A program made the translations under genes and the position numbers. Below, one piece after another: positions 1 to 64,000 of a stretch of 64,000 nt of DNA. The notes beneath the pieces were generated by a model. It was not told the DNA's origin. It did not search any database and saw nothing but the letters and a program-made list of their open reading frames with translations. Every line of letters begins with the position of its first letter. The first letter of the stretch is position 1. The DNA comes from Evansella sp. LMS18 (GTDB lineage: Bacteria; Bacillota; Bacilli; Bacillales; Salisediminibacteriaceae): assembly GCF_024362785.1 (NCBI RefSeq), contig NZ_CP093301.1:3658001-3722000 (forward strand), read 5' to 3'.

Positions 1-1
1 C

Positions 2-271
2 CTTGGAGGAGATCAGCAGATCGGTGCTATGATTGCTGAAAATAATATGGACTGTGTTATCTTCTTCAAGGACCCACTGACAGCACAGCCTCATGAACCT
101 GACATAAGTGCGCTTATCCGCCTGTGTGATGTCTACAGCATCCCTCTGGCTACGAATATGGCCACCGCAGAAATCCTGTTAAGAGGGATGCAGAGAGGGG
201 ATTTTGAATGGCGGGAGTTAATAAAGGAAAAAAAGAAAGAAGATGATTCTGATGAGCAGGAGAAAGCTTGA
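2..271 (+). CDS. mgsA: Methylglyoxal synthase, 3' part (5' end outside window)
   Basis: Converts dihydroxyacetone phosphate to methylglyoxal and phosphate in the cytoplasm, a bypass of lower glycolysis. The frame is open from the window edge. It begins with LGGDQQIGA, which holds the family's catalytic aspartate (GGDQQ), followed by [14 protein letters not shown] with the conserved histidine, and ends in a Lys/Glu/Asp-rich tail. About 89 residues of a normally 130-150 residue enzyme are present. The 3' end overlaps bshB1, so the two are probably co-transcribed, the same neighbourhood as in B. subtilis. Confidence 0.93.
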
Positions 272-968
272 TATCCTTGCAGTAGGCGCCCATCCTGATG
301 ACGTGGAGATAGGTATGGGCGGTACGATTGCAAAGTATTGCCAGGAAGGATACACTGCCGGAATTGTAAACCTTACTAAAGCAGAACTTTCATCGAACGG
401 TACAATAGAAGAAAGGCAGAAAGAAGCGGAGAAAGCAGCGGAAATTTTAAAGGTCTCCAGCCGCCGTCAGCTATCCTTTCCGGACCGGAGGCTTAACGTA
501 TACAAAGAGGAAGCGATTGAAGCATTAGTGGACATTATCAGGGAATACAGGCCCAGACTGGTTTTTGCTCCTCACTGGAAAGACAGGCATCCTGATCATG
601 GACATTGCGGGGACATCGTGAGGGAAGCTGTGTTCTCGGCAGGTATAAAAAAATATTTGGAAGAGTGTCCTTTTCCGGCATACAGACCTTCTGCCTTATA
701 TTACTACCAAATAAACGGGAGTGAGGTCCCGGATTTTGTCGTTGATATTTCTGATTTTCTTCCAGCAAAGCTTGAGGCGTTAGCAAGTTATAAGAGTCAG
801 TTTCAGGGGGGAGATTCCAAAACATCCACCCCGCTTAATAACGGATACATAGATCGGCTGAAATCCCGGGAGAGAGTATTAGGGTTCGAGGCCGGAGTCG
901 AATACGCAGAAGGATTTATTTCTGAAAAACCTGTACTTATACACCATTTACTGGGAGATCATAATTAA
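243..968 (+). CDS. bshB1: Bacillithiol biosynthesis deacetylase BshB1
   Basis: Removes the acetyl group from N-acetylglucosaminyl-malate, the second step of bacillithiol synthesis. It is a 241-residue zinc hydrolase of the PIG-L/LmbE family. The AHPDD motif (residues 16-20) supplies the His and Asp metal ligands, and HWKDRHPDH (111-119) the later His ligand. It overlaps the end of mgsA and is followed one base later by bshA, so the two bacillithiol genes are coupled. An in-frame ATG at 252 is an alternative start; neither start has a strong Shine-Dalgarno sequence. Confidence 0.93.
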
Positions 969-969
969 A

Positions 970-2118
970 ATGAATTATAAAATCGGTATTACATGTTACC
1001 CGACAATAGGCGGTTCCGGAGTAGTTGCTACAGAGCTTGGTAAAGCTCTTGCGGAAAAAGGGCATCAAATTCATTTTATTACCTCCAGTATCCCGTTTCG
1101 CCTTGAAAATGGCAGTGCTAATATATATTTTCATGAAGTGGAGGTTAATCAGTACTCTGTATTTCGTTATCCCCCATACGATATTGCTTTAGCGAGCAAA
1201 ATGGCTGAGATTGCGAAAAGGGAAGAACTGGATATCCTTCATGTGCATTATGCTATTCCACATGCGATCAGCGCATTCCTCGCTAAAGAGATGGTTGGCG
1301 ATCACTTGAAGGTAATAACTACGCTGCATGGAACAGATATAACAATTCTTGGCCATGACCCTTCCTTGTCGGATATGATCCGTTTCGGGATTGAGCGTTC
1401 TGACGTAGTAACTGCCGTTTCCCGAAGCCTTGCGGAGGACACGAAACAGCTGCTCCAGATTGAAAGGGATATTGAAACGGTTTATAACTGCATTGATCAC
1501 CGTGTATATTACCCTCGTGGGACAACTGATCTTCGTGAAGAAAACGGAATAGGGAAAAACGAGAAAATTATCGTCCATATATCAAATTTCCGCCAGGTTA
1601 AAAGAGTTTCGGATGTGGTGAAAGTCTTCTATGAAGTTCAGAAAGAGTTGGATGCTGTCCTTCTTCTCATCGGGGAAGGACCGGATCTTCCTGTTGTAAA
1701 TCAACTTGCAAAGCGTCTTGGAATCTCACATAAAATCAAATTTCTCGGAAATCAAAGGCGAGTAGCAGATCTTCTCGCTATGAGTGATCTGAAACTTCTA
1801 CTGTCTGAAAAAGAAAGCTTTGGCCTTGTGATTCTTGAAGCTATGGCTTGTGGTGTACCGGTCATTGGCACGAATATAGGGGGGATCCCTGAAGTTATTA
1901 AACACGGTGAGAGCGGGTATATTTGTGAACTTGGCGATATTGAAGATATAGCCGGGAAATCAATCAAAATATTAACAGACGATGAATTACACAGCAGAAT
2001 GTCTGAGAATGCCCTGAGAACAGCCCAGGTGGACTTCCATCAGGATAAAATTGTTTCTCATTATGAAAAGATTTACCAGGAAGCTATCGACGGCAAAAAG
2101 GGCTTGATGGAATGGTAA
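970..2118 (+). CDS. bshA: N-acetyl-alpha-D-glucosaminyl L-malate synthase BshA
   Basis: A GT4-family retaining glycosyltransferase joining UDP-GlcNAc and L-malate, the first committed step of bacillithiol synthesis. The 382-residue protein has the N-terminal glycine-rich segment GGSGVVATELG near residue 13. The C-terminal nucleotide-sugar site SFGLVILEAMACGVPV carries the E-x7-E type pair. Its length matches the family. It starts just after bshB1, and its last codons overlap the start of cca. Confidence 0.95.
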   Translation: MNYKIGITCYPTIGGSGVVATELGKALAEKGHQIHFITSSIPFRLENGSANIYFHEVEVNQYSVFRYPPYDIALASKMAEIAKREELDILHVHYAIPHAISAFLAKEMVGDHLKVITTLHGTDITILGHDPSLSDMIRFGIERSDVVTAVSRSLAEDTKQLLQIERDIETVYNCIDHRVYYPRGTTDLREENGIGKNEKIIVHISNFRQVKRVSDVVKVFYEVQKELDAVLLLIGEGPDLPVVNQLAKRLGISHKIKFLGNQRRVADLLAMSDLKLLLSEKESFGLVILEAMACGVPVIGTNIGGIPEVIKHGESGYICELGDIEDIAGKSIKILTDDELHSRMSENALRTAQVDFHQDKIVSHYEKIYQEAIDGKKGLMEW

Positions 2119-3272
2119 GCTGGGACGAAGCCGCCAGACAAGTCCTTGCAGAACTAAGGAAGGAAGGCTATGAAGCATACATCGTCGGCGGGGCTGTCAG
2201 AGATAAAGTTATGGGAAAGCCAGTAAGGGATATTGATATTTGTACGGACGCTGCTGCTGATGCTGTAAAAAATATCTTTCCACGTACTGCAGAGCCGGGA
2301 GCTAACCATGGGACCATTCTTGTATCTGCTGGAGGTAAAGCGATAGAGGTCAGTGAATTCAGAGGGCATCCAGATGGAGGTCTTACGGAAGACTTGTCGG
2401 TTAGGGATTTTACCTGTAATGCAATGGCGATGACAGAGGAAGGAAGAATAATCGATCCTTTTCATGGCCAGGCAGATATCAGGCGGAAATTACTTCAGTC
2501 TGTTGGGGACCCGGCGGAACGTTTCACAGAAGATCCACTTAGGCTCCTAAGGGCTCTTCGCCTGTCACTTCAACTGGGGTTCAAGGTTGATACAGGGACA
2601 AATGAAGCAATGGAGAAGCTGGCGCCCCTCATCAGACAATGTGCAGTGGAACGTATTGCTGCTGAGTTTGAAAAGGCGGCAAAAAACGAACTGGATATTA
2701 ATGGGCTCTCCTTTTTATTATCACATCCTGTCGTTAAAGAACTTCCGTATTTAGGTCATGCCTGCATCAGGCTGTCCGAAAAAGCAGGAGCATATGAGGG
2801 AAACGGCTTCTCCATCCAGACTCCGGTGGAATGGTGGAGCATCATAGCCGGCTTCAGGCCGCCGGACGAAGCCAGGTCCCTCCTTCAGGAATATAAGCGT
2901 TCAGGAAAGATTATTAAATCGGTAATGACTGTACTTGAAGAAACAGCCAGATTGCCTGGGAAACAATGGGATGATCTTACGTTATACCGCCTGGGTCCTG
3001 AGTTAATTCCTGTGGCGGAAAAGCTCCTTGCTCTACGGGAGGTAAGAGAACCTGACATTCCTTGTCTGATCAGCCGGTTCAGGGAGCTTCCTCTGCATTC
3101 AAAAAAAGATTTGATGCTCAATGGAAATTTACTAATGCGCGAGTTTCCTCAAAAGCCAGGGAAATGGATTGGCAAAGCCCTGAATTCAGCGGAAGAAGCA
3201 GTCATCCTTGGCAAAGTGGGAAATGACACGGAGCGGATATTAGAATGGCTTAAAAGGGAGAAATGGGTATGA
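2112..3272 (+). CDS. cca: CCA-adding tRNA nucleotidyltransferase
   Basis: Adds or repairs the 3' CCA end of tRNAs. It is a 386-residue class II nucleotidyltransferase. GGAVRD (26-31) is the flexible nucleotide-binding loop and DID (40-42) provides the metal-binding aspartates. The RDFTCNAMA and RRKLLQSVGDPAERFTEDPLR segments are typical of the head and neck domains. The ATG lies inside the last codons of bshA, and the gene overlaps birA at its 3' end, so translational coupling is likely. Gene order is as in B. subtilis. Confidence 0.95.
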   Translation: MVSWDEAARQVLAELRKEGYEAYIVGGAVRDKVMGKPVRDIDICTDAAADAVKNIFPRTAEPGANHGTILVSAGGKAIEVSEFRGHPDGGLTEDLSVRDFTCNAMAMTEEGRIIDPFHGQADIRRKLLQSVGDPAERFTEDPLRLLRALRLSLQLGFKVDTGTNEAMEKLAPLIRQCAVERIAAEFEKAAKNELDINGLSFLLSHPVVKELPYLGHACIRLSEKAGAYEGNGFSIQTPVEWWSIIAGFRPPDEARSLLQEYKRSGKIIKSVMTVLEETARLPGKQWDDLTLYRLGPELIPVAEKLLALREVREPDIPCLISRFRELPLHSKKDLMLNGNLLMREFPQKPGKWIGKALNSAEEAVILGKVGNDTERILEWLKREKWV

Positions 3273-4237
3273 AGGCAAAAGTATTGCAATTACTAAGGGA
3301 CCATTCAGAAGAACATTTATCTGGTGAAAAAATAAGCGAAATGCTCGGCTGCAGCAGGACCATGGTCTGGAAATATATTGATGCTCTCAGAAAAGAAGGT
3401 TATAAAATTTCGGCTGTACCGAATAAAGGATATCGTATTGCTAATGAGGGCGATCCGTTAAGCGAGCATGAAATTGTTTCCCGAATAAAAGATAATTCCC
3501 TGTTTCACAAAATTGTTTATTATGATTCCCTGGAGTCTACCCAGACCGCAGCTAACAAACTGGTGAGTGAAGGAGCTGACGAAGGGACTGTGGTTATTGC
3601 AGACGAACAGACAGGTGGACGGGGAAGACTCGGAAGAAAATGGGAATCTGCGAAAAACTCAGGTATCTGGATGAGTCTCATACTGCGCCCTGCCATCAGT
3701 ATGCGCCAGGCTCCACAGCTTACTTTAATTACAGCCGTTGCTGCTGTAAGAGCTGTGGAAGCAGTGACAAATGCGGAAGTACATATAAAATGGCCTAATG
3801 ACATATTGATGAATGGGAGAAAATTAGCTGGCATTCTGACAGAAATGCAGGCTGATCCTGACAGGGTGAAATCTGTAATCATTGGAATTGGCCTGAATGT
3901 TAACCAGACAGGATTTGAAGGGGAACTCAGCCAGATCGCCACTTCCCTTGCTGCGGAAACCGGCGGGACATACAGCAGGTCTGCTTTGATAGCAGTGCTG
4001 CTGAAAGAATTTGAATGGATTTATGAGCTGTACTTGTCGAAAGGTTTTTCGGTGATAAAGCCTATGTGGGAAGCTCATGCTTCCACAATAGGGCGCAGGA
4101 TTACCGCTTCGAACCTGCAGGGGGAGATCACCGGTGTGGCTGAAGGTATCGATGAAGATGGTGTTTTACTTCTGAGGGATGACGCCGGGGAACTGAGAAA
4201 GATCTACTCTGCAGATATAAGCTTCGCAAAAAGTTAA
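3269..4237 (+). CDS. birA: Biotin protein ligase / biotin operon repressor BirA
   Basis: Makes biotinyl-AMP, biotinylates acetyl-CoA carboxylase carrier protein and represses biotin genes. An N-terminal winged helix (about residues 15-55) precedes the ligase domain. GGRGRLGRKW (near 116-125) is the adenylate-binding loop and KWPND follows near 174. An ATG at 3263 is also in frame, but GGGAG at 3256-3260 is only two bases from it and eight from the ATG at 3269, so 3269 was chosen (322 residues). It overlaps cca. Confidence 0.93.
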   Translation: MKAKVLQLLRDHSEEHLSGEKISEMLGCSRTMVWKYIDALRKEGYKISAVPNKGYRIANEGDPLSEHEIVSRIKDNSLFHKIVYYDSLESTQTAANKLVSEGADEGTVVIADEQTGGRGRLGRKWESAKNSGIWMSLILRPAISMRQAPQLTLITAVAAVRAVEAVTNAEVHIKWPNDILMNGRKLAGILTEMQADPDRVKSVIIGIGLNVNQTGFEGELSQIATSLAAETGGTYSRSALIAVLLKEFEWIYELYLSKGFSVIKPMWEAHASTIGRRITASNLQGEITGVAEGIDEDGVLLLRDDAGELRKIYSADISFAKS

Positions 4238-4264
4238 CATAGTTTTATAAAGATTTGTTATACT
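4234..4264 (+). promoter_or_regulatory. Candidate promoter for the panB leader
   Basis: An extended -10 element TGTTATACT ends at 4264. A TTAACA-like -35 lies at 4234-4239 with a long 19-base spacer and overlaps the birA stop codon. Transcription from here would begin around 4271, giving a leader of about 260 nt before panB. This is a consensus match only. Confidence 0.5.
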
Positions 4265-4328
4265 CGAGTTGGGCGGTATCCTATGGAACTGTACCTGTTA
4301 TCTCATGTTTTATAAAAAATTATTTCTG

Positions 4329-4443
4329 CCTTGATCCGCAGTCCGGACTGGGACAGAGGGTGTGACGTGATAAAGGGAGAAGTATGCCCTTTATCAAGGT
4401 TTGGAGTGTGTTCACCTTCTTCCTGCTGGAAGAAGGTTTTTTT
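4329..4443 (+). promoter_or_regulatory. panB leader: terminator/antiterminator attenuator
   Basis: A perfect intrinsic terminator lies about 90 bases before panB: CCTTCTTCC (4415-4423), loop TGCT, GGAAGAAGG (4428-4436), then T7 (4437-4443). GGGAGAAG (4375-4382) can pair with CTTCTTCC (4416-4423) over 8 bp with one G-U, which would destroy the terminator. GGG of that antiterminator strand is also the end of a 10-bp hairpin, TGATAAAGGG (4368-4377) with CCCTTTATCA (4387-4396). CCTTGAT (4329-4335) competes for ATCAAGG (4393-4399). The arrangement is that of a riboswitch or attenuator. The described pan RNA motif precedes panB genes in Firmicutes; membership is possible but could not be tested here. 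Confidence 0.65.
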
Positions 4444-4533
4444 GCTGTGATTAGTGGTTTACGATCTTCAGCTCAAAGCACATTTACCAACATATTTCCC
4501 TTTTTCTCAGGCAAATCAGAAAGGAGAATGAGG

Positions 4534-5367
4534 ATGAAATCTACAGCTGATTTTAAGAAAATGAAAATGAATGGTGAGAAAATTTCGATGCTTACTGCTT
4601 ACGATGCCCCAGGTGCAAAGCTGGCGGAAGAAGCTGGAATTGACACGCTGCTTGTGGGGGATTCTGTAGGAATGGTGGTGCTGGGTTACGAGTCAACGAT
4701 CCCAGTAACGGTCCAGGATATGGTTCACCATACGAAAGCCGTAAAAAGAGGTGCCGGGAGCACATTCATAGTTAGTGATCTGCCTTTTCTTTCATACCAT
4801 GCTTCAGAACAGGAGGCTTTCGCAGCAGCCAGGGTGCTCCTTCAGGAAGGCGGAGCACATGCTGTAAAGATGGAGGGCGGTGGAGCCGTCCTGGAAACAG
4901 CAGAAAAACTGACAGCCGCAGGTGTTCCGGTCGTTGCCCATTTAGGGCTTACACCTCAATCTGTAGGCGTACTTGGGGGTTACAGAGTGCAGGGGAAAGA
5001 GAGCAGTGAAGCGGAAAAACTTATTGCCGATGCTGAAAAAGCAGAAAGAGCGGGAGTCAGTATGCTTGTGCTCGAATGTGTTCCTGAAGCACTTGGAGAA
5101 AAAATCAGCAGCCTGTTGTCTATTCCGGTTATTGGAATTGGCGCAGGAAGATTCACAGACGGACAAGTACTCGTTTATCACGATTTAGTCGGCTATACGC
5201 AAGGCCATGTTCCTAAATTTGTTAAACGATATACAAATATATCCTCATCAGTGAAGGAAGCTTTAACAGCTTATCATAACGATGTGAAGAACGGGACGTT
5301 CCCGGAAGAAGAACACGTTTTCCAGGCGATGAAAGACACTGAACAAAGGCTTTATGGAGGAAAATAA
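4534..5367 (+). CDS. panB: 3-methyl-2-oxobutanoate hydroxymethyltransferase PanB
   Basis: Transfers a hydroxymethyl group from methylene-THF to ketoisovalerate, giving ketopantoate, the first step of pantothenate synthesis. The 277-residue TIM-barrel protein carries [18 protein letters not shown], the [12 protein letters not shown] active-site region and [14 protein letters not shown] near the end. The frame opens far upstream through the terminator region. The start chosen is the ATG at 4534, seven bases after AAGGAG, because the upstream part is the regulatory leader. The panC start codon overlaps the last base of the stop codon. Confidence 0.95.
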
Positions 5368-6218
5368 TGATTGTAATAACCACTGTAAAAGATATGCAGG
5401 ACTGGACAGGAACAATTAAAAGAGGCGGAAAAACAATTGGATTTGTACCGACAATGGGTTTTCTCCATGAAGGGCATCTTTCTCTTGCAGCGCAGGCAGG
5501 AGAGGAAAATGACCATACAGTCATGAGCATTTTTGTTAACCCGCTGCAATTCGGCGAAGGAGAGGACTTTGAGGAATATCCGAGGGACCTAGAGCGTGAT
5601 AAAGAGCTTGCAAGGCAGAACGGTGTTGATGTCCTGTTCGTTCCTCAAGTGAGAGAAATGTATCCTCGTATAATGACTTCCTCTCTCACCGTAAAAAAAG
5701 GAGCGGATGTTTTATGCGGCAAGTCAAGGCCAGGTCATTTTGACGGAGTGGCCACGGTAGTTATGAAATTATTCAGCATTGTGTCGCCTGACCGGGCATA
5801 CTTTGGGCTGAAGGACGCGCAGCAAGTCGCAGTAATTGAAAATCTTGTAAAAGACTTCCATCTAAAAACTGACATTGTCAGAGGCAGGACCGTGAGAGAA
5901 GAGGACGGACTGGCAAAAAGCTCCCGTAATGTAAACCTTACCGGCGAGGAGAGGTCGGAAGCTCCGGAAATATACAAAGTGCTCAGGGAAACAAAGGAGA
6001 TTATCCTTAAAGATTCCCGAAAAGATACTGCTTATTATGAGAAGTTCTTACAGGAAACTTTAAACAGAAGAATAAGCGGCACGGTGGATTATGCAGAGAT
6101 AAGAACTTTTCCCGATCTTGAAAAAACAGATGAAATAAACGGAACAGTAATCATTGCTGCTGCAGTTAAATATTCGAAGGTTCGTTTGATTGATAACATT
6201 CTTTTCAGTACCGAGTGA
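5367..6218 (+). CDS. panC: Pantothenate synthetase PanC
   Basis: Condenses pantoate with beta-alanine through a pantoyl-adenylate. The 283-residue protein has the nucleotidyltransferase motif HEGH (34-37, in PTMGFLHEGHLSL) and the KMSKS-like segment GLAKSSRN. The CGKSRPGHFDGVATVVMKLF region is characteristic of the family. Its ATG overlaps the stop codon of panB by one base, so translation is coupled within panBCD. Confidence 0.95.
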   Translation: MIVITTVKDMQDWTGTIKRGGKTIGFVPTMGFLHEGHLSLAAQAGEENDHTVMSIFVNPLQFGEGEDFEEYPRDLERDKELARQNGVDVLFVPQVREMYPRIMTSSLTVKKGADVLCGKSRPGHFDGVATVVMKLFSIVSPDRAYFGLKDAQQVAVIENLVKDFHLKTDIVRGRTVREEDGLAKSSRNVNLTGEERSEAPEIYKVLRETKEIILKDSRKDTAYYEKFLQETLNRRISGTVDYAEIRTFPDLEKTDEINGTVIIAAAVKYSKVRLIDNILFSTE

Positions 6219-6251
6219 GAGAAATAAAAAGTTGACAGGGGAGAACAAGGC

Positions 6252-6635
6252 ATGTTCAGAGAAATGATGAGCGGAAAACTACACCGCGCTACGGTTACAG
6301 AAGCAAATCTAAATTATGTGGGAAGCATTACAATTGATGAGGATTTAATGGAATCCGTTGGAGTACTTGCAAATGAAAAAGTACAGGTGGTCAATAATAA
6401 TAATGGAGCAAGACTGGAAACATATGTCATTCCCGGGTCCAGAGGTTCCAGAACAATCTGCCTGAACGGAGCGGCTGCCCGTCTCGTCCAGCCAGGTGAT
6501 ACAGTAATCATTATTTCTTATAAATGGGTAAAAGAAGAAGAATGCTTTTCTCATCAGCCGAAAGTCGCTATTTTGAATGAAAAAAATGAAATCATTGAGA
6601 TGATGCATACGGAACCAGCAGCTACAGTCCGGTAA
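6252..6635 (+). CDS. panD: Aspartate 1-decarboxylase PanD
   Basis: Makes beta-alanine from aspartate for pantothenate synthesis. The 127-residue protein is a pyruvoyl enzyme. The self-processing site is visible as G24-S25 in NYVGSITID, where cleavage forms the pyruvoyl group on the new alpha chain. The start has GGGGAGAA upstream. It is the last gene of panBCD; the following TPR gene is separated by a hairpin-rich gap. Confidence 0.95.
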
Positions 6636-6701
6636 AGCTCTCAAAGCAGCTGCGGTGTGAACGAACGATTTTTTTACAAAATTGTCCTTTAATAAAGCTG
6701 T

Positions 6702-6762
6702 ATATCCCTCCCGGGTGCATTGGAACACTGAAACTACAGGACCAGGCACCAGGGAGGGATAT
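6702..6762 (+). promoter_or_regulatory. Long hairpin burying the Shine-Dalgarno of the TPR gene
   Basis: ATATCCCTCCC (6702-6712) pairs perfectly with GGGAGGGATAT (6752-6762), and GGTGC (6714-6718) pairs with GCACC (6746-6750). The result is a 16-bp stem with one G-A mismatch and a 27-base loop. The right arm contains the whole GGGAGGG ribosome-binding site of the next gene. There is no good T-run after it, so it reads better as a translational switch than as a terminator. Confidence 0.65.
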
Positions 6763-6765
6763 GTT

Positions 6766-7824
6766 TTGAATATGGAGAAGTGGGACACTATATACGCTTG
6801 GCTCAATGAACAAGGGTCACATTTATCTGAGTATGAAAAAAGTTACTGGCTGGCCCAACTGGCTGAACAGCATGAAAAGATGCTTGAAAAGTGGAGTGAG
6901 AGGCTGGAGCTGCTTGATGAAATTAAAGAGAAACTCGTCACATCTGCTCCTTATTCTTTTAATAAAGAAAATGAAGACTGTGAAGGAATCAGCTATTTTA
7001 ATTTAGGCCTTTATGAAAAAACGGTTGAGTTCTTTTCTGTCGAAGCAAAATTGAAATTGCTATCCCCCAGGTTAAATTTATATACAGGTTATGCCGCTTT
7101 ATATACTGGTGATGGTGACAAAGCAAAAGAATCTTTCTTAAACGTTCTGCACCAGACGAGCGACCCATTGGAAAAACATTTTTCCTATTTGGGTCTGGGT
7201 CTTCAGGAAGGGCAGCGGCAAAATACAGAACAGGCAGTTTTTTATTTTGAAAAAGCTGAATTACTCCTTTTTAACCCTGATGTAGTGTATAATTTAGGCA
7301 TCTGTTATTTACTTATGAAGATGCCAGATGAGGCACTTCCTTATTTAAAAAAGACGATATCTGCAGGCGATGTGGATCCGGAGGTTTTTTTCTGGCTCGG
7401 CAAATGTCATTTGGACACAGGGAACCATACAGAGGCAATGGAAGTATGGTACCATGCAGCTGAAAAATTCAATTCGAAGGAGCTGCTGCTCACTCTTGCC
7501 CTGGAATTTGAAGAGATGGAGCTGTTTTCCGGAGCCCTTTACTGCTACAGGAAATTAGAAAAACAAGGCTTTGACCCTGCAGTCGTTTATCACGGACTGG
7601 CCTGGAATTACGGGCTGCTGGATGAGCGTGAGGAGGCTAAGAAGTTTTTTCGGAGGCTTTTTGAGCACGATATAAGGAATAGTAATGGCTGGATATCCTA
7701 CTTGTGGCTGCTGATAAACTGGGCTGACAGGCAGGAAATAGACTCAGCGCTCTCGGAAATAAAGGCGCATAACATTACTGACCCCCTTTTATCGGAGTTA
7801 TCCGAAAAAGCCGCAGAGATCTAG
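6766..7824 (+). CDS. Tetratricopeptide-repeat protein
   Basis: A soluble 352-residue protein without signal peptide or membrane segment. Its helical repeats fit TPR units, for example segments around YFNLGLYEKTVEFF, YFEKAELLLFNPDVVYNLGICYLL and VFFWLGKCHLDTGNHTEAME. The start chosen is TTG 6766, seven bases after GGGAGGG; ATG 6772 is the alternative. Such proteins scaffold protein-protein contacts and no specific partner can be inferred. It sits between panD and dinG, which are adjacent in B. subtilis, so it is an insertion relative to that order. Its ribosome-binding site is inside a strong hairpin. Confidence 0.8.
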   Translation: MNMEKWDTIYAWLNEQGSHLSEYEKSYWLAQLAEQHEKMLEKWSERLELLDEIKEKLVTSAPYSFNKENEDCEGISYFNLGLYEKTVEFFSVEAKLKLLSPRLNLYTGYAALYTGDGDKAKESFLNVLHQTSDPLEKHFSYLGLGLQEGQRQNTEQAVFYFEKAELLLFNPDVVYNLGICYLLMKMPDEALPYLKKTISAGDVDPEVFFWLGKCHLDTGNHTEAMEVWYHAAEKFNSKELLLTLALEFEEMELFSGALYCYRKLEKQGFDPAVVYHGLAWNYGLLDEREEAKKFFRRLFEHDIRNSNGWISYLWLLINWADRQEIDSALSEIKAHNITDPLLSELSEKAAEI

Positions 7825-7851
7825 GCCCTATGGTGTTGTGGAGGAAAAACG

Positions 7852-10638
7852 ATGGAACGGTTTGTTATCATAGATGTGGAAACAACAGGGGTATCTTTCG
7901 CTAAAGGTGACCGTGTTATTCAGCTTGCATATGTAGTCGTGGAAAACATGGAGATTACTGACAGATATTCAAGTTATGTTAATCCTGAACGGAATATACC
8001 CCCGTTTATTCAGTCGCTGACTGGCATTAATAAAAATCATACGGAAAAAGCGCCTCTGTTCAAAGAAGCAGTAATTCCGTTACTGGAAGCACTGGACGGT
8101 GCTTTTTTTGTGGCCCATAACGCTGAATTTGACCTTAATTTTATAAATGAAGAGCTGGCAGCTGCAGGTTATTCCCCGTACGCAGGACCTGTTATTGACA
8201 CAGTCGAATTATCAAAGATTGCTTTCCCTTCTGCTGACAGCTTTCGGCTGTCCCAGCTTTCCGAGTACTTTTCGGTAAATCATGACCAGCCCCACCGTGC
8301 CGACAGCGATGCGGAGGCAACAGCCGAGCTGTTTATCCAAATCATTGAAAAACTTTCAGGTCTTCCTTTCGGTGTCCTGCGCCAGCTAAATAAACTTTCC
8401 GGGTCTTTTAAAAGCCATACTGCTTCATTAATACATAAATGGCAGTTAGCAAAAATGTCAGAGAAAACAGCGGAACACCTGGAAGAGTACAGGGAACTGG
8501 TGATCAGAAAAGCTGTAAAGAAAAGGAAAGAACAAAGTGACGGGGAAGCACCTGATTTTTCTAACTATTATAATGAATATTTGACCAACGAGATTTGGTG
8601 CAAAGAAAGAATGCCAAATTATGAAATAAGGCCCGGACAGCTGAGGATGATGGAGTTTGTCCATGAAAGACTGAACGAAAAAACTTTTGGCCTTATTGAA
8701 GCCGGTACCGGCACAGGTAAAACTCTCGCCTACCTTGTCCCTGCAGCTTTTAAAGCAAAGCATGCGGGAGAGCCGGTAGTCATCAGCACGCAGACAATCC
8801 AGCTCCAGGAACAGCTTGTAAAAAAAGAAATCCCTGCTTTAAAAAATGTACTTCCTTTTTCAGTGAAATTCACATTACTGAAGGGAAGAGGCCATTATAT
8901 ATGCCTGCACAAGTTTGAGCAGCTGCTACAAAACGATTTGTCAGGTTCCTATGAAAGATCTCTCTTAAAAGCGCAGATATTAGTATGGCTGACTGAAACG
9001 GAAACAGGGGATGTGGAAGAGCTATCTCTTGCTCCAAGGTCAAGCCGCTTCTGGCAGGAGATCGCAAGTGATGCAATTTCCTGTACAGGACCAGATTGCC
9101 CGTGGTTTTCAAGATGTTTTTACCAGCGTGCGAAAAGAATGGCCAAGGAAGCCGACCTTATCATTACTAACCACTCCCTTGTATTGGCGGACAGTAAAGC
9201 AGACCATCAGATAATTCCCGGTTTTAAGCACATAATTTTTGATGAGGCTCACCATCTTGAGGATACAGCTACGGAACAGTTTGGCCTTCAGCTGGATTAT
9301 CTTTCTCTCACACACCTTCTCAATGAAATGGGGACAGAAGAGGGCGACGGCTGGCTGTCTTCTTTAAGCGCTTTGAGCAGCAGCAGCACGAAGAGTTTTG
9401 TGTCCCGGCTCAATGAGCAGGGGATTAATTTAAAACAGGAATGGTACGAGTTATTCCTGCTGTTGAATCAATATGTGCAAGGCAAGAATACAAAATATAA
9501 TGAGCGGGGAAGGTATACAAAGAAAATAGACCATGGAGACCTGCAGTGGTCCCCTGTTAATGAAGCCGCACTGCGATGCAGAAGTGCACTGAGGGAAATG
9601 TACTTATCTCTTGATACTCTTCAGGACATACTGGATGAAAATGAAAATGATAATAAATTTCTTCCTGGCTTTAAGGAAACACTGCGAAATTTCTTTGAGC
9701 GGACCGGAAAAGTCCTTACGGTGTTTGAGAGCCTGATCCTCCATCATGATGATTCGATGATTTACTGGATGGAAGCTGAAATTAAAGGACCGAAACAGTC
9801 CGTATACGTCCACGGCAGGCCTGTCGAAGTAGCAGACCTTCTCGCTGACGGGCTTTTCAGGAAAAAAGATAGCATTATCTTTACTTCCGCCACTCTTGCT
9901 GTGGGGAAAAAGTTCAATTATATTAGCCAGCGGCTCGGTCTGGAGGACTTTCCGACAGAAAGTGAAATTGTTGAGTCTCCGTTTAACTGGGGCGAGCAGG
10001 TACAGTTAATGATTCCGACTGACATGCCTCTTATCCAGGAAGCCGGGGAAAATAATTATATTGAAGCAGCGGTTGTCCAGCTTTACCGAATTGCACAAAT
10101 AACTAAAGGGAAAATGCTTGTACTTTTTACTTCTTATGACATGCTCAAAAAATGCTATTACCACCTTAAAGATATGCTGGATGATGAATTCATGCTTGTT
10201 GCTCAGGGAGTACAAAGCGGAAGCAGGTCAAAACTGACGAAAAACTTTCAGCAGTTCGAGCAATCCATCCTTCTTGGTACGAGCAGCTTCTGGGAAGGTG
10301 TGGACATTCCTGGCAAAGACCTGAGTGTTACTGTCATTGTCCGTCTGCCGTTTTCGCCGCCTGATGATCCGGTTTTCCAGGCAAAATCCTCAAGGCTTAA
10401 AGAGGAAGGGATTAACCCGTTCATGAAGCTTGCCCTGCCACAGGCCGTACTTCGCTTTAAACAAGGATTTGGAAGGCTGATCAGGACCAGTTCGGATAAA
10501 GGGGCAGTAATTGTTCTGGACAGAAGAATTGTCACCACCCGGTATGGCGGAGCCTTTATAAAGTCCCTCCCTGATATCCCAGTATTGGAAAAGCCGCTGG
10601 ATGAGCTGGAGGAAGACCTTTCTGACTGGATAAAATAG
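7852..10638 (+). CDS. dinG: ATP-dependent helicase DinG with 3'-5' exonuclease domain
   Basis: A 928-residue fusion of an N-terminal DnaQ-like DEDD exonuclease (D8 and E10 in IIDVETTG) with an XPD/DinG-type superfamily 2 helicase. The helicase Walker A is AGTGTGKT near residue 285 and the DEAH box is near residue 464. Between them a cysteine near 351 and the CTGPDCPWFSRC cluster near 411-422 fit the DinG/XPD iron-sulfur domain. The C-terminal helicase part has the QGFGRLIRT motif. The role is DNA repair or unwinding. Overall architecture matches Bacillus DinG. Confidence 0.92.
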   Translation: MERFVIIDVETTGVSFAKGDRVIQLAYVVVENMEITDRYSSYVNPERNIPPFIQSLTGINKNHTEKAPLFKEAVIPLLEALDGAFFVAHNAEFDLNFINEELAAAGYSPYAGPVIDTVELSKIAFPSADSFRLSQLSEYFSVNHDQPHRADSDAEATAELFIQIIEKLSGLPFGVLRQLNKLSGSFKSHTASLIHKWQLAKMSEKTAEHLEEYRELVIRKAVKKRKEQSDGEAPDFSNYYNEYLTNEIWCKERMPNYEIRPGQLRMMEFVHERLNEKTFGLIEAGTGTGKTLAYLVPAAFKAKHAGEPVVISTQTIQLQEQLVKKEIPALKNVLPFSVKFTLLKGRGHYICLHKFEQLLQNDLSGSYERSLLKAQILVWLTETETGDVEELSLAPRSSRFWQEIASDAISCTGPDCPWFSRCFYQRAKRMAKEADLIITNHSLVLADSKADHQIIPGFKHIIFDEAHHLEDTATEQFGLQLDYLSLTHLLNEMGTEEGDGWLSSLSALSSSSTKSFVSRLNEQGINLKQEWYELFLLLNQYVQGKNTKYNERGRYTKKIDHGDLQWSPVNEAALRCRSALREMYLSLDTLQDILDENENDNKFLPGFKETLRNFFERTGKVLTVFESLILHHDDSMIYWMEAEIKGPKQSVYVHGRPVEVADLLADGLFRKKDSIIFTSATLAVGKKFNYISQRLGLEDFPTESEIVESPFNWGEQVQLMIPTDMPLIQEAGENNYIEAAVVQLYRIAQITKGKMLVLFTSYDMLKKCYYHLKDMLDDEFMLVAQGVQSGSRSKLTKNFQQFEQSILLGTSSFWEGVDIPGKDLSVTVIVRLPFSPPDDPVFQAKSSRLKEEGINPFMKLALPQAVLRFKQGFGRLIRTSSDKGAVIVLDRRIVTTRYGGAFIKSLPDIPVLEKPLDELEEDLSDWIK

Positions 10639-10736
10639 GCATGGCAATAAACTTACAAAAAAGATACTTTCCGTTTTGACAGGTAAAATCCATGGAAACA
10701 AGCTTTGTAATGAATCATGAAAGAAGGTTTTTTAGA

Positions 10737-11621
10737 ATGCGTACAAGCTTTCTGACACGGTCTATACTGATTTTCCTGGTTAGTATTTTATTTTTCCAGA
10801 CTGCAGTTTCAGCAGGGTATGTTGAGCTGAATCTTGATGAAGGGGAGACAGCCTTTACATTTTTTGACCTGACCCATGGGGAAGCGATGCTTGTTCAAAA
10901 TAAACAGGGAGAAACAGTCCTGATTAACACAGGCCACAAAAACAGCAGGGAAGAGTTGAGGGAAAGGCTTGAATTGTATCAGGCAGATCTGGTCGACAAG
11001 CTGATTTTAACAGGCAGCCAGGATGAATATGCCGGGAATTTACAATGGGTCCTTGAGAATTATGACGTTGAGGAAATCTTCCTTTCAGAAGAGATGCTGA
11101 AGTCTTCTGGTCCGCTGACCAAAAGATTCCAAGGCAAAATAAACACTCTTGAAAAAGGCAGCCAGTATACCATTATGGATGGCCTTCAGCTTGATGTCCT
11201 GTATGTGGAGGAAAATAACGAAGCAGATAAAGGCGGAGTAGTATTTTTTCTTCAAAACAATAACAAAAAATTATTGTTCATAAGCCTTGCTGATATTCAT
11301 GTTGAAAATGAGCTCGTCAGGGAATTCGATTTGAAATCGACTATTTTTAAAGTCCCGGACTTTGCGAGTGACCGTGCGACATCCCAGAAACTGCTGGAGG
11401 AAGTGGACCCTCAAGTCGCTGTTATTTTCAGGGATGGGAATGAACCGCCAAGCAGCCATGTGTTGGAAAGACTTGAGGCTACATGGATAGATATTTACCA
11501 GACAAGCAGAATGGGAACGGTCACGATTAAATGTAACGAAGAAGATTATGATATCATTACGTTAAAACCGTCTGATACCAGAGACATGCTGCATGCTGGC
11601 TGGCTTCATAAATTATGGTAA
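10737..11621 (+). CDS. Exported protein with degenerate ComEC-like metallo-beta-lactamase fold
   Basis: A signal peptide (hydrophobic stretch about residues 9-25, plausible cleavage after VSA) precedes a roughly 270-residue domain. The strand order resembles the MBL domain at the C terminus of ComEC/Rec2. The metal ligands are missing: the usual THxDxDH position reads LTGSQDEYAGN, the TGD position reads ISLADI, and the HHGS position reads VPDFASD. It is therefore probably not a hydrolase. ATG 10737 was chosen because AGAAGG lies nine bases upstream; ATGs at 10692 and 10710 are in frame. A distant relative is at 50075-50986. Function unknown. Confidence 0.65.
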   Translation: MRTSFLTRSILIFLVSILFFQTAVSAGYVELNLDEGETAFTFFDLTHGEAMLVQNKQGETVLINTGHKNSREELRERLELYQADLVDKLILTGSQDEYAGNLQWVLENYDVEEIFLSEEMLKSSGPLTKRFQGKINTLEKGSQYTIMDGLQLDVLYVEENNEADKGGVVFFLQNNNKKLLFISLADIHVENELVREFDLKSTIFKVPDFASDRATSQKLLEEVDPQVAVIFRDGNEPPSSHVLERLEATWIDIYQTSRMGTVTIKCNEEDYDIITLKPSDTRDMLHAGWLHKLW

Positions 11622-11657
11622 AAACTTATAGCAGTAGGTCTGTATGGGAGGGGAAAA

Positions 11658-12962
11658 ATGCTTTTAATTCATTCTGTTACAATAGTTACACTGGATGATA
11701 CAGAAAACGGAGAATCGGTTTTTCAGGGTTTTGTTAAAGTGGAGGACGGGAAATTCCTTGAAATATCTCCTGGGAAACCATCTGAAAAAGATATGGAGAC
11801 TGCCGGCAATGTAATTGACGGGAAAGGAAAATGGCTCATGCCAGGCCTGATTAACACCCATGGACATTTAGGGAGTGCATTCCTTCGGGGTGCAGGGGAC
11901 GACATGCCACTGATGACCTGGCTTGAAACAGTTATGTGGCCGAACGAAAGAAGTTTCACGGAGGAAATAGTAAAAAATGCGGCCTCTCTTGCTATGGCTG
12001 AGATGATTAAGTCAGGCACTACCTCATTTCTTGATATGTACCACCTTAATATGGACACGATTGCGGAAGACACGATTGATAGCGGGCTCAGAGCTGTGTT
12101 ATGCAGAGGGATGATCGGTCTTGCCCCGGAAAAGGAGCAGGAAGAAAAACTGGAGGAATCTGTCCGGCTGTTTAAAGATTTCAACGGAGCCGGCAATAAC
12201 AGAATATCTGTCGCTCTTGCCCCGCATGCTCCATACACATGTCCACCTTCATTCCTTGAAAAAGTGGCAGACAAGGCAGTTCAGCATAATATTGCTATCC
12301 ATACTCACGTTGCGGAAACGAGAAAAGAAGTGGAACAGCATATAGAAAAGTATCAGGTAAGCCCAGTTAAGCATCTGCAGCAGCTAGGGATCTTTTCCGT
12401 TCCGTGCCTAGCCGCACATTGTGTACATATAAATGAGGAAGACATAGAGATACTTGCTGCGGAAAACGTATCGGTTTCCCACAATCCGAAAAGTAATTTG
12501 AAACTTGGTTCAGGTATTGCTCCTGTTCCGGAAATGGTGACCAAAGGGGTTTCTGTTTCTCTCGGTACTGATTCAACCGCGAGCAACAATACTCTTGATA
12601 TGTTTGAGGAAATGAGATTCGCTGCCCTTATCCATAAAGGACGTCTGGAAGATCCTGAGGCTACCACGGCAGAAGCTGTATTGAAAATGGCTGCAGGGCA
12701 GGGAGCGAAATCACTGGGTATCCCTGATACTGGTATAATCCGGGAGAACTACCAGGCTGATTTTATTCTGGTCGATCCTCATGCTGTGCATTTAAGTCCT
12801 TGGAATGAGTCGAGAATTATATCCCATCTTGTATACGCTGCTAAAAGCTCTGATGTAACTGATGTATTTGTCCAGGGCAGGCAGTTGTTGAAAGATAGGG
12901 AATTAACCACTCTCGATGAAGAAAAAATTAAATTCGAGGCTAATGATTTTTTGAAGGCCTGA
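11658..12962 (+). CDS. mtaD: 5-methylthioadenosine/S-adenosylhomocysteine deaminase (MtaD-like)
   Basis: A 434-residue zinc amidohydrolase. The metal site appears as NTHGHLGSAFLRG, IHTHVAETRKEVEQH, AAHCVHINEEDIE and GTDSTASNNTLDMFEEM. This set and the length fit the MTA/SAH deaminase branch (purine salvage), although some relatives act on chlorinated triazines or other amines. Start at ATG 11658 with GGGAGGGG upstream. It lies between dinG and ypmA, where B. subtilis has no such gene. Confidence 0.82.
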   Translation: MLLIHSVTIVTLDDTENGESVFQGFVKVEDGKFLEISPGKPSEKDMETAGNVIDGKGKWLMPGLINTHGHLGSAFLRGAGDDMPLMTWLETVMWPNERSFTEEIVKNAASLAMAEMIKSGTTSFLDMYHLNMDTIAEDTIDSGLRAVLCRGMIGLAPEKEQEEKLEESVRLFKDFNGAGNNRISVALAPHAPYTCPPSFLEKVADKAVQHNIAIHTHVAETRKEVEQHIEKYQVSPVKHLQQLGIFSVPCLAAHCVHINEEDIEILAAENVSVSHNPKSNLKLGSGIAPVPEMVTKGVSVSLGTDSTASNNTLDMFEEMRFAALIHKGRLEDPEATTAEAVLKMAAGQGAKSLGIPDTGIIRENYQADFILVDPHAVHLSPWNESRIISHLVYAAKSSDVTDVFVQGRQLLKDRELTTLDEEKIKFEANDFLKA

Positions 12963-12989
12963 GTGCTGAATGTGCAATCGGTATTCTTA

Positions 12990-13099
12990 GTCAAAAATTA
13001 GTTGAAGCCGTGCCCGCAGAACGCGTCCGTCTGAAGCGTAAATCGAACAACAAAGTCACTTTTTAAGATAAGTGTGGATTAAAATTGAAATTGATTCAT
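12990..13099 (+). repeat. Dispersed repeat family A, copy 1 (right half only)
   Basis: Shares GTCAAAAATTAGTTGAAGCC, CGTGCCCGCAGAACGCGTCC and the terminal GAAATTGATTCAT with the full-length copies at 26614-26866 and 33372-33622. Only the right 110 bases are present, so this copy is truncated. It lies directly downstream of mtaD. Confidence 0.85.
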
Positions 13100-13121
13100 C
13101 TGCATATTTAATAAAGCACCT

Positions 13122-13142
13122 GGAGATCACCAGGTGCCCATG
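13122..13142. other. Short perfect hairpin after repeat A copy 1
   Basis: GCACCTGG and CCAGGTGC form an 8-bp stem with loop AGATCA. No T-run follows on the plus strand, and only a weak TTTATT follows on the minus strand, so a terminator role is doubtful. Confidence 0.4.
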
Positions 13143-13219
13143 AGAGTGAGATGCAGGCTGGTATTAAGTTTTGTTGCACATTTCAGGGAACTTTGTTTGT
13201 CTGAAATTAAGCGAAATTA

Positions 13220-13421
13220 TGTTAAAATGGTCTGGACGGTGGCGTGACCGCAGAGAAAAAAGATGTTTTTGCTGCTGATACGCGTCTGCTGTGGAGGCAG
13301 CAGATGCACTGTATCCGTTTTTGTAATCGTCCACGCTCATCATCCTTTACTCCGGAGCGCTAATATTAGTATCGCCTTCTGAAGAAGGAGTATGATTAAC
13401 AATATTTCTCCGTAAAGGAAA
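13220..13421 (+). promoter_or_regulatory. Promoter and structured leader upstream of ypmA-ypmB-aspB
   Basis: An extended -10 (TG-T-TAAAAT, ending 13228) predicts a start near 13235. That is exactly where TGGACG (13233-13238) would pair with CGTCCA (13328-13333) to close a domain of about 100 nt, which contains the hairpin GTCTGCTG/CAGCAGAT (13284-13305). A second closed domain has CCTTTAC (13344-13350) plus GGAG (13354-13357) pairing with CTCC (13408-13411) plus GTAAAGG (13412-13418). The ypmA ribosome-binding site follows at about 13437. It matches no riboswitch consensus I could recall. Confidence 0.5.
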
Positions 13422-13449
13422 GTCATTTTTACAATTAGGAGGAGTCGTA

Positions 13450-13629
13450 ATGGCTGGAGAAGGAAATGGCATAGAAACATTAGCTACTGTAAAAGTGGAA
13501 AAATCCGGCGATCTGTACAAAATCGTGGACTCGCTGAATCGTACACTGAAGGACAGAGACTTAATGTTTGGGCTCGCCCTTGACGAGCAGGAAGATAATA
13601 AAATGGTTTTTACGATTTATAAAACGTAA
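13450..13629 (+). CDS. ypmA: YpmA family protein (DUF4264)
   Basis: A 59-residue cytoplasmic protein beginning MAGEGNGIETLATVKVEK and ending NKMVFTIYKT. A strong AGGAGGAG ribosome-binding site precedes the ATG. The position directly before ypmB and aspB, as in B. subtilis, supports the assignment. No motif reveals its function. The first gene after the structured leader. Confidence 0.85.
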   Translation: MAGEGNGIETLATVKVEKSGDLYKIVDSLNRTLKDRDLMFGLALDEQEDNKMVFTIYKT

Positions 13630-13641
13630 GCGGGTGTTTAA

Positions 13642-14148
13642 ATGAAGGCATGGATAATTACGGTGCTTGCCGTTCTCTTAGCGGTAGCAGCCGGATTTAT
13701 GTTTTATCTTTACAATTCCGTAGCTGAACCTCTGACGGAAAGACAGCAGGACGCTGTGGAATTGGCTTTTGAAGAAACAGATTTGTCAGAGGTGCGTGAA
13801 GTAACCTATTATCACGGAAGACGGGCATATCAGGTTATTGATGGGGCAGATACATCCGGGAATGAAGTATACATCTGGGTGGAAGAGCTGTCGGAAGAGG
13901 CTCTGGAAGCGGGAGAAGAACAAAGGGTCATTACACGTTTAAAGGAAGAAGGAATCACCAGGGAAGAGGCAAGGGATATAGCTGTATCACGGCTTGATAT
14001 AGACCAGATACAAAGCATTAATTTAGGTATGATCGGGAGCACTCCCGTTTATGAAATCACATACATAGACCAGGCAGACAGACACTCATTTTATTATATG
14101 ACATTTAATGACGGAACATACATCCGCCATTATCAATTCAGAAATTAA
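13642..14148 (+). CDS. ypmB: YpmB-like membrane-anchored PepSY-type protein
   Basis: A 168-residue protein with one N-terminal transmembrane segment (about residues 4-25) and an acidic external domain. The domain holds two PepSY/DUF5590-like units (VELAFEETDLSEVREVTYYHG and ARDIAVSRLDIDQIQSINLG). The start is 12 bases after ypmA, and aspB follows 20 bases later, so the three are probably one transcript. Biochemical role unknown. Confidence 0.85.
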   Translation: MKAWIITVLAVLLAVAAGFMFYLYNSVAEPLTERQQDAVELAFEETDLSEVREVTYYHGRRAYQVIDGADTSGNEVYIWVEELSEEALEAGEEQRVITRLKEEGITREEARDIAVSRLDIDQIQSINLGMIGSTPVYEITYIDQADRHSFYYMTFNDGTYIRHYQFRN

Positions 14149-14168
14149 TAAGGCAAGGAGAGAAAAAC

Positions 14169-15356
14169 ATGAAATTTTCATCTAAAGTAACAGCAATTAC
14201 TCCCTCTTCAACACTTGCAATAACGGCGAAAGCAAAAGAACTTAAAGAAGAGGGCCATGACGTGATTGGTCTCGGTGCAGGAGAGCCGGATTTTAATACT
14301 CCGGACTATATAATTGAAGCAAGCTATAAGTCGATGCTTGCAGGGCACACGAAATATACTCCATCTGGGGGACTGCCTAAACTGAAGGAAGCGATAATAA
14401 ACAAATTCAAAGAGGATAATCAAATTGAATACAAGCCAGAGGAAATCATCGTAACAAACGGAGCTAAACATGCACTTGCATTATTATTCCAGACTCTTCT
14501 TGAAGAAGGGGAGGAAGTGATCATTCCGGCCCCTTACTGGGTAAGCTATACCGAACAAGTTAAAATTGCCGGCGGAAAACCTGTCATTGTTGAAGGAAAG
14601 GAAGAAAATCAGTTTAAAATTACTCCTGAACAGCTTGAGGCTGCTGTCAGCGCTAATACTAAAGCAGTTATCATCAATTCGCCGAGCAACCCTACAGGTG
14701 TTATGTATACGAAAGAAGAGCTTCAGCAAATCGGCGAGATCTGCCTGAAACATAACATCCTTATCGTCTCCGATGAAATTTACGAAAAGCTTATATACGG
14801 AGGCGGCAGACATTATTCCATCGCTCAACTCTCTCCGGAACTGAAAGAACAGACCCTTATTGTAAACGGGGTTTCTAAATCACATTCCATGACAGGATGG
14901 CGTATTGGCTATACAGCCGGAAGAAAAGACCTTATTAAAGCCATGACTAACCTTGCAAGCCATACTACCTCAAACCCTGCCGTGATGGCACAGTACGGAG
15001 CAATCGCAGCTTATGAGGACGAGGATGGGTCCGTTGAAAAAATGCGGGAATCCTTTGAGGAAAGACTGAACACTGTCTATGAACAGGTAAATAATATTCC
15101 AGGTTTCTCATGTGTAAAACCACAGGGTGCTTTTTATCTTTTCCCAAATGTAAGAGAAGCAGTTTCAAATGGAGGATTTGCGTCAACTGATGACTGGGTT
15201 AAAGCGCTCCTTGAAGAAGAAAAAGTTGCGGTAGTGCCAGGAAGCGGCTTCGGAGCAGATGACAATATCCGTTTGTCCTATGCAACCAGCCTTGAACAGT
15301 TCCAGGAAGCATTAAAGCGTATTGAAAGATTTGTTAAAAACCACAGTAAAGCTTAG
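14169..15356 (+). CDS. aspB: Aspartate aminotransferase AspB (class I PLP enzyme)
   Basis: Interconverts aspartate/2-oxoglutarate and oxaloacetate/glutamate. The 395-residue fold-type I transaminase has GLGAGEPDFNTPDYI near the N terminus. The PLP-binding lysine is in NGVSKSHSMTGWRIGY (near residue 237), and IRLSYATSLE lies near the C terminus. Ribosome-binding site AAGGAGAG. Order ypmB-aspB-asnS is as in B. subtilis. Confidence 0.93.
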   Translation: MKFSSKVTAITPSSTLAITAKAKELKEEGHDVIGLGAGEPDFNTPDYIIEASYKSMLAGHTKYTPSGGLPKLKEAIINKFKEDNQIEYKPEEIIVTNGAKHALALLFQTLLEEGEEVIIPAPYWVSYTEQVKIAGGKPVIVEGKEENQFKITPEQLEAAVSANTKAVIINSPSNPTGVMYTKEELQQIGEICLKHNILIVSDEIYEKLIYGGGRHYSIAQLSPELKEQTLIVNGVSKSHSMTGWRIGYTAGRKDLIKAMTNLASHTTSNPAVMAQYGAIAAYEDEDGSVEKMRESFEERLNTVYEQVNNIPGFSCVKPQGAFYLFPNVREAVSNGGFASTDDWVKALLEEEKVAVVPGSGFGADDNIRLSYATSLEQFQEALKRIERFVKNHSKA

Positions 15357-15421
15357 TCTGATTGACTTCCATTTTCAGACGAAGGTATAATAAATAAGAT
15401 GCAGAACAAGCAATAAAAGGC

Positions 15422-15460
15422 GGCTGCCCGGTCAGGCATACAAATTAAAAACGGGCAGCC
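15422..15460 (+). terminator. Hairpin between aspB and asnS
   Basis: GGCTGCCCG (15422-15430) pairs perfectly with CGGGCAGCC (15452-15460) across a 21-base loop, followed by TAATATATTT. The tail is a weak U-run, so this is either a leaky terminator after aspB or part of an asnS leader. No T-box consensus was found. Confidence 0.5.
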
Positions 15461-15500
15461 TAATATATTTCTTTAAACAGAGTGTTTTGGAGGGAATAGA

Positions 15501-16790
15501 GTGAAAACGACAATTGCAGAAGTAGGAAAATATGTAGGACAATCTGTTACGATAGGATGCTGGCTTGCAAATAAGAGATCAAGCGGAAAGATTGCTTTTC
15601 TTCAGCTACGTGATGGAACAGGATTTATTCAGGGAGTAGTAGTTAAAGCTGAGGTTGGAGAAGAAATATTTAAACTCAGCAAAGAACTCACTCAGGAAAG
15701 TTCTTTATTTGTTACCGGAGTCGTGCGTGAAGATGACAGGGCACCTTCCGGGTATGAACTGACGGTGGAGTCAGTGGAAATCATTCATGAAGCGAAGGAT
15801 TATCCAATAACCCCTAAAGAACATGGCACGGAATTTCTTATGGATCACAGACATCTGTGGCTCCGTTCCAAAAGGCAGCATGCGGTAATGAAGGTTAGAA
15901 ATGAAATTATCCGGGCTACATACGAGTTTTTCAATGAACAGGGTTTTGTGAAGGTAGACCCGCCGATATTAACCGGCAGTTCTGCAGAAGGGACAACTAA
16001 CCTGTTCCATACGAAATATTTTGATGAAGATGCCTTCCTTTCCCAAAGTGGACAGCTTTATATGGAAGCTGCTGCGATGGCCTTAGGAAAAGTATTTTCA
16101 TTCGGACCTACTTTCAGAGCTGAAAAGTCCAAGACAAGAAGACATCTTATTGAGTTTTGGATGATTGAGCCTGAAATGGCATTTATGGATCATGAAGACA
16201 GCCTGAAAATTCAGGAAGAGTATGTTTCCTTTATTGTTCAGTCTGTTCTCCGTAACTGCAAGCAGGAGCTTGCAGCACTTGAAAGAGACACAACAAAACT
16301 TGAGAATGTAATAGCTCCATTCCCGAGAATTACTTATGATGAAGCTGTCGAAATGCTGCAAAAGGACGGGCATGAAATCGAATGGGGTGAAGATTTCGGG
16401 GCTCCTCATGAAACTGCCATTGCAGAAAAATTTGATAAGCCGGTATTCATTACTCACTACCCGGCAGAAATTAAGGCTTTCTACATGAAACCTGATCCTG
16501 AAAGAGCGGATGTTGTACTCTGTGCAGACCTGATTGCTCCCGAAGGTTATGGGGAAATTATCGGAGGCAGCCAGAGAATTGACGATGAAGAACTAATGAA
16601 ACAGCGCTTTGATGAACATAATCTGTCATTGGATTCCTACCAGTGGTATCTGGATCTTCAGAAATACGGTTCAGTTCCTCATTCAGGATTCGGGCTTGGC
16701 CTTGAGAGAACAGTCGGCTGGGTTTGCGGCACAGAACATGTAAGGGAAACAATTCCGTTCCCACGTCTGCTAAACCGCCTGTATCCATAA
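15501..16790 (+). CDS. asnS: Asparaginyl-tRNA synthetase AsnS
   Basis: A class IIb aminoacyl-tRNA synthetase of 429 residues. An N-terminal OB-fold anticodon-binding domain (about residues 15-100) is followed by the catalytic core. Motif 2 is [25 protein letters not shown], and motif 3 is the [12 protein letters not shown] glycine-rich segment with catalytic Arg. It starts with GTG behind GGAGGGA and is followed by a strong terminator. Confidence 0.95.
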
Positions 16791-16823
16791 ATCAGTGTTT
16801 CGGTTTAACGATGCACATATTTA

Positions 16824-16859
16824 AAATAAACAGCCTCTTTTCCATGAGGCTGTTTATTT
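16824..16859. terminator. Intrinsic terminator after asnS
   Basis: AAATAAACAGCCTC (16824-16837) and GAGGCTGTTTATTT (16846-16859) form a 14-bp stem with an 8-base loop. The A/T-rich stem ends serve as U-tracts in both directions. Confidence 0.85.
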
Positions 16860-17035
16860 ATTACTAAAAGAAAGCATAAAATTTTAGCAACGTAGCCGTC
16901 TCGACGCTGATAAAATTTTTAGGATTATAGTATAAATGCAAGTAAGGCAATCCATCGCCACTTTTTAGGCTTGGCTTGCCAAGCTTTCTTTACCACGACA
17001 GCCAAATTATCAGGACAGTGATGTATAATTAATGA

Positions 17036-17128
17036 AAGCAGGAAAACGTTGAGATAGCAGCATTCTATCGTACCCTTTTTGCTCAAAGGAACGAAAACCT
17101 TAAGGTATGTTCTATCGCAACTTTTTTT
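17036..17128 (+). ncRNA. Candidate small RNA between asnS and dnaD
   Basis: A TATAAT box at 17024-17029 predicts a start near 17036. GTTGAGATAG (17048-17057) can pair with CTATCGCAAC (17112-17121) with one mismatch, and T7 follows at once (17122-17128), the mark of a terminator. The same GATAG can instead pair with the nearer CTATC (17065-17069), ahead of CCCTTTTT. No ORF covers the region. Existence and function are inferred. Confidence 0.4.
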
Positions 17129-17185
17129 ATTCAGATATTTCTATTTTAACTTCTTGAATTTGGCACGGTTCGACACGAAATAACA

Positions 17186-17194
17186 TGTTATAAT
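17186..17194 (+). promoter_or_regulatory. Extended -10 promoter for dnaD
   Basis: TGTTATAAT ends at 17194. Its last bases overlap an upstream in-frame ATG (17193), which therefore cannot be the translated start. The transcript would begin near 17201, only a few bases before the dnaD ribosome-binding site. Confidence 0.6.
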
Positions 17195-17213
17195 GAAGGG
17201 TGAGGTGGATAAA

Positions 17214-17936
17214 ATGAACAATGAATTTATGCTTCAGCTTTATATGGACGATCCTTTTACCATTCCTTCATCAGTTATTAAGTGCTATGGAGAATTAGGT
17301 ATTTCAGAACAGCAGTTTATGCTCCTGATGCATATCCGCCAGTTCTCACAGGAAGGTAATTATTTCCCTACACCTTTTGAATTGCAGGAACGGATGACAA
17401 TAGATGAACTGCAGTGTGCCAACGAACTTAAGGAACTGTTAATGAAAGGTTTCCTTGCAATTGAGGAAAAACAGGATGAAGATGGACGCCTTTCTGAGAG
17501 CTTTTCTTTAAAACCTTTATTTGAAAAAGTGACAATGTATTTAGCTGGAAAATCTATCGATAAGGACAAACAGTCAAAGCAAGTGGAAGAAGGGCGATTG
17601 TTCCGCCGTTTTGAAGAGGAGTTTTCACGTCCTTTATCGCCGATGGAAATGGAAATGATTTCGATGTGGCTTGATGATGATACACATGCTCCTGAAATCA
17701 TTGAAGCAGCTTTGAGGGAAGCGGTAGTTTCCTCGAAGATGAACTTCCGATACATAGACAGAATTCTCTTCGAATGGAAAAAGAACGGGGTCCGTTCGGT
17801 CCAGCAGGCAAGAGAGCATGGGGAACGTATAAGAAGGAATCAGCCTAACAAAAATATGTTTGAACCTGCAGCGGTGAATGATTCTAATAAACCGAGACAC
17901 CCTCGTTATAACTGGCTGCAAGGCGGAAAAAGGTAA
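17214..17936 (+). CDS. dnaD: Replication initiation/primosome protein DnaD
   Basis: Helps load the replicative helicase at oriC and during restart, together with DnaA/DnaB. The 240-residue protein has an N-terminal winged-helix oligomerisation domain (about residues 20-100) and a C-terminal DDBH2 domain (about 140-215, FEEEFSRPLSPMEMEMISMW). The start is ATG 17214, preceded by GGGTGAGGTGG. It is followed by nth and ypoC as in B. subtilis. Confidence 0.92.
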   Translation: MNNEFMLQLYMDDPFTIPSSVIKCYGELGISEQQFMLLMHIRQFSQEGNYFPTPFELQERMTIDELQCANELKELLMKGFLAIEEKQDEDGRLSESFSLKPLFEKVTMYLAGKSIDKDKQSKQVEEGRLFRRFEEEFSRPLSPMEMEMISMWLDDDTHAPEIIEAALREAVVSSKMNFRYIDRILFEWKKNGVRSVQQAREHGERIRRNQPNKNMFEPAAVNDSNKPRHPRYNWLQGGKR

Positions 17937-17952
17937 GGGGAGGGAACCGGCA

Positions 17953-18615
17953 ATGCTTAATAACAAACAAATCGAATATGCCCTTTCCGAAATCGCAAAT
18001 ATGTTTCCTGATGCTGAATGTGAGCTGACCCATACGAATCCTTTTGAACTGACAATAGCAGTGCTTCTCTCTGCCCAGGCTACAGATGCCCTTGTTAATA
18101 AAGTTACTCCTAAACTGTTTGAGAAATACAAAGAGCCGGAAGATTATCTGGCTGTACCTCTTGAAGAACTGGAACAGGATATTAAATCAATCGGATTGTT
18201 CAGGAGTAAGGCAAAGAATATCCAGAAGCTTTGCCAGTCGTTAATAGAGAATTATGGCGGGGAAATACCTAAAGAGAAGGAAGAACTGGTTAAGCTTGCC
18301 GGCGTAGGCAGGAAAACCGCCAACGTAGTAGCTTCTGTTGCTTTTGATGTGCCTGCCATTGCTGTTGATACCCATGTAGAACGTGTCAGTAAGCGTCTCG
18401 GGATTTGCCGCTGGAAAGATTCTGTTCTGGAAGTTGAAAAAACGCTAATGAGAAAAATACCGGAAGAAGAATGGTCAGTTACACACCACAGACTGATCTT
18501 TTTTGGCCGCTACCACTGTAAGGCCCAGTCCCCCCAGTGTGAGGTGTGTCCGCTGCTGGAAATTTGCAGGGAAGGCAAAAAAAGAATGAAGAAACGGGGA
18601 ATTACAGTTGGGTAA
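17953..18615 (+). CDS. nth: Endonuclease III (DNA glycosylase/AP lyase)
   Basis: Base-excision repair enzyme for oxidised pyrimidines. The 220-residue protein has the helix-hairpin-helix LAGVGRKTANVV with the catalytic lysine, the catalytic aspartate in AVDTHVERVSKRLG, and the 4Fe-4S ligands spaced C-x6-C-x2-C-x5-C in CKAQSPQCEVCPLLEIC. The start ATG 17953 follows GGGGAGGG. Its last codons overlap ypoC. Confidence 0.95.
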   Translation: MLNNKQIEYALSEIANMFPDAECELTHTNPFELTIAVLLSAQATDALVNKVTPKLFEKYKEPEDYLAVPLEELEQDIKSIGLFRSKAKNIQKLCQSLIENYGGEIPKEKEELVKLAGVGRKTANVVASVAFDVPAIAVDTHVERVSKRLGICRWKDSVLEVEKTLMRKIPEEEWSVTHHRLIFFGRYHCKAQSPQCEVCPLLEICREGKKRMKKRGITVG

Positions 18616-19138
18616 ACGGTTAGTTTCTGTACCACCGGAATTTCATCAGGAGCCTTTTTATAAAGCAGGGGATACAGCGGAGCTTAAAGGAGATGTTCAT
18701 TCTATAAAAGAAGTTTGGCAGAACGGCTATTTTTTGCATGACATTGCCTCATTTTATAACATGAATGAACCGTTTCCTGTTCCCTGGTCCAATCCGGAAG
18801 AGGTTACAAAGTTAGCTTACGGGTTATGGAAGGAAGAGGGAAGACCGCAGCTGGAGAATCTCTTTAAAGCCCGGAACAAGACAGAAGCCAGACCACTGAT
18901 CATTATGTATACGGCAATATATATTCAGGTAATGCATTGGGTGAACAGACAGCCTGTAAGGAGCCTTCAGGGTGTAACAGAAGCGGTTTCAGCTTTTCAG
19001 TATGCCCCTTTGAATGTTTCAGACCGCCTGCAGTACATAATTGCTTCACCGAATCAATTCCATGCGTTTATTACTTTAAATGAGCTGTATATTGAGTCCG
19101 GTAAAAAATGGGCTGTTTTTCTGATGAAAAATAAATGA
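18608..19138 (+). CDS. ypoC: YpoC family protein
   Basis: A 176-residue soluble protein that overlaps nth, starting with TTG (GGGGA upstream). The position between nth and ponA and its size match B. subtilis YpoC. The WSNPEEVTKLAYGLW and QYAPLNVSDRLQYI segments look like conserved helices, but no catalytic motif is visible. Function unknown. Convergent with ponA across a shared terminator. Confidence 0.8.
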   Translation: MGKRLVSVPPEFHQEPFYKAGDTAELKGDVHSIKEVWQNGYFLHDIASFYNMNEPFPVPWSNPEEVTKLAYGLWKEEGRPQLENLFKARNKTEARPLIIMYTAIYIQVMHWVNRQPVRSLQGVTEAVSAFQYAPLNVSDRLQYIIASPNQFHAFITLNELYIESGKKWAVFLMKNK

Positions 19139-19150
19139 TAAATCGCACCA

Positions 19151-19184
19151 AAAAAAGAGAACGGGATGTCCCGTTCTCTTTTTT
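19151..19184. terminator. Bidirectional terminator between ypoC and ponA
   Basis: AAAAAAGAGAACGGGA (from 19151) pairs with TCCCGTTCTCTTTTTT across a two-base loop, with A- and T-runs on both sides. It serves the convergent ypoC and ponA genes. Confidence 0.9.
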
Positions 19185-21954
19185 ATTCATCTTCAGCATT
19201 GTTGTTTTCTTCAGGAGGGTTATTTCCAGGGTTATCCTCTTCATCGTTGTTACCTTGCCCCTGATCAGGAGGACCTTGGTTTCCTTGTCCCTGACCTTGT
19301 CCGGAACCTTGGTTTCCTTGTCCTTGTCCGGAACCTTGGTTTCCTTGGCCTTGACCTTGGCCTTGTCCGTTACCCTGGTTATTGCCTTGCCCCGGGGCAT
19401 TGCCCTGATCACCTTGGTTCTGATCTTCATTTTGATCGTTCCCATCATTATTGCCATCAGAGTTACCTTCATTTTCTCCCTGGTCATTATTCTCATTTTC
19501 AGGAGATTCGTTTTCGTTATTCTCCTCTTCAAAGAGGTCGTCAATGATGTCTTCTTCTTCTTCTATTTCCTCTTCAGGAATAGTCACCTGAGTCTCAGCA
19601 GGATCACTTGTTAAATCGCTGTCGCTGTCAGAAATAGCTGTCACACGCACCGTATACGTCTCACCATATTCCGGGGAACTCAATCTGTATTCCATATTTT
19701 TAGTTATATCGACTGTATTGAAATCATTTTGCTCCGGCCCTTTAATTTCCAGCCTGAAACTGAACTGATCTCTTAAATCTTCCGGATAATCCCAGTTTAT
19801 CTGAATCTCATGGGCTTCTTCGTTATAGACAGCCTGAAGCCCGCGTACAGAATCGGCTTCCGTTTGTTCGAATTCCTCTGAAACATTGCTAGGCTCAGTT
19901 CCCCTGACAAAATATTCATTAACTATTTCACTCTGGGGAGTATAATCACTAGGCAGAAGTCCAGTTGACCTCTCGATTGCTACTCTTACCACTGAATCAG
20001 GCTGTACAAAGTCAGATACCTCACGGTTTTCGTGGGCATAAGTCATAATGGTTCTGAACAGGTTGGTAGCCACTCTTGCGTCATCTGTGCCTAACTGGAT
20101 AACACCGTCTTCAGGGCTCGCATAGCCTGCCCATACTGCTGCAGTTAACTCAGTGGAGTAACCTGCAAACCAGGAGTCCCTTACACCGCTTGTCAGCCCG
20201 TATCTTTCCCGGACTTCCCGGTCCAGATTGGAAGATCCTGTTTTACCAGCAATCGGTACACCGGATACAGCAGCATTTGTTCCAGTACCGGACTGAACGA
20301 CTGTTTTCATCATATCTGTAAGCATGAAAGCTGTGTAATCCTCCATAGCTGCAACTGGGTCCGGAGACAGGTTAATCGTCTGTCCGTCCTGAAATTCTAT
20401 TCGGGTGACAGTATGGGGACGATTATACTGGCCATTATTGCCAAATGCCGCATACGCACCGGCCATTTCAAATGGGGTTACTCCTTTGGAAAAGCCTCCA
20501 ATAGAATAAGCCTCCGTAATTGATTCCAGATTAAGCCCGAGCCTCTCACCAAAGGCTTTTGCTTTGTCTGCACCAACTTCATTAAACGCCTTAACAGCAG
20601 GGACGTTGAGTGAGTCTTTTAAAGCCTCTCTCATAGAAACGGAGCCGCGGTGGTTCCCGCTTGCATTCCGTACAGGGTCCCCTGTAGTTACAAAGTTATA
20701 AGGTTCGTCTACAATCTGGTGGTAGGTTGACCATTTCAACTCATCAACTGCCGGTCCGTAATCAAGGATTGGTTTGATAGTTGAACCTGGCTGCTGTGGG
20801 TTTCTCGGCTTCGTAGCCCAGTTATAGCTGAATTGTGTCTCAGGCTCTTCTCTTAACCCACCTATTGCGAGCACTTCACCAGTCTTCGTATCCATTAATG
20901 TAATTCCCGCCTGTATTTTATCATTAGGGAAAATCGATGGATCCCCTGATTCCATAACCTGTTCCACATACTGCTGCAGGTCCTGGTCCAGTGTAGTGTG
21001 AATTTTAAGCCCTGAAGTGTAAATGTCGCTTGGCTCAATGCCGTCGATTGCTTCCACTTCTGTCAGCGCCTGCTCCAGGAAGACTTGATAAGGATTAGGA
21101 TCCCTTTCACTTCGGTTTAACTGTTCCTCTACAGAGATATTTCTTGCTTCCTCAGCCTCTTCAGCTGATATTTTTCCGTGCTTCTCCATTAATCCGATTA
21201 CGATATTTCTTCGTTGTTCCGCGCCATCCGGATTATTAAATGGATTAAAGTGGTTAGGACGCTGCGGTATTCCCGCTAAAAGGGCAGCATCTGCAATAGT
21301 CAGCTCATCTAATTCCTTGCTGAAATAATAATCAGCTGCTTCCACAACTCCGTAACGTCCTCCGGAATAGTAGATTGCGTTGAGATACATTTCCAGAATC
21401 TGATCTTTCGTGTACTGCTGTTCAAGACGAATAGCCAAGTACTGTTCCTGTATTTTTCGGGCCATTGTTTTATCCATCGTCAGAAACAGGTTTTTTACTA
21501 CCTGCTGTGTAATTGTACTTGCACCTTCGCTTCCGAAGCCGCCGGTTACGTTAGCTACAACGGCACCGCCGATACGGCGCATATCCAGGCCGAAATGATC
21601 GTAAAAGCGAACATCTTCCACAGAAAGAACAGCATCTTTCATCACGTCAGGGACGTCACTTATATTAACTGATCTTCTGTTCTCCGCAGTTTGAAGGGTA
21701 GTCATCAGTTCCCCGTTGCGGTCATAAATTTCCGGATTCTGGGCAAGAGTAAGCCTATCCGGGTCAAGATCCGGGGCACCTCTCAGGATACCGAACACTG
21801 ATACGGCTCCGCCGATTAACATAATAAGCATAATGATACCAAATGCAGTTAAAGCCTTTTTAAAGAGACCTTTACCATTTTTATTCTTGTTCGTTTTTTT
21901 AGGTTGTTGCTTTGCTTTTCTTCGTTCTTCTCTTGTCCGGTAGTTATCAGACAT
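19183..21954 (-). CDS. ponA: Class A penicillin-binding protein PBP1 (glycosyltransferase/transpeptidase)
   Basis: A bifunctional peptidoglycan synthase of 923 residues. A basic cytoplasmic tail and a transmembrane helix (about 34-57) precede the GT51 domain, which has E113 in EDVRFYDHFG and STITQQVVKNL. The transpeptidase domain has STIKP (SxxK), SLN and KTGSS. A fibronectin-III-like domain (about 720-815) and a disordered acidic tail rich in Gly/Gln/Asn/Glu follow, with GQGQGNQGSG-type repeats. It lies downstream of recU, as in B. subtilis. Confidence 0.95.
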   Translation of the reverse strand: MSDNYRTREERRKAKQQPKKTNKNKNGKGLFKKALTAFGIIMLIMLIGGAVSVFGILRGAPDLDPDRLTLAQNPEIYDRNGELMTTLQTAENRRSVNISDVPDVMKDAVLSVEDVRFYDHFGLDMRRIGGAVVANVTGGFGSEGASTITQQVVKNLFLTMDKTMARKIQEQYLAIRLEQQYTKDQILEMYLNAIYYSGGRYGVVEAADYYFSKELDELTIADAALLAGIPQRPNHFNPFNNPDGAEQRRNIVIGLMEKHGKISAEEAEEARNISVEEQLNRSERDPNPYQVFLEQALTEVEAIDGIEPSDIYTSGLKIHTTLDQDLQQYVEQVMESGDPSIFPNDKIQAGITLMDTKTGEVLAIGGLREEPETQFSYNWATKPRNPQQPGSTIKPILDYGPAVDELKWSTYHQIVDEPYNFVTTGDPVRNASGNHRGSVSMREALKDSLNVPAVKAFNEVGADKAKAFGERLGLNLESITEAYSIGGFSKGVTPFEMAGAYAAFGNNGQYNRPHTVTRIEFQDGQTINLSPDPVAAMEDYTAFMLTDMMKTVVQSGTGTNAAVSGVPIAGKTGSSNLDREVRERYGLTSGVRDSWFAGYSTELTAAVWAGYASPEDGVIQLGTDDARVATNLFRTIMTYAHENREVSDFVQPDSVVRVAIERSTGLLPSDYTPQSEIVNEYFVRGTEPSNVSEEFEQTEADSVRGLQAVYNEEAHEIQINWDYPEDLRDQFSFRLEIKGPEQNDFNTVDITKNMEYRLSSPEYGETYTVRVTAISDSDSDLTSDPAETQVTIPEEEIEEEEDIIDDLFEEENNENESPENENNDQGENEGNSDGNNDGNDQNEDQNQGDQGNAPGQGNNQGNGQGQGQGQGNQGSGQGQGNQGSGQGQGQGNQGPPDQGQGNNDEEDNPGNNPPEENNNAEDE

Positions 21955-22004
21955 TTTTGCATCTTCCTTTCAGATACAATCAATATGCTGTTTGATTGAT
22001 AAAC

Positions 22005-22616
22005 TCATATATCTGTAATTATTTTATCCAGAATCTTCAGGTAGTCAATCCTTGGATGGAAACCAAGAGGAATCAATATTCCCCGTTCCTCAATATCTTT
22101 CTTCGGAATAGACTTTCTTTTGTCTGCATTATCTTCTAAAAAAGCAAATAATGCCTCAGCATGTAAAAAATAAACTTCATCAGTAACAGTGAATCTTAAT
22201 AAGGCAAAAGCGAGACCGCCTTGTTCTGTAACCTGTCTCATATGGGTTATTTGATGGTCATGAAAATTCTTTAAGGGAAAACTGGTTTTATTTTTTGTTT
22301 CCTTTGCCTCAAAATCAATATATTTTCCTTTATAAACCCCGTTATAGTCGGTGGTGGAAGGTTTTTTAAAGTATGCCTCTGTAACGACAGCCGCGCTTCG
22401 TTTAGGGTAATGGACGTTAACAATTTGCAGCGGGACAGGCTTCTTATGAATGACTGCTATCCCGTGTGCTCTGTAATACTCATTCGTTTCATTAATATCC
22501 TCCTCAAGAGTCATCCCCCTGTTACTGTATCTTTCATCCTTTTTATTGACGCTGTTTGGTTTCGAAAGGGTGCGCTTTGGATTATATTTTTTTCCGTTCG
22601 GATATTTGAGTGGCAT
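22005..22616 (-). CDS. recU: Holliday junction resolvase RecU
   Basis: Cleaves four-way junctions in homologous recombination and chromosome segregation. The 203-residue protein starts [11 protein letters not shown] at 22616 with AAGGATGTG upstream; an upstream in-frame ATG at 22646 is less likely. [21 protein letters not shown] holds the nuclease metal-binding D, E and K residues of the RecU fold. It lies just upstream of ponA and is probably co-transcribed with it. Confidence 0.94.
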
Positions 22617-22687
22617 TGTTTCACATCCTTTTTCCAGAGCCATCACTATATATTAACATAATTAAAATTTAAGCAAATAGCCTTTTC

Positions 22688-22703
22688 TTACTAAACTTAG
22701 TAA
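22688..22703. promoter_or_regulatory. 16-base palindrome in the recU upstream region
   Basis: TTACTAA-AC-TTAGTAA is a perfect inverted repeat in the gap between divergent recU and the RacA-like gene. The rest of the gap (22617-22968) shows no convincing gene. An operator is possible but no regulator can be named. Confidence 0.35.
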
Positions 22704-22968
22704 AAGTATGCCCACTTGTATATACGTTTTTTACATAAAAACGTTTCAGGAATTTTCAAAGTGCCGGGAGAGAAAGGTCTTATTCGCCATCAAACCCATA
22801 CCTCAAGGTGAATCTGCAGATTTACTGCACCTTTTTAACTTAAGATGTATAAATAAAGAACTTTCCTTCTTTCTTTGCCGAAAGCAAACTAGTTTTGTCA
22901 CCGTCAGAGGAGTTGATTATTGTATGAAGAATTAGAGAAGTAAAGCTGGGAGAAAGGTGGTTTTATGA

Positions 22969-23481
22969 ATGAAAAAGATGTGGAGGACAAAGGAAGTTGC
23001 CGAGGAGCTGGGTGTAAACCAGAAGACAATTCAAAGATGGATAAAACAGCACAAACTCGATTGCGAGATCAGCGGAGCAGGCCATTATGAGATAGATGAA
23101 GATAATTATAAAAAGCTTCTTAAAATAGCTCAGGAAACAGGGAATAAGCGTAAACAGCCTGTACGGCTTAAGGCTGAAGCCCCGGATGTAAAAATGGTGA
23201 CTGCTGCTATGCTTGATGAAAAATTCTGCAGTCTGCTTCTGCAGGTAGACCAGCTTGATAAACAGCTGCAGAATAAAGCAGATGAAGTTGTGGAATACCA
23301 GATGCTTCAGCACAGGAAAGAGATTGATGAACTTACCAACTCTATTGACCAATTTAACACTCGTCTTGCGAAAATAGAAAACCTTCTCCAGGCCAATGCT
23401 GAAAAAATCGTTCATCTTCATGATAAAAAAGCTGAAAAAACACCTAAACGAAACAGGCTGGCAGGGATTTTCAGTTTTTAA
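22969..23481 (+). CDS. RacA-like protein: MerR-type helix-turn-helix plus coiled coil
   Basis: A 170-residue cytoplasmic protein. The N-terminal winged HTH (KEVAEELGVNQKTIQRWIKQ, residues 7-26) with the following GHYEIDEDNYKKLL wing is like RacA, which anchors the chromosome to the pole in sporulating Bacillus. A coiled coil (about 85-150, heptads in LLLQVDQLDKQLQNKADEV) and a basic tail follow. ATG 22969 has AGAAAGGTGG upstream. A non-RacA MerR-like DNA-binding protein remains possible. Confidence 0.6.
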   Translation: MKKMWRTKEVAEELGVNQKTIQRWIKQHKLDCEISGAGHYEIDEDNYKKLLKIAQETGNKRKQPVRLKAEAPDVKMVTAAMLDEKFCSLLLQVDQLDKQLQNKADEVVEYQMLQHRKEIDELTNSIDQFNTRLAKIENLLQANAEKIVHLHDKKAEKTPKRNRLAGIFSF

Positions 23482-23621
23482 TCAAGCCTTCTGATATTTT
23501 GAGGCGGTTAATAGCTCCATGAAACACATCAAGTGCAGACAGTATCCATTGCTGGGCTGTCCGCCATCCTCCTTTCTTCTGGGGCGGCTAGTCTGTTACA
23601 ATGGCAGTGGAGGTGCTGATG

Positions 23622-23993
23622 ATGGACAGAAGGGATACAGATCATTTAAATCATTTAACAGTAAAATTGCTTGAATATAATAAGAAGGCTCTGCAATACT
23701 TTGAAAAGCATCAGGAAACAAAGGAAGCAGCCGATTTTATAGAGGAAGTCAAACCATTCGCCGACTCAGTCCATAAAACCGCAGATGAATGGATTGAGCT
23801 GGCAGCTCCTTTCGTAAAGGAGAAGCAGCCGAAATATCTTCATGTGAAACAGATTGAAGATGTACATGAGAATATAGGCATAGAAGCAGTCACCTGCTTC
23901 CAGCCGGATACCAAAAGGAAAAGATTTATTGAAAGAAATAAATCGATTCTTTATACGCTCGAGACACTTTCACGGAATTTATCCCCTTTATAA
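23622..23993 (+). CDS. yppE: YppE family protein (DUF1798)
   Basis: A 123-residue all-helical cytoplasmic protein. The start ATG 23622 lies six bases after GTGGAGGTG. The sequence DRRDTDHLNHLTVKLLEYN with YLHVKQIEDVHENI resembles YppE, whose gene lies close to recU in B. subtilis. Its biochemical role is unknown. A terminator follows directly. Confidence 0.7.
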   Translation: MDRRDTDHLNHLTVKLLEYNKKALQYFEKHQETKEAADFIEEVKPFADSVHKTADEWIELAAPFVKEKQPKYLHVKQIEDVHENIGIEAVTCFQPDTKRKRFIERNKSILYTLETLSRNLSPL

Positions 23994-23996
23994 AAA

Positions 23997-24027
23997 ATGA
24001 ACCTCCGTTTTTAAGACGGGGGTTCAT
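23997..24027. terminator. Terminator after yppE, shared with the TRIC gene
   Basis: ATGAACC-t-CCGT and ACGG-g-GGTTCAT form an 11-bp stem with one mismatch around TTTTTAAG. It lies between the convergent genes ending at 23993 and 24033. Confidence 0.65.
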
Positions 24028-24032
24028 TCCTG

Positions 24033-24650
24033 TTACATACTTTCTGTTTTTTCTCCCGCTGCTTTCACCGGCAGTTTCCATTTATAATGGACTGATAGCA
24101 TTCGAAGGGTGACTATTGCCGCAAATAGCACAGCGAGGGCAAGGCCTGATTGCGCTAACCCGGCAGCAATTGCCAGGCCGCCAAGTACGGCCCATAAAAT
24201 ATATATTTCTTCTCTTAGTACAAGAGGTTTTCTTCCTGCCAGGACATCTCTGATCATTCCTCCCCCAGTACCTGTAAGCACAGCAGCGGAAACGACAGCA
24301 CTCATCGGGTGGCCCATAGAGACAGCGAACAAGGCCCCCTGGATGGCGAATGCTGCCAGCCCGATAGCATCAAAAAACGCTCCCCATTTCTCCCATAAGG
24401 TAGCCCATACAGCGGTTGTGAAAAACGCTGCCGTCATTATAAGGAATGCAGTGGTAAACAGATATCCTTGTTCCCATAAAGCGGAAACAGGCAGCCCGAT
24501 GAACAGGTTTCTCACGGCACCGCCTCCGAAAGCGGCAGCGAAACCCAGCACATAAACTCCCATTAAATCATATTTTTCCTCCATTGCCACGTTCACTCCG
24601 CTAAGGGCAAAAGCGATCGTGCCAATTATGTTAAGAATATCCCAGGTCAT
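24033..24650 (-). CDS. TRIC-type cation channel family protein (UPF0126)
   Basis: A 205-residue membrane protein with about seven hydrophobic helices. It has the internal duplication typical of prokaryotic trimeric intracellular cation channels: the two glycine-rich kinks AFGGGAVRNLF and GTGGGMIRDVLAG. It resembles B. subtilis YvgT. Probably a monovalent-cation-permeable channel in the cytoplasmic membrane. Single gene with its own flanking gaps. Confidence 0.85.
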   Translation of the reverse strand: MTWDILNIIGTIAFALSGVNVAMEEKYDLMGVYVLGFAAAFGGGAVRNLFIGLPVSALWEQGYLFTTAFLIMTAAFFTTAVWATLWEKWGAFFDAIGLAAFAIQGALFAVSMGHPMSAVVSAAVLTGTGGGMIRDVLAGRKPLVLREEIYILWAVLGGLAIAAGLAQSGLALAVLFAAIVTLRMLSVHYKWKLPVKAAGEKTESM

Positions 24651-24782
24651 TTACAACAGCCTCCTAAATATCTTCCAACATTAAACTTTAACACGTAATG
24701 GGGAAAATAACTATACATTCTTTCTGGAGGTAAATAACTGGTAAATCCACAATATTCCGGCCGCTTATTTAGTACATAGAAA

Positions 24783-24804
24783 GGCCGGGGACTAATCCCC
24801 GGCC
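24783..24804 (-). terminator. Terminator of the CBS-domain gene
   Basis: GGCCGGGG/CCCCGGCC with a six-base loop. On the minus strand it is followed by TTTCTATGTAC, downstream of the gene ending at 24819. Confidence 0.7.
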
Positions 24805-24818
24805 GTGATTTCGCTGCA

Positions 24819-25448
24819 TTAAATTTTTTCTACTTCAAAAACCCGGAACCCTTCTTTTTCAAGGCGGGTAACAACTTTTTCAAGTGTTTCTTCGGTAGTT
24901 TCCCGAGGCAGAGTAAGAATCACTCTTCGGAAAAATTTGCTTTCGTTATCCAGGGTGAGCAGGCTCTGAACACCTGTGATTTTCTTTATGGCTGAAAAAA
25001 TAGAATTAAGCGCCCCCTGATATTCCTGTGTCGAAACATTCAGTGTATAACTTCCTGTCTTGACCCCCCAGGAGTCTTCAAGAATTTCCATAACGTTTGC
25101 GTGCGTCAGAATGCCTGCAAAAGTATTATCATCATGGAGAACAGCCAGATAAGGATATTTTTTTATTTTGGAAAATATCCGGATAAAGGAGGCCTGCTCA
25201 CCTGTGTGAACATCTTCATCCTCTTTCAGAAGCATAACAGAATCGTCCCAGGAATACTGGTTTTTAACAATTGCCTTATAAACATCCTGGGCATAAATAT
25301 TACCAAGAAAACTGGTTCCGCTCTCATCCAGAATAGGTATACATCGGTATCCGGTTTCTTCGAGCTCTTCTGCAGCTTCTCTGATCGTATATTTGTCCGT
25401 AACAAATTTTACATCTTCTTTCGGGATAATATTATATTTAATTTTCAT
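24819..25448 (-). CDS. CBS-domain pair with C-terminal ACT-like domain (CbpA-like)
   Basis: A 209-residue cytoplasmic protein. Two CBS motifs (about residues 10-70 and 75-130: YRCIPILDESGTSFLGNI and YPYLAVLHDDNTFAGIL) form an adenine-nucleotide-binding Bateman module. A regulatory ACT-like ending (about 140-209) follows. This order is that of the cyclic-di-AMP-binding protein CbpA described in Listeria. Ligand binding is inferred from architecture, and another nucleotide ligand is possible. Confidence 0.65.
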   Translation of the reverse strand: MKIKYNIIPKEDVKFVTDKYTIREAAEELEETGYRCIPILDESGTSFLGNIYAQDVYKAIVKNQYSWDDSVMLLKEDEDVHTGEQASFIRIFSKIKKYPYLAVLHDDNTFAGILTHANVMEILEDSWGVKTGSYTLNVSTQEYQGALNSIFSAIKKITGVQSLLTLDNESKFFRRVILTLPRETTEETLEKVVTRLEKEGFRVFEVEKI

Positions 25449-25604
25449 AGAGAACGACTCCCTCCCGGTTTTAGCATATATTCATTATATATTATAGCTT
25501 ATTAAATAGCTGGAAGAATCAGAAAATACATAAAAATATTTCTGGTATGGGCAACTGCATAAAATAAGGGCAAATTGCCAAGTTTATAATATGAGGTGAA
25601 AATC

Positions 25605-25862
25605 ATGACTAATTCCCACATAACAGGGGCGGTAAAAGAGATCACGGATGTCATGGCTTATGCAGAGGAGCAGCTGAAAGAATCTAAAAGAATCCAGCAG
25701 AGTAATCCCGAAGAGTTCACAAATGCACAAATGAAACTTGAGGAAGCAAATATGGAACTGGATAACCTGCTGAGAAGTGTTTCTGCGGATGACCGGGATG
25801 AACTGTACAGGCTTCAGCAGAGGGTGCATCAGCTTCAGAACAAAATGATCCTTGGTTTCTAA
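25605..25862 (+). CDS. Small helical protein, YtzC/DUF2524-like
   Basis: An 85-residue charged protein made of two long helices. It resembles the YtzC family (DUF2524) in size and pattern. The start is ATG 25605, six bases after GAGGTG; the upstream GTG at 25596 lies inside that ribosome-binding site. A strong terminator follows. Function unknown. Confidence 0.6.
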   Translation: MTNSHITGAVKEITDVMAYAEEQLKESKRIQQSNPEEFTNAQMKLEEANMELDNLLRSVSADDRDELYRLQQRVHQLQNKMILGF

Positions 25863-25877
25863 AGGCTTTATAATCGG

Positions 25878-25907
25878 ATAACCCGTAAACATGCGGGTTA
25901 TTTTTTT
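25878..25907 (+). terminator. Terminator after the YtzC-like gene
   Basis: ATAACCCG (25878-25885) and CGGGTTAT (25894-25901) with an eight-base loop, then a run of six T. Confidence 0.9.
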
Positions 25908-25947
25908 GCGCAGTTAAAGCTCGACAATCTGTGAGTTTTCATTACTC

Positions 25948-25956
25948 GATGTTATA
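25948..25956 (+). promoter_or_regulatory. Extended -10 promoter for the nicotinamidase gene
   Basis: TGTTATAAT lies about 30 bases before the ATG at 25987. No -35 element at good spacing was found, so the extended -10 would carry recognition. Confidence 0.5.
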
Positions 25957-25986
25957 ATGAAATTAACATAAAGAGGGGGGCCAGGT

Positions 25987-26559
25987 ATGAAAGCACTTAT
26001 AGTTATTGATTATACGTACGATTTTGTAGCTGATGACGGAAAGCTTACCTGCGGAGAAAGAGGACAGGCTATAGAAGGCAGGATTACAGAACTCACGAAA
26101 GAATTCGCAGAAAATGATGAGTATGTCGTATTCGCTGTAGATGTACATGAGGAGAATGACCCTTACCATCCGGAGTCAAAATTGTTTCCTCCCCATAACA
26201 TAAGAGGAACAAAGGGGCGAAAACTATACGGTCTGCTGGGGGAATATTATAACCAGCTCTATTATAGCGGCACAGGACATGTAGAGTGGATGGATAAAAC
26301 GAGATACAGTGCATTCGCAGGAACCACCCTGGAGTTAAAGCTGAGAGAACGTGGGATTACTGAGGTCCACCTCGCGGGGGTATGCACCGATATATGTGTC
26401 CTTCATACTGCTGTCGATGCTTATAATCTCGGGTTTTCTGTGACAGTTCACAAGGATGCTGTAGACAGCTTCAATCCTGCTGGCCATGAGTGGGCTTTGA
26501 CTCACTTCAGCGGCTCTTTAGGGGCGAAATTATTAGAAAAAGGGATGGAAGTTAAGTAA
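25987..26559 (+). CDS. pncA: Nicotinamidase (isochorismatase-like cysteine hydrolase)
   Basis: Hydrolyses nicotinamide to nicotinate for NAD salvage. The 190-residue protein has the catalytic triad pattern: D8 in VIDYTYDF, lysine in MDKTRYSAF, and cysteine in LAGVCTDICVLHT. The metal-site segment is VDVHEENDPYHPES. GGGGGG-rich leader bases precede the ATG. The residue set fits nicotinamidase better than generic isochorismatases. Confidence 0.88.
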   Translation: MKALIVIDYTYDFVADDGKLTCGERGQAIEGRITELTKEFAENDEYVVFAVDVHEENDPYHPESKLFPPHNIRGTKGRKLYGLLGEYYNQLYYSGTGHVEWMDKTRYSAFAGTTLELKLRERGITEVHLAGVCTDICVLHTAVDAYNLGFSVTVHKDAVDSFNPAGHEWALTHFSGSLGAKLLEKGMEVK

Positions 26560-26576
26560 AATATTTTTATCTTATG

Positions 26577-26600
26577 CCTGGCTTTCGCCAGGTTTTATTA
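26577..26600 (+). terminator. Terminator after pncA
   Basis: CCTGGC (26577-26582), loop TTTC, GCCAGG (26587-26592), then TTTTATTATTG. Confidence 0.8.
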
Positions 26601-26613
26601 TTGTTTAAGAAAT

Positions 26614-26866
26614 TGAATGAATTTCATATATAGGTTCTGAATATAAAGGGACGAACATTACTTTTCGATTGCAGCGTAAGACAGCGACTGTTGTGGGAAA
26701 AGCATGAAAAGCTGAAAAATCATTTTTGACGGCGTTAAGCCGCCATAAATTAGTTGGAGCCGTGCCCGCATAACGCGTCCGTCTGAAGCGTAAATCGGAC
26801 AAAAAATCAGCGTTTAAGATAACGTTCATATTAAAGATATAAATCTCGAATCATGAAATTAATTCA
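26614..26866 (+). repeat. Dispersed repeat family A, copy 2 (full length)
   Basis: About 253 bp. It begins TGAATGAATTTCATATATAG, identical over 20 bases to copy 3, and ends ATGAAATTAATTCAT. The ends form a 14-bp inverted repeat with one mismatch. Internally it shares ACGAACATTACTTTTCGATT, GCAGCGTAAGAC and ACGCGTCCGTCTG with the other copies. It contains no ORF and lies between pncA and the AEC transporter gene. Confidence 0.88.
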
Positions 26867-26951
26867 TGTACATAAAAGGAAAATATAAAGGTGAAAGGTG
26901 CCGGTACAACTGACCCTTAATCCCTCTTAATTGGAATGGAAGTGTTTTAAG

Positions 26952-27845
26952 ATGTTATTTTTTCAGGTAGTTCTGCCTGTCATGCTTATCTTTTTAACAG
27001 GGTATGTTTTTCAGAAGTGGAAAAAAGTTTCGTTGCTCCCTGTTTCATCACTAATTATTTATATTCTTGTTCCCTCGCTTATTTTCAGGACACTGTATGA
27101 TACCGAGTTGTCAGCAGACCATATAGTCCTGGTTGTGTTTGCTGTTCTTTATTTGTTAATTTATATAGGGATAAACAAATTATATTCCCGGATACGAAGT
27201 CTGGACTCTGACACGGAAAGCGGGCTGATTTTATCAACAGCGTTTATGAATGCGGGTAATTACGGTGTTCCAATAATCTTGTTCGCATTCGGCCCTGAAG
27301 GTTTTGCTTATGCAGTTATTTATATGGTTGTACAATCGTTCATCATGACAACTGCAGGAGTATATTATGCCGCTAAAGGTGGAACAGGAGTCAGGACGGC
27401 TGTTGCCACCGTTTTTAAAATGCCGGCGACCTATGCTATTTTCATCGTTGGGATTGTTAACTGGTCAGGGGTAACAGTACCAGAACCAGCCTTCAACTTT
27501 ATTGATCTTATCGCTGATGCAGCTATCCCGGTTACTATGATAATGCTTGGCATGCAGCTGGCAGAGATACGCCTTGACCGCCTGGAGTGGGGATATATTT
27601 CCTATGGGGTTATCATCAGGCTCGTTCTGTCTCCTTTTATCGCCTGGGGGCTGACTGAAATCCTTCCAATGTCCACCCTGATGCAGCAAGTACTCATCAT
27701 TGCAAGTTCCATGCCTGCGGCGGTTACAACAGCCATATATGCCATGCAGTTTAATACGAGGGTACAGCTTGTCTCAAGTATTACATTAATTACAACTTTA
27801 TTAAGTGTAATATCGGTAACTGTTTTACTATTTGTAATTTTATGA
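26952..27845 (+). CDS. AEC-family transporter (auxin efflux carrier-like)
   Basis: A 297-residue integral membrane protein with about ten hydrophobic helices. It has the AEC hallmark halves: FMNAGNYGVPIILFAFGPEG in the first and PVTMIMLGMQLAE plus SSMPAAVTTAIYA in the second. ATG 26952 follows GGAAGTG; a TTG at 26931 is also in frame. Substrate unknown; bacterial members carry organic acids or amino acids. Confidence 0.88.
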   Translation: MLFFQVVLPVMLIFLTGYVFQKWKKVSLLPVSSLIIYILVPSLIFRTLYDTELSADHIVLVVFAVLYLLIYIGINKLYSRIRSLDSDTESGLILSTAFMNAGNYGVPIILFAFGPEGFAYAVIYMVVQSFIMTTAGVYYAAKGGTGVRTAVATVFKMPATYAIFIVGIVNWSGVTVPEPAFNFIDLIADAAIPVTMIMLGMQLAEIRLDRLEWGYISYGVIIRLVLSPFIAWGLTEILPMSTLMQQVLIIASSMPAAVTTAIYAMQFNTRVQLVSSITLITTLLSVISVTVLLFVIL

Positions 27846-27883
27846 TCTGATGTTAAATTGTTTTCTATAGGGAGGGGAAGAAT

Positions 27884-28195
27884 CTGAAGAATATAACTTC
27901 CGGCATAGAGCTGAGAAAAATAATTGAAGACAGCAGGGAGCCTCTTTTAATTTATGCTTATACGCCAATGTGCGGCACATGCCAGCTGGCGAAACAGTTA
28001 CTTCAGGTACTTGAACAGACTGAAGGAGTGCCAGGAATAATGGAGATAGACATTAATTATTTTAAAGAAGAAGCTGCAAAGTGGGAAATCACAAGTGTTC
28101 CCTGTTTGTTGTACATAGAAAACAGTGAATTAAGAGAGAAGCTTTATGCTTTTGAATCTGTGACAAAACTGTACAGATTTGCTAAGCTGCAATGA
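27884..28195 (+). CDS. Thioredoxin-like protein with CGTC motif, apparent CTG start
   Basis: A 103-residue thioredoxin-fold protein. The redox motif CGTC is in YAYTPMCGTCQLAKQL, followed by the cis-proline segment ITSVPCLLYIEN. The first ATG (27968) falls within the active-site strand and would remove the beta1/alpha1 elements. Reading upstream in frame, the only well-placed initiation codon is CTG 27884, six bases after GGAGGGG (27871-27877). It lies shortly before a second thioredoxin-fold gene. Confidence 0.7.
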   Translation: MKNITSGIELRKIIEDSREPLLIYAYTPMCGTCQLAKQLLQVLEQTEGVPGIMEIDINYFKEEAAKWEITSVPCLLYIENSELREKLYAFESVTKLYRFAKLQ

Positions 28196-28298
28196 TTGCA
28201 ATGCGTAATGCTGCTTATGGGATGAAAGAGCCGCATTCATCCCTTGAGCTGGATTTTTATCGTGGCGGACTATATTTTCGAAAGGAGGAATAATCTTT

Positions 28299-28724
28299 AT
28301 GCCGAAAGCACCTTCATTTACACTGCCTGAAATGCTGACAGAAAAACAAATTTCATTAGCCGACTTTACAGGCAAGGCAGTGCTGATCACATTCTGGGTC
28401 TCTTGGTGTCCTGACTCCCAGCGGGATCTTCCTGCTAAAGAACACCTGAACAGGGCAATGCAGACGGATGATTTAGCAATGATAATGATAAATGTCACGG
28501 GACGGGAAGCTGCTCCGGATGCAGGTGAAAAGTTTTACAAAGAGCAGGGATTTACTTTTCTTTCCTTAAAGGACAACGGAACAAACATATATGACTTGTA
28601 TCAGTGTATGTCTGTACCGACTACTTATCTTTTGAACGCTGATCACCATATAGCAGCAAGGTTTAATGATAAGGCATCTTTCCAGGAGATTCTCCAGGCT
28701 GCCGGACAAGTATTGTCTCAATGA
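28299..28724 (+). CDS. TlpA/AhpC-type redoxin with CPDS active site
   Basis: A 141-residue cytoplasmic thioredoxin-fold protein without a signal peptide. The segment ITFWVSWCPDSQRDLPAKEHL matches TlpA/ResA-type proteins, but the usual CxxC is CxxS, so it has one active-site cysteine. The cis-proline segment is SVPTTYLL, and a second cysteine sits in YQCMSVP. AAAGGAGG precedes the ATG. It may act as a reductase partner or peroxidase-like protein; this is inference. Confidence 0.75.
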   Translation: MPKAPSFTLPEMLTEKQISLADFTGKAVLITFWVSWCPDSQRDLPAKEHLNRAMQTDDLAMIMINVTGREAAPDAGEKFYKEQGFTFLSLKDNGTNIYDLYQCMSVPTTYLLNADHHIAARFNDKASFQEILQAAGQVLSQ

Positions 28725-28807
28725 ATACCATGCCGGAAAGTTTTTCAGCCATATCATTTATGTTACGATATAGTTACTATATGAGTAGTGGAAAGGGGTT
28801 TGCGAAC

Positions 28808-29932
28808 ATGAAAATTGTTTCCGTAGAGCCGACACCGAGCCCTAATACAATGAAATTTACCCTTGATAAAGAACTGCCTCAGGGGAAAAGCCATAATTAT
28901 AAAAAAGAAAATGCAGATGATGCGCCTGGTTTTGTCCGTGACATATTGGCGGTTAATGGAGTTAAAGGGGTCTATCATGTGGCTGATTTTATTGCGGTGG
29001 AAAGAAACGCGAAAGTCGACTGGAAGGAAATTCTCCCGGAGGTAAGAAAAGTTTTTGGGGAAGAAACCGAAGAAACAGGTGCCCAGAATGAAGCTGTTGA
29101 TGAACACTTCGGGGAAGTCAGTGTATATGTGCATAAATTTAAAGGAATTCCAATCCAGGTGAAAGTATCGACAGGAGAAGAAGAGGTTCGTGTCGGGCTT
29201 ACTGATGAATTTAAAGAGGCTATGGTAAAGGCAACGAAGCCTGAAGATAACGTGGTTATGCAGCGAAAATGGGAGGAACAGCGCCCCCGCTATGGCGACC
29301 TGCAGGAAGTAGCCGAAGAGGTTGCTGAAGAGATTAAAGCAACCTATACGAAAGAGCGGCTGAATGAGCTTGTCCAGCAGGCGCAGGAGCCTGAGAAGCT
29401 AAAAGAAGTCAACAAAAAGTGGATTAAAGTTACGGAAGATATGCTGGATGATCCTGACTGGAAAAAGCGCTTCGCAGTCCTGGAACAAATGGATCCGAAG
29501 CTTGAGGATCTGCCTGTCCTTGAGAAGGCTCTTAATGATGAAAAAGCATCCATCAGGCGCCTTGCTGTTGTTTATTTAGGTATGATAGAAGACGAAAAAG
29601 TGCTTCCTTATGTTTATAAAGCTTTAAAAGATTCTTCTGTAACAGTAAGGAGAACTGCTGGCGATACCGTATCGGATATTGGTAGCCCAAAAGCTATCCC
29701 TGCGATGATTGAGGCACTGGAGGACAAGAATAAATTAGTACGCTGGCGTGCAGCAATGTTCCTGTATGAAGCAGGTGATGAGACAGCTGTCCCTGCATTG
29801 CAAAAAGCTGTGGATGATCCCGAGTTCGAGGTTGCCATGCAGGCTAAGTTAGCACTCACGCGAATTGAAGAAGGGGAAGAGGCAAAGGGCTCAGTCTGGA
29901 AGCAGATGACAGAAGCCTTTGACCGGTCCTGA
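28808..29932 (+). CDS. CvfC-like protein: Nfu N-terminal domain plus HEAT repeats
   Basis: A 374-residue cytoplasmic protein. The N-terminal Nfu-type scaffold domain (MKIVSVEPTPSPNTMKFTLD, about residues 1-85) is followed by a linker. HEAT-like repeats (about 210-360: ASIRRLAVVYLGMIEDEKVL, VTVRRTAGDTVSDIG, NKLVRWRAAMFLYEAGDETA) complete it. This architecture is that of staphylococcal conserved virulence factor C and B. subtilis YpgR. ATG 28808 follows AAAGGGG. A further upstream in-frame ORF extension overlaps the previous gene and was rejected. Confidence 0.85.
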   Translation: MKIVSVEPTPSPNTMKFTLDKELPQGKSHNYKKENADDAPGFVRDILAVNGVKGVYHVADFIAVERNAKVDWKEILPEVRKVFGEETEETGAQNEAVDEHFGEVSVYVHKFKGIPIQVKVSTGEEEVRVGLTDEFKEAMVKATKPEDNVVMQRKWEEQRPRYGDLQEVAEEVAEEIKATYTKERLNELVQQAQEPEKLKEVNKKWIKVTEDMLDDPDWKKRFAVLEQMDPKLEDLPVLEKALNDEKASIRRLAVVYLGMIEDEKVLPYVYKALKDSSVTVRRTAGDTVSDIGSPKAIPAMIEALEDKNKLVRWRAAMFLYEAGDETAVPALQKAVDDPEFEVAMQAKLALTRIEEGEEAKGSVWKQMTEAFDRS

Positions 29933-29939
29933 TGAAGAA

Positions 29940-29966
29940 AATCCGTCTGCTTGACGGATTTTTTTT
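29940..29966 (+). terminator. Terminator after the cvfC-like gene
   Basis: AAATCCGTC, loop TGCTT, GACGGATTT, then a T-run of eight bases. Confidence 0.9.
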
Positions 29967-30043
29967 AATAATAAAAGAAATGGCAATAAAAATATGGTTA
30001 TGATAAAGTACACTTGAAGCTAAAACTATGGAGGAATCTGGTT

Positions 30044-30250
30044 ATGAACAGAGATGAACTGATTCAGGAACTAAAACAAAACAACATGGATGAAATACTG
30101 GAGCTTATTGAAGATGCCGAAAATGGTGACTTGAATGAGCTTGAACTGGCACGCTCTCTCGGACTTCTCCGGGATGACAGGCTAAACGAGGGAGTCATTT
30201 CATTGCTCGAGGAAAACGGCGTAACCATTATCTATCTGGACGATGAGTAG
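30044..30250 (+). CDS. Small acidic protein resembling sigma-factor region 1.1
   Basis: A 68-residue acidic protein starting MNRDELIQELKQNN behind GGAGG. Its helix-rich sequence ends ISLLEENGVTIIYLDDE, and resembles sigma-70 region 1.1-like modules in length and in that closing pattern. That is a weak resemblance read by eye, and no partner is evident. It overlaps the start region of ydbS and could be co-expressed with it. Confidence 0.6.
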   Translation: MNRDELIQELKQNNMDEILELIEDAENGDLNELELARSLGLLRDDRLNEGVISLLEENGVTIIYLDDE

Positions 30251-30260
30251 GGAGACAGGT

Positions 30261-30740
30261 ATGAGGGAGAAACCAGATCAGGCGCTCGATCAAAAAGTAT
30301 TAAAGGTATGGACGATTGTCGCTGCCGCAGAATGGTTGTTTCTGCTTCTTGTTCCAGTAGGATACTGGGTGGCGACGCGCTATTTTCCTATACCGGAATG
30401 GCCTTTATATGTGCTTGCCGGTTTAGTTATCCTGGCGGGGATTTTTAAAATATTCATCATCCCAAAAATGCAATGGAAGAGATGGCGCTATAAGATTTAC
30501 GATAATGAAGTTGAGCTTATGTACGGGGTATTTGTAATAAGAAGAGTAATAATCCCAATGATCAGAGTTCAGCATGTAGACACAGCCCAGGGCCCCCTGC
30601 TCAGACATTATCAGCTGTCAGCGGTAACGATCTCAACGGCTGCGACCACCCATGAAATTCCAGGGCTGGATGAGGAAAAAGCGAATATTCTGAGGGATCA
30701 TATTGCAGAACTGGCAAGGGAAGCTGATCCTGATGAATAA
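30261..30740 (+). CDS. YdbS-like membrane protein with bacterial PH domain
   Basis: A 159-residue protein with two N-terminal transmembrane helices (about residues 20-65) and one bPH2 domain (YDNEVELMYGVFVIRRVIIPMIRVQHVDTAQGPLLRHY). YdbS/YdbT pairs in B. subtilis are linked to protection against antimicrobials such as amylocyclicin. ATG 30261 follows GGGAGA by five bases; ATG 30243 is also in frame. The end overlaps ydbT, so the two are translationally coupled. Confidence 0.82.
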   Translation: MREKPDQALDQKVLKVWTIVAAAEWLFLLLVPVGYWVATRYFPIPEWPLYVLAGLVILAGIFKIFIIPKMQWKRWRYKIYDNEVELMYGVFVIRRVIIPMIRVQHVDTAQGPLLRHYQLSAVTISTAATTHEIPGLDEEKANILRDHIAELAREADPDE

Positions 30741-32265
30741 ATGGAGACGCCAGCATTCAGCAGCGATATTTATCGGTTTCCTCAGCAATTTAAAAGAAGT
30801 CTTCATTACTATGATTGCCGTACTTATTTTTGGCCAGTCTTCCCAGGCTGGAGGGGCCTTATTTTATACAATTTTATTTGCAGGGATATTAATTGTATCA
30901 CTCGTAAGCGGGATAATTAAGTGGTGGACTTTCCGCTATCAGCTTCTGGAGGATGAACTGCAGGTAAGACAGGGCCTTATTTTTCGTAAAAAGAGGTATA
31001 TCAGGAAAGAACGGGTACAAAGTATCGACATTAATGCAAACCTCCTTCAGCGGTTGTTTGAACTTGTAGAGCTGAGGATTGAGACCGCAGGAGGCGGGGG
31101 CGAACCTGAATTCAGGTTAATTGCCCTGGGAAAAGAGGAAGCAGCCGCCATAAAACGTGAACTGCTTATTAAAGAGCATAGCCCTGTCTCTGAAACTGAT
31201 GAATCTGAAACATCTGCTGTATTAACAGAGGAAACAGAAACTGACTCAGCTTCTGAAACTCCTGCGGTAATGGATGACGAGATACCGGAAACGGAGGAGG
31301 AAGAGGGGACATATAAATGGAAGCTGTCGCCTCAGCGGTTAATAGCTGCGGCTTTAACATCCAGCGGGATAGGAATAGCCGCAACTTTTGTTGCAGCAAT
31401 TGTTTCGCAGGTACAGCAGTTTATACCGCCATTTTTATATGAGAGAATGATTGGATGGATAATCCATTCAAGTGTAATGCTGATTGGATTCTGGATCGTA
31501 GTGATACTCCTTATTGGCTGGCTGATTACTATTATCAGAACCGTCCTGAAGTATGGATATTTCACTATTCGTAAAAAAGACGATGAAATTCATATTTCAA
31601 GAGGCGTCCTCGAACAGAGGCAGCTCACACTTTCGGCAAACAAAATTACTGCAGTACGGCTCGTCCAGAACCTGCTGAGGCAGCCATTCGGCTACACAGC
31701 TGTCTATGTGGAAAGTAAAGGAGGGGGCAGGAAGGATGAGGATTTATCGACCATTCTTATCCCCCTTTGCAAAATGAAAGAAGTGGATACTCTTCTCAGC
31801 GATATTCTCCCTGAATATGCAGTGAAGCGCGAATACAGCTCACTGCCTAAAGAAAGCTTAAGAAGGTATATGCTGAGACTGCTGATGCCTGCTCTTGCCG
31901 CAGCTGCGCTTATTACTTATTTCGCACCCTTTGGATGGATCTCTCTCTTCCTTCCAGTAGTTGCGGCGGCATATGGTTACTGGCAGTATATTGACGCGGG
32001 AATCGGAAACGGCTCAGGTATGGTTTGGATCAGGTCCAGGTCTGTTGCCCGTTCGGAAGTCATCGTTCCGAGGAAAAGAATTCAGGCAATGACTTCCACA
32101 CAAAATATTCTGCAAAAATTTGATGATTTATTCACCATTCATGTGTCAATCATAACGAGCATTGTGGGAAAAACCTTTTCCCTCAAACATATAGGAAAAG
32201 AACAGAGAGACAATCAGTTTCAGTGGTATTCATATGAAGAAACAGAAGAAGAGCGGAAGGAATAA
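30733..32265 (+). CDS. YdbT-like membrane protein with three bPH2 domains
   Basis: A 510-residue protein. Paired transmembrane helices alternate with bPH2 domains: first at about 75-145 (QVRQGLIFRKKRYIRKERVQSIDI), second after about 280 (IHISRGVLEQRQLTLSANKI), third near 430-500 (WIRSRSVARSEVIVPRKRIQ). An acidic linker (about 150-190) follows the first domain. The ATG lies within the last codons of ydbS. Its role with YdbS in the membrane is inferred from the family. Confidence 0.85.
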   Translation: MNKWRRQHSAAIFIGFLSNLKEVFITMIAVLIFGQSSQAGGALFYTILFAGILIVSLVSGIIKWWTFRYQLLEDELQVRQGLIFRKKRYIRKERVQSIDINANLLQRLFELVELRIETAGGGGEPEFRLIALGKEEAAAIKRELLIKEHSPVSETDESETSAVLTEETETDSASETPAVMDDEIPETEEEEGTYKWKLSPQRLIAAALTSSGIGIAATFVAAIVSQVQQFIPPFLYERMIGWIIHSSVMLIGFWIVVILLIGWLITIIRTVLKYGYFTIRKKDDEIHISRGVLEQRQLTLSANKITAVRLVQNLLRQPFGYTAVYVESKGGGRKDEDLSTILIPLCKMKEVDTLLSDILPEYAVKREYSSLPKESLRRYMLRLLMPALAAAALITYFAPFGWISLFLPVVAAAYGYWQYIDAGIGNGSGMVWIRSRSVARSEVIVPRKRIQAMTSTQNILQKFDDLFTIHVSIITSIVGKTFSLKHIGKEQRDNQFQWYSYEETEEERKE

Positions 32266-32276
32266 TCCTCCGCTCT
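32250..32276 (+). terminator. Terminator overlapping the end of ydbT
   Basis: GAGCGGA-ag-GA and TC-ct-CCGCTC pair around ATAA, followed by TTTATTATT. The stop codon of ydbT lies in the loop. Confidence 0.7.
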
Positions 32277-32279
32277 TTA

Positions 32280-33245
32280 TTATTCTCCAGTAAACTGGGT
32301 TGTATAGGTGGTGAGTATACGTTCCCCGCTATCGGATGTAAATTCAAACCTGTCATAAGTAAGATCATCGTCATTTTTTCTGTACGTACGTTCGTAATGA
32401 TGCTGAACAACGAATTGCTTTTTATCATTTGCGTAGGAAAGAAAGTTTACTCCGGCAAATGTGTCCCGATTAAAGGAATCCATCATCTGGAGCAGCAGGG
32501 AGTTATGGCAGTATACAGAGTGTTCATGTCCGATTCCCAGTTGCTGAAGACCTCTTTCAAGTGCTATCAAGGATGGCTGTTCCAGCTCATTTATTAATAT
32601 TTTGTATGGATCAAACTGTGACTTATTAAGTCTGATTAAGCTGCCGTGCTTAAGGCGGACTTGTTGTCCGTCGGCAAATTCAAATAATGTGCCATCAAGA
32701 TGGAGGGCCGGAACCCACTCATCAGCTGACCTTACTTCAAATTCAAACGGACAGCCATCCAGAGCCAGTACCTCACCTTTATCTTTATCCACGATATAGC
32801 TGCTGCCTGACTTTTCCGCGAGTTCGTAATAGACATAACTTTCTTCAAACAGCAGATGTTCAGCATGGAGCCGTCTCAATTCCTGCTGTATAGCGGAAAG
32901 CATAATTTCTGTATTCTCATTCAGCTCCTGAACCTTATCCCACTTCATCTTGAGAGCTCTAGTAACAGACTCCTCATATCCGTATATAAAGTTATGCTGC
33001 AGCACTTTTATACGCTGACCGGGACATTCGATCCTGTCGTTCGCTTTTAAATGCGGGGGTGCCAGATCAAGTTCTTCTTCACTGAAATCAGGATAGTCGT
33101 ACACTCCCGTAATTCTGAGGATTGCCCGCCATGGCTTGCCTGGATCTGCAATAATATTTTCCAGAATGGCAACATAGCTGCCTTTATTCCCTTCGTCCAG
33201 GATTACTTCCTTACCTTTATATTTAATTGCTGTTTTACGGTCCAT
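32280..33245 (-). CDS. Uncharacterised 321-residue cytoplasmic protein (possibly DUF2777-like)
   Basis: No signal peptide or membrane helix. The N terminus (MDRKTAIKYKGKEVILDEGN, then ITGVYDYPDFSEEELDLAPP) looks like a small beta-barrel. A helical segment (about 90-150) and a mixed second half follow. A faint resemblance to the Bacillus DUF2777 family is recalled, not confirmed. It converges with ydbT and its upstream side faces repeat A copy 3. No function can be assigned. Confidence 0.75.
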   Translation of the reverse strand: MDRKTAIKYKGKEVILDEGNKGSYVAILENIIADPGKPWRAILRITGVYDYPDFSEEELDLAPPHLKANDRIECPGQRIKVLQHNFIYGYEESVTRALKMKWDKVQELNENTEIMLSAIQQELRRLHAEHLLFEESYVYYELAEKSGSSYIVDKDKGEVLALDGCPFEFEVRSADEWVPALHLDGTLFEFADGQQVRLKHGSLIRLNKSQFDPYKILINELEQPSLIALERGLQQLGIGHEHSVYCHNSLLLQMMDSFNRDTFAGVNFLSYANDKKQFVVQHHYERTYRKNDDDLTYDRFEFTSDSGERILTTYTTQFTGE

Positions 33246-33308
33246 AATATTTCCCCACTTTGATGTGTTTGTAGCTGTTCTGATTACATACTAAATCATA
33301 CAACCGTT

Positions 33309-33341
33309 CAGGCTGTTTTGTAAAACGGATAATACAGCCTG
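33309..33341. other. Hairpin upstream of the uncharacterised minus-strand gene
   Basis: CAGGCTGT (33309-33316) pairs with ACAGCCTG (33334-33341). No T-run follows. The rest of the gap 33246-33719 is repeat A copy 3 plus A/T-rich sequence. Confidence 0.35.
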
Positions 33342-33371
33342 ACCTTATTCAAAACAGTTCGTGTACAAAAA

Positions 33372-33622
33372 TGAATGAATTTCATATATAGACTTTGCAT
33401 AGAAAAAGACGAACATTACTTTTCGATTGCAGCGTAAGACGGCGACTCTGGCGGGAACAGCGCGAGCTGAAAATCCATTTATGAGGGCATTCAGCCGTCA
33501 AAAATTAGTTGAAGCCGTGCCCGCAGAACGCGTCCGTCTGCAGCGTAAATCGAACACCAAAGTAACATTTTAAGATTATGTTCGTATTAATGATAAAAAT
33601 CCTGCATTATGAAATTGATTCA
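33372..33622 (+). repeat. Dispersed repeat family A, copy 3 (full length)
   Basis: About 251 bp, from TGAATGAATTTCATATATAG to ATGAAATTGATTCA, the two ends being inverted repeats with one mismatch in 14. Further inside, ACGAACAT near the left end pairs with ATGTTCGT near the right, and AAGACGG with CCGTCT, so the element can fold on itself. GCAGCGTAA occurs as a direct repeat in both arms. Confidence 0.88.
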
Positions 33623-33719
33623 AATACTAAAATTAAATTTTCTCCTCCTATTATAATATATTTCATGCAGGCAAAACCATAAAACTATGAATAATCCTTG
33701 AAGAAGGTGAAGGTTTGAA

Positions 33720-34670
33720 TTAAACGGTTTGTTTTGTTAAATAATCAACTATCCCCATTGCACTGACAGTTAAGTCAAGCTGAATCACTTCATAAACAGG
33801 GTCGTCTTCAGGAATATTGAATTCCTCCAGCTCTTTTTTGATTTCTGCAAGAAGGAGTTCTTTTAACGCATTCCAGTCTTGATCATTTTTCAGTACGTAT
33901 TCTCCTTTTTCCATAAATACAGGCAGCCATTTATTTATATCTTTGTATACTTTCGCCGGTTCTTCGCTTATAAAAAAATGGCCGAATGCAATCCTGTCTG
34001 GCTGGAGGCTTTCTGCCAGAGAAATGGAATTTAACATAGCTTCGGGGTCGAACTGATTTGGAGAGGTAGAAGGAAGAAATAAATGGACACCTCTTTCTTC
34101 CAGCTGCGGGTACCTGATGCCTAAAGTATCACCTGTAAAGAAAGTGTTCGTCCGTGAATCCATGATACTGAAATGATGTTTGGCATGTCCCGGGGTATGA
34201 TAGAAGGTAAGTTTCCTGCCAGAACTTAAGTTCAGTGTGCTTTTGTCTTCCATTTCCATAAGCGCTGGTCCTGGTACAGGAAGCACTGGTTCAAAAAAGT
34301 CGTCGAATTGAGTACCGTAAATTGCTTTTGCCCCTTGTATTAGCCGTTCAGGATTTTCAAGATGCCGTTTGCCGGCAGGATGTACAATCACTTTCGCGTT
34401 CGGGCATTCTTTAAGTAACAACCCAGCCCCGCCAGCATGATCAAGATGAATGTGTGTCACGATAATATATTTGACTTCATCAAGCGTGATACCCTTTGAT
34501 TTCAAAGCATGATTAATATAAGGAATCGATATACTAGGCCCTGTTTCTATTAAAGCAACACAATGGGGTCTTTCGTCCAGGACATAAGACCCAGTCCTTT
34601 TGGCCATCCCCATATCAAAACCGTCAATGCAGAAAGTTCTTTCATCCACAGGGAAAACACCTTCAATCAT
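33720..34670 (-). CDS. Metallo-beta-lactamase-fold hydrolase
   Basis: A 316-residue cytoplasmic protein with an intact metal site: THIHLDHAGG (HxHxDH), the later histidine in YHTPGHAKHHF, the aspartate in FFTGDTLG, and histidine in IAFGHFFIS. It differs from the two degenerate MBL-fold exported proteins in the window. Substrate unknown; glyoxalase II-like or lactonase-like activity would be typical. It faces away from sigI. Confidence 0.85.
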   Translation of the reverse strand: MIEGVFPVDERTFCIDGFDMGMAKRTGSYVLDERPHCVALIETGPSISIPYINHALKSKGITLDEVKYIIVTHIHLDHAGGAGLLLKECPNAKVIVHPAGKRHLENPERLIQGAKAIYGTQFDDFFEPVLPVPGPALMEMEDKSTLNLSSGRKLTFYHTPGHAKHHFSIMDSRTNTFFTGDTLGIRYPQLEERGVHLFLPSTSPNQFDPEAMLNSISLAESLQPDRIAFGHFFISEEPAKVYKDINKWLPVFMEKGEYVLKNDQDWNALKELLLAEIKKELEEFNIPEDDPVYEVIQLDLTVSAMGIVDYLTKQTV

Positions 34671-34817
34671 TTTTCACATCTCCTTTTCTATTAGTTTATT
34701 TTCTTCATTGTAGTTAATCGTTACATCTTTGTAAACCTTCTAACACACAAACGTAAACAAATTATAGTACTATAGTCCCCTGCTGTTTTTAGCAAATAAA
34801 GTTAATATGTTAAAATG

Positions 34818-34846
34818 CCCCCCTTAAATACTAATAAAAAATCGAA
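34818..34846 (+). promoter_or_regulatory. Candidate SigI-type promoter upstream of sigI
   Basis: CCCCCC (34818-34823) and CGAA (34843-34846) are separated by 19 A/T-rich bases, about 33 bases before the sigI start. Published SigI-type promoters have a C-rich -35 and a CGWA-type -10 as I recall, and sigI is autoregulated in B. subtilis. A sigma-A-like TTAAAAT sits just upstream (34811-34817). Confidence 0.45.
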
Positions 34847-34878
34847 TAAATATAAATGAAACTGAGAGGTGTTTTTTT

Positions 34879-35622
34879 GTGCTGAAGCGCCTAATGTATA
34901 AAGAGAGAGAAACAGATACAATAGAGCAGACAGTCGCAGCAATCCAGGAAGGTGATTCAGAGCAGGAGAATTTGTTTATAGAACAATATATCCCGTTTAT
35001 CCGTAAAACTACTGCCAAGGTTTGTAAAAGATATATACGGACAAGTGAAGATGAGGAATTCAGTGTTGCATTAATGGCTTTTAACGAAGCAATCAAACAG
35101 TATTCTTCTAATAAAGGCAGTTCATTCTTATCTTTTGCAAGTTTAGTAATAAGACGCAGAGTAATTGACTACATAAGACAGGAACAGAGAAGGCGGGTAT
35201 CCCTTTCCATAGATTTTACAGAAGAAGATAAAGAGAATATGGAAAATCTGGCGGAGGTCCAGGCATCGTTCAAGGAATATAAAGAGATAATAGAAACGGA
35301 ACATCGCCGGGAAGAAATTTTGCACCTCCAGGAAAGGCTCGGGGAATTCGGCATCAGCCTGTCTGAAGTGGCGGCGCAGTCACCCAAACACCAGGATGCC
35401 AGAGAGAATATGCTGCAGATAGCTCAGGTGGTTGTAAGTAGTGAAAAGTTCAAAGAGTTTTTATTGGAAAAACAGCGCCTTCCAATGAAAGAACTGACTA
35501 AGAGTATTTCAATGAGTCGTAAAACAATAGAGAGAAACAGAAAATACATAATTACTTTATGTCTCGTGCTCTTGGAGGATTATCGTTACTTGCAGGATTA
35601 TTTGAAGGAGTGGGTTACATGA
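34879..35622 (+). CDS. sigI: RNA polymerase sigma factor SigI
   Basis: A 247-residue sigma-70-family factor. Region 2 is visible as AFNEAIKQYSSNKGSSFLSFASLVIRRR-type sequence (about residues 60-95). A C-terminal HTH (RLPMKELTKSISMSRKTIERNRKYII, about 200-225) follows. It starts with GTG seven bases after AGAGGTG. Its stop overlaps the rsgI ATG (ATGA), the classic sigma/anti-sigma pair. In B. subtilis SigI responds to heat and cell-envelope stress. Confidence 0.92.
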   Translation: MLKRLMYKERETDTIEQTVAAIQEGDSEQENLFIEQYIPFIRKTTAKVCKRYIRTSEDEEFSVALMAFNEAIKQYSSNKGSSFLSFASLVIRRRVIDYIRQEQRRRVSLSIDFTEEDKENMENLAEVQASFKEYKEIIETEHRREEILHLQERLGEFGISLSEVAAQSPKHQDARENMLQIAQVVVSSEKFKEFLLEKQRLPMKELTKSISMSRKTIERNRKYIITLCLVLLEDYRYLQDYLKEWVT

Positions 35623-36980
35623 AAAAAGGGGTAGTCATGGAAAAGAATAAACGGTACATGATTGTTATGACCGGGAGAGGAGAATTTGTCAGAGCCAGAT
35701 TAAACAGAAGAGCTGAAGTAGGGGAAGAAGTTGCTTATATGCCTGCATCTTTTTTTCAATATCCGGTATATAAGAATAAAGCATACAGCCTTCCGTTGAC
35801 AGCAGGGCTTATTATTCTGCTCGTATACCCGGCATTTACTTTTTTTTCTCCTGAAAAAGTGCATGGTGTCGTTGCTCTGGACATGAACCCAAGCATCGAA
35901 TTTTCCGTAGATGAGGAGTTTGAGGTTGTTTCTGTTTACGGGTATAACGAAGAAGGCAGGGATCTGCTAGCCGAACTCGATGGTAAATTAGACGGCAGGC
36001 CGTTATATATGGCTGTGGAGGCTGCAATCGAGCAGGGATTTGGCACTGGAATAATGTCTGAACCAAGAGATATTTATATTTCTTCCCCCCTTAATCTTTT
36101 TGATGAAATGACATGGGGGGGAAGTTATGAGGAATGGGTAGAATCCATGCAGGATGAGTTTACTGCTAATTTCATAACTTTAAGCCTTGAAGAGCAAATC
36201 ATGAGGGAGGCCAGGGAAGTATCTTTATCCCCGGTAAAATATTTACTTTTTAATGATGCGGTAAGCGAAGGACATTCCATAGATATTAGTGAGGTCAAAA
36301 ACGAGACTATTCACAATATTGAAGGAGATACAGGGAAAGAAGTCACTGCTCTTATTTCTCCGGAAAATGTGAAAGTCAGTCGAACAGAACATGAATTTGC
36401 ACAAAAAGAGGAAGCCGCTGAAACTATTGATTTAGATGAACTGATAAATGGTGCCAAAGCTGTTTCGTTCCAGGTTCCGGAACAAAACGAGTCAGCCGAA
36501 AATAATGGACAACAAGATCATAACGAAGCTGACCAAGAGGAGGAAAGAAACAGCAGTCCAGCTGGCAAGTCTGATGAACATCCTTCAGAAAACAGAAACA
36601 GTTCAGCTGAGAAAAGCAAAAAACCGGAGAACCACCCATCCCAGTTAAAGGAAAAAAACAGCAGCAAGAAGCAGGAAAACGGAAACGGCAATAAGCCTGA
36701 AACAAAAGGCCACAGCAATAACAGCCAGGGTAAAGGCAACTCGAACAGTGAACAGAAAAGTAACAGTAATAGCGGCGGAAATAGCAGTGGAAATAAAGAA
36801 ACTAAAGGAAACAGCGAAAAAAACAGCAACAATGGGAACAGTGGAAATAAGGGGAATCAGACGCCAGGTGAGAGCAAAGGGAATTCTGGAAACGGACAGG
36901 GGAAGGGATCTCCCCCTAAATCCGAATCTGGAGGGAAGCCAGGTGGGCCGGGTGGTAACCCTGGAAAAGGAAATAAGTAA
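35619..36980 (+). CDS. rsgI: Anti-sigma-I factor RsgI with long disordered extracellular tail
   Basis: A 453-residue single-pass membrane protein. The cytoplasmic RsgI_N domain (about residues 1-50) binds SigI, and a transmembrane helix lies near 57-78. The outer domain contains the Asn-Pro pair N90-P91 in DMNPSIEFSVDE, the autoproteolysis site described for RsgI proteins. From about residue 285 the tail is disordered, rich in Asn/Ser/Gly/Lys/Glu, with no recognisable carbohydrate-binding module. ATG 35619 overlaps the sigI stop codon. Confidence 0.9.
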   Translation: MKKGVVMEKNKRYMIVMTGRGEFVRARLNRRAEVGEEVAYMPASFFQYPVYKNKAYSLPLTAGLIILLVYPAFTFFSPEKVHGVVALDMNPSIEFSVDEEFEVVSVYGYNEEGRDLLAELDGKLDGRPLYMAVEAAIEQGFGTGIMSEPRDIYISSPLNLFDEMTWGGSYEEWVESMQDEFTANFITLSLEEQIMREAREVSLSPVKYLLFNDAVSEGHSIDISEVKNETIHNIEGDTGKEVTALISPENVKVSRTEHEFAQKEEAAETIDLDELINGAKAVSFQVPEQNESAENNGQQDHNEADQEEERNSSPAGKSDEHPSENRNSSAEKSKKPENHPSQLKEKNSSKKQENGNGNKPETKGHSNNSQGKGNSNSEQKSNSNSGGNSSGNKETKGNSEKNSNNGNSGNKGNQTPGESKGNSGNGQGKGSPPKSESGGKPGGPGGNPGKGNK

Positions 36981-37173
36981 AAAAGGGAAAGCACGCATTT
37001 ATACTAAATAAATTTGTTTACGGAAACAGGGCAGGGCAATAACAGAACCAGTATCCTGAAACCTGCTTAAAAATAAGGAATGAACCGAAATAGGGGAATG
37101 GGGAACCGCACCACCAAGAAGCCCCAACATTATAGAACGAGTAGTTTAATTGAACAACACACAATAACAAACT

Positions 37174-37212
37174 GAACGCCCGGATATTAGGATCCTGGCG
37201 TTCTTGTTTATT
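37174..37212 (+). terminator. Terminator downstream of rsgI
   Basis: GAACGCC-c-GGAT (37174-37185) pairs with ATCC-t-GGCGTTC (37192-37203), followed by TTGTTTATT. It lies about 190 bases after the stop codon; the interval 36981-37173 holds nothing recognised. Confidence 0.65.
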
Positions 37213-37264
37213 ATATATGTTGTTAACATAATATATATTATTTCAACTGGATTTCTGGATTTTT

Positions 37265-37420
37265 ATCCCGATGTAACCGTCCGTGAAACTCCATCCTCAA
37301 AACATGAGTGGCACTGAAGATGTACAGGCGGGAGATAACGGACGCTAACATACCGATTGGTTCAACTAACAATCAGTGGGGGACGAATAATTCCCCCAAT
37401 GATTGAAGGTTCACTTTATC
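37265..37420 (+). repeat. Dispersed repeat family B, copy 1
   Basis: About 156 bp, ATCCCGATGTAACCGTCCGT to GGTTCACTTTATC. Hairpin 1 arms (CGTCCGT ... ACGGACG) are retained but the left CCCGCCT is changed to CCATCCT. Hairpin 2 has CAATCAGTGGGGG pairing with CCCCCAATGATTG. Same orientation as the other three copies. Confidence 0.9.
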
Positions 37421-37441
37421 ATGGAACCGCAACTTCTTATG

Positions 37442-38389
37442 TTATTCTGCATCTTTTTTCACGTTTTCAGAACTGTTGTTATAACGTACTTCATTTAATT
37501 TGAGAAGATGCTTCATTCTGTCCATTCTGGAACTCTGAAGCTGTTCCGTCTGCTTTTTAACATAGTCCCTCATGGAATTAACGGTAGACATGACTTCATC
37601 AAAAGTTTTTTCCTTTTGGTCTTCTGACAGGGAATCATAGGTTTCCAGAAGGTTAGGCAGATCATAACTTACCATTCTTTTAAGATGATGTTTTTCTTCA
37701 ATATCCAGCAGATGCATATCTTTTATACAGATGAGTATATCTTCCTGAAGCTGATTGATTTGTTTATGGAAAGCTGGTTCTGACTTACGGTATTGTTTTT
37801 TCAGTGAGTCCAGATTCGTCAGTATTGCTTTCGTCTCGTCTTCAGTGGACGGCTTATGCTCCGGATTCATTAATGCCTTTGGCTGCTCTGCAGACTCTAT
37901 TTCGGGAAGTGCCTTGCCCGCAAGTGACAGGTCCAGTCGGTGCAGTTCATAAAATACAGGCTGAAATAATGGATGATTTCTCACATTTCGTACGATTGTA
38001 CGGTTGCCGGACGTATAATATATTGTGGAATCTGCGCATTTGCCCATTCCTTTTTCTGCTTTAAACTGCTTTCGAAAGACAGTAATATATATTCTTTTCT
38101 TTACAGCAGCTGGTGACTTTTTTGTATCAAGGAGCTCCAGGTAAATCTTTTTTTGTTTGATTTTTACTTTGAACAAATAACCTTTAATGTTTCGTTTAAA
38201 TGTTTTATTAATTCTTGGAAGCTCAGATAAAGTAGCCAGGTCAGACAGAAATTCTGCTGCTTCGCTGACCAGTTCTTTTGTTTCTTCTGTTTCAACTGTA
38301 CTGTCATTTAATGGTTTTAAGTAGTTGGGGAGAAATGGTTCCAGCCATTTTTGTTCCCATACGCGATCACGCCAGCTCAAGACGTTCAC
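37442..38389 (-). CDS. Uncharacterised partner protein of TelA
   Basis: A 315-residue soluble, charged, mostly helical protein without signal peptide. It lies downstream of the TelA gene on the same strand, separated by a structured element. In many Bacillales telA/yaaN is paired with xpaC. The C-terminal helices (HHLKRMVSYDLPNLLETYDSL onward) could belong to an XpaC-like domain, but the N-terminal part is unfamiliar and there is no membrane segment. Tellurite or envelope-stress roles would be guesses. Confidence 0.75.
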   Translation of the reverse strand: MNVLSWRDRVWEQKWLEPFLPNYLKPLNDSTVETEETKELVSEAAEFLSDLATLSELPRINKTFKRNIKGYLFKVKIKQKKIYLELLDTKKSPAAVKKRIYITVFRKQFKAEKGMGKCADSTIYYTSGNRTIVRNVRNHPLFQPVFYELHRLDLSLAGKALPEIESAEQPKALMNPEHKPSTEDETKAILTNLDSLKKQYRKSEPAFHKQINQLQEDILICIKDMHLLDIEEKHHLKRMVSYDLPNLLETYDSLSEDQKEKTFDEVMSTVNSMRDYVKKQTEQLQSSRMDRMKHLLKLNEVRYNNSSENVKKDAE

Positions 38390-38458
38390 CTCATTTACAT
38401 GAGTCCAATTATTACGAAGTCATAAGTATGATTTTTACGTTAGCTGTCCAACGAGCAT

Positions 38459-38590
38459 AGCCTCTTGAAACGCTGCGAGTTGCCTCGACGGATACACTGC
38501 GTAGCTACACTCGCAGAGGAAGAGGCAGCGCTTGGGCCTGCGGTTACTCGGTCCAGGTAAAGAGTGTCGCTCGTGACCAAGGCGCTAGCG
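38459..38590. other. GC-rich tandem-hairpin element between the TelA pair genes
   Basis: Two nested stems are followed by another. GCCTCTT (38460-38466) pairs with AAGAGGC (38520-38526) enclosing CTGCGAGT (38473-38480) with ACTCGCAG (38509-38516). Then AGCGCTTGG (38527-38535) pairs with CCAAGGCGCT (38577-38586) with one bulge. No ORF. Base composition differs from the flanking A/T-rich sequence, suggesting a third dispersed element, single-copy here. Confidence 0.5.
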
Positions 38591-38598
38591 CTTTTCTG

Positions 38599-39651
38599 TT
38601 AATTTAACAGCTTCCGTTCCATTTGCTGGTTTAACTCATCCATTTCTTCGATAAACTGCTTACTGGACTGTATTATTCTTTCATTAGACTGCTCTGTCAT
38701 CTCGATGGCTGCATACACATCTTCATAAGCTTTCTTAAATGTTTCCATCGCAACTGCAGGTTCTTCCAGTGTTTTGAGTGTTTCTTCTGTATTGGATTTG
38801 AGCAGCTGTGCGTTGGAAAGCAGCATTGCTTCTGTCGTATCATTTACATTCTTAACAGCATCGATTACTTTCTTCTGGTTGCTTAATGCAAGTTGAATGG
38901 AAGCAGTTACTGTGATGATATTTTTAGTCATAGTAATGGCGTTGAAAATAGCTTCTTCGAGTTTATCGTTATTCTCTACAATAATATCAACGGAGGCAAG
39001 GGATTGCTGGAGCACCAGGACTGCCTGCTGCATATTCTTTACCCGTGATAGAACTTTCTGCTGCCCTTTCTGTACAGGGGAAGGGTCAGCCTGCCATTCT
39101 TCCTTTTTCATTTCTTCCTCAAGCATTACATTCAGCTGCTTGCCAATTTCAATCTGGTTATTAAGTGAGACAATTCTTTCCCTTGCAGTCTCTTTAAGCT
39201 GCTGAAGCATAATTGTGTCTTCCTCCAGACGGTCTTTACCATGGAGGAGAGCGCCGACTACTGTTTCTACTTCGGCTTCAACTGTCTGATACTTTTGTGT
39301 GTATTTTTCAATCGGGCTTTTACGGGCAAGTTTATTGAAGAAACGCTGCCACTTGCCTTCTTTCAGGTAATCCGGTTCCAGCTCGGCTACCATTTCCTTT
39401 AACTTTGTCAGCTGGTCAGGAAGGTCATTGTCATTATTGGTCATCATATCCCGTACTGGCCGTTTCAGGGCTTCCAGGGATTCTCCGGCTTTCTGCTGTT
39501 CTTCGGTCCCGATTTTTCCAAGGTTTTCAAGGATTTTATTTAAATCGCTGCCTTTCCTGATTTTTTCCACATACTCTTGTGCTGATCCTGCCGGGCTGCT
39601 GCTTGTAGTTTCCGGGCCTGCAGGTTTTGGGGTATTGTTGTTTTCCGCCAT
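38599..39651 (-). CDS. TelA/YaaN family protein (toxic anion resistance)
   Basis: A 350-residue cytoplasmic, extended helical protein of the TelA (PF05816) family. Typical segments are FFNKLARKSPIEKYTQKYQTVEAEVETVV and IMLQQLKETARERIVSLNNQIEIGKQL. Members are linked to tellurite and antimicrobial tolerance. An N-terminal low-complexity Pro/Ser/Thr stretch (about residues 5-25) is extra. It is the first gene of a two-gene minus-strand unit. Confidence 0.85.
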   Translation of the reverse strand: MAENNNTPKPAGPETTSSSPAGSAQEYVEKIRKGSDLNKILENLGKIGTEEQQKAGESLEALKRPVRDMMTNNDNDLPDQLTKLKEMVAELEPDYLKEGKWQRFFNKLARKSPIEKYTQKYQTVEAEVETVVGALLHGKDRLEEDTIMLQQLKETARERIVSLNNQIEIGKQLNVMLEEEMKKEEWQADPSPVQKGQQKVLSRVKNMQQAVLVLQQSLASVDIIVENNDKLEEAIFNAITMTKNIITVTASIQLALSNQKKVIDAVKNVNDTTEAMLLSNAQLLKSNTEETLKTLEEPAVAMETFKKAYEDVYAAIEMTEQSNERIIQSSKQFIEEMDELNQQMERKLLN

Positions 39652-39846
39652 ATATATAACCTCCTGATTATGAGGAATGTATTATTATCTGCAGTTGTAT
39701 ATACGAATTATCCTCTGATAGGTTTCATAAAACCTCATATTAAAATTATACAGTCCAGCTTATTAACGTACAACACTGAAGGGAGTTCTCTGTGAATTAA
39801 ATATGTTATATTAAGTGTTGGGAGCTTCCCGTCAGGAGGAGTGGAA

Positions 39847-41184
39847 ATGAAAGAGAATGAACTGGCAGCAGTAAAAAAGGAGCACTTTATAGAACGGCTC
39901 GGCCTGGAATCCGTACCGGTTTCTATGCGGACAACGACGGCTTTTGATTACATAAAAATACAAACTGCGGTTTCAGTGAACGCAGGTAACTTTCTTGTCC
40001 CGGCGCTGGCAGTACTAGAAGGAGGGCTGACTTTCCTGCAGGCTGTAATCTCAGTGGTTGCTGGTGCAGCTGCGGCGTTTTTCTTTGTTTCCCTGTTGTC
40101 CTTCCCTGGGTCTGTGTATGGTTTTCCGGCGCAGTTTTCCATTAGAATGATACTGGGGACGAAAGGTGCCATGTATTTGTCCTCACCTGTAAGGGCGCTC
40201 ACTTCCCTGTACTGGTTCAGTGTCCAGACAATAGGCGGGGCATATATAGTTCAGGAAATACTCAGAAGGATTTTCCATATTGATCTGCCTTTTTTATTAA
40301 TCTCTGTTTTCCTTGCTGTAGTTATGGCATATTTAGCTCTTGTAGGCTTTAATGCTATTAAAAAATTTACTGCTTATTTCACCCCTGTGCTTCTCCTTGC
40401 GGCGGCAGTCATGTTGTTTATCTATTTTACCGGAGAAACAGGGGCAAAGAGCCAGCCATCAGAAATCCTGGCAGCATCGGGAACCGGCTCCGCAGGAACG
40501 ATGTTCTTTTTTGCAAGCCTCGCTTTTGTCCAGTATATTTCAGGCGTAAGCGCTTCGTCCGATTTAGCAAGATACGGTAAATCCCCCCGGGGAGCTTTTA
40601 CTGGAATCTTTATTGGCAACACCACCGGCTTTTTCTTTACAGCAGTTCTTGGCGCATATACAGCAGCTGTATCGGGCCACTGGAATCCTTTCCTTATTAC
40701 CTCGAGAATGACAGAATCTGTCTTGTTTCTTATCATTATTTTTGCAGCTGCGATTGGAAGCATGGTTTCTATCAATATCAACAATGCTTATTCAGGAGGG
40801 TTCAGTCTCCTGAACAGTGTCCCCCGGCTTGGGAGAGTAAAGTGTGCTCTCATATTTGGGGCAGCGGGGGTTTTGCTCAGCACCTATCCCGCAATAGTGG
40901 ATGAGGCCTCATCCTTTATTTCTGCTCTTGGAATGCTTATTATTCCGTTATCCGGAGTAATAGTATCTGACTTCCTGTTCATTAAAAAAAGAAAGTTCTC
41001 TGAAGAGGATTTGCAAAAGCTGGCGGAGAACAGCTTAGAGCTCAACAGGGATGCCCTTTATTCAGCAGGTTTCGGTCTTCTTGTGTACATACTGGTCCCG
41101 GCAGATTACTCCCCTGGTTTTATCGCTTTTGCCGTATCAGCGGCAGTTTATTATGTTCTTGCAAAAAAAAGAATTGCGAGGTAA
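39847..41184 (+). CDS. NCS1-family purine/cytosine-type permease
   Basis: A 445-residue integral membrane protein with about twelve hydrophobic helices. It begins with the NCS1-like LGLESVPVSMRTTTAFDYIKIQTAVSVNAGNF. ATG 39847 follows AGGAGG by seven bases; the GTG at 39841 is too close. Such carriers import nucleobases, allantoin or hydantoins with Na+ or H+. The substrate cannot be told here. It is seven bases before the NRDE gene. Confidence 0.85.
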   Translation: MKENELAAVKKEHFIERLGLESVPVSMRTTTAFDYIKIQTAVSVNAGNFLVPALAVLEGGLTFLQAVISVVAGAAAAFFFVSLLSFPGSVYGFPAQFSIRMILGTKGAMYLSSPVRALTSLYWFSVQTIGGAYIVQEILRRIFHIDLPFLLISVFLAVVMAYLALVGFNAIKKFTAYFTPVLLLAAAVMLFIYFTGETGAKSQPSEILAASGTGSAGTMFFFASLAFVQYISGVSASSDLARYGKSPRGAFTGIFIGNTTGFFFTAVLGAYTAAVSGHWNPFLITSRMTESVLFLIIIFAAAIGSMVSININNAYSGGFSLLNSVPRLGRVKCALIFGAAGVLLSTYPAIVDEASSFISALGMLIIPLSGVIVSDFLFIKKRKFSEEDLQKLAENSLELNRDALYSAGFGLLVYILVPADYSPGFIAFAVSAAVYYVLAKKRIAR

Positions 41185-41190
41185 TAGAAT

Positions 41191-41940
41191 ATGTGTCTCA
41201 TAGGTCTTATGATAAATGAACATCCGGATTATCCTTTTATCTTTGCTTCTAACAGAGATGAATTTTACAGCAGGGAAACTGAACGGGCCAGTGAATGGGA
41301 GGGACCTCCAGGACTCATAGCAGGAAAAGATCTGGAAAAAGGCGGTACCTGGCTGGGAATAACAAAGTCCGGTGATTTTGCTGCTCTGACGAATGTAAGG
41401 GAGCCGTCTGCTGATGCCGAAGGGAAACGTTCAAGAGGAGAGCTTGTTAAGAGTTACTTTGAGAACAGGGAAGCCTTTTATAAAAATCTCGGGCAGGCTT
41501 CTTTATACGGTGGCTTTAACCTCATATTTGGAAACATGCGGCAGCTCAGTTATTTTTCCAACAAAGCAGAACGGAAGGCAAGCCTCACAAATGGTATACA
41601 CGCCCTTAGCAATGCAGCATTGAACACGCCATGGCCGAAAGTAGAGCACTTGAAAGCTGGAATGAAGGAGTTAGTATCTGTCAAGTCATCATCCGAACTG
41701 GAGGAAAACCTATTCAGCCTGCTTAAGGCTGACCAGGTATTCCCTGATGACCAGCTCCCGGATACGGGAGTTGGCACCGAGCTGGAAAAAATGCTGTCCC
41801 CGTTGTTTATAAGCAGTGATCAATACGGTACAAGATCCAGTACGGTAATCCTTGTTGATAAAAATTTGAATTGCACGTTTGTGGAAAGGTCTTATGTTCC
41901 ATCATCAGGTGAAAAAAGGTTTACCTTTAAAATAGGATAG
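41191..41940 (+). CDS. NRDE/TANGO2-family protein
   Basis: A 249-residue protein. It starts MCLIGLMINEHPDYPFIFASNRDEFYSRET: Cys2 plus the NRDE motif of the Ntn-hydrolase-like TANGO2/T10-like family. GGTWLGITKSGDFAALTNVRE and a C-terminal RSSTVILVD segment also fit. TANGO2 relatives have been linked to heme trafficking or acyl-chain metabolism in eukaryotes; the bacterial function is unclear. Probably in an operon with the NCS1 permease. Confidence 0.88.
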   Translation: MCLIGLMINEHPDYPFIFASNRDEFYSRETERASEWEGPPGLIAGKDLEKGGTWLGITKSGDFAALTNVREPSADAEGKRSRGELVKSYFENREAFYKNLGQASLYGGFNLIFGNMRQLSYFSNKAERKASLTNGIHALSNAALNTPWPKVEHLKAGMKELVSVKSSSELEENLFSLLKADQVFPDDQLPDTGVGTELEKMLSPLFISSDQYGTRSSTVILVDKNLNCTFVERSYVPSSGEKRFTFKIG

Positions 41941-41955
41941 AGGAATCTTAATTAT

Positions 41956-41985
41956 AAAAGGGAGCAGCCGGTGCTGCTCCCTTTT
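41956..41985. terminator. Bidirectional terminator between NRDE and lipid kinase genes
   Basis: AAAAGGGAGCAGC (41956-41968), loop CGGT, GCTGCTCCCTTTT (41973-41985). It serves both convergent genes. Confidence 0.92.
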
Positions 41986-42878
41986 CAGAAAAACTTAACG
42001 GCTTTTCTGTGTACTTTTATGTATGCGGGGGTAATTCCTATTTCTTCACCATCTCCTTGTACTGCCTGTCTTCCCTTTGACTGTATTGTAAACTTTCTCC
42101 CTTGAAGTGAAGTAATATAGGGAAGAGACAGATGTCTTTTTAAGTAGACAGATGGAATCGCAGCCAGCAGCCGAAAAAAACCAAGGCTGTGAGCAACCAC
42201 TAAGTCAATTTCACCATCCTGGGGATCTGCCCCCGGGCACATCGGTATTCCGCCCCCATAGTAGGAAGTATTACCGGCAGCCAGCAGCCAGACATCTGAG
42301 AAACTATGAGTTTTTCCGTCTTCTGTAATGACATTTACATCAAGGGGTTTGTAGCGGATTACTGTTTTCAGAAAGACTGCCAGATAGGTCAGCCTTCCGA
42401 GAAACGCTCTGTTAAGCAGTTTCTTAATGATGGAAGTCTGGCAGTTTATCGCAGTTTCGGCATCCACTCCCACCCCAATAATCGAAAGGACTTTGCGATT
42501 ATTCACTTCCAGGATGTCATATTGTTGTGGTTGGTCATTGTTGATCCTCCCAATGGCATTCCTGACAGTGCCGGGAATATTAAGCGCCCTGGCGAAGTCA
42601 TTGCCGGAACCCGATGGTATGAGCCCGAAAGGCAGCCTGAGAGAATACAGCTCGTTTACTGCCTGATGCAGTGTTCCGTCTCCCCCGACGACAATAATTC
42701 CTTTCAGCTTGCTTTCGTATGGTGTAACGGTGGTTCTGATTTCTTCCCACATGTCCTGTCCTTTGAACTCATGGGAAAGAAAAGCTTTATAGGAAGAGGA
42801 GAGGTCTTCATTCAGGAGCTTTAAAACACGGTTATATCTTCTTCTGCCAGAGTATGAATTAATAATTACTATGTACAT
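41985..42878 (-). CDS. Diacylglycerol/lipid kinase (DagK/YegS family)
   Basis: A 297-residue cytoplasmic lipid kinase. The nucleotide-binding GGDGT motif is in IVVGGDGTLHQAVNEL, and GLIPSGSGNDFARAL follows. GGIPMCPGADPQDGEIDLVV is the family's second-domain signature. The start MYIVIINSYSG at 42878 lies four bases after AAAGGAGAC; the upstream in-frame start at 42902 was rejected. Substrate may be diacylglycerol or an undecaprenol-type lipid. Confidence 0.88.
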   Translation of the reverse strand: MYIVIINSYSGRRRYNRVLKLLNEDLSSSYKAFLSHEFKGQDMWEEIRTTVTPYESKLKGIIVVGGDGTLHQAVNELYSLRLPFGLIPSGSGNDFARALNIPGTVRNAIGRINNDQPQQYDILEVNNRKVLSIIGVGVDAETAINCQTSIIKKLLNRAFLGRLTYLAVFLKTVIRYKPLDVNVITEDGKTHSFSDVWLLAAGNTSYYGGGIPMCPGADPQDGEIDLVVAHSLGFFRLLAAIPSVYLKRHLSLPYITSLQGRKFTIQSKGRQAVQGDGEEIGITPAYIKVHRKAVKFF

Positions 42879-43146
42879 AAGTGTCTCCTTTAAAATGAAC
42901 AATGCTAATTTATTATAACATTGTTACGGCAGAAAGTTTTTAAAAATTCAAATTGTATACGGCAAGGTAACAGCTTCGGAGAATCACTTTCTATACTTTT
43001 AACTATACTAATTTTCTAAATATGAAGATTATATGATAATTTCCTTCATATTCTGGCAAAAAAGCATTGCAGCCTTTATAATGAGGTGGTAACTTGATAT
43101 GAGCTGAAAAGAATCACCACCAGCAAAACCGTTAGGAGGGTTAGCT

Positions 43147-43323
43147 ATGCTATCAAATATCGGCATTCCCGGGCTGATTTTAATTCTTGTAATTGCCCTG
43201 GTTATTTTTGGCCCGAAAAAACTTCCCGAGATTGGAAGGGCTATGGGGCAAACATTGAAGGAATTTAAAAACTCGACCAGAGAACTAACAAAAGACGAAG
43301 AAGACGAGAAGAAAAACCAGTAG
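43147..43323 (+). CDS. tatA: Twin-arginine translocase subunit TatA
   Basis: A 58-residue protein with an N-terminal membrane helix (about residues 6-21), the hinge [21 protein letters not shown] (amphipathic helix) and a charged tail. GGAGGG lies before the ATG. It is 78 bases upstream of tatC, giving the minimal TatA-TatC system usual in Bacillales. Confidence 0.95.
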
Positions 43324-43401
43324 GTATTTAAAATAAATAGGTTGAAAAGATGTGAGGTGTCTTCCATCTTACATCTTTTTATGTTTAAGGAGCGTCATGC
43401 C

Positions 43402-44136
43402 ATGAATGAAGAAAGCATGAATCTCATGGAACATCTTGGTGAACTGAGAAAAAGAATAATGATTACCCTGGGCGCTTTTATACTGTTCTTTATTCTTTCC
43501 TTCATTTTTATCAGGGACATCTATGAGTGGTTTGTAAAAGATCTTGATATGACTCTGACTGTTCTCGGCCCTCTGGACATAATCTGGGTTTATTTTTCCT
43601 TAGCAGGTATTATAGCTATTGCCCTTACTGTGCCAATACTTATCCTGCAGATCTGGCTTTTCGTAAAACCCGGGCTTACTCCAAAAGAACAAAAAGTTAC
43701 AGTGATGTACATTCCTGCGTCGTTTATTTTATTCGCAGGCGGCCTGGCATTCGGATATTTTATAGTCCTGCCCCTCGTGCTCAACTTTTTAGTCGGTCTA
43801 GGGGATCAAATGTTTCAGACGATGTTTACTCCGGACAGGTATTTTCAGTTCGTGATAAGGATGACGGTACCATTCAGTATCTTATTTGAAATGCCCTTAG
43901 TCGTAATGTTCCTTACAAGTATCGGGATCCTTACACCTGACGGCATGAAAAAGAACAGGAAGTACGCTTATTTTGGAATTGTAGTTGTAAGTGTATTGAT
44001 TTCACCACCTGATTTAATATCTGACATACTGGTAATTGTTCCACTGATTTTCCTTTATGAAATCAGCATCAACCTTTCCAGGATTGTGTACCGGAGAAGG
44101 ATGAAAAAAGAACAGGAAGCCGAAATAAAACCATAA
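43402..44136 (+). CDS. tatC: Twin-arginine translocase subunit TatC
   Basis: A 244-residue protein with six transmembrane helices. The N-terminal cytoplasmic motif SMNLMEHLGELRKRI and the conserved glutamate in ILFEMPLVVMFLT are those of the TatC signal-peptide receptor. ATG 43402 has GGAGCG upstream; the frame extends further upstream without a ribosome-binding site. A bidirectional terminator follows. Confidence 0.95.
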   Translation: MNEESMNLMEHLGELRKRIMITLGAFILFFILSFIFIRDIYEWFVKDLDMTLTVLGPLDIIWVYFSLAGIIAIALTVPILILQIWLFVKPGLTPKEQKVTVMYIPASFILFAGGLAFGYFIVLPLVLNFLVGLGDQMFQTMFTPDRYFQFVIRMTVPFSILFEMPLVVMFLTSIGILTPDGMKKNRKYAYFGIVVVSVLISPPDLISDILVIVPLIFLYEISINLSRIVYRRRMKKEQEAEIKP

Positions 44137-44137
44137 A

Positions 44138-44172
44138 AAAACTGCCTTCTATATAATGGAAGGCAGTTTTTC
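44138..44172. terminator. Bidirectional terminator between tatC and dck
   Basis: AAAACTGCCTTC (44138-44149) and GAAGGCAGTTTT (44159-44170) with a nine-base loop, A- and T-runs on either side. Confidence 0.92.
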
Positions 44173-44173
44173 T

Positions 44174-44842
44174 TTACAATTTTATATAGTTAAGATCAGG
44201 GTCAGTCTGCAGTTTCTCAAGTGCTCGGACTATTTCTTCTACAGATTCTTCATTGTAACAGTCGTATGAATCTATATCGAGATGGAGGACTGGGCAGATG
44301 TCAAAGGCAGATATCCAGTCATTGTATCTGTTATATAACTCACTCCAGAATTCCACGGGAGTGTTTATTTCCATTTCCCTTCCTCTTGCTTCGATGCGGT
44401 TTAAAATGCTTGGCAGTTTGCCGTCTATATAAATCAGGACATCCGGTTTAGGAAAATAAGGGGACATAACCATAGCGTCAAACAAAGACTGGTATGTTTC
44501 AAAATCCCTGTCGGACATATTTCCATTATCATACTGAAGCCTGGCAAAGATTCCCGTGTCTTCATATATGCTTCTGTCCTGGACATAACCCAGCCCTGTT
44601 TCATGCATTTTCTTCTGTTGTTTAAAGCGTTCTGCCAGGAAATAAATCTGCAGATGGAACGACCATTTTTTAAAGTTATCATAATAGTCTTCCAGATAAG
44701 GGTTCCCGTCAACTTTTTCAAAGGAAGGTTTGAAGCCCAGTGCTTCTGCAAGGGTTTTTGTTAACGTGGATTTCCCTGCCCCTACTGTACCTGCTAATGT
44801 AATCAAGGAATCAGGGCGTAAGTTATGGTTTAGTTTTGGCAT
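44174..44842 (-). CDS. dck: Deoxyadenosine/deoxycytidine kinase
   Basis: Salvage phosphorylation of dA and dC. The 222-residue P-loop kinase has GTVGAGKST near residue 20, the DRSIYED (DRS) motif and the LID-like RGREMEI. The start MPKLNH at 44842 follows GGAGTGG; an upstream TTG at 44860 lies within that ribosome-binding region. It is downstream of dgk on the same strand, as in B. subtilis. Confidence 0.88.
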   Translation of the reverse strand: MPKLNHNLRPDSLITLAGTVGAGKSTLTKTLAEALGFKPSFEKVDGNPYLEDYYDNFKKWSFHLQIYFLAERFKQQKKMHETGLGYVQDRSIYEDTGIFARLQYDNGNMSDRDFETYQSLFDAMVMSPYFPKPDVLIYIDGKLPSILNRIEARGREMEINTPVEFWSELYNRYNDWISAFDICPVLHLDIDSYDCYNEESVEEIVRALEKLQTDPDLNYIKL

Positions 44843-44891
44843 ATAAGTTTTCCACTCCAATAAAAAATACTCAATATAAGTGCTTTTAGAA

Positions 44892-45542
44892 TTAAAATAA
44901 GGATTGCTGCTTATCTGCTATATCAGTGACCTGGTCTATTATCCGCTGGAGATCATGAGGGTTATTGACAAAATCTGTTTTGTCGCCGTTAATTTGCAAC
45001 ACTGGAATATGTGGATAAACCCTTGTGTGATCTTTGATAAACTGGCGATAATTTTCTGAAAGTGTCTCCAGATAAAGAGGATCTATGGACTTTTCAAATG
45101 TACGTCCCCTCATCTCTATCCTTTCAAGAAGCGTAGGCAGACTTGCGTCCAGATAAATGATGATATTCGGCTTAGGAAGGTCATTTGTAAGAATCCTGTA
45201 TATTCGATCATATTTATCGAAGTGGTCCTGCGATAAAGTCTGTTTGGCAAAGATGAGATTTTTAAATATATGGTAATCACTTATGACAGGGTGGCCCTGG
45301 GACAGAAAATTCTCGTATGTATCTTCCAGCTGTTTATAGCGGTTGCATAAGAAAAACATCTCTGTCTGAAAACTCCACTCTTCGGTATTTTCATAAAACT
45401 TTCCAAGAAAAGGGTTTTCGTCCACGATTTCCTTCAGAAGTGCATAATTATAATGGTGTGATAAAAGATCAGCCAAGGAGGTCTTGCCGGCTCCAATTGG
45501 GCCTTCTACAGCGATGAACGGGACGCGAAACTGCTGGCTCAT
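44892..45542 (-). CDS. dgk: Deoxyguanosine kinase
   Basis: A 216-residue P-loop deoxynucleoside kinase. The GPIGAGKTS loop lies near residue 15, the substrate segment is IVDENPFLGKFYENTEEWSFQTEMFFL, and the LID is EMRGRTFEKSI. It has SDYHIFKN where dck has DRSIYED, in line with the Dgk branch. It precedes dck with a 49-base gap, so the pair is likely one unit. Confidence 0.87.
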   Translation of the reverse strand: MSQQFRVPFIAVEGPIGAGKTSLADLLSHHYNYALLKEIVDENPFLGKFYENTEEWSFQTEMFFLCNRYKQLEDTYENFLSQGHPVISDYHIFKNLIFAKQTLSQDHFDKYDRIYRILTNDLPKPNIIIYLDASLPTLLERIEMRGRTFEKSIDPLYLETLSENYRQFIKDHTRVYPHIPVLQINGDKTDFVNNPHDLQRIIDQVTDIADKQQSLF

Positions 45543-45812
45543 ATCGTTTAAACGCCTCCTTTCTTTGAATAATTAACTTTCCTTACTAGTTTTGTTTGCA
45601 GCCATTGAAAAATGTCGAATGAAGTAAAAACAAATTTAATTCTACCATATTCTAACGAGAAGGAAACCTATTATATTTACTTTTATCCTTGTCTTATTGC
45701 GGAAATATATTAATAAAATCTGTTTAATTAAGTTCGGGGAAGGTAACTATTCTTAACAAGCAGCAGTTCCTATAGTATGATTGACGGAGTGATTTATAAA
45801 GGAGGTGTTCTA

Positions 45813-46664
45813 ATGAGCCAAAAGGTAAAAATAGTAACTGATTCTACACTTGATATGAGAAAAGAAGAAATAGAGCAGCTAGGCGTAACGATTGTGCCCC
45901 TTTCTGTAACTATAGGAGATCAGTCTTATATAGATGGAGTGGACATTACAGCACATGAATTTGTGAACATGCTCGTTAACTCAGATGAAATGCCCCGAAG
46001 CTCCCAGCCCTCTGTAGGGTCTTTCGTTGAAGTATATGATGAACTAGGGAAGGATGGAAGTCCTGTTATATCTATCCATATGACCAGTGGGATGAGCGGA
46101 ACCTATTCCTCTGCAAAAACAGCAGCAGATATGTCGAAAAGTGATGTTACAGTTATCGATTCCAAATATATCTCCTGTGCACTGGGTTTCCAGGTGAAGG
46201 AAGCGAGTGAAATGGCGAAGAGTGGGGCAACTGTTGAAGAAATCGTAAATCGCCTTGAAACAGTCAGGAAAAATACCTCTCTCTATATTATGGTAGATAC
46301 GCTGGAATATTTAGTTAAAGGCGGCCGCATTGGGCGTGGGAAGGCTTTAGTAGGGTCTCTGTTAAAAATTAAGCCGGTTGCTTCCCTTCAGGATGGCGTA
46401 TATACACCTGTTTCAAAAGTCAGGTCCTACATGCAGATGGTTAAATATATGAAAAAACGTTTTGAAGAAGAAACGGCAGGTAGAATTGTAAGAGGAATGG
46501 GGATTGCCCAGGTAGAAGCGCGGGAACTGGCAGGAGAACTTCGCGGAGTTATCAAAGATTCTACCAGTTTCAGAGATATACCGATCGTGGACACCACACC
46601 AATAATCAGTACGCATACAGGCCCTGGTGCTATTGCGTTTATGTACTATACAGACGATAAATGA
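45813..46664 (+). CDS. DegV-family fatty-acid-binding protein
   Basis: A 283-residue cytoplasmic protein. The N-terminal VTDSTLDMRKEEIEQLGVTIVPL and SSQPSVGSF segments match the DegV (FakB-like) family, which bind fatty acids for phosphorylation by FakA. The hydrophobic pocket segment near the C terminus (STHTGPGAIAFMYY) is also typical. ATG 45813 follows AAAGGAGGTG. No fakA lies nearby. The preceding 270-base gap (45543-45812) shows no gene. Confidence 0.88.
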   Translation: MSQKVKIVTDSTLDMRKEEIEQLGVTIVPLSVTIGDQSYIDGVDITAHEFVNMLVNSDEMPRSSQPSVGSFVEVYDELGKDGSPVISIHMTSGMSGTYSSAKTAADMSKSDVTVIDSKYISCALGFQVKEASEMAKSGATVEEIVNRLETVRKNTSLYIMVDTLEYLVKGGRIGRGKALVGSLLKIKPVASLQDGVYTPVSKVRSYMQMVKYMKKRFEEETAGRIVRGMGIAQVEARELAGELRGVIKDSTSFRDIPIVDTTPIISTHTGPGAIAFMYYTDDK

Positions 46665-46683
46665 GGCGCTGGCCCGGATTAAT

Positions 46684-46722
46684 AAAACGAATTTCTGATA
46701 CTAAGCAGAAGTTCGTTTTTGT
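46684..46722 (+). terminator. Terminator after degV-like gene
   Basis: AAAACGAA-t-TTCTG (46684-46697) pairs with CAGAA-g-TTCGTTTT (46706-46719), followed by TGTTTTG. Confidence 0.8.
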
Positions 46723-46859
46723 TTTGCCCGTTTTTTCTGCTGAGGGTGCTCTTGATTTCCCTGTGTTAGAGTGAATACAGGTTCATGCAGAAATAATTAT
46801 TGTTAACTAAATTCCAAATAAGTTACAATGATAGATAGGCAAAGGAGGCGAGGAAGACA

Positions 46860-47741
46860 ATGCGAACAGGCTTAATACTGGAAGGCGGAGGTATGAGAGG
46901 AGTATATACAGGGGGAATACTGGAATATTTTCTGGAAAACAATATACGTTTTCCGTATGTCACCGCAGTTTCTGCCGGGGCTTGTAATGCGTCATCCTTT
47001 ATATCCAGGCAGAAGGGAAGAAATAAAGAAGTAACGATCGGTTACGCCGATCATCCTGAATATATTTCTTTTAAAAGGCTGTTTAAAAACGGCGAATTAT
47101 TTAACTTTGACTTGATTTTCGATCAAATACCAAACAGGGAAAATCTATTCGATTACCAAACCTTTAACAGTTCTGAAGAAAAGTTTTATATCGGGACAAC
47201 AGATTGTAAAACGGGAGAAACCATCTACTATGAAAAGTCGGAAATAGGTGAAGACCTTAACAAAATTCTCCGTGCTTCATGTTCTTTACCAATGCTTTCC
47301 CCATTAATTGAATATGACGGGCGCTTTCTCCTGGACGGGGGAATAAGTGACCCTATTCCTGTTAATAAATCGCTGAATGATGGCAATGAAAAACATGTAA
47401 TAGTTCTCACCCAGTGTGAAGGTTACCTGAAAAAGCCTGTTAAACGGGGGAAATGGTGGTATCGCAGAAAATACAGGAATTACCCGGGGCTTATTGACAT
47501 TATCGAAAACCGTTCCAGGCTGTATAACGACTCCCTGAAAAAAGTCCGTCAGCTTGAACAGGAAGGGAAGGCTTTCGTTTTTCGCCCTGAAAATTTACAA
47601 GGGGTAACCAGAATTGAACGAAAAAAAGAAAGGCTGCAGGCCTTGTATGACCATGGTTATGAACAGGCAAAACAACAGCATGAAGCTCTAGAATCATTTT
47701 TACAATCCGAACCTGTTTGCCGCCAGGCAACAGGGAATTAA
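46860..47741 (+). CDS. Patatin-like phospholipase (RssA/YjjU type)
   Basis: A 293-residue cytoplasmic protein. The oxyanion loop is LEGGGMRGVYTGG near residue 8, the nucleophile serine is in TAVSAGACNAS near 40, and the dyad aspartate is in LLDGGISDPIP. The nucleophile elbow reads A-x-S-x-G rather than G-x-S-x-G, which may still be active. AAAGGAGGCG lies before the ATG. Lipid acyl hydrolase activity is inferred from the family. Confidence 0.88.
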   Translation: MRTGLILEGGGMRGVYTGGILEYFLENNIRFPYVTAVSAGACNASSFISRQKGRNKEVTIGYADHPEYISFKRLFKNGELFNFDLIFDQIPNRENLFDYQTFNSSEEKFYIGTTDCKTGETIYYEKSEIGEDLNKILRASCSLPMLSPLIEYDGRFLLDGGISDPIPVNKSLNDGNEKHVIVLTQCEGYLKKPVKRGKWWYRRKYRNYPGLIDIIENRSRLYNDSLKKVRQLEQEGKAFVFRPENLQGVTRIERKKERLQALYDHGYEQAKQQHEALESFLQSEPVCRQATGN

Positions 47742-47770
47742 AAGAGCTCTGTTAATCGACAGAGCTCTTT
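47741..47770 (+). terminator. Weak terminator after the patatin gene
   Basis: AAAGAGCTCTGT (47741-47752) pairs perfectly with ACAGAGCTCTTT (47759-47770). The T-run after the stem is only three bases. Confidence 0.6.
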
Positions 47771-47835
47771 CGTCTGCAATGTTGTTTTGTACATAACACT
47801 ATCAAAAGCTTATTTCAGATAAAGCAGGTGTTTAG

Positions 47836-48255
47836 ATGAACCGAAAAAAGGGCTACCGGCTACTCGCATTATTTTTATTTATTGCTTTTATAAGTTTAAT
47901 TTCCCGGTCTTTAATTTATCTCGTACTGTCAACGGTTGTTGCGGTAAGTATAATCCTCCTATTAAGTGCGGACCGGAAGAACAGAAGAGATGCTGGAAAT
48001 CTTCGTATACAGGAAGAAGACAAAGTCTCTGAAAGAGGCTTAAGCGGAGCATTCGTGCCAGCATTGTTTTTAATCACAGGAATAATTATGGCAACCTACG
48101 GTATGAGCGGACTGACCGGGCGGTTTTCCCTTCTCAGCGAGTCAGGGATTATGGCTGATGTGCCAGCTGTGTTGATTTTCTCTGTGGTGATCGGCTGTCT
48201 GCTGGCTGTCTATGGGATATATAATATACTGAAGTACTCGTTAAAAGACAGATGA
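47836..48255 (+). CDS. Uncharacterised small membrane protein with four helices
   Basis: A 139-residue protein with hydrophobic segments at about 9-25, 28-44, 72-92 and 107-130, and a charged cytoplasmic loop (about 45-68). No known motif. Its stop codon falls within the first bases of repeat B copy 2, so the repeat may have replaced the original 3' end. Function unknown. Confidence 0.7.
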   Translation: MNRKKGYRLLALFLFIAFISLISRSLIYLVLSTVVAVSIILLLSADRKNRRDAGNLRIQEEDKVSERGLSGAFVPALFLITGIIMATYGMSGLTGRFSLLSESGIMADVPAVLIFSVVIGCLLAVYGIYNILKYSLKDR

Positions 48256-48405
48256 AACCGGCCGTTAAACTCCCGCCTCAAAACAGGAGTGGAAGCGAAG
48301 ATGTTCTTTATGCGTGAGATAACGGACGCTAATATCCTGACTGGTTCAACTAACAATCAGTGGGGGAGGAATAAAACCCCCCACTGATTGAAGGTTCACT
48401 TTATT
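48251..48405 (+). repeat. Dispersed repeat family B, copy 2
   Basis: About 155 bp. The left arm of hairpin 1 (CGGCCGTTAAACTCCCGCCT) has lost pairing to its degraded right arm (TTTATGCGTGAGATAACGG). Hairpin 2, CAATCAGTGGGGG with CCCCCCACTGATTG, is intact. It overlaps the stop codon of the preceding membrane-protein gene. Confidence 0.9.
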
Positions 48406-48458
48406 ATAGGTTTCTTATATACTAATCCTTAGAGAAACGAAATATTATTCTGGAGAAG

Positions 48459-49691
48459 GTGTTTACCATTAATTCTCAGAAACGCAATCTTCTCATTATG
48501 TGTATAGCTAACTTTTTTGTGGCAGCGAGTGCTACTATGGTACTGCCCTTCCTTTCTTTATACATAGAGACTTTCGGGGAATTTTCTGATGCGTATGTTC
48601 AAAGATGGTCAGGTTTTGTTTTTGGGATTACATTTCTCGTTGCATTTGCCGTATCGCCTTTATGGGGAAGATTCGGGGACCGCTTCGGCAGAAAAAAAAT
48701 ACTTATTATAACCGGGTTTGGTATTGCGTTTTCCATATTTCTCATGGGCTATGTAAATTCCGTGCAAGGTTTATTTGTCCTTAGATTCTTTATGGGTCTT
48801 GTGACAGGTTTTGTACCTACTTCAATGGCTCTCATTGCTGCCCAGACAAATAAAGAAACAGCGGGCAGGGTGCTTGGAACTCTTCAGATGGGGACTGTTT
48901 CCGGAGGGTTGTTTGGACCTCTGCTTGGCGGTGCCCTTGCTGACGCCTTTGGATTCACCTATACGTTTATCATTACCGCTGTTGTCATTTCAGCCGCCTC
49001 AGTGCTGGTAATATTTGGGGTGAAAGAAATGACGGCTGCTGAAAGAAAGCAAAACGAAAAAGAGTACCGGAGCATGAAAGAAGTGTTTTTGTTAATATTT
49101 AAAAACCCTGTCCTGCTCATGGTAATGATATTGTCATTTGTTATACAGACCGCTAATTTCAGTATACAGCCACAGCTTGCACTCTATGTGAACCAGCTTC
49201 TTGAAACCCAGAATATCGCCTTCCTGGCAGGGCTTGCCTTTTCAGTAACAGGCCTTGGCAATGCGCTTACCACAAGGGGATGGGGGATACTTGGTGACAG
49301 AATCGGCCACGAAAAAGTACTTCTCATATGCCTTATCCTTGCAGGGCTTTTCTTTTTGCCTCAGGCTTTCGCGGTTGATATTTGGCAATTAGTTATTTTA
49401 CGTTTCTTATTCGGCCTCCAGATAGGCGGAATTATTCCAAATGTTACTGCTTACATAAGGAGGGCAGTTCCCCTTTCGGTACAGGGAGAAGTTCTTGGGT
49501 ACAACCAGAGTTTCCGCTTTCTGGGTAATGTAGTCGGCCCTGTTGCAGGGGGGCTGATTGCAGGATATTTTTCTATCTCCTCAGTCTTTTATTTCTCTTC
49601 CTTATTATTTTTCCTGGCAGCAGTAGCTTTATATATTGTTGTAAAGGTAAAACCAGCTTCTCCTCATAAAGGGACGTTCTCAGAATCTTAA
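48459..49691 (+). CDS. MFS multidrug efflux-type transporter
   Basis: A 410-residue protein with about twelve transmembrane helices. It has the MFS loop 2-3 motif GRFGDRFGRKK (near residue 72) and the drug:H+ antiporter-like LGTLQMGTVSGGLFGPLLGG. It starts with GTG 48459 behind GGAGAA at tight spacing; no ATG is better placed. Substrate unknown. Repeat B copy 2 lies in its upstream region. Confidence 0.85.
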   Translation: MFTINSQKRNLLIMCIANFFVAASATMVLPFLSLYIETFGEFSDAYVQRWSGFVFGITFLVAFAVSPLWGRFGDRFGRKKILIITGFGIAFSIFLMGYVNSVQGLFVLRFFMGLVTGFVPTSMALIAAQTNKETAGRVLGTLQMGTVSGGLFGPLLGGALADAFGFTYTFIITAVVISAASVLVIFGVKEMTAAERKQNEKEYRSMKEVFLLIFKNPVLLMVMILSFVIQTANFSIQPQLALYVNQLLETQNIAFLAGLAFSVTGLGNALTTRGWGILGDRIGHEKVLLICLILAGLFFLPQAFAVDIWQLVILRFLFGLQIGGIIPNVTAYIRRAVPLSVQGEVLGYNQSFRFLGNVVGPVAGGLIAGYFSISSVFYFSSLLFFLAAVALYIVVKVKPASPHKGTFSES

Positions 49692-49778
49692 GACTCTTTG
49701 CCAAATAATTCACGTTGAAGCAATAACATGCTAGAATAATAGTATAGTGTCTGATTGTGAAGGAGTGCCGGAAAATAA

Positions 49779-49949
49779 ATGCTAATTACGAAAAAGGAGA
49801 AGCAATTGCTCATTCGTTTACTGAAGAAAGAAAAAAGACGAGTGTTCGGCTTAAAAGAGGATAAAAAAGAGATCAATCAGCTTTTAGATAAATTAGAGCA
49901 AAATACCAGGAACGAAAAGGTTAATAAAGTCAAGCCGTCAAAGTTATAA
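49779..49949 (+). CDS. Small basic helical protein
   Basis: A 56-residue Lys-rich protein starting MLITKKEKQLLIRLLKKEK, predicted as one or two helices with a basic tail. AAGGAGTG lies about 12 bases upstream, rather far. The coding pattern (amphipathic Leu/Lys heptads) looks real. It lies between the MFS gene and the lipoprotein gene on the same strand. Function unknown. Confidence 0.55.
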   Translation: MLITKKEKQLLIRLLKKEKRRVFGLKEDKKEINQLLDKLEQNTRNEKVNKVKPSKL

Positions 49950-50074
49950 AATCCTGTGCAGCCATTGTCCAGCAATGGCTCTTTCAATGATTTTGCAAAT
50001 TATTCAGCAGGGGGGATATTCTGACCCTGCCATTAAACATAATACAGAGAGATAGTAAAAAGGGGAGAAACAAA

Positions 50075-50986
50075 ATGAAGTTTAGTCCAGTGTTTTATAT
50101 GTGGACACTTCTGTTTTTATTAATTACTGGATGCAGTGAAGATGAAAACCTCACTGCAGTTTCTAAATCAAGTACGCTTAACGAGGTCTCATTGAACAGT
50201 GAAGCGGCACAAGGACAAAACAATGTCTCAACTGGTGATACAGAAGGGTTTCTTCAAGTTCATTTTATCGATGCCGGCCAGGGGGATGCAGCATTATTCC
50301 AGGCGGACAATACAGTTATATTAGTACATGATGATTATACAGGACAGTACGATGTAATTTCTTATCTGAAAGAGTATGGTATAAAAAAGATCGACCTGCT
50401 GGTTGGGCCTAGTCCTTCTGGTGAATCTATCGATCAGTTTTCCGCTGTTATTTCTGAATTTGCTGTAGAGGAGATTTGGATGTCAGGTGGAGTTAGTAAC
50501 TCCCGTGCATTTGAGCAGACGGTGGACGTTATTATGTCTTCTGATCTGAATTATTACGAGCCGCGGGCCGGTGAGCATTTCGATTTTGGCTCTCTTAAAG
50601 TGGAAGTGATTCATCCTGAGTCTATATCAGGGGATATGATCAGTGATTCTTTGAGCATCAGAGTGAGTTACGGAAACTTCAGTTTTCTTCTTACAGGTGA
50701 TATTGCTCCTGGCGGGGAGAATGAGATATTAAACAGAGGACTTGATTTAAATGCACAGGTGTTTATACCTGGCCGCCATGATTCATCCGCTCAGGATGCT
50801 GCTGAACTTCTTAAAGAAATAAATCCGGAAATAGCTATATATAACAGCCAGGAAGAAAATACCAGCCCTGAAGTCCTTGATGCTCTTGAAAAGGAAGGAA
50901 TACCGGTTTATGAGACAAATATCCATGGAAGTCTTATAGTCAAAACAGATGGATTTAACGAATTTATCATTGAAGACAGCCAATAG
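50075..50986 (+). CDS. Lipoprotein with degenerate ComEC-like MBL fold
   Basis: A 303-residue lipoprotein with lipobox LITGC (Cys near residue 20) and a short disordered linker. The following domain keeps much of the ComEC C-terminal pattern: VHFIDAGQGDAALF, LLTGDIAPGGE and FIPGRHDSS. The THxDxDH metal-binding loop, however, is replaced by LLVGPSPSGES. Hydrolysis is therefore doubtful. GGGGAGAA precedes the ATG. It is related in plan to the exported protein at 10737-11621. The CtaM-like gene follows 14 bases later. Confidence 0.75.
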   Translation: MKFSPVFYMWTLLFLLITGCSEDENLTAVSKSSTLNEVSLNSEAAQGQNNVSTGDTEGFLQVHFIDAGQGDAALFQADNTVILVHDDYTGQYDVISYLKEYGIKKIDLLVGPSPSGESIDQFSAVISEFAVEEIWMSGGVSNSRAFEQTVDVIMSSDLNYYEPRAGEHFDFGSLKVEVIHPESISGDMISDSLSIRVSYGNFSFLLTGDIAPGGENEILNRGLDLNAQVFIPGRHDSSAQDAAELLKEINPEIAIYNSQEENTSPEVLDALEKEGIPVYETNIHGSLIVKTDGFNEFIIEDSQ

Positions 50987-51000
50987 AACAAGGAGAAAAA

Positions 51001-51546
51001 ATGATGAAAAAGCTATGGAATACAATCTTAAACAATTCTGGTAAGACAGTTATTATTCTTGCCATAGTTATTAACCTGCTTGTGGTGGCCCTTTCATTCA
51101 TCCCTCCATATGAGGGAGACCTTCCTGCGTGGGTTAGGCAGCTGCCATTGCTGAATGCTTCACTGAACAGTTTAACATTTGTTTTTCTGCTGCTCGCCCT
51201 GATTGCTATTAAGAAAAGGAATGTTGACAGGCACCAGAAATTTATTTATGCAGCATTCACTACTACCTTTTTCTTTCTGCTGTCATACGTAACTTACCAC
51301 TTCCTTGCTGAATCCACTGCTTTTGGCGGGACTGGTTTTATTGCAGGTTTTTATTACTTTATTCTTATCACTCATATTATTCTGGCAGCAGTCATCGTTC
51401 CTCTTGCGCTCATGAGCTTTTTCACGGGTTATAAGCGGGAAGAGGCACGCCACAGAAAATGGGTTCGCTGGACAATGCCGCTCTGGCTGTACGTCAGCTT
51501 TACAGGGGTATTAGTATATATTCTTATTTCTCCCTACTACAGTTGA
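51001..51546 (+). CDS. DUF420 membrane protein, CtaM/YozB-like
   Basis: A 181-residue protein with five hydrophobic helices. Histidines lie within or next to helices (DRHQKFIYAAF, YVTYHFLAEST, LITHIILAAV, ARHRKWVRW), the pattern of DUF420. Staphylococcal CtaM, of this family, is needed for maturation of the aa3-type menaquinol oxidase, and B. subtilis YozB is related. AAGGAGAA precedes the ATG. Probably transcribed with the upstream lipoprotein gene. Confidence 0.85.
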   Translation: MMKKLWNTILNNSGKTVIILAIVINLLVVALSFIPPYEGDLPAWVRQLPLLNASLNSLTFVFLLLALIAIKKRNVDRHQKFIYAAFTTTFFFLLSYVTYHFLAESTAFGGTGFIAGFYYFILITHIILAAVIVPLALMSFFTGYKREEARHRKWVRWTMPLWLYVSFTGVLVYILISPYYS

Positions 51547-51585
51547 TAGGCAGAGGCACGGAGTAAACAGCTTCAATAAAGTCAA

Positions 51586-51627
51586 AAAGGTTCCAGTTAT
51601 CGACAATGATAATTGGACCCTTTTTTT
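51586..51627 (+). terminator. Terminator after the CtaM-like gene
   Basis: AAAAAGGTTCCAGTTATC pairs imperfectly with GATAATTGGACCCTTTTT, followed by further T. Confidence 0.8.
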
Positions 51628-51670
51628 GTACAATTTTCTAACTGGTATTATATTCGTTTTTTGAATTTCA

Positions 51671-51720
51671 GTAACCTAAATTTCCCTGATATCCCGTGTA
51701 TTTATGGGTAACCTAAATTT
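51671..51720 (+). repeat. 13-bp direct repeat next to repeat B copy 3
   Basis: GTAACCTAAATTT occurs at 51671-51683 and again at 51708-51720, 37 bases apart, immediately left of repeat B copy 3. It may be a short tandem duplication created when the element arrived. Confidence 0.6.
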
Positions 51721-51870
51721 ATCCCGATGTACCCGTCCGTAAACCTCCCGCCTCAAAACATGAGATGAAGCGAATTCAGGCGGGAGATAACGGACACTAA
51801 CATCCCGATTGGTTCAGCTAACAATCAGTGGGGGAGGAATAACCCCCACTGATTGCAGGTTCACTTTATA
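51721..51870 (+). repeat. Dispersed repeat family B, copy 3
   Basis: About 150 bp. Hairpin 1 arms are well kept (CGTCCGT and CTCCCGCCT with AGGCGGGAG and ACGGAC). Hairpin 2 is CAATCAGTGGGGG with CCCCCACTGATTG. It ends about 30 bases before the subtilase gene, so any transcript of that gene starting upstream would carry both hairpins. Confidence 0.9.
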
Positions 51871-51900
51871 CAGATGGTTAAAAAGGGGAGTTTACAGACG

Positions 51901-53718
51901 ATGGATCATTTCAGAAGATTAGCTTTTTCCTTCAGTGCAGTATTGCTTTTGGTTCTGGTTATCTGGTTTATGTCTGATCATCAGGAAAATAGTACGGGTG
52001 AGGAAGATAACCCGGAATTTAAAGCTTCGATGGATGAGTTGGCAGCCGAAGACATGAGCCTGACTATAAATATGTTTATGTCGCAGCTGGAAAGGGACCT
52101 GTTAAGATGGAGTTCCGGAAATATACCGCTGGAAGAGCAGCAGGAACAGCTAAAGGAAGAAATTGATGAACATCCCCATATATACGGAATGAAATTGTCA
52201 AAAAACGGTGTGAACATAGCTGAAGCTGGAGAGAAACCGGATAAGAGCTTTGGTGAACTGACGAATGAAAAATCGAATGGATTACGTCTATCCAGACCCT
52301 ATGTAAAAGAAGGCACTAAAAGAATGCTTATGGGTGCCGGTGAAGAGGCAGAGTACTGGATGGCTGAAGTAAATCTGACATTCATTGAGGATTTCGTAAA
52401 AGACACAGCAGCTCTGGCTGACAGCGACGGACAATTTTTTGTCGGAAATGAAGAAATGGATCTCTCTTTTTCAGAAGAAGAAGCAGAACTTCCTTATACA
52501 AAGAAGCAAATAGAGGATATTGGCTGGCAGATATATGTCCAGAGCGGGGAAGAAGAGCCGGATGAGCCACATTCCAAAGAAGGGGAGGTTATTGCAAATC
52601 TCCTGCCGGAAATTGAGGCCGAAGAATGGGCAGAGGAAAAAGGTGCTGTAGTGATTGGTCAATTAGACAGTAAGGTAATTATACGGGCACCTGGACGGAC
52701 GACGGAACAATTGCTGGAGGATCTGGCCGGGGATCCGGCTGTCACATGGCTGGAACCTAATTATATGTATTCAAGACAGGAGAGGAGTGAAAAGAGGGGG
52801 GGACGGGCGAGAAAAAGCGTGTCGGGAAATGACACTGGCACATCATCGCCTGATGATGAATTTTATAAGCCATACCAGTGGAATCTGGAGCAGATAGGCG
52901 CAGATAAAGCATGGCCATTTTCTACAGGAGACGAGGGCGTTCCAATAGCGGTAATAGACAGCGGGGCAGACCCGGAGCACCCGGATCTTAGAGGAAGAAT
53001 ATCCGGGGGGTACAATGCATTTGAAAACAATGGAGATTACCACGATGAACACGGCCATGGCACTCATGTAGCAGGAATAGCCGGAGCTGTAACTAATAAC
53101 AGTGACGGGATTGCCGGTTTATCCTGGAATAATCCGCTCCTTCCCGTAAAAGCGCTTGATCATAACGCGGAAGGCAGTTCCCTCTCTATCGCCAGAGGAA
53201 TTGTCTGGGCCGCCGATAACGGTGCTAAAGTAATAAATTTAAGTTTAGGGGACAGCCATGATTCTGAATTGATGCACGATGCAATCCGTTATGCCTATGA
53301 TAAAGACGTTGTTCTGATTGCTGCCTCAGGGAATGACAATGTCCATATACCGATGTACCCGGCAGCTTATGAAGAGGTATTGGCGGTAGCGGCGGTAACG
53401 CCTCACCGGGAAAGAGCATTCTTTTCAAACTATGGTGATCATATTGATGTGAGCGCTCCAGGCGAACATATTCCCGGGACTTATCCAGGCAGCCAGTATG
53501 TAGTTATGAGCGGAACATCTATGGCTTCTCCCCATGTTGCAGGAATGGCAGGCTTAATCCGTTCCGTAAACCCGGATCTGTCCAATGAAGAAGTATATGA
53601 TATAATACGCAGCTCATCGGATGATGCAGGAGACAAGGGATATGACCCTTACTATGGCTATGGGATTATTAATGCAGAGAGAGCTTTGAAAAAAGCGGAG
53701 GAAGCTGATAATAGCTGA
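51901..53718 (+). CDS. Membrane-anchored subtilisin-like serine protease (S8) with extra N-terminal domain
   Basis: A 605-residue protein. A signal-anchor helix (about residues 8-23) precedes an acidic region of about 170 residues, which reads like an extracytoplasmic sensor (Cache-like) domain. An I9-like propeptide segment (about 220-300, ending WLEPNYMYSRQ) and the S8 catalytic domain follow. The triad is visible: Asp in AVIDSGADPEHPD, His in HGHGTHVAGIAG, Ser in MSGTSMASPHVAGMAG. ATG 51901 has GGGGAG ten bases upstream; earlier in-frame starts lie in or next to repeat B copy 3. Confidence 0.88.
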   Translation: MDHFRRLAFSFSAVLLLVLVIWFMSDHQENSTGEEDNPEFKASMDELAAEDMSLTINMFMSQLERDLLRWSSGNIPLEEQQEQLKEEIDEHPHIYGMKLSKNGVNIAEAGEKPDKSFGELTNEKSNGLRLSRPYVKEGTKRMLMGAGEEAEYWMAEVNLTFIEDFVKDTAALADSDGQFFVGNEEMDLSFSEEEAELPYTKKQIEDIGWQIYVQSGEEEPDEPHSKEGEVIANLLPEIEAEEWAEEKGAVVIGQLDSKVIIRAPGRTTEQLLEDLAGDPAVTWLEPNYMYSRQERSEKRGGRARKSVSGNDTGTSSPDDEFYKPYQWNLEQIGADKAWPFSTGDEGVPIAVIDSGADPEHPDLRGRISGGYNAFENNGDYHDEHGHGTHVAGIAGAVTNNSDGIAGLSWNNPLLPVKALDHNAEGSSLSIARGIVWAADNGAKVINLSLGDSHDSELMHDAIRYAYDKDVVLIAASGNDNVHIPMYPAAYEEVLAVAAVTPHRERAFFSNYGDHIDVSAPGEHIPGTYPGSQYVVMSGTSMASPHVAGMAGLIRSVNPDLSNEEVYDIIRSSSDDAGDKGYDPYYGYGIINAERALKKAEEADNS

Positions 53719-53731
53719 CAGGAAGCAAAAT

Positions 53732-53761
53732 AAAACAAGGTGCCTGTGTGCACCTTGTTTT
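53732..53761. terminator. Bidirectional terminator between subtilase and Spo0E-like genes
   Basis: AAAACAAGGTGC (53732-53743), loop CTGTGT, GCACCTTGTTTT (53750-53761). Confidence 0.9.
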
Positions 53762-53774
53762 TATCGTCCAATGC

Positions 53775-53930
53775 TCAGCCATTAGTTTTTGCTTTTTCCA
53801 GCTGGTATGCTGTTATCAGCTGATCCAGTTCTTCCGAACAAAGAAGGGTTGCTTCTGATGATAACCCGCTGGTTTTAGCAATATTAAGCAATTCCTTACG
53901 TTTCTGCTCTATTTCGGTTTTTATACTCAT
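53775..53930 (-). CDS. Spo0E-family aspartyl-phosphate phosphatase
   Basis: A 51-residue helical-hairpin protein starting MSIKTEIEQKRKELLN at 53930, with GGAGAG upstream. The family signature (SQELD-like) is CSEELDQLITAYQL. Members dephosphorylate Spo0A~P and delay sporulation. The frame runs further upstream to 53984 but lacks a ribosome-binding site there. Confidence 0.85.
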   Translation of the reverse strand: MSIKTEIEQKRKELLNIAKTSGLSSEATLLCSEELDQLITAYQLEKAKTNG

Positions 53931-54052
53931 AAGGCACTCTCCATATAGTAAATCTTCAGATTCTTCTGTTATATTATCGTACAAGGAGTGTGAAATTTAA
54001 ATAGCTTCCCGAAAAAAAGTAGTAATCTGACATGTATTTACATAATAATTTT

Positions 54053-54199
54053 TCAATATTCGATTTCGTCCACATCTTTCGGCTGAAGGGGTCGGTTTTC
54101 ATCCAGATAAACCTGGTAATGCAGCTTCCTGTCCTGTTTATTTTTTTCTGCTGGCCGGGTGCTTTTACCTTCTGTCTTTTCGATGTTGTTATTTTTCAT
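54053..54199 (-). CDS. Small hydrophilic protein, 48 residues
   Basis: Reads MKNNNIEKTEGKSTRPAEKN at the N terminus and ends DVDEIEY. An AAAGGTGG ribosome-binding site lies nine bases before the ATG at 54199. It is hydrophilic with no membrane segment or known motif. It is on the same strand as the Spo0E-like and PucR genes, between them. An opposite-strand ORF over this region is Phe/Leu-rich noise. Function unknown. Confidence 0.5.
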   Translation of the reverse strand: MKNNNIEKTEGKSTRPAEKNKQDRKLHYQVYLDENRPLQPKDVDEIEY

Positions 54200-54338
54200 T
54201 TAGTAATGCCACCTTTCTGTTTTTTTTAAACGGCGGTTCATTTCAGCAAGCTATGGAGCTGTCGGCCCTGGCTGAATGCTGTGATATTTTTATTGTTGGC
54301 AGGGCATACAGATTTCATGTGTTTACATTCGTTTATCT

Positions 54339-55994
54339 TTAGTCTGAAGACTGCATACCGGCGAATTTATAAGCAAGTATCGCGAGATGAAGATTGAAGC
54401 GGTCATCAGGTGACTGTAAACTTAGCCCTGTATACTTCTCAATTTGGGACAGCCGGTACTTTAAAGTATGCCTGTGTATATAAAGGCTGGAAGCAGCTTG
54501 CTGAATATTGCAGTTATGGGCAAGATAAACTTCCAGGGTAAGTATTAAATCCGTTCTGTGCTGTTTATTCCCGAGCAGTTTCCCTAAATAGGTTTCATAA
54601 AACACTTTTAGTGAAATACCCGCTTCCTGCATCCTGATAAGCATCTGATAAAATCCAAGCTCATCAAAATGCACAACGGTAGGGCCGTTCAGGAACAATG
54701 GGGCATACCGGACTGCGTATTCAGCCTCTTTCGCACTTTGGGATACTTCATTCAGCTGACGGTAGCTGTTTCCGATACCGGTTGTTAACTGCTGTCTGAA
54801 ATTTACCGACCATCTGTCCTGGATTTTTCCAGAAATATTTTTCAAAACCTCTTTTTCATTTATTTTGTCATAATAATCCACCTGGACAAGGGCATACAGT
54901 TCTTCCGCTTTTGGCAATATAATATACTGCCTGCCGGAATGCTGGAGAGTCTGGGCAGCCACATAATGCAGATGGCTGCTTAAATCTTCATTAATGCGAT
55001 ACCGCTCATCCTCTTTAACATGAATCCTGAAATATAAAACAGCGTGGGGTTTTGAAAGGTCGTAACCTAGTTTTGTCCCCCGTTTAATGGCTGCCTCCTT
55101 ATTAAGTTTATCTTTAAGCAGAATTTCTTCCGCCAGCTCCCCTTTGAGCCGCACCCTCGTTTCTTCCACAGCATATTGTTTTACTAATTCGATTCCCACC
55201 AGAGTGGATACGTGATCCATAATAATACTGTCCATATCAGACCAGAAAGGTTTATGCTGCAGGGCAACAAGGTATCCATAAGTAAAGGACTCAGCGGAAA
55301 CTGGAGTACTGAAACAATAAAAGTTTACGATCTTTATTGGTTCTCCCGGCGTGTGGGTATTTATCATTTCAAAGAATGAAGCCTCAGAATACTTTTTTTC
55401 TGCAACGGTAATGTATCCAGCGGTAACTGAAATAAACTCCTGATGTATATTTTCAACAGCCTGTAGCTCGCCAATATCATTGAATACGAGAAAAGTGGAA
55501 TTTGTAAGATTACTTATCCTCTTAAGCACTTCATCCAGACCTTTATTGTTCAATGCCAGTTTGGTCATTTCTTTATGTATCTTCAATGAATCCTGAAGCA
55601 GGCGCATTTGTTCGTTGCCGATTTCTTCTACAATAGCTTTGGTTATTGTGGAAAAATTGATGGACTTCGGGATTTCTATTAAAGGAAGATGATGCTCGTC
55701 AGCCGCGTCTCTCAGAGATTCTGGAATGGACTGTAGATAAAATCCTGTATGGAAAGCGAGCCCTGAGAGCCTTCCGGACTTAATGAGCTCGGTTATTCTG
55801 TCAATATACACTGGATTATCATTCAGTCCGTAGCCAGTCGTGACGATAAATTCCCCCTCGTTAAAACGGGAAATATCTTCTATAATCTCAATGGTTGTTA
55901 CCCAGTGAATCGGATTGTCCCTTCCTTCTTTTCCAGCGATCAATTTTGTCCCCTTTAACGCAGGAAGATTCATTGCTTCGTAGATTGTCAGCAT
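54339..55994 (-). CDS. PucR-family transcriptional regulator
   Basis: A 551-residue protein. The N-terminal PucR domain (about residues 5-125: LPALKGTKLIAGKEGRDNPIHWV) and a central region with GGDEF-like decay (about 290-410) precede the C-terminal PucR-type helix-turn-helix (about 485-545: CNIQQAASSLYIHRHTLKYRLSQIEKYTG). It is divergent from the aminotransferase gene with a 200-base gap. A role in controlling the beta-lysine locus is likely by position. Family members often sense nitrogenous catabolites. Confidence 0.87.
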   Translation of the reverse strand: MLTIYEAMNLPALKGTKLIAGKEGRDNPIHWVTTIEIIEDISRFNEGEFIVTTGYGLNDNPVYIDRITELIKSGRLSGLAFHTGFYLQSIPESLRDAADEHHLPLIEIPKSINFSTITKAIVEEIGNEQMRLLQDSLKIHKEMTKLALNNKGLDEVLKRISNLTNSTFLVFNDIGELQAVENIHQEFISVTAGYITVAEKKYSEASFFEMINTHTPGEPIKIVNFYCFSTPVSAESFTYGYLVALQHKPFWSDMDSIIMDHVSTLVGIELVKQYAVEETRVRLKGELAEEILLKDKLNKEAAIKRGTKLGYDLSKPHAVLYFRIHVKEDERYRINEDLSSHLHYVAAQTLQHSGRQYIILPKAEELYALVQVDYYDKINEKEVLKNISGKIQDRWSVNFRQQLTTGIGNSYRQLNEVSQSAKEAEYAVRYAPLFLNGPTVVHFDELGFYQMLIRMQEAGISLKVFYETYLGKLLGNKQHRTDLILTLEVYLAHNCNIQQAASSLYIHRHTLKYRLSQIEKYTGLSLQSPDDRFNLHLAILAYKFAGMQSSD

Positions 55995-56193
55995 ATTTGG
56001 ACACCTCTATACAAGATTTTGATAACAAATTATACAAGATGTATAAAAATTCTTCTTAAATTTCCTTTACAAGAGAGAATAGTTTGTGAAATTGATTTGG
56101 AATACGATATAGGAAAGAATATATAGTCTGATTTAAGTTTACTTTCTTAATGTTTTGACGGCAATATTTACTTCAAGACAGGAGGGATGAAAA

Positions 56194-57555
56194 ATGAAGG
56201 ACAGCTTCTTGATAAAGCCTGCCCTTGATGAGGAATATCCCCAGGCGGAGTATGGGAAAGGAATTTACTTGTATGATTCTGCCGGAAAGGAATATATAGA
56301 CGGTTCATCAGGAGCAGTAACATCGAGCATAGGACATGGTGTCCCGGAAATAGCTGCAGTAATGAAGGAACAGGCTGAAAAAGTTTCTTTTGTTTACCGC
56401 TCCCAGTTTACGAGTGAACCTGCGGAGAAACTTGCTGAAAAGCTGAAGGAGTGGGCGCCAGGCGATCTGAACTGGTCTTTTTTTGTAAACAGCGGTTCAG
56501 AAGCAACGGAAACTGCCTTGAAAGTCGCCCTGCAATACTGGCAGGAAAAAGGGAAGCCAAGAAAGACTAAAATCTTGTCCAGGTGGATGAGCTATCATGG
56601 GATTACCCTGGGATCCCTGTCGATGTCAGGGCATGTGGAGAGAAGAGCAAGATTCGAGCCTCTGCTCGAAGAGTTCCCCAGTGTGGAGCCGCCATATTGC
56701 TTCCGCTGCCCATTCAACAGCACTTATCCAGAATGCCAGCTAATGTGCGCAAAAGATCTTGATAAGGCAATAAGAAGAACCGGAGCTGAAAATATAGCGG
56801 CATTCATTGCGGAACCTGTGATTGGGGCTTCAGGAGCTGCTATTGTACCTCCTGAAGGATATTATGAAGAGGTTCGGGAAATTTGCGACCATCACAGCAT
56901 ATTATTTATAGCGGATGAGGTAATGACTGGTATCGGCCGCTGCGGCGCAAAATTCGCTATAGATCACTGGAATGTAGTGCCTGACATTATTGCTGCCGGC
57001 AAAGGCATGAGTGCAGGTTATACCCCCCTTGCAGCTACCATTATAAGCGACAAAGTTATGGATCCAATCTTCAACGGTTCGAAACTTATTATGAGCGGTC
57101 ACACGTACAGTGCGAATCCCCAGTCAGCAGCTGTCGGGCTGGCGGTTCTTGAATATATTGAAAAACATAATTTAATAAAAGAAGCAGAGGTGAAAGGTGA
57201 TTATCTGCTTGAAAAACTGCAGGAGCTCAGGCAGAAGTATCCTGTCATTGGCCATGTAAGAGGTAAGGGTCTGTTAACTGGAGTGGAATTCGTTTCGAAT
57301 ATATTTAATAAACTGCCATTTTCAAAGGAATTAAACATTACGAAAGCGGTGACTTCTGCCTGCCGGGACAAGGGCCTGCTCGTTTACCCAGCATCAGCCG
57401 GTGGTGTTGATATGAAGGGGGACGCAGTTATTCTTGCACCGCCGCTTATTGTAAAAAAAGAAGAAATAGATAAGATAATCACTATTTTTGAAAGCGTTAT
57501 CAAAGAATTGCAGGAAGAACTTCAAGTAAAGGGTTTTTTTCATTCAGCAGGTTAG
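56194..57555 (+). CDS. Class III aminotransferase, YodT-like (beta-lysine pathway)
   Basis: A 453-residue omega-aminotransferase of fold type I. The nucleotide/PLP segment FFVNSGSEATETALKVA, the ADEVMTGIGRCG region and the PLP lysine in AAGKGMSAGYTPLAA (near residue 270) are present. It contains a CFRCPFNSTYPECQLMC cysteine cluster near residues 168-185, frequent in YodT-type enzymes. AGGAGGG precedes the ATG. It heads a plus-strand operon with the two CoA-transferase genes, the YodT/YodR/YodS set of Bacillus. Confidence 0.88.
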   Translation: MKDSFLIKPALDEEYPQAEYGKGIYLYDSAGKEYIDGSSGAVTSSIGHGVPEIAAVMKEQAEKVSFVYRSQFTSEPAEKLAEKLKEWAPGDLNWSFFVNSGSEATETALKVALQYWQEKGKPRKTKILSRWMSYHGITLGSLSMSGHVERRARFEPLLEEFPSVEPPYCFRCPFNSTYPECQLMCAKDLDKAIRRTGAENIAAFIAEPVIGASGAAIVPPEGYYEEVREICDHHSILFIADEVMTGIGRCGAKFAIDHWNVVPDIIAAGKGMSAGYTPLAATIISDKVMDPIFNGSKLIMSGHTYSANPQSAAVGLAVLEYIEKHNLIKEAEVKGDYLLEKLQELRQKYPVIGHVRGKGLLTGVEFVSNIFNKLPFSKELNITKAVTSACRDKGLLVYPASAGGVDMKGDAVILAPPLIVKKEEIDKIITIFESVIKELQEELQVKGFFHSAG

Positions 57556-57567
57556 GAGGGAAGAAAA

Positions 57568-58275
57568 ATGAAAGTGAATGCAGAGAAAAAGAATAAAGTG
57601 ATTGAAGGAGCAAAGGCCGCTGAATTTATTAAAGACCGGATGACCGTGATGATTGGTGGTTTTGGCGGGGTAGGCAACCCCCCTTCGTTAATCAGGGAAT
57701 TGATGGATAGCGGAGTGGGGGAGATTACACTCATATGTAATGATGCTGGTTTCCCCCATATTGGTGTCGGCCAGCTCGTAACAGCAAAACGTATCAAAAA
57801 ATTGATTGCAAGCCATATTGGCTCTAATCCAAATGCAGGAAAACAAATGACTGACGGAGAACTGGAAATCATCTTCTCTCCGCAAGGCACGCTCGCAGAA
57901 CGCATTCGGGCTGGGGGGGCAGGGCTTGGCGGAATCCTTACCGATATTGGGGCAGAAAACCCGATTGTAGAAGCAGGAAAGAAAAAGATCGAATTAGATG
58001 GAAAAGAGTATCTGGTGGAACCGGCCCTTACTGCAGAAGTTTCACTTGTATACGCTAAAAAAGCAGATACGCTTGGAAACCTGGTTTATGATACGAGTGC
58101 GAGAAACACAAATCCACTTGTGGCAATGGCTGGAGACATAACAATCGCAGAGGCAGAGGAAATTGTGGAGCCTGGGGAACTTGATCCGGAAGAGATTGTC
58201 ACCCCGGGAGCATTTGTCGACTATATCGTCCAGAGCGAAGGAGTGAATTGGACATGGGCATGGGAAAAGAAATAA
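57568..58275 (+). CDS. CoA-transferase subunit A (YodR/YodS pair)
   Basis: A 235-residue family I CoA-transferase alpha subunit. The N-terminal MIGGFGGVGNPPSLIRELMD and the IFSPQGTLAERIRAGGAGLGG segment are characteristic. It lies 12 bases after the aminotransferase gene with GGAGGGAA upstream, and overlaps the subunit B gene. In this locus it likely activates or swaps CoA on an acid derived from N-acetyl-beta-lysine. Confidence 0.9.
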   Translation: MKVNAEKKNKVIEGAKAAEFIKDRMTVMIGGFGGVGNPPSLIRELMDSGVGEITLICNDAGFPHIGVGQLVTAKRIKKLIASHIGSNPNAGKQMTDGELEIIFSPQGTLAERIRAGGAGLGGILTDIGAENPIVEAGKKKIELDGKEYLVEPALTAEVSLVYAKKADTLGNLVYDTSARNTNPLVAMAGDITIAEAEEIVEPGELDPEEIVTPGAFVDYIVQSEGVNWTWAWEKK

Positions 58276-58913
58276 GAAATGCAATTGCAAGAAGAGCTGC
58301 CAAAGAAATTGAGCAGGGCATGATCGTTAATTTAGGCATCGGAATCCCTACCTTAGTTGCAGATTATGTAAATGACAGTTCCGTGATGTTCCATGCGGAA
58401 AACGGAATTCTCGGCACGGGGCCCAGTCCTGCAGAAGGAGAGGAAAACCCTAACCTATGTAATGCAGGGGGCTTTCCGATCACCGTGGTGAATGGGGCTT
58501 CCTATTTTGACAGTGCAACCGCCTTCGCACTTATCCGTAAAGGACTTCTGGATATAACGATACTTGGCGCGCTGGAAGTGAGTGAAAAAGGAGATCTGGC
58601 CAACTGGATTGTCCCGGGTAAGCGGGTCCCAGGAATGGGCGGGGCGATTGAGCTGGCGCAAAAAGCGAAAAAGGTTATCATTTTAATGAATCATACGGAT
58701 AAATACGGTAATCCGAAAATAGTCAAAGAGTGCAGCCTCCCACTCACTTCCGAAAAATGCGTAAATATGATCATAACCGAAATGGCAGTGTTTACCGTAG
58801 ACGAGAAAGGTCTCATTCTCAGGGAAGTATTTGAGCCTTTTACTGCGGAGGAAGTGAAGAACAAAACAGGAGCAGAATTTTTAATGCCTGAAAAAGTCAG
58901 CACTATATCATGA
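58254..58913 (+). CDS. CoA-transferase subunit B (YodR/YodS pair)
   Basis: A 219-residue beta subunit. The catalytic glutamate that forms the glutamyl-CoA thioester is in FHAENGILGTGP (near residue 49), and GIGIPTLVADYV lies near 30. The start codon lies inside subunit A; ATG 58254 (MGMGKEIR) follows AAGGAG, with TTG 58248 and ATG 58260 as alternatives. A weak hairpin (GGGCT/AGCCC at about 58917-58931) follows. Confidence 0.9.
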   Translation: MGMGKEIRNAIARRAAKEIEQGMIVNLGIGIPTLVADYVNDSSVMFHAENGILGTGPSPAEGEENPNLCNAGGFPITVVNGASYFDSATAFALIRKGLLDITILGALEVSEKGDLANWIVPGKRVPGMGGAIELAQKAKKVIILMNHTDKYGNPKIVKECSLPLTSEKCVNMIITEMAVFTVDEKGLILREVFEPFTAEEVKNKTGAEFLMPEKVSTIS

Positions 58914-59016
58914 ATGGGCTCAAAAAGCCCTAATTGACGAGCTGTACATGTATAATAAGAATTAAATAAGTGTGTTATTAGCTCAGAATGACTATAACAT
59001 TCATTTATAATAGAGA

Positions 59017-59191
59017 TGTTGATGAGATCGGAGCAAAGGAGACTGTCTCTTCTCTTCCAGATTAACTCCGCAGAATATCCGTCCAGACAAATCGAAGCAT
59101 TTGCGGAGGAGCGATGCTCTTTCCGGTCGGGAAAAGCTGATGTCGCACTTGTACTCTGAGTGAAAGCGAGTTTGTGTAGAGCTCATCAACA
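59017..59191 (+). promoter_or_regulatory. Structured 175-nt leader upstream of yodP
   Basis: TGTTGATGAG (59017-59026) and CTCATCAACA (59182-59191) form a perfect 10-bp closing stem around about 155 nt. Internal helices include AGGAGA/TCTTCT, CTCCGCA (59067-59073) with TGCGGAG (59102-59108), GAGC-GAT-GCTC and CACT/AGTG. This multi-stem junction closed by a long P1 looks like a riboswitch or ncRNA. The lysine-riboswitch core sequences are absent, and no clear terminator follows. Confidence 0.5.
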
Positions 59192-59273
59192 CACCTTATC
59201 TAAAGTAATAAAGATAATTCTAAGCAATATTGATACTCATATAGAATTAATAAGAAAAGAAAGTGGTTTATTT

Positions 59274-60098
59274 ATGGCCGCAGGAAGGGTGTACAGAATT
59301 ATGAAAAACAAGTGGGAGTTTGACCGGCCAAATGACCGGATCGTTGCTTATTTTCCAGCTATTAATGAAGCAGAAGCAGGTATCATTACGACTAAGTTTT
59401 TTCCTGAAGAACCTGGCAAACTGATTATTTACACCTCACCCCTGGACGAAGAGAAGCTGACAAATATGGATTTCACGACAGAAGCGGAAATGTCTGGTTT
59501 CTTTCAGGGAAATGACGCGGTAGTAATGACGAGGTATTTCAATAAGAGCAGGGCTGTCTCGAAGCAAACAGAAGAGAATAAACAAGTACTGAAAGCTGCA
59601 GGGGAGGATACAAAGGACCTTACAGGTTTTAAACCGGAGTTTACAGTTGAAAAGGTAACAGAAGCCGATCTGCCGGCACTGGCTGAACTTTTTAAAATAG
59701 TATTTCCTGTATATCCTACAAATGTATTTGACCCGGACTACTTAAAAGCTGCCATGGAAACAGAATACACTTTTTTTGCAGCAAGAGACGAGAGCGGGAA
59801 AATCATCGGTGCAGCATCCGCTATGGACTCCGGATACGGGAGTGCGGAAATAACTGACTGCGCGGTTCTGCCGGATTACCGCGGAAAGCAGTTACTGCCT
59901 GGGATTATCCTTGAGCTTGAAAAAGAGCTTCTGGGTCAGGGGATAAAACACGTATATTCTATCACAAGAGCTAAATCTTTTGGGATGAACATGACTGTGA
60001 AAAGACTAGGTTACCATTATCAGGGGACGCTCACGAACAACTGTATTATCTCTACTGGATACGAGGACATGAATATGTGGACAAAAAAACTAGGGTAA
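59274..60098 (+). CDS. ablB: Beta-lysine N-acetyltransferase (YodP/AblB-like GNAT)
   Basis: A 274-residue GNAT acetyltransferase. The N-terminal part (about residues 1-120) is specific to the AblB/YodP family. The GNAT core (about 130-270) shows VLPDYRGKQLLPGIILELEKELL, the acetyl-CoA-binding pattern. ATG 59274 has AAGAAAGTGG upstream; ATG 59301 behind GGAAGGGTG is possible. It acetylates the beta-lysine made by KamA, either as a catabolic step or to make the osmolyte N-acetyl-beta-lysine. It converges with yokU-kamA. Confidence 0.85.
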   Translation: MAAGRVYRIMKNKWEFDRPNDRIVAYFPAINEAEAGIITTKFFPEEPGKLIIYTSPLDEEKLTNMDFTTEAEMSGFFQGNDAVVMTRYFNKSRAVSKQTEENKQVLKAAGEDTKDLTGFKPEFTVEKVTEADLPALAELFKIVFPVYPTNVFDPDYLKAAMETEYTFFAARDESGKIIGAASAMDSGYGSAEITDCAVLPDYRGKQLLPGIILELEKELLGQGIKHVYSITRAKSFGMNMTVKRLGYHYQGTLTNNCIISTGYEDMNMWTKKLG

Positions 60099-60102
60099 AG
60101 GA

Positions 60103-60138
60103 AACGGGCCGACTTATGAAAAAAGTCAGCCCGTTTTT
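60103..60138 (+). terminator. Terminator after yodP/ablB
   Basis: AACGGGC-c-GACTT (60103-60115) pairs with AAGTC-a-GCCCGTT (60123-60135), then TTTTT. Confidence 0.9.
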
Positions 60139-60139
60139 G

Positions 60140-60295
60140 ATCCCGATATAACCGTCCGTGTAACGCCCGCCTCTATACATAAGTGGAAGCGAAGATGTTC
60201 AGGCGGGAGATAACGGACGATTACATCCCGAGTGGTTCAACTAACAATCAGTGGGGGATGACTAACTCCCCCGCTGATTGAAGGTTCACTTTATC
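60140..60295 (+). repeat. Dispersed repeat family B, copy 4
   Basis: About 156 bp and the best-paired copy: CGTCCGT...CCCGCCT with AGGCGGG...ACGGACG, and CAATCAGTGGGGG with CCCCCGCTGATTG. It abuts the stop codon of yokU on the right and the yodP terminator on the left. Confidence 0.92.
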
Positions 60296-60574
60296 TTACA
60301 GATTAAAATAATTTTTCTTCAGCAGCCTTGGCTGTTCCATTAACTCTTCAAAAGTAAATTCTTTAGGAAGATTTCTCGTATTGATCAGCATCATCTGCTC
60401 CTCAATTTCTCCGATAAGATCTTCTTCCACGTATACCATGCTGCATGACGGGCATTTAACTGAAGGCACTTCTTTGATCTCAACTGCCCGTGTCCCGTCA
60501 GGAAGCTCCCAGTAAGCGGATTCGGGCGAAACAATTGCTTCTTCCGACTCGCACCATTTACATACCATAATCAT
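60296..60574 (-). CDS. YokU-like small zinc-ribbon protein
   Basis: A 92-residue protein with two CxxC knuckles (CKWCES near residue 5 and CPSCS near 41), a YgiT-type zinc finger, and a helical C-terminal half. In B. subtilis yokU is the immediate neighbour of kamA. Here it follows kamA with an 8-base gap on the same strand. Its role in the pathway is unknown. Repeat B copy 4 begins right after its stop codon. Confidence 0.85.
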   Translation of the reverse strand: MIMVCKWCESEEAIVSPESAYWELPDGTRAVEIKEVPSVKCPSCSMVYVEEDLIGEIEEQMMLINTRNLPKEFTFEELMEQPRLLKKNYFNL

Positions 60575-60582
60575 CCTCCGTC

Positions 60583-62007
60583 CTATACCTGTTCCGGCGT
60601 TTCCGGTGTTTCTGTCGTATTTTTTTCTTTAAGCCTTTCCTGTTCCTTTTTCCATTTTCTTTCTTTCATTTGATCCCGTTTTTCCCGCTGCTGCTTAAGC
60701 GTCTGATGGTTTTCGCTTGCTTCATACTGTTTTCGTCTGTCGAGGCGGTTCAAACCTTCCGGCACCAGATTGAATTTCTCATCATTCATCAGGGCAGATA
60801 CACCAACACGTTTTTGTTCTTTCTTTTCATAATAAGAGTAAAAATAATCATCTGCTCTTCCCGGTACATAGTTTTGAGGTTCCGGATAAGAAGTAATCAC
60901 TCCTTCAAAATTCCGGAGCACAACTTTATCCGGGCTCTGGGAGATCAGGTAATTAGGCTGAAGTGTAATTTTTCCGCCCCCGCCTGGTGCATCGACTACG
61001 AAAGCAGGTACGGCATAGCCAGACGTGTGTCCTCTTAAACCTTCAATGATTTCCAGCCCTTTCGATACGGGAGCCCGGAAATGGCCGATTCCCTCAGATA
61101 AATCGCACTGATAAATATAGTAAGGCCGGACCCGGATTTTAACGAGGTCATGCATTAATTTTTTCATGATTTCAACACTGTCATTTATGCCCGCGAGTAT
61201 AACAGCCTGGTTTCCAAGAGGGACCCCGGCATTCGCAAGCATCTCACATGCTTTCTTGGATTCTTCGGTTATTTCGAGAGAAGTATTAAAGTGTGTATTC
61301 AGCCAGATCGGGTGGTACTTTTTCAATATATTGCAAAGGTTTTCTGTAATGCGCTGTGGGAACACGACAGGGGCTCTCGTGCCAATTCGGATGATTTCCA
61401 CATGGTCTATCGCCCGAAGGTTTTTCAGTACATATTCAAGAATCTGGTCATTTATTAACAGTCCATCACCGCCAGAGATGAGTACATCCCTGATTTCAGG
61501 GTTGCTGGCAATATACTGAATTGCTCCGTCCAGTTGTTTTTTCGGAACACCCATACCGATTTGCCCTGAAAAACGTCGTCTCGTACAGTAACGGCAGTAC
61601 ATGGAGCATTGATTTGTTACCAGGAATAAGACTCGGTCCGGATAACGGTGAGTTAAGCCTGGCACTGGAGAATCTTCATCTTCAAACAAAGGGTCCTCAA
61701 GATCATACTTTGTTTTCTGTATCTCCTGTGATATAGGGACAGACTGCATCCTTACCGGACAGCGCGGATCGTCAGGATTCATCAGGGATGCATAATAAGG
61801 TGTAATATTCAAAGGAATTGTTTTTGTGGAAATCCGCACTCCTTCTTCCTCTTCCGGGGTTAAATTAATCACTTTTTTCAGGTCGTCCAGTGTCCTGATC
61901 GTATTAGTAAGCTGCCACATCCAGTCGTTCCATTGCTCATCCGTAACATCCTCCCACAATTCTATCTCCTTCCAGTGGCGTTCAGGTTTGTACAAATCCA
62001 TTTTCAT
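60583..62007 (-). CDS. kamA: Lysine 2,3-aminomutase KamA
   Basis: Converts L-lysine to L-beta-lysine. It is a radical-SAM, PLP-dependent enzyme of 474 residues. The 4Fe-4S/SAM motif is C134, C138, C141 in CSMYCRYC, and the PLP-binding lysine is in ISQSPDKVVLRNFEG. A charged Lys/Glu-rich tail (about 420-474) is longer than the core needs. GAGGAGG precedes the ATG. A sigma-54 promoter sits 45 bases upstream. It is the first gene of kamA-yokU. Confidence 0.95.
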   Translation of the reverse strand: MKMDLYKPERHWKEIELWEDVTDEQWNDWMWQLTNTIRTLDDLKKVINLTPEEEEGVRISTKTIPLNITPYYASLMNPDDPRCPVRMQSVPISQEIQKTKYDLEDPLFEDEDSPVPGLTHRYPDRVLFLVTNQCSMYCRYCTRRRFSGQIGMGVPKKQLDGAIQYIASNPEIRDVLISGGDGLLINDQILEYVLKNLRAIDHVEIIRIGTRAPVVFPQRITENLCNILKKYHPIWLNTHFNTSLEITEESKKACEMLANAGVPLGNQAVILAGINDSVEIMKKLMHDLVKIRVRPYYIYQCDLSEGIGHFRAPVSKGLEIIEGLRGHTSGYAVPAFVVDAPGGGGKITLQPNYLISQSPDKVVLRNFEGVITSYPEPQNYVPGRADDYFYSYYEKKEQKRVGVSALMNDEKFNLVPEGLNRLDRRKQYEASENHQTLKQQREKRDQMKERKWKKEQERLKEKNTTETPETPEQV

Positions 62008-62051
62008 TTCTAACTTCCTCCTCGTTTTACGGTTTCTCGCATACTTAGTAA

Positions 62052-62067
62052 TGCAAGTTTTATGCCA
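62052..62067 (-). promoter_or_regulatory. Sigma-54 (-24/-12) promoter of kamA
   Basis: On the minus strand the sequence is TGGCAT-AAAAC-TTGCA, matching TGGCAC-N5-TTGCW at all but one position with exact spacing. It lies 45 bases before the kamA ATG. The next gene upstream encodes a sigma-54 activator, which makes the match much more credible. Confidence 0.85.
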
Positions 62068-62126
62068 AAGAGGGGAAAGGTTGGTACATAAGGATTTTAT
62101 GAGGAGGGAAGTGGTAAATAAAAAAG

Positions 62127-62150
62127 AAAGTGCCGAAAAATCAGCACTTT
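62127..62150 (-). terminator. Terminator of the sigma-54 activator gene
   Basis: On the minus strand AAAGTGC and GCACTTT pair around TGATTTTTCG, followed by CTTTTTTATTT. It overlaps the palindrome described separately. Confidence 0.75.
62131..62146. promoter_or_regulatory. Palindrome TGCCGA-N4-TCAGCA, candidate enhancer site 1
   Basis: TGCCGA (62131-62136) and TCAGCA (62141-62146) are inverted half-sites with a 4-base spacer, about 65-80 bases upstream of the -24 box of kamA, the usual place for a sigma-54 activator site. The same palindrome with the same spacing occurs at 63598-63613. It also lies in the arms of a terminator hairpin, so both roles are possible. Confidence 0.6.
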
Positions 62151-63562
62151 TACTCTATATCATATTTTGCTATTTTATATTGCAGTGTCTGCCGGGGTAT
62201 TTTTAATAGTTTTGCAGCTTTATTTACATTGCCGTTAACATCGTTCAGTTTCTCTGTTATCAGCTTTTTCTCTAACAGTTCAAGGGTTTCCTTTAATCCT
62301 GAGCCCTCAGTCTCAAAGAAATTTTTCCGGGGGGTACTATTGCTTTGGTATTTCAGCAGTTCTGCAGGCAGATCTTCAAGCCTGATGGTCTTCCCCTCTA
62401 CAAGGTTCATGGCTGACTCAATACAGTGCTTCAGCTCCCTGACATTGCCCGGCCAGCTGTATGCTTTCATAGTTCTCATGGCCTCTTCGTTGACACCTTC
62501 TATGCATTTACTGAACTGTGCATTGTAAAACCTGATAAAAGCCGGGATAAGAACGTCCAGGTCATCCATCCTTTCTTTCAGCGGGGGCAGTGAGAGAGAG
62601 GCCACTTTTAACCGATAGAAAAGATCTTTACGAAGCACGTTTTTCTCCAGCAGTTTTTCAGGAGGCTCATTTGTCGCAGCGAGTACCCTGACATTTGTTT
62701 TAACGCTTTTATTAGAACCAACTCTTCTTATGACGCCGTCTTCCAGCACCCGCAGCAGTTTAGCCTGCAGGTCATAAGGAAGGGTGTGGATCTCATCTAA
62801 AAACAATGTTCCTGTATGGGCCAGTTCAAACAGGCCTTCCTTGTCTTCTGAACCTGTAAAGCTGCCTTTTACAGTACCAAATAAGGTGCTTTCCAGCAGG
62901 GAAGGGGGGATAGCAGCACAGTTCTGGGAGATAAAAGGCCCATGGCTCCTTGGAGAGCTGTGATGAATACTTTGCACAAGAAGTTCTTTTCCTGTACCGG
63001 TTTCCCCGTACACAAATACAGGGGAAGACGTTTTCGCTATTTTTTCAGCTTTCCGGATCACTTCTGTCATTGAAGCATTCCTTGTGAGAATATCCGTAAA
63101 ACGGTATAAGACCTGGTTATCGCTTACATTTTCGGCCTTTACTTTTCGTCGGTCATTTTCTGTCTGTACTTCGATAAGCATGTTTGACAGCTTTTTAATT
63201 CTGGAATAATCTTTAGCAATCTCTACTGCACCTGCTATTTTATTATCAGCCATGACGGGAATGGTTGTATTGATTGTATCTATCAGCTCTCCCTTCATGT
63301 TCCTGTACGACTGAGGCTGATTATAAATAGGAAGCCCCGATTTGATCACCTGAAGTAATGTGGACGTCTGGTGGGAAAGGGAAGGAAAGACCTCCAGTAA
63401 AGGTTTTCCGATGACCTCCCGGCTCGACAGCCCATCGTGCCCCGCAGCGGTCTCATTATAATAAATCGTAATTCCGTTCTTATCCACTACGTGGATGCCT
63501 TCGTCAATACTTTCCAAAATTGCCTTTAACATTTCTGTAGTATCTTTATCTGATGCAAACAT
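62150..63562 (-). CDS. Sigma-54-dependent activator (PAS-AAA-Fis type)
   Basis: A 470-residue enhancer-binding protein. A PAS sensory domain (about residues 8-115) precedes the AAA+ domain, with Walker A GETGTGKE (186-193), the sigma-54-contact loop GSFTGS (233-238, in place of GAFTGA) and Walker B GTLFLDE (251-257). A C-terminal Fis-type HTH (NVNKAAKLLKIPRQTLQYKI) ends the protein. GGAGGG lies before the ATG. RocR/BkdR-like in plan; the nearby kamA sigma-54 promoter is the likely target. The PAS ligand may be lysine or a pathway product. Confidence 0.92.
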   Translation of the reverse strand: MFASDKDTTEMLKAILESIDEGIHVVDKNGITIYYNETAAGHDGLSSREVIGKPLLEVFPSLSHQTSTLLQVIKSGLPIYNQPQSYRNMKGELIDTINTTIPVMADNKIAGAVEIAKDYSRIKKLSNMLIEVQTENDRRKVKAENVSDNQVLYRFTDILTRNASMTEVIRKAEKIAKTSSPVFVYGETGTGKELLVQSIHHSSPRSHGPFISQNCAAIPPSLLESTLFGTVKGSFTGSEDKEGLFELAHTGTLFLDEIHTLPYDLQAKLLRVLEDGVIRRVGSNKSVKTNVRVLAATNEPPEKLLEKNVLRKDLFYRLKVASLSLPPLKERMDDLDVLIPAFIRFYNAQFSKCIEGVNEEAMRTMKAYSWPGNVRELKHCIESAMNLVEGKTIRLEDLPAELLKYQSNSTPRKNFFETEGSGLKETLELLEKKLITEKLNDVNGNVNKAAKLLKIPRQTLQYKIAKYDIE

Positions 63563-63597
63563 ACACCCTCCTGGTTAATGCCGGAAATCCATCTAAG

Positions 63598-63613
63598 TGC
63601 CGAATTTTCAGCA
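63598..63613. promoter_or_regulatory. Palindrome TGCCGA-N4-TCAGCA, candidate site 2
   Basis: TGCCGA (63598-63603) and TCAGCA (63608-63613) match site 1 half-sites and spacing exactly. It is 35 bases upstream of the activator start codon, near or just downstream of A/T-rich minus-strand -10-like sequences. Autoregulation by the activator is the simplest reading. Confidence 0.55.
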
Positions 63614-63900
63614 TATTCAATCTTATCATATAGTTTTAATAGAGAAGAGGCAATGCCTGTTTTAGGGGAAATGATAATAGAAAGGCTGAAGTAAGGTGAT
63701 ATTCAGTCCTCAGACGAGGATTACTTGGGAAATCAGTGCGGCAGCTTAAAACTGCTCTTCAGAATGTATGTGTTGTAATATCATGGAGTCATCAGACCGA
63801 TTATAGGGAAGGGGTGGCAGGCGGGGGAAACAGCGCTCCTTATGGAATTTGGCATTCTGGAACGGTTCGTCAGCATATATTTCAATTTCTCCAAGGATAA
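63614..63900. other. Gap without recognised gene
   Basis: Between the activator gene and the terminator near 63901 there is no convincing ORF on either strand and no match to repeat families A or B. Short direct and inverted motifs were not distinctive. Confidence 0.5.
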
Positions 63901-63945
63901 AAGAAAAGAGGGGCCGCCAAAAGCGCGGCTTTCAGGGCACCCTCT
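63901..63945 (-). terminator. Terminator of the gene entering from the right edge
   Basis: On the minus strand GAGGG (63945-63941) pairs with CCCTC (63913-63909) around an inner stem GCCGC/GCGGC, followed by TTTTCTTT. It lies 16 bases after the stop codon at 63961. Confidence 0.65.
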
Positions 63946-63960
63946 ATTGTGTAGTTATTG

Positions 63961-63999
63961 TCAGTCTTCCATAGTGGATAAATCGCCGGCAGGCTGTCC
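63961..63999 (-). CDS. 3' end of an unidentified gene (continues beyond window)
   Basis: The minus-strand frame ends GQPAGDLSTMED followed by TGA, with a terminator just after it. Twelve residues are too few to identify the product. The terminator position supports the frame. Confidence 0.45.
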   Translation of the reverse strand, partial: GQPAGDLSTMED

Positions 64000-64000
64000 C

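Follow-up and report, generated by a model that had tools for sequence, protein, structure and literature searches.

The stretch of DNA analysed here (the window: 64,000 nt of Evansella sp. LMS18, contig NZ_CP093301.1, positions 3,658,001–3,722,000; all positions below are window coordinates) carries genes in the order birA, leader, panB, panC and panD (Table 1). The identity of panB is supported by a PF02548 match at the same place in the genome, and the other three names are those that we take to apply from sequence and operon order. The leader is a member of a known orphan RNA family, the pan motif, as it gives a full-length match to RF01749 (4270–4360, model positions 1–92 of 92) of 62.8 bits against a gathering threshold of 36.2. 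RF01749 was the single Rfam family above threshold across the 64-kb window, and nowhere else in the genome did it match at E 0.001 or better. A first-pass annotation, reading helices and a terminator in the sequence, had described an attenuator with mutually exclusive helices in the panB leader and had raised the possibility that it was the described pan motif; the attenuator is borne out and the covariance-model search settles the second point. Hairpin 1 of the motif had been overlooked because the annotated stretch began at 4329, inside hairpin 2, and the annotation also did not recognize 4329–4335 as part of the 5′ arm of hairpin 2, nor a stronger rival of the terminator that is described below.

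Table 1. Features of the panB leader and flanking genes (window coordinates).
Feature	Position	Strand	Remarks
birA	3263–4237		precedes pan leader
Putative promoter	4234–4264	+	TTAACA 4234–4239, 19-nt spacer, extended −10 TGTTATACT 4256–4264
Pan hairpin 1 (P1)	4270–4296	+	bulged A4278 and A4293; RF01749 alignment
Pan hairpin 2 (P2)	4326–4356	+	bulged A4334 and A4353; U4332 and U4349 unpaired; RF01749 alignment
Proposed antiterminator, upstream strand	4350–4362	+	P2 3′ arm plus tail (4350–4353, 4355–4362)
10-bp hairpin	4368–4396	+	4368–4377 with 4387–4396, perfect
Antiterminator of the first-pass annotation	4375–4423	+	4375–4382 with 4416–4423; real pairing, lineage-specific
Proposed antiterminator, downstream strand	4413–4424	+	terminator 5′ arm, CCTTC core
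Intrinsic terminator	4414–4443	+	4414–4423 with 4428–4437, 10 bp, plus T tract
Possible hairpin over panB ribosome site	4501–4528	+	4501–4507 with 4522–4528, 7 bp, two G–U
panB (ketopantoate hydroxymethyltransferase)	4534–5367	+	ORF; PF02548 match
panC	5367–6218	+	ORF; served as BLAST reference
panD	6252–6635	+	ORF

The model alignment leaves two A's bulged in each of two tandem stems, joined in the window by a linker of 30 nt, and these stems, like the panB–panC–panD genes downstream, are shared with the family as described by Weinberg et al. (2010) in the passage of PMC2864571 devoted to it. The element itself shows no difference from that description, so far as the passage goes, and the passage gives no expression platform. 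The leader is thus an ordinary, good family member and what is added here is a family-wide antiterminator together with its sign, although the novelty of this antiterminator within the family is not certain. A literature search on the pan motif, covering main texts mostly from outside subscription journals, brought up no paper whose entry gives an effector or mechanism, and the passages of PMC3766115 consulted contain neither panB nor pantothenate. At E 0.001 or better RF01749 was found in 9/9 genomes of the genus (8 over threshold), 34/35 of the family (32 over threshold), at least 240/299 of the order (236 over threshold) and at least 152/398 of the phylum (139 over threshold). The 35th family genome (G016) gave 49.2 bits when the region upstream of panB was scanned alone. 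Searching 40 of the negative genomes again brought two above threshold and gave weak matches (up to E 1) in a further 14; such weak matches lie within about 1.2 kb upstream of panB in G425, G388, G396, G399, G350, G386 and G354, so that the counts of ‘absent’ genomes in the order and phylum are upper bounds.

A strict scan of the leader for promoters gave no match, because it limits the spacer to 16–18 nt and the spacer here is 19 nt. A −10-like box ends 0–16 nt 5′ of the pan element at 151 of 172 pan loci compared with 89 of 688 control windows further upstream. Since the extended −10 of the window lies right before 4270 and this placement recurs across pan loci, transcription is predicted to start at about 4270–4272, i.e. 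at the 5′ end of the pan element.

The terminator that the first-pass annotation had described as a 9-bp stem followed by T7 is present at 4414–4437 (this is the stem length if the last A–T pair is counted as part of the tract). It is the only terminator-like site within 4150–4600, where shuffled sequences give 0.3, and the leader as a whole (4270–4446) folds better than 200/200 shuffles (z = −3.05). The 5′ arm of this terminator is complementary to the 3′ arm and tail of pan hairpin 2: 4350–4353 and 4355–4362 can pair with 4413–4424 to give 12 bp around one bulged C (−16.4 kcal/mol), and none of 77 other terminators in the window pairs with the pan tail as well as 4413–4424 does. As G4350–A4353 and A4355–G4356 are both parts of hairpin 2, this tail antiterminator excludes the lower half of hairpin 2 and the terminator alike. 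The 10-bp hairpin at 4368–4396 sits within the loop of the tail antiterminator and fits both states.

The first-pass annotation had drawn a different antiterminator, 4375–4382 with 4416–4423, gated by the 10-bp hairpin and by an extra helix (4329–4335 with 4393–4399), and every one of these helices exists where it was placed: the antiterminator as 8 bp with one G–U, the extra helix as a perfect 7 bp (CCTTGAT/ATCAAGG) and the 10-bp hairpin without a mismatch. Folding energies in the window do not favour the tail-antiterminator model over this one. At a transcript end of 4427 the pan hairpins together with the annotated antiterminator come to −43.0 kcal/mol, compared with −41.8 for the tail antiterminator and −41.6 for the pan hairpins plus the 10-bp hairpin, while the best unconstrained fold of the whole leader (−57.7) is without either consensus pan hairpin and the pan hairpins plus terminator (−52.9) cost 4.8 kcal/mol more. 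Comparison with relatives, by which the annotation had proposed to judge its own model, gave a different result, as neither its antiterminator nor its extra helix held up in the panB leaders of the genus. Over nine genus leaders the annotated antiterminator is paired in 73.6% of cells, a value reached by 131 of 500 shuffles, and the extra helix in 52.5%, not exceeding shuffles, with the complete helix in only 2/9 members; the tail antiterminator is paired in 87.0% and is nearly invariant, so that 208 of 500 shuffles are as high. Covariation within these nine leaders was found for none of the three. The best window over the annotated antiterminator gives −13.2 kcal/mol in the window species and in its sister G004, compared with −16.4 for the tail pairing of the window, and is strong in these two only; in the remaining seven leaders the best pairing between spacer and terminator ranges from −4.2 to −9.2 and the tail pairing from −11.7 to −14.2. 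The MAFFT alignment of the genus leaders is poor over 4368–4396 and the leaders were folded singly for that region; in the family most leaders with a long gap have hairpins of differing sequence at the same place. The 10-bp hairpin is real but not a working part that is kept; it is one of many unrelated spacer hairpins and most likely represents a variable spacer within the loop of the antiterminator. That 4375–4382 provides the working antiterminator appears improbable to us.

Pairing between tail and terminator arm was followed across a comparison set of 172 pan loci from 104 genera, picked by score and spread, with the first listed locus taken where one per genus was used. Terminators scoring at least 18 and lying within 130 nt were called at 149/172 loci, 90/109 in the order and 59/63 outside, a rule that also passes three loci of genus g2 (L026, L027 and L031) that look like ribosome-site hairpins or coding sequence, the first of these representing g2 in the genus counts. 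The 5′ arm of the terminator carries CCTTC at 77/90 order loci, and CCTTC or CCTTTC at 41/59 of the others, compared with CCTTC or CCTTTC in 2/77 other terminators of the window and in 19/329 other terminators of the same loci. This arm is complementary to the 3′ arm of hairpin 2 plus its tail (GACAGAGGG, or GACGGAAGG in many others). With tails grouped by kinship and one locus per genus, which does not wholly remove relatedness, the native tail-by-arm duplex came to −13.53 against −12.91 for swapped pairs in the order (n = 56 genera; 2/5000 permutations as good) and −9.31 against −7.62 in other classes (n = 40 genera; 0/5000 permutations as good). The kinship grouping replaced a first grouping by tail sequence, in which the native pairing was better in 67/95 and 37/54 loci. 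When a 14-nt window was slid along the whole leader the terminator arm paired best with the tail in 52/56 order genera (4.7 expected) and in 19/40 genera of other classes, i.e. under half (3.6 expected); where spacer windows exist, the tail beat every one of them in 54/54 order genera and 19/21 others. In 16/40 genera of other classes the tail duplex is weaker than −8. Pair types change on both sides, for instance from A–U to G–C at tail positions −6 and −3, as judged in the 77/96 genera with a duplex of −8 or better and in a register fitted to the pairing. Sequence comparison thus shows a conserved, co-varying complementarity between the 3′ arm of hairpin 2 plus tail and the terminator 5′ arm, and it is this pairing that is the conserved competitor of the terminator. 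The rule called no terminator in 19/109 order loci, including seven of genus g28 that seem to use another geometry. At four g28 loci (L041, L047, L059 and L094) we observed a long multi-branched terminator with a conserved ACCCCTGTC, which, read by eye, is complementary to the hairpin-2 GACAGAGGG around a bulge; the same switch strand may here be used in a different geometry.

We consider it likely (probability about 0.75) that panBCD transcripts begin with a pan-motif OFF switch, formed by this leader. With hairpin 2 left free, its 3′ arm and tail would pair with the terminator 5′ arm, the terminator would not form and panBCD would be read. An effector that keeps both tandem hairpins closed would tie up the arm, the terminator would form and transcription would stop. 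As the 3′ arm of hairpin 2 doubles as the antiterminator strand, a closed hairpin 2 should mean termination; an antiterminator shared across the family thus predicts a sign that can be tested (closed hairpin 2 = OFF) and points to the bases concerned. Attenuation that is simply constitutive, or complementarity that arose by chance and regulates nothing, fits poorly with the conservation, the permutation results and the breadth of the pan family in order and phylum, and we regard either as highly improbable.

The same strand may act a second time at translation, which we treat as a lead. A helix scoring 5 or more can form over the panB ribosome site in 52/62 order genera and 8/32 genera outside the order, and over the ribosome site of 6/31 other window genes. 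At two g2 loci (L014 and L017) and one of g73 (L120) the start of panB lies 8–10 nt past the pan end and the tail is AGAAGG, so that the tail is there the likely ribosome site. At four other g2 loci (L026, L027, L029 and L031) a CCTTCTT/AAGAAGGAG hairpin lies over the ribosome site and the tail AGAAGG can pair with CCTTCTT. In such relatives, with the tail serving as ribosome site or facing the arm that hides it, a closed hairpin would again mean OFF, at the level of translation, and in the order control could gain a second, translational layer from the possible hairpin at the panB ribosome site. CCTCT occurs just 5′ of panB in 44/62 order genera. In 20/44 it is followed by G (P = 0.0004), a base that would lengthen the pairing with the pan tail; the excess was noticed in the same data before it was tested and is only suggestive. 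The pan tail is nearly constant, and the translational layer stands outside the permutation evidence. In its fullest form the model would give the 3′ arm of hairpin 2 three rival partners, namely its own 5′ arm, the terminator 5′ arm and an anti-ribosome-site arm before panB, with closure by a coenzyme-A-pathway signal shutting both transcription and translation of genes for pantothenate synthesis, uptake and phosphorylation; we propose this tentatively, at rather less than even odds. If true, the three-partner strand would be the RNA-level CoA feedback that is otherwise missing in bacteria with CoA-insensitive pantothenate kinases.

The genes that follow pan elements bear on the signal. Among the 172 loci the first ORF matching PanB, PanC, PanD or BirA of the window was panB in 148, panC in 17, panD in one and BirA-like in one, with none in five. 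Another ORF often precedes panC at the panC-first loci; before panC at L074, L135, L136 and L155 it encodes a DUF2520 Rossmann protein, and our guess is that these are possible ketopantoate reductases standing in for PanE. PanS/SBF-kind transporters take this place ahead of panC at L141 and L159 (the latter below the PanS model cut-off), and other pan copies stand before an OPT transporter and type II pantothenate kinase (L137 and L139), before BioY/ECF components and type III pantothenate kinase (L146 and L151) and before an ECF component (L343). A pantothenate-sensing repressor would shut off the kinase just when pantothenate is plentiful, so that a later signal seems more sensible, and the contexts suggest one late in the pathway, e.g. 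coenzyme A. The effector would then arise after the pantothenate kinase step, as coenzyme A or one of its derivatives, and be sensed either by the RNA or by a protein dimer.

Natural variants indicate which parts of the element matter. In a sister species (L008, genome G002) a 252-nt insert lies in the loop of hairpin 1 with both arms kept, at L009 (G008) the linker between the hairpins is 207 nt, and at L064 the linker is 75 nt and the loop of hairpin 2 is 32 nt; linkers at the 68/172 loci that could be parsed are 23–59 nt. All three variants keep the bulged-A stems, and thus the loops are unlikely to be the recognized part. The insert at L008, most of it tandem repeats, is a natural insertion experiment in which 5.6 copies of a 42-nt unit (1242–1475 in the numbering of that locus) fill the apical loop of hairpin 1.

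TRAP and PyrR force termination in other leaders, and by analogy a protein, probably a dimer, may bind the two bulged-A hairpins and force termination here, for which we would give even odds. Some small-molecule RNA classes, guanidine-II being one, are likewise simple tandem hairpins, which weakens the case for a protein. The three variants fit protein binding, as their stems are intact despite altered loops or linkers, and a dimeric protein was proposed on the basis of the tandem simple hairpins in the passage of Weinberg et al. (2010; PMC2864571) on the motif. The alternative is a true riboswitch, with coenzyme A or some other compound from late in the pathway sensed directly by the RNA; we think this unlikely, although the pan copies before pantothenate kinase and transporter genes do point beyond pantothenate. 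According to one review (the part of PMC12570885 on these enzymes) type II and III pantothenate kinases are without feedback inhibition by CoA, and control of expression would therefore fill a gap. Against a riboswitch, loops and linker are dispensable in natural variants, leaving little for a pocket, and CoA is listed among cofactors without a known riboswitch in the relevant part of a 2022 review (PMC9971707); were CoA the signal, the pan RNA would fill that noted gap.

Two known systems resemble the proposed switch. TRAP binds (G/U)AG repeats, and in the trp leader of Bacillus subtilis the ribosome site also lies under a hairpin, which is what we suspect for the panB leader. This TRAP-controlled leader shares feedback attenuation and two competing structures with the model (PMC3913778; PMC4027176), but the pan element is structured and its proposed binder only putative. 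The PyrR binding site (RF00515) has leader hairpins, antiterminator and terminator in common with it on paper; the window reaches 22.5 bits where the threshold is 54, and panBCD is not a pyrimidine operon, so that the leader is not a member of that family.

Among candidate binding proteins PanB is unlikely, as 5/78 pan-bearing genomes are without a PanB match. A search with PF03630 gave no match in seven genomes, and none in controls either, so that it carries no weight. The type III pantothenate kinase (CoaX) has a PF03309 match in 112/113 pan-bearing genomes tested (split over two frames in G003), and 64/64 pan-bearing rows and 7/8 weak rows retain its PGx[K/R]T loop compared with 15/32 without pan, six family rows being left out of this comparison because their reading frame was missing or wrongly chosen. 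Yet PF03309 matches nothing in one genome (G365, 98% complete) in which a 45-bit pan element precedes an ECF transporter, CoaX is present in 43/49 PanB genomes without an over-threshold pan element, a KTG/RTG loop occurs also in other solved kinases (3djc and 9b78) and low scores occur also in pan-bearing g2 members. A tree-aware test gave only two supported pairs. CoaX is not established as the sensing protein, and that it binds pan RNA seems to us a poor prospect. In 12 pan-less genomes of the order (kinases L214–L225) the PGxKTG loop beside the GADR motif is rebuilt in 10/12, which probably represents few independent events.
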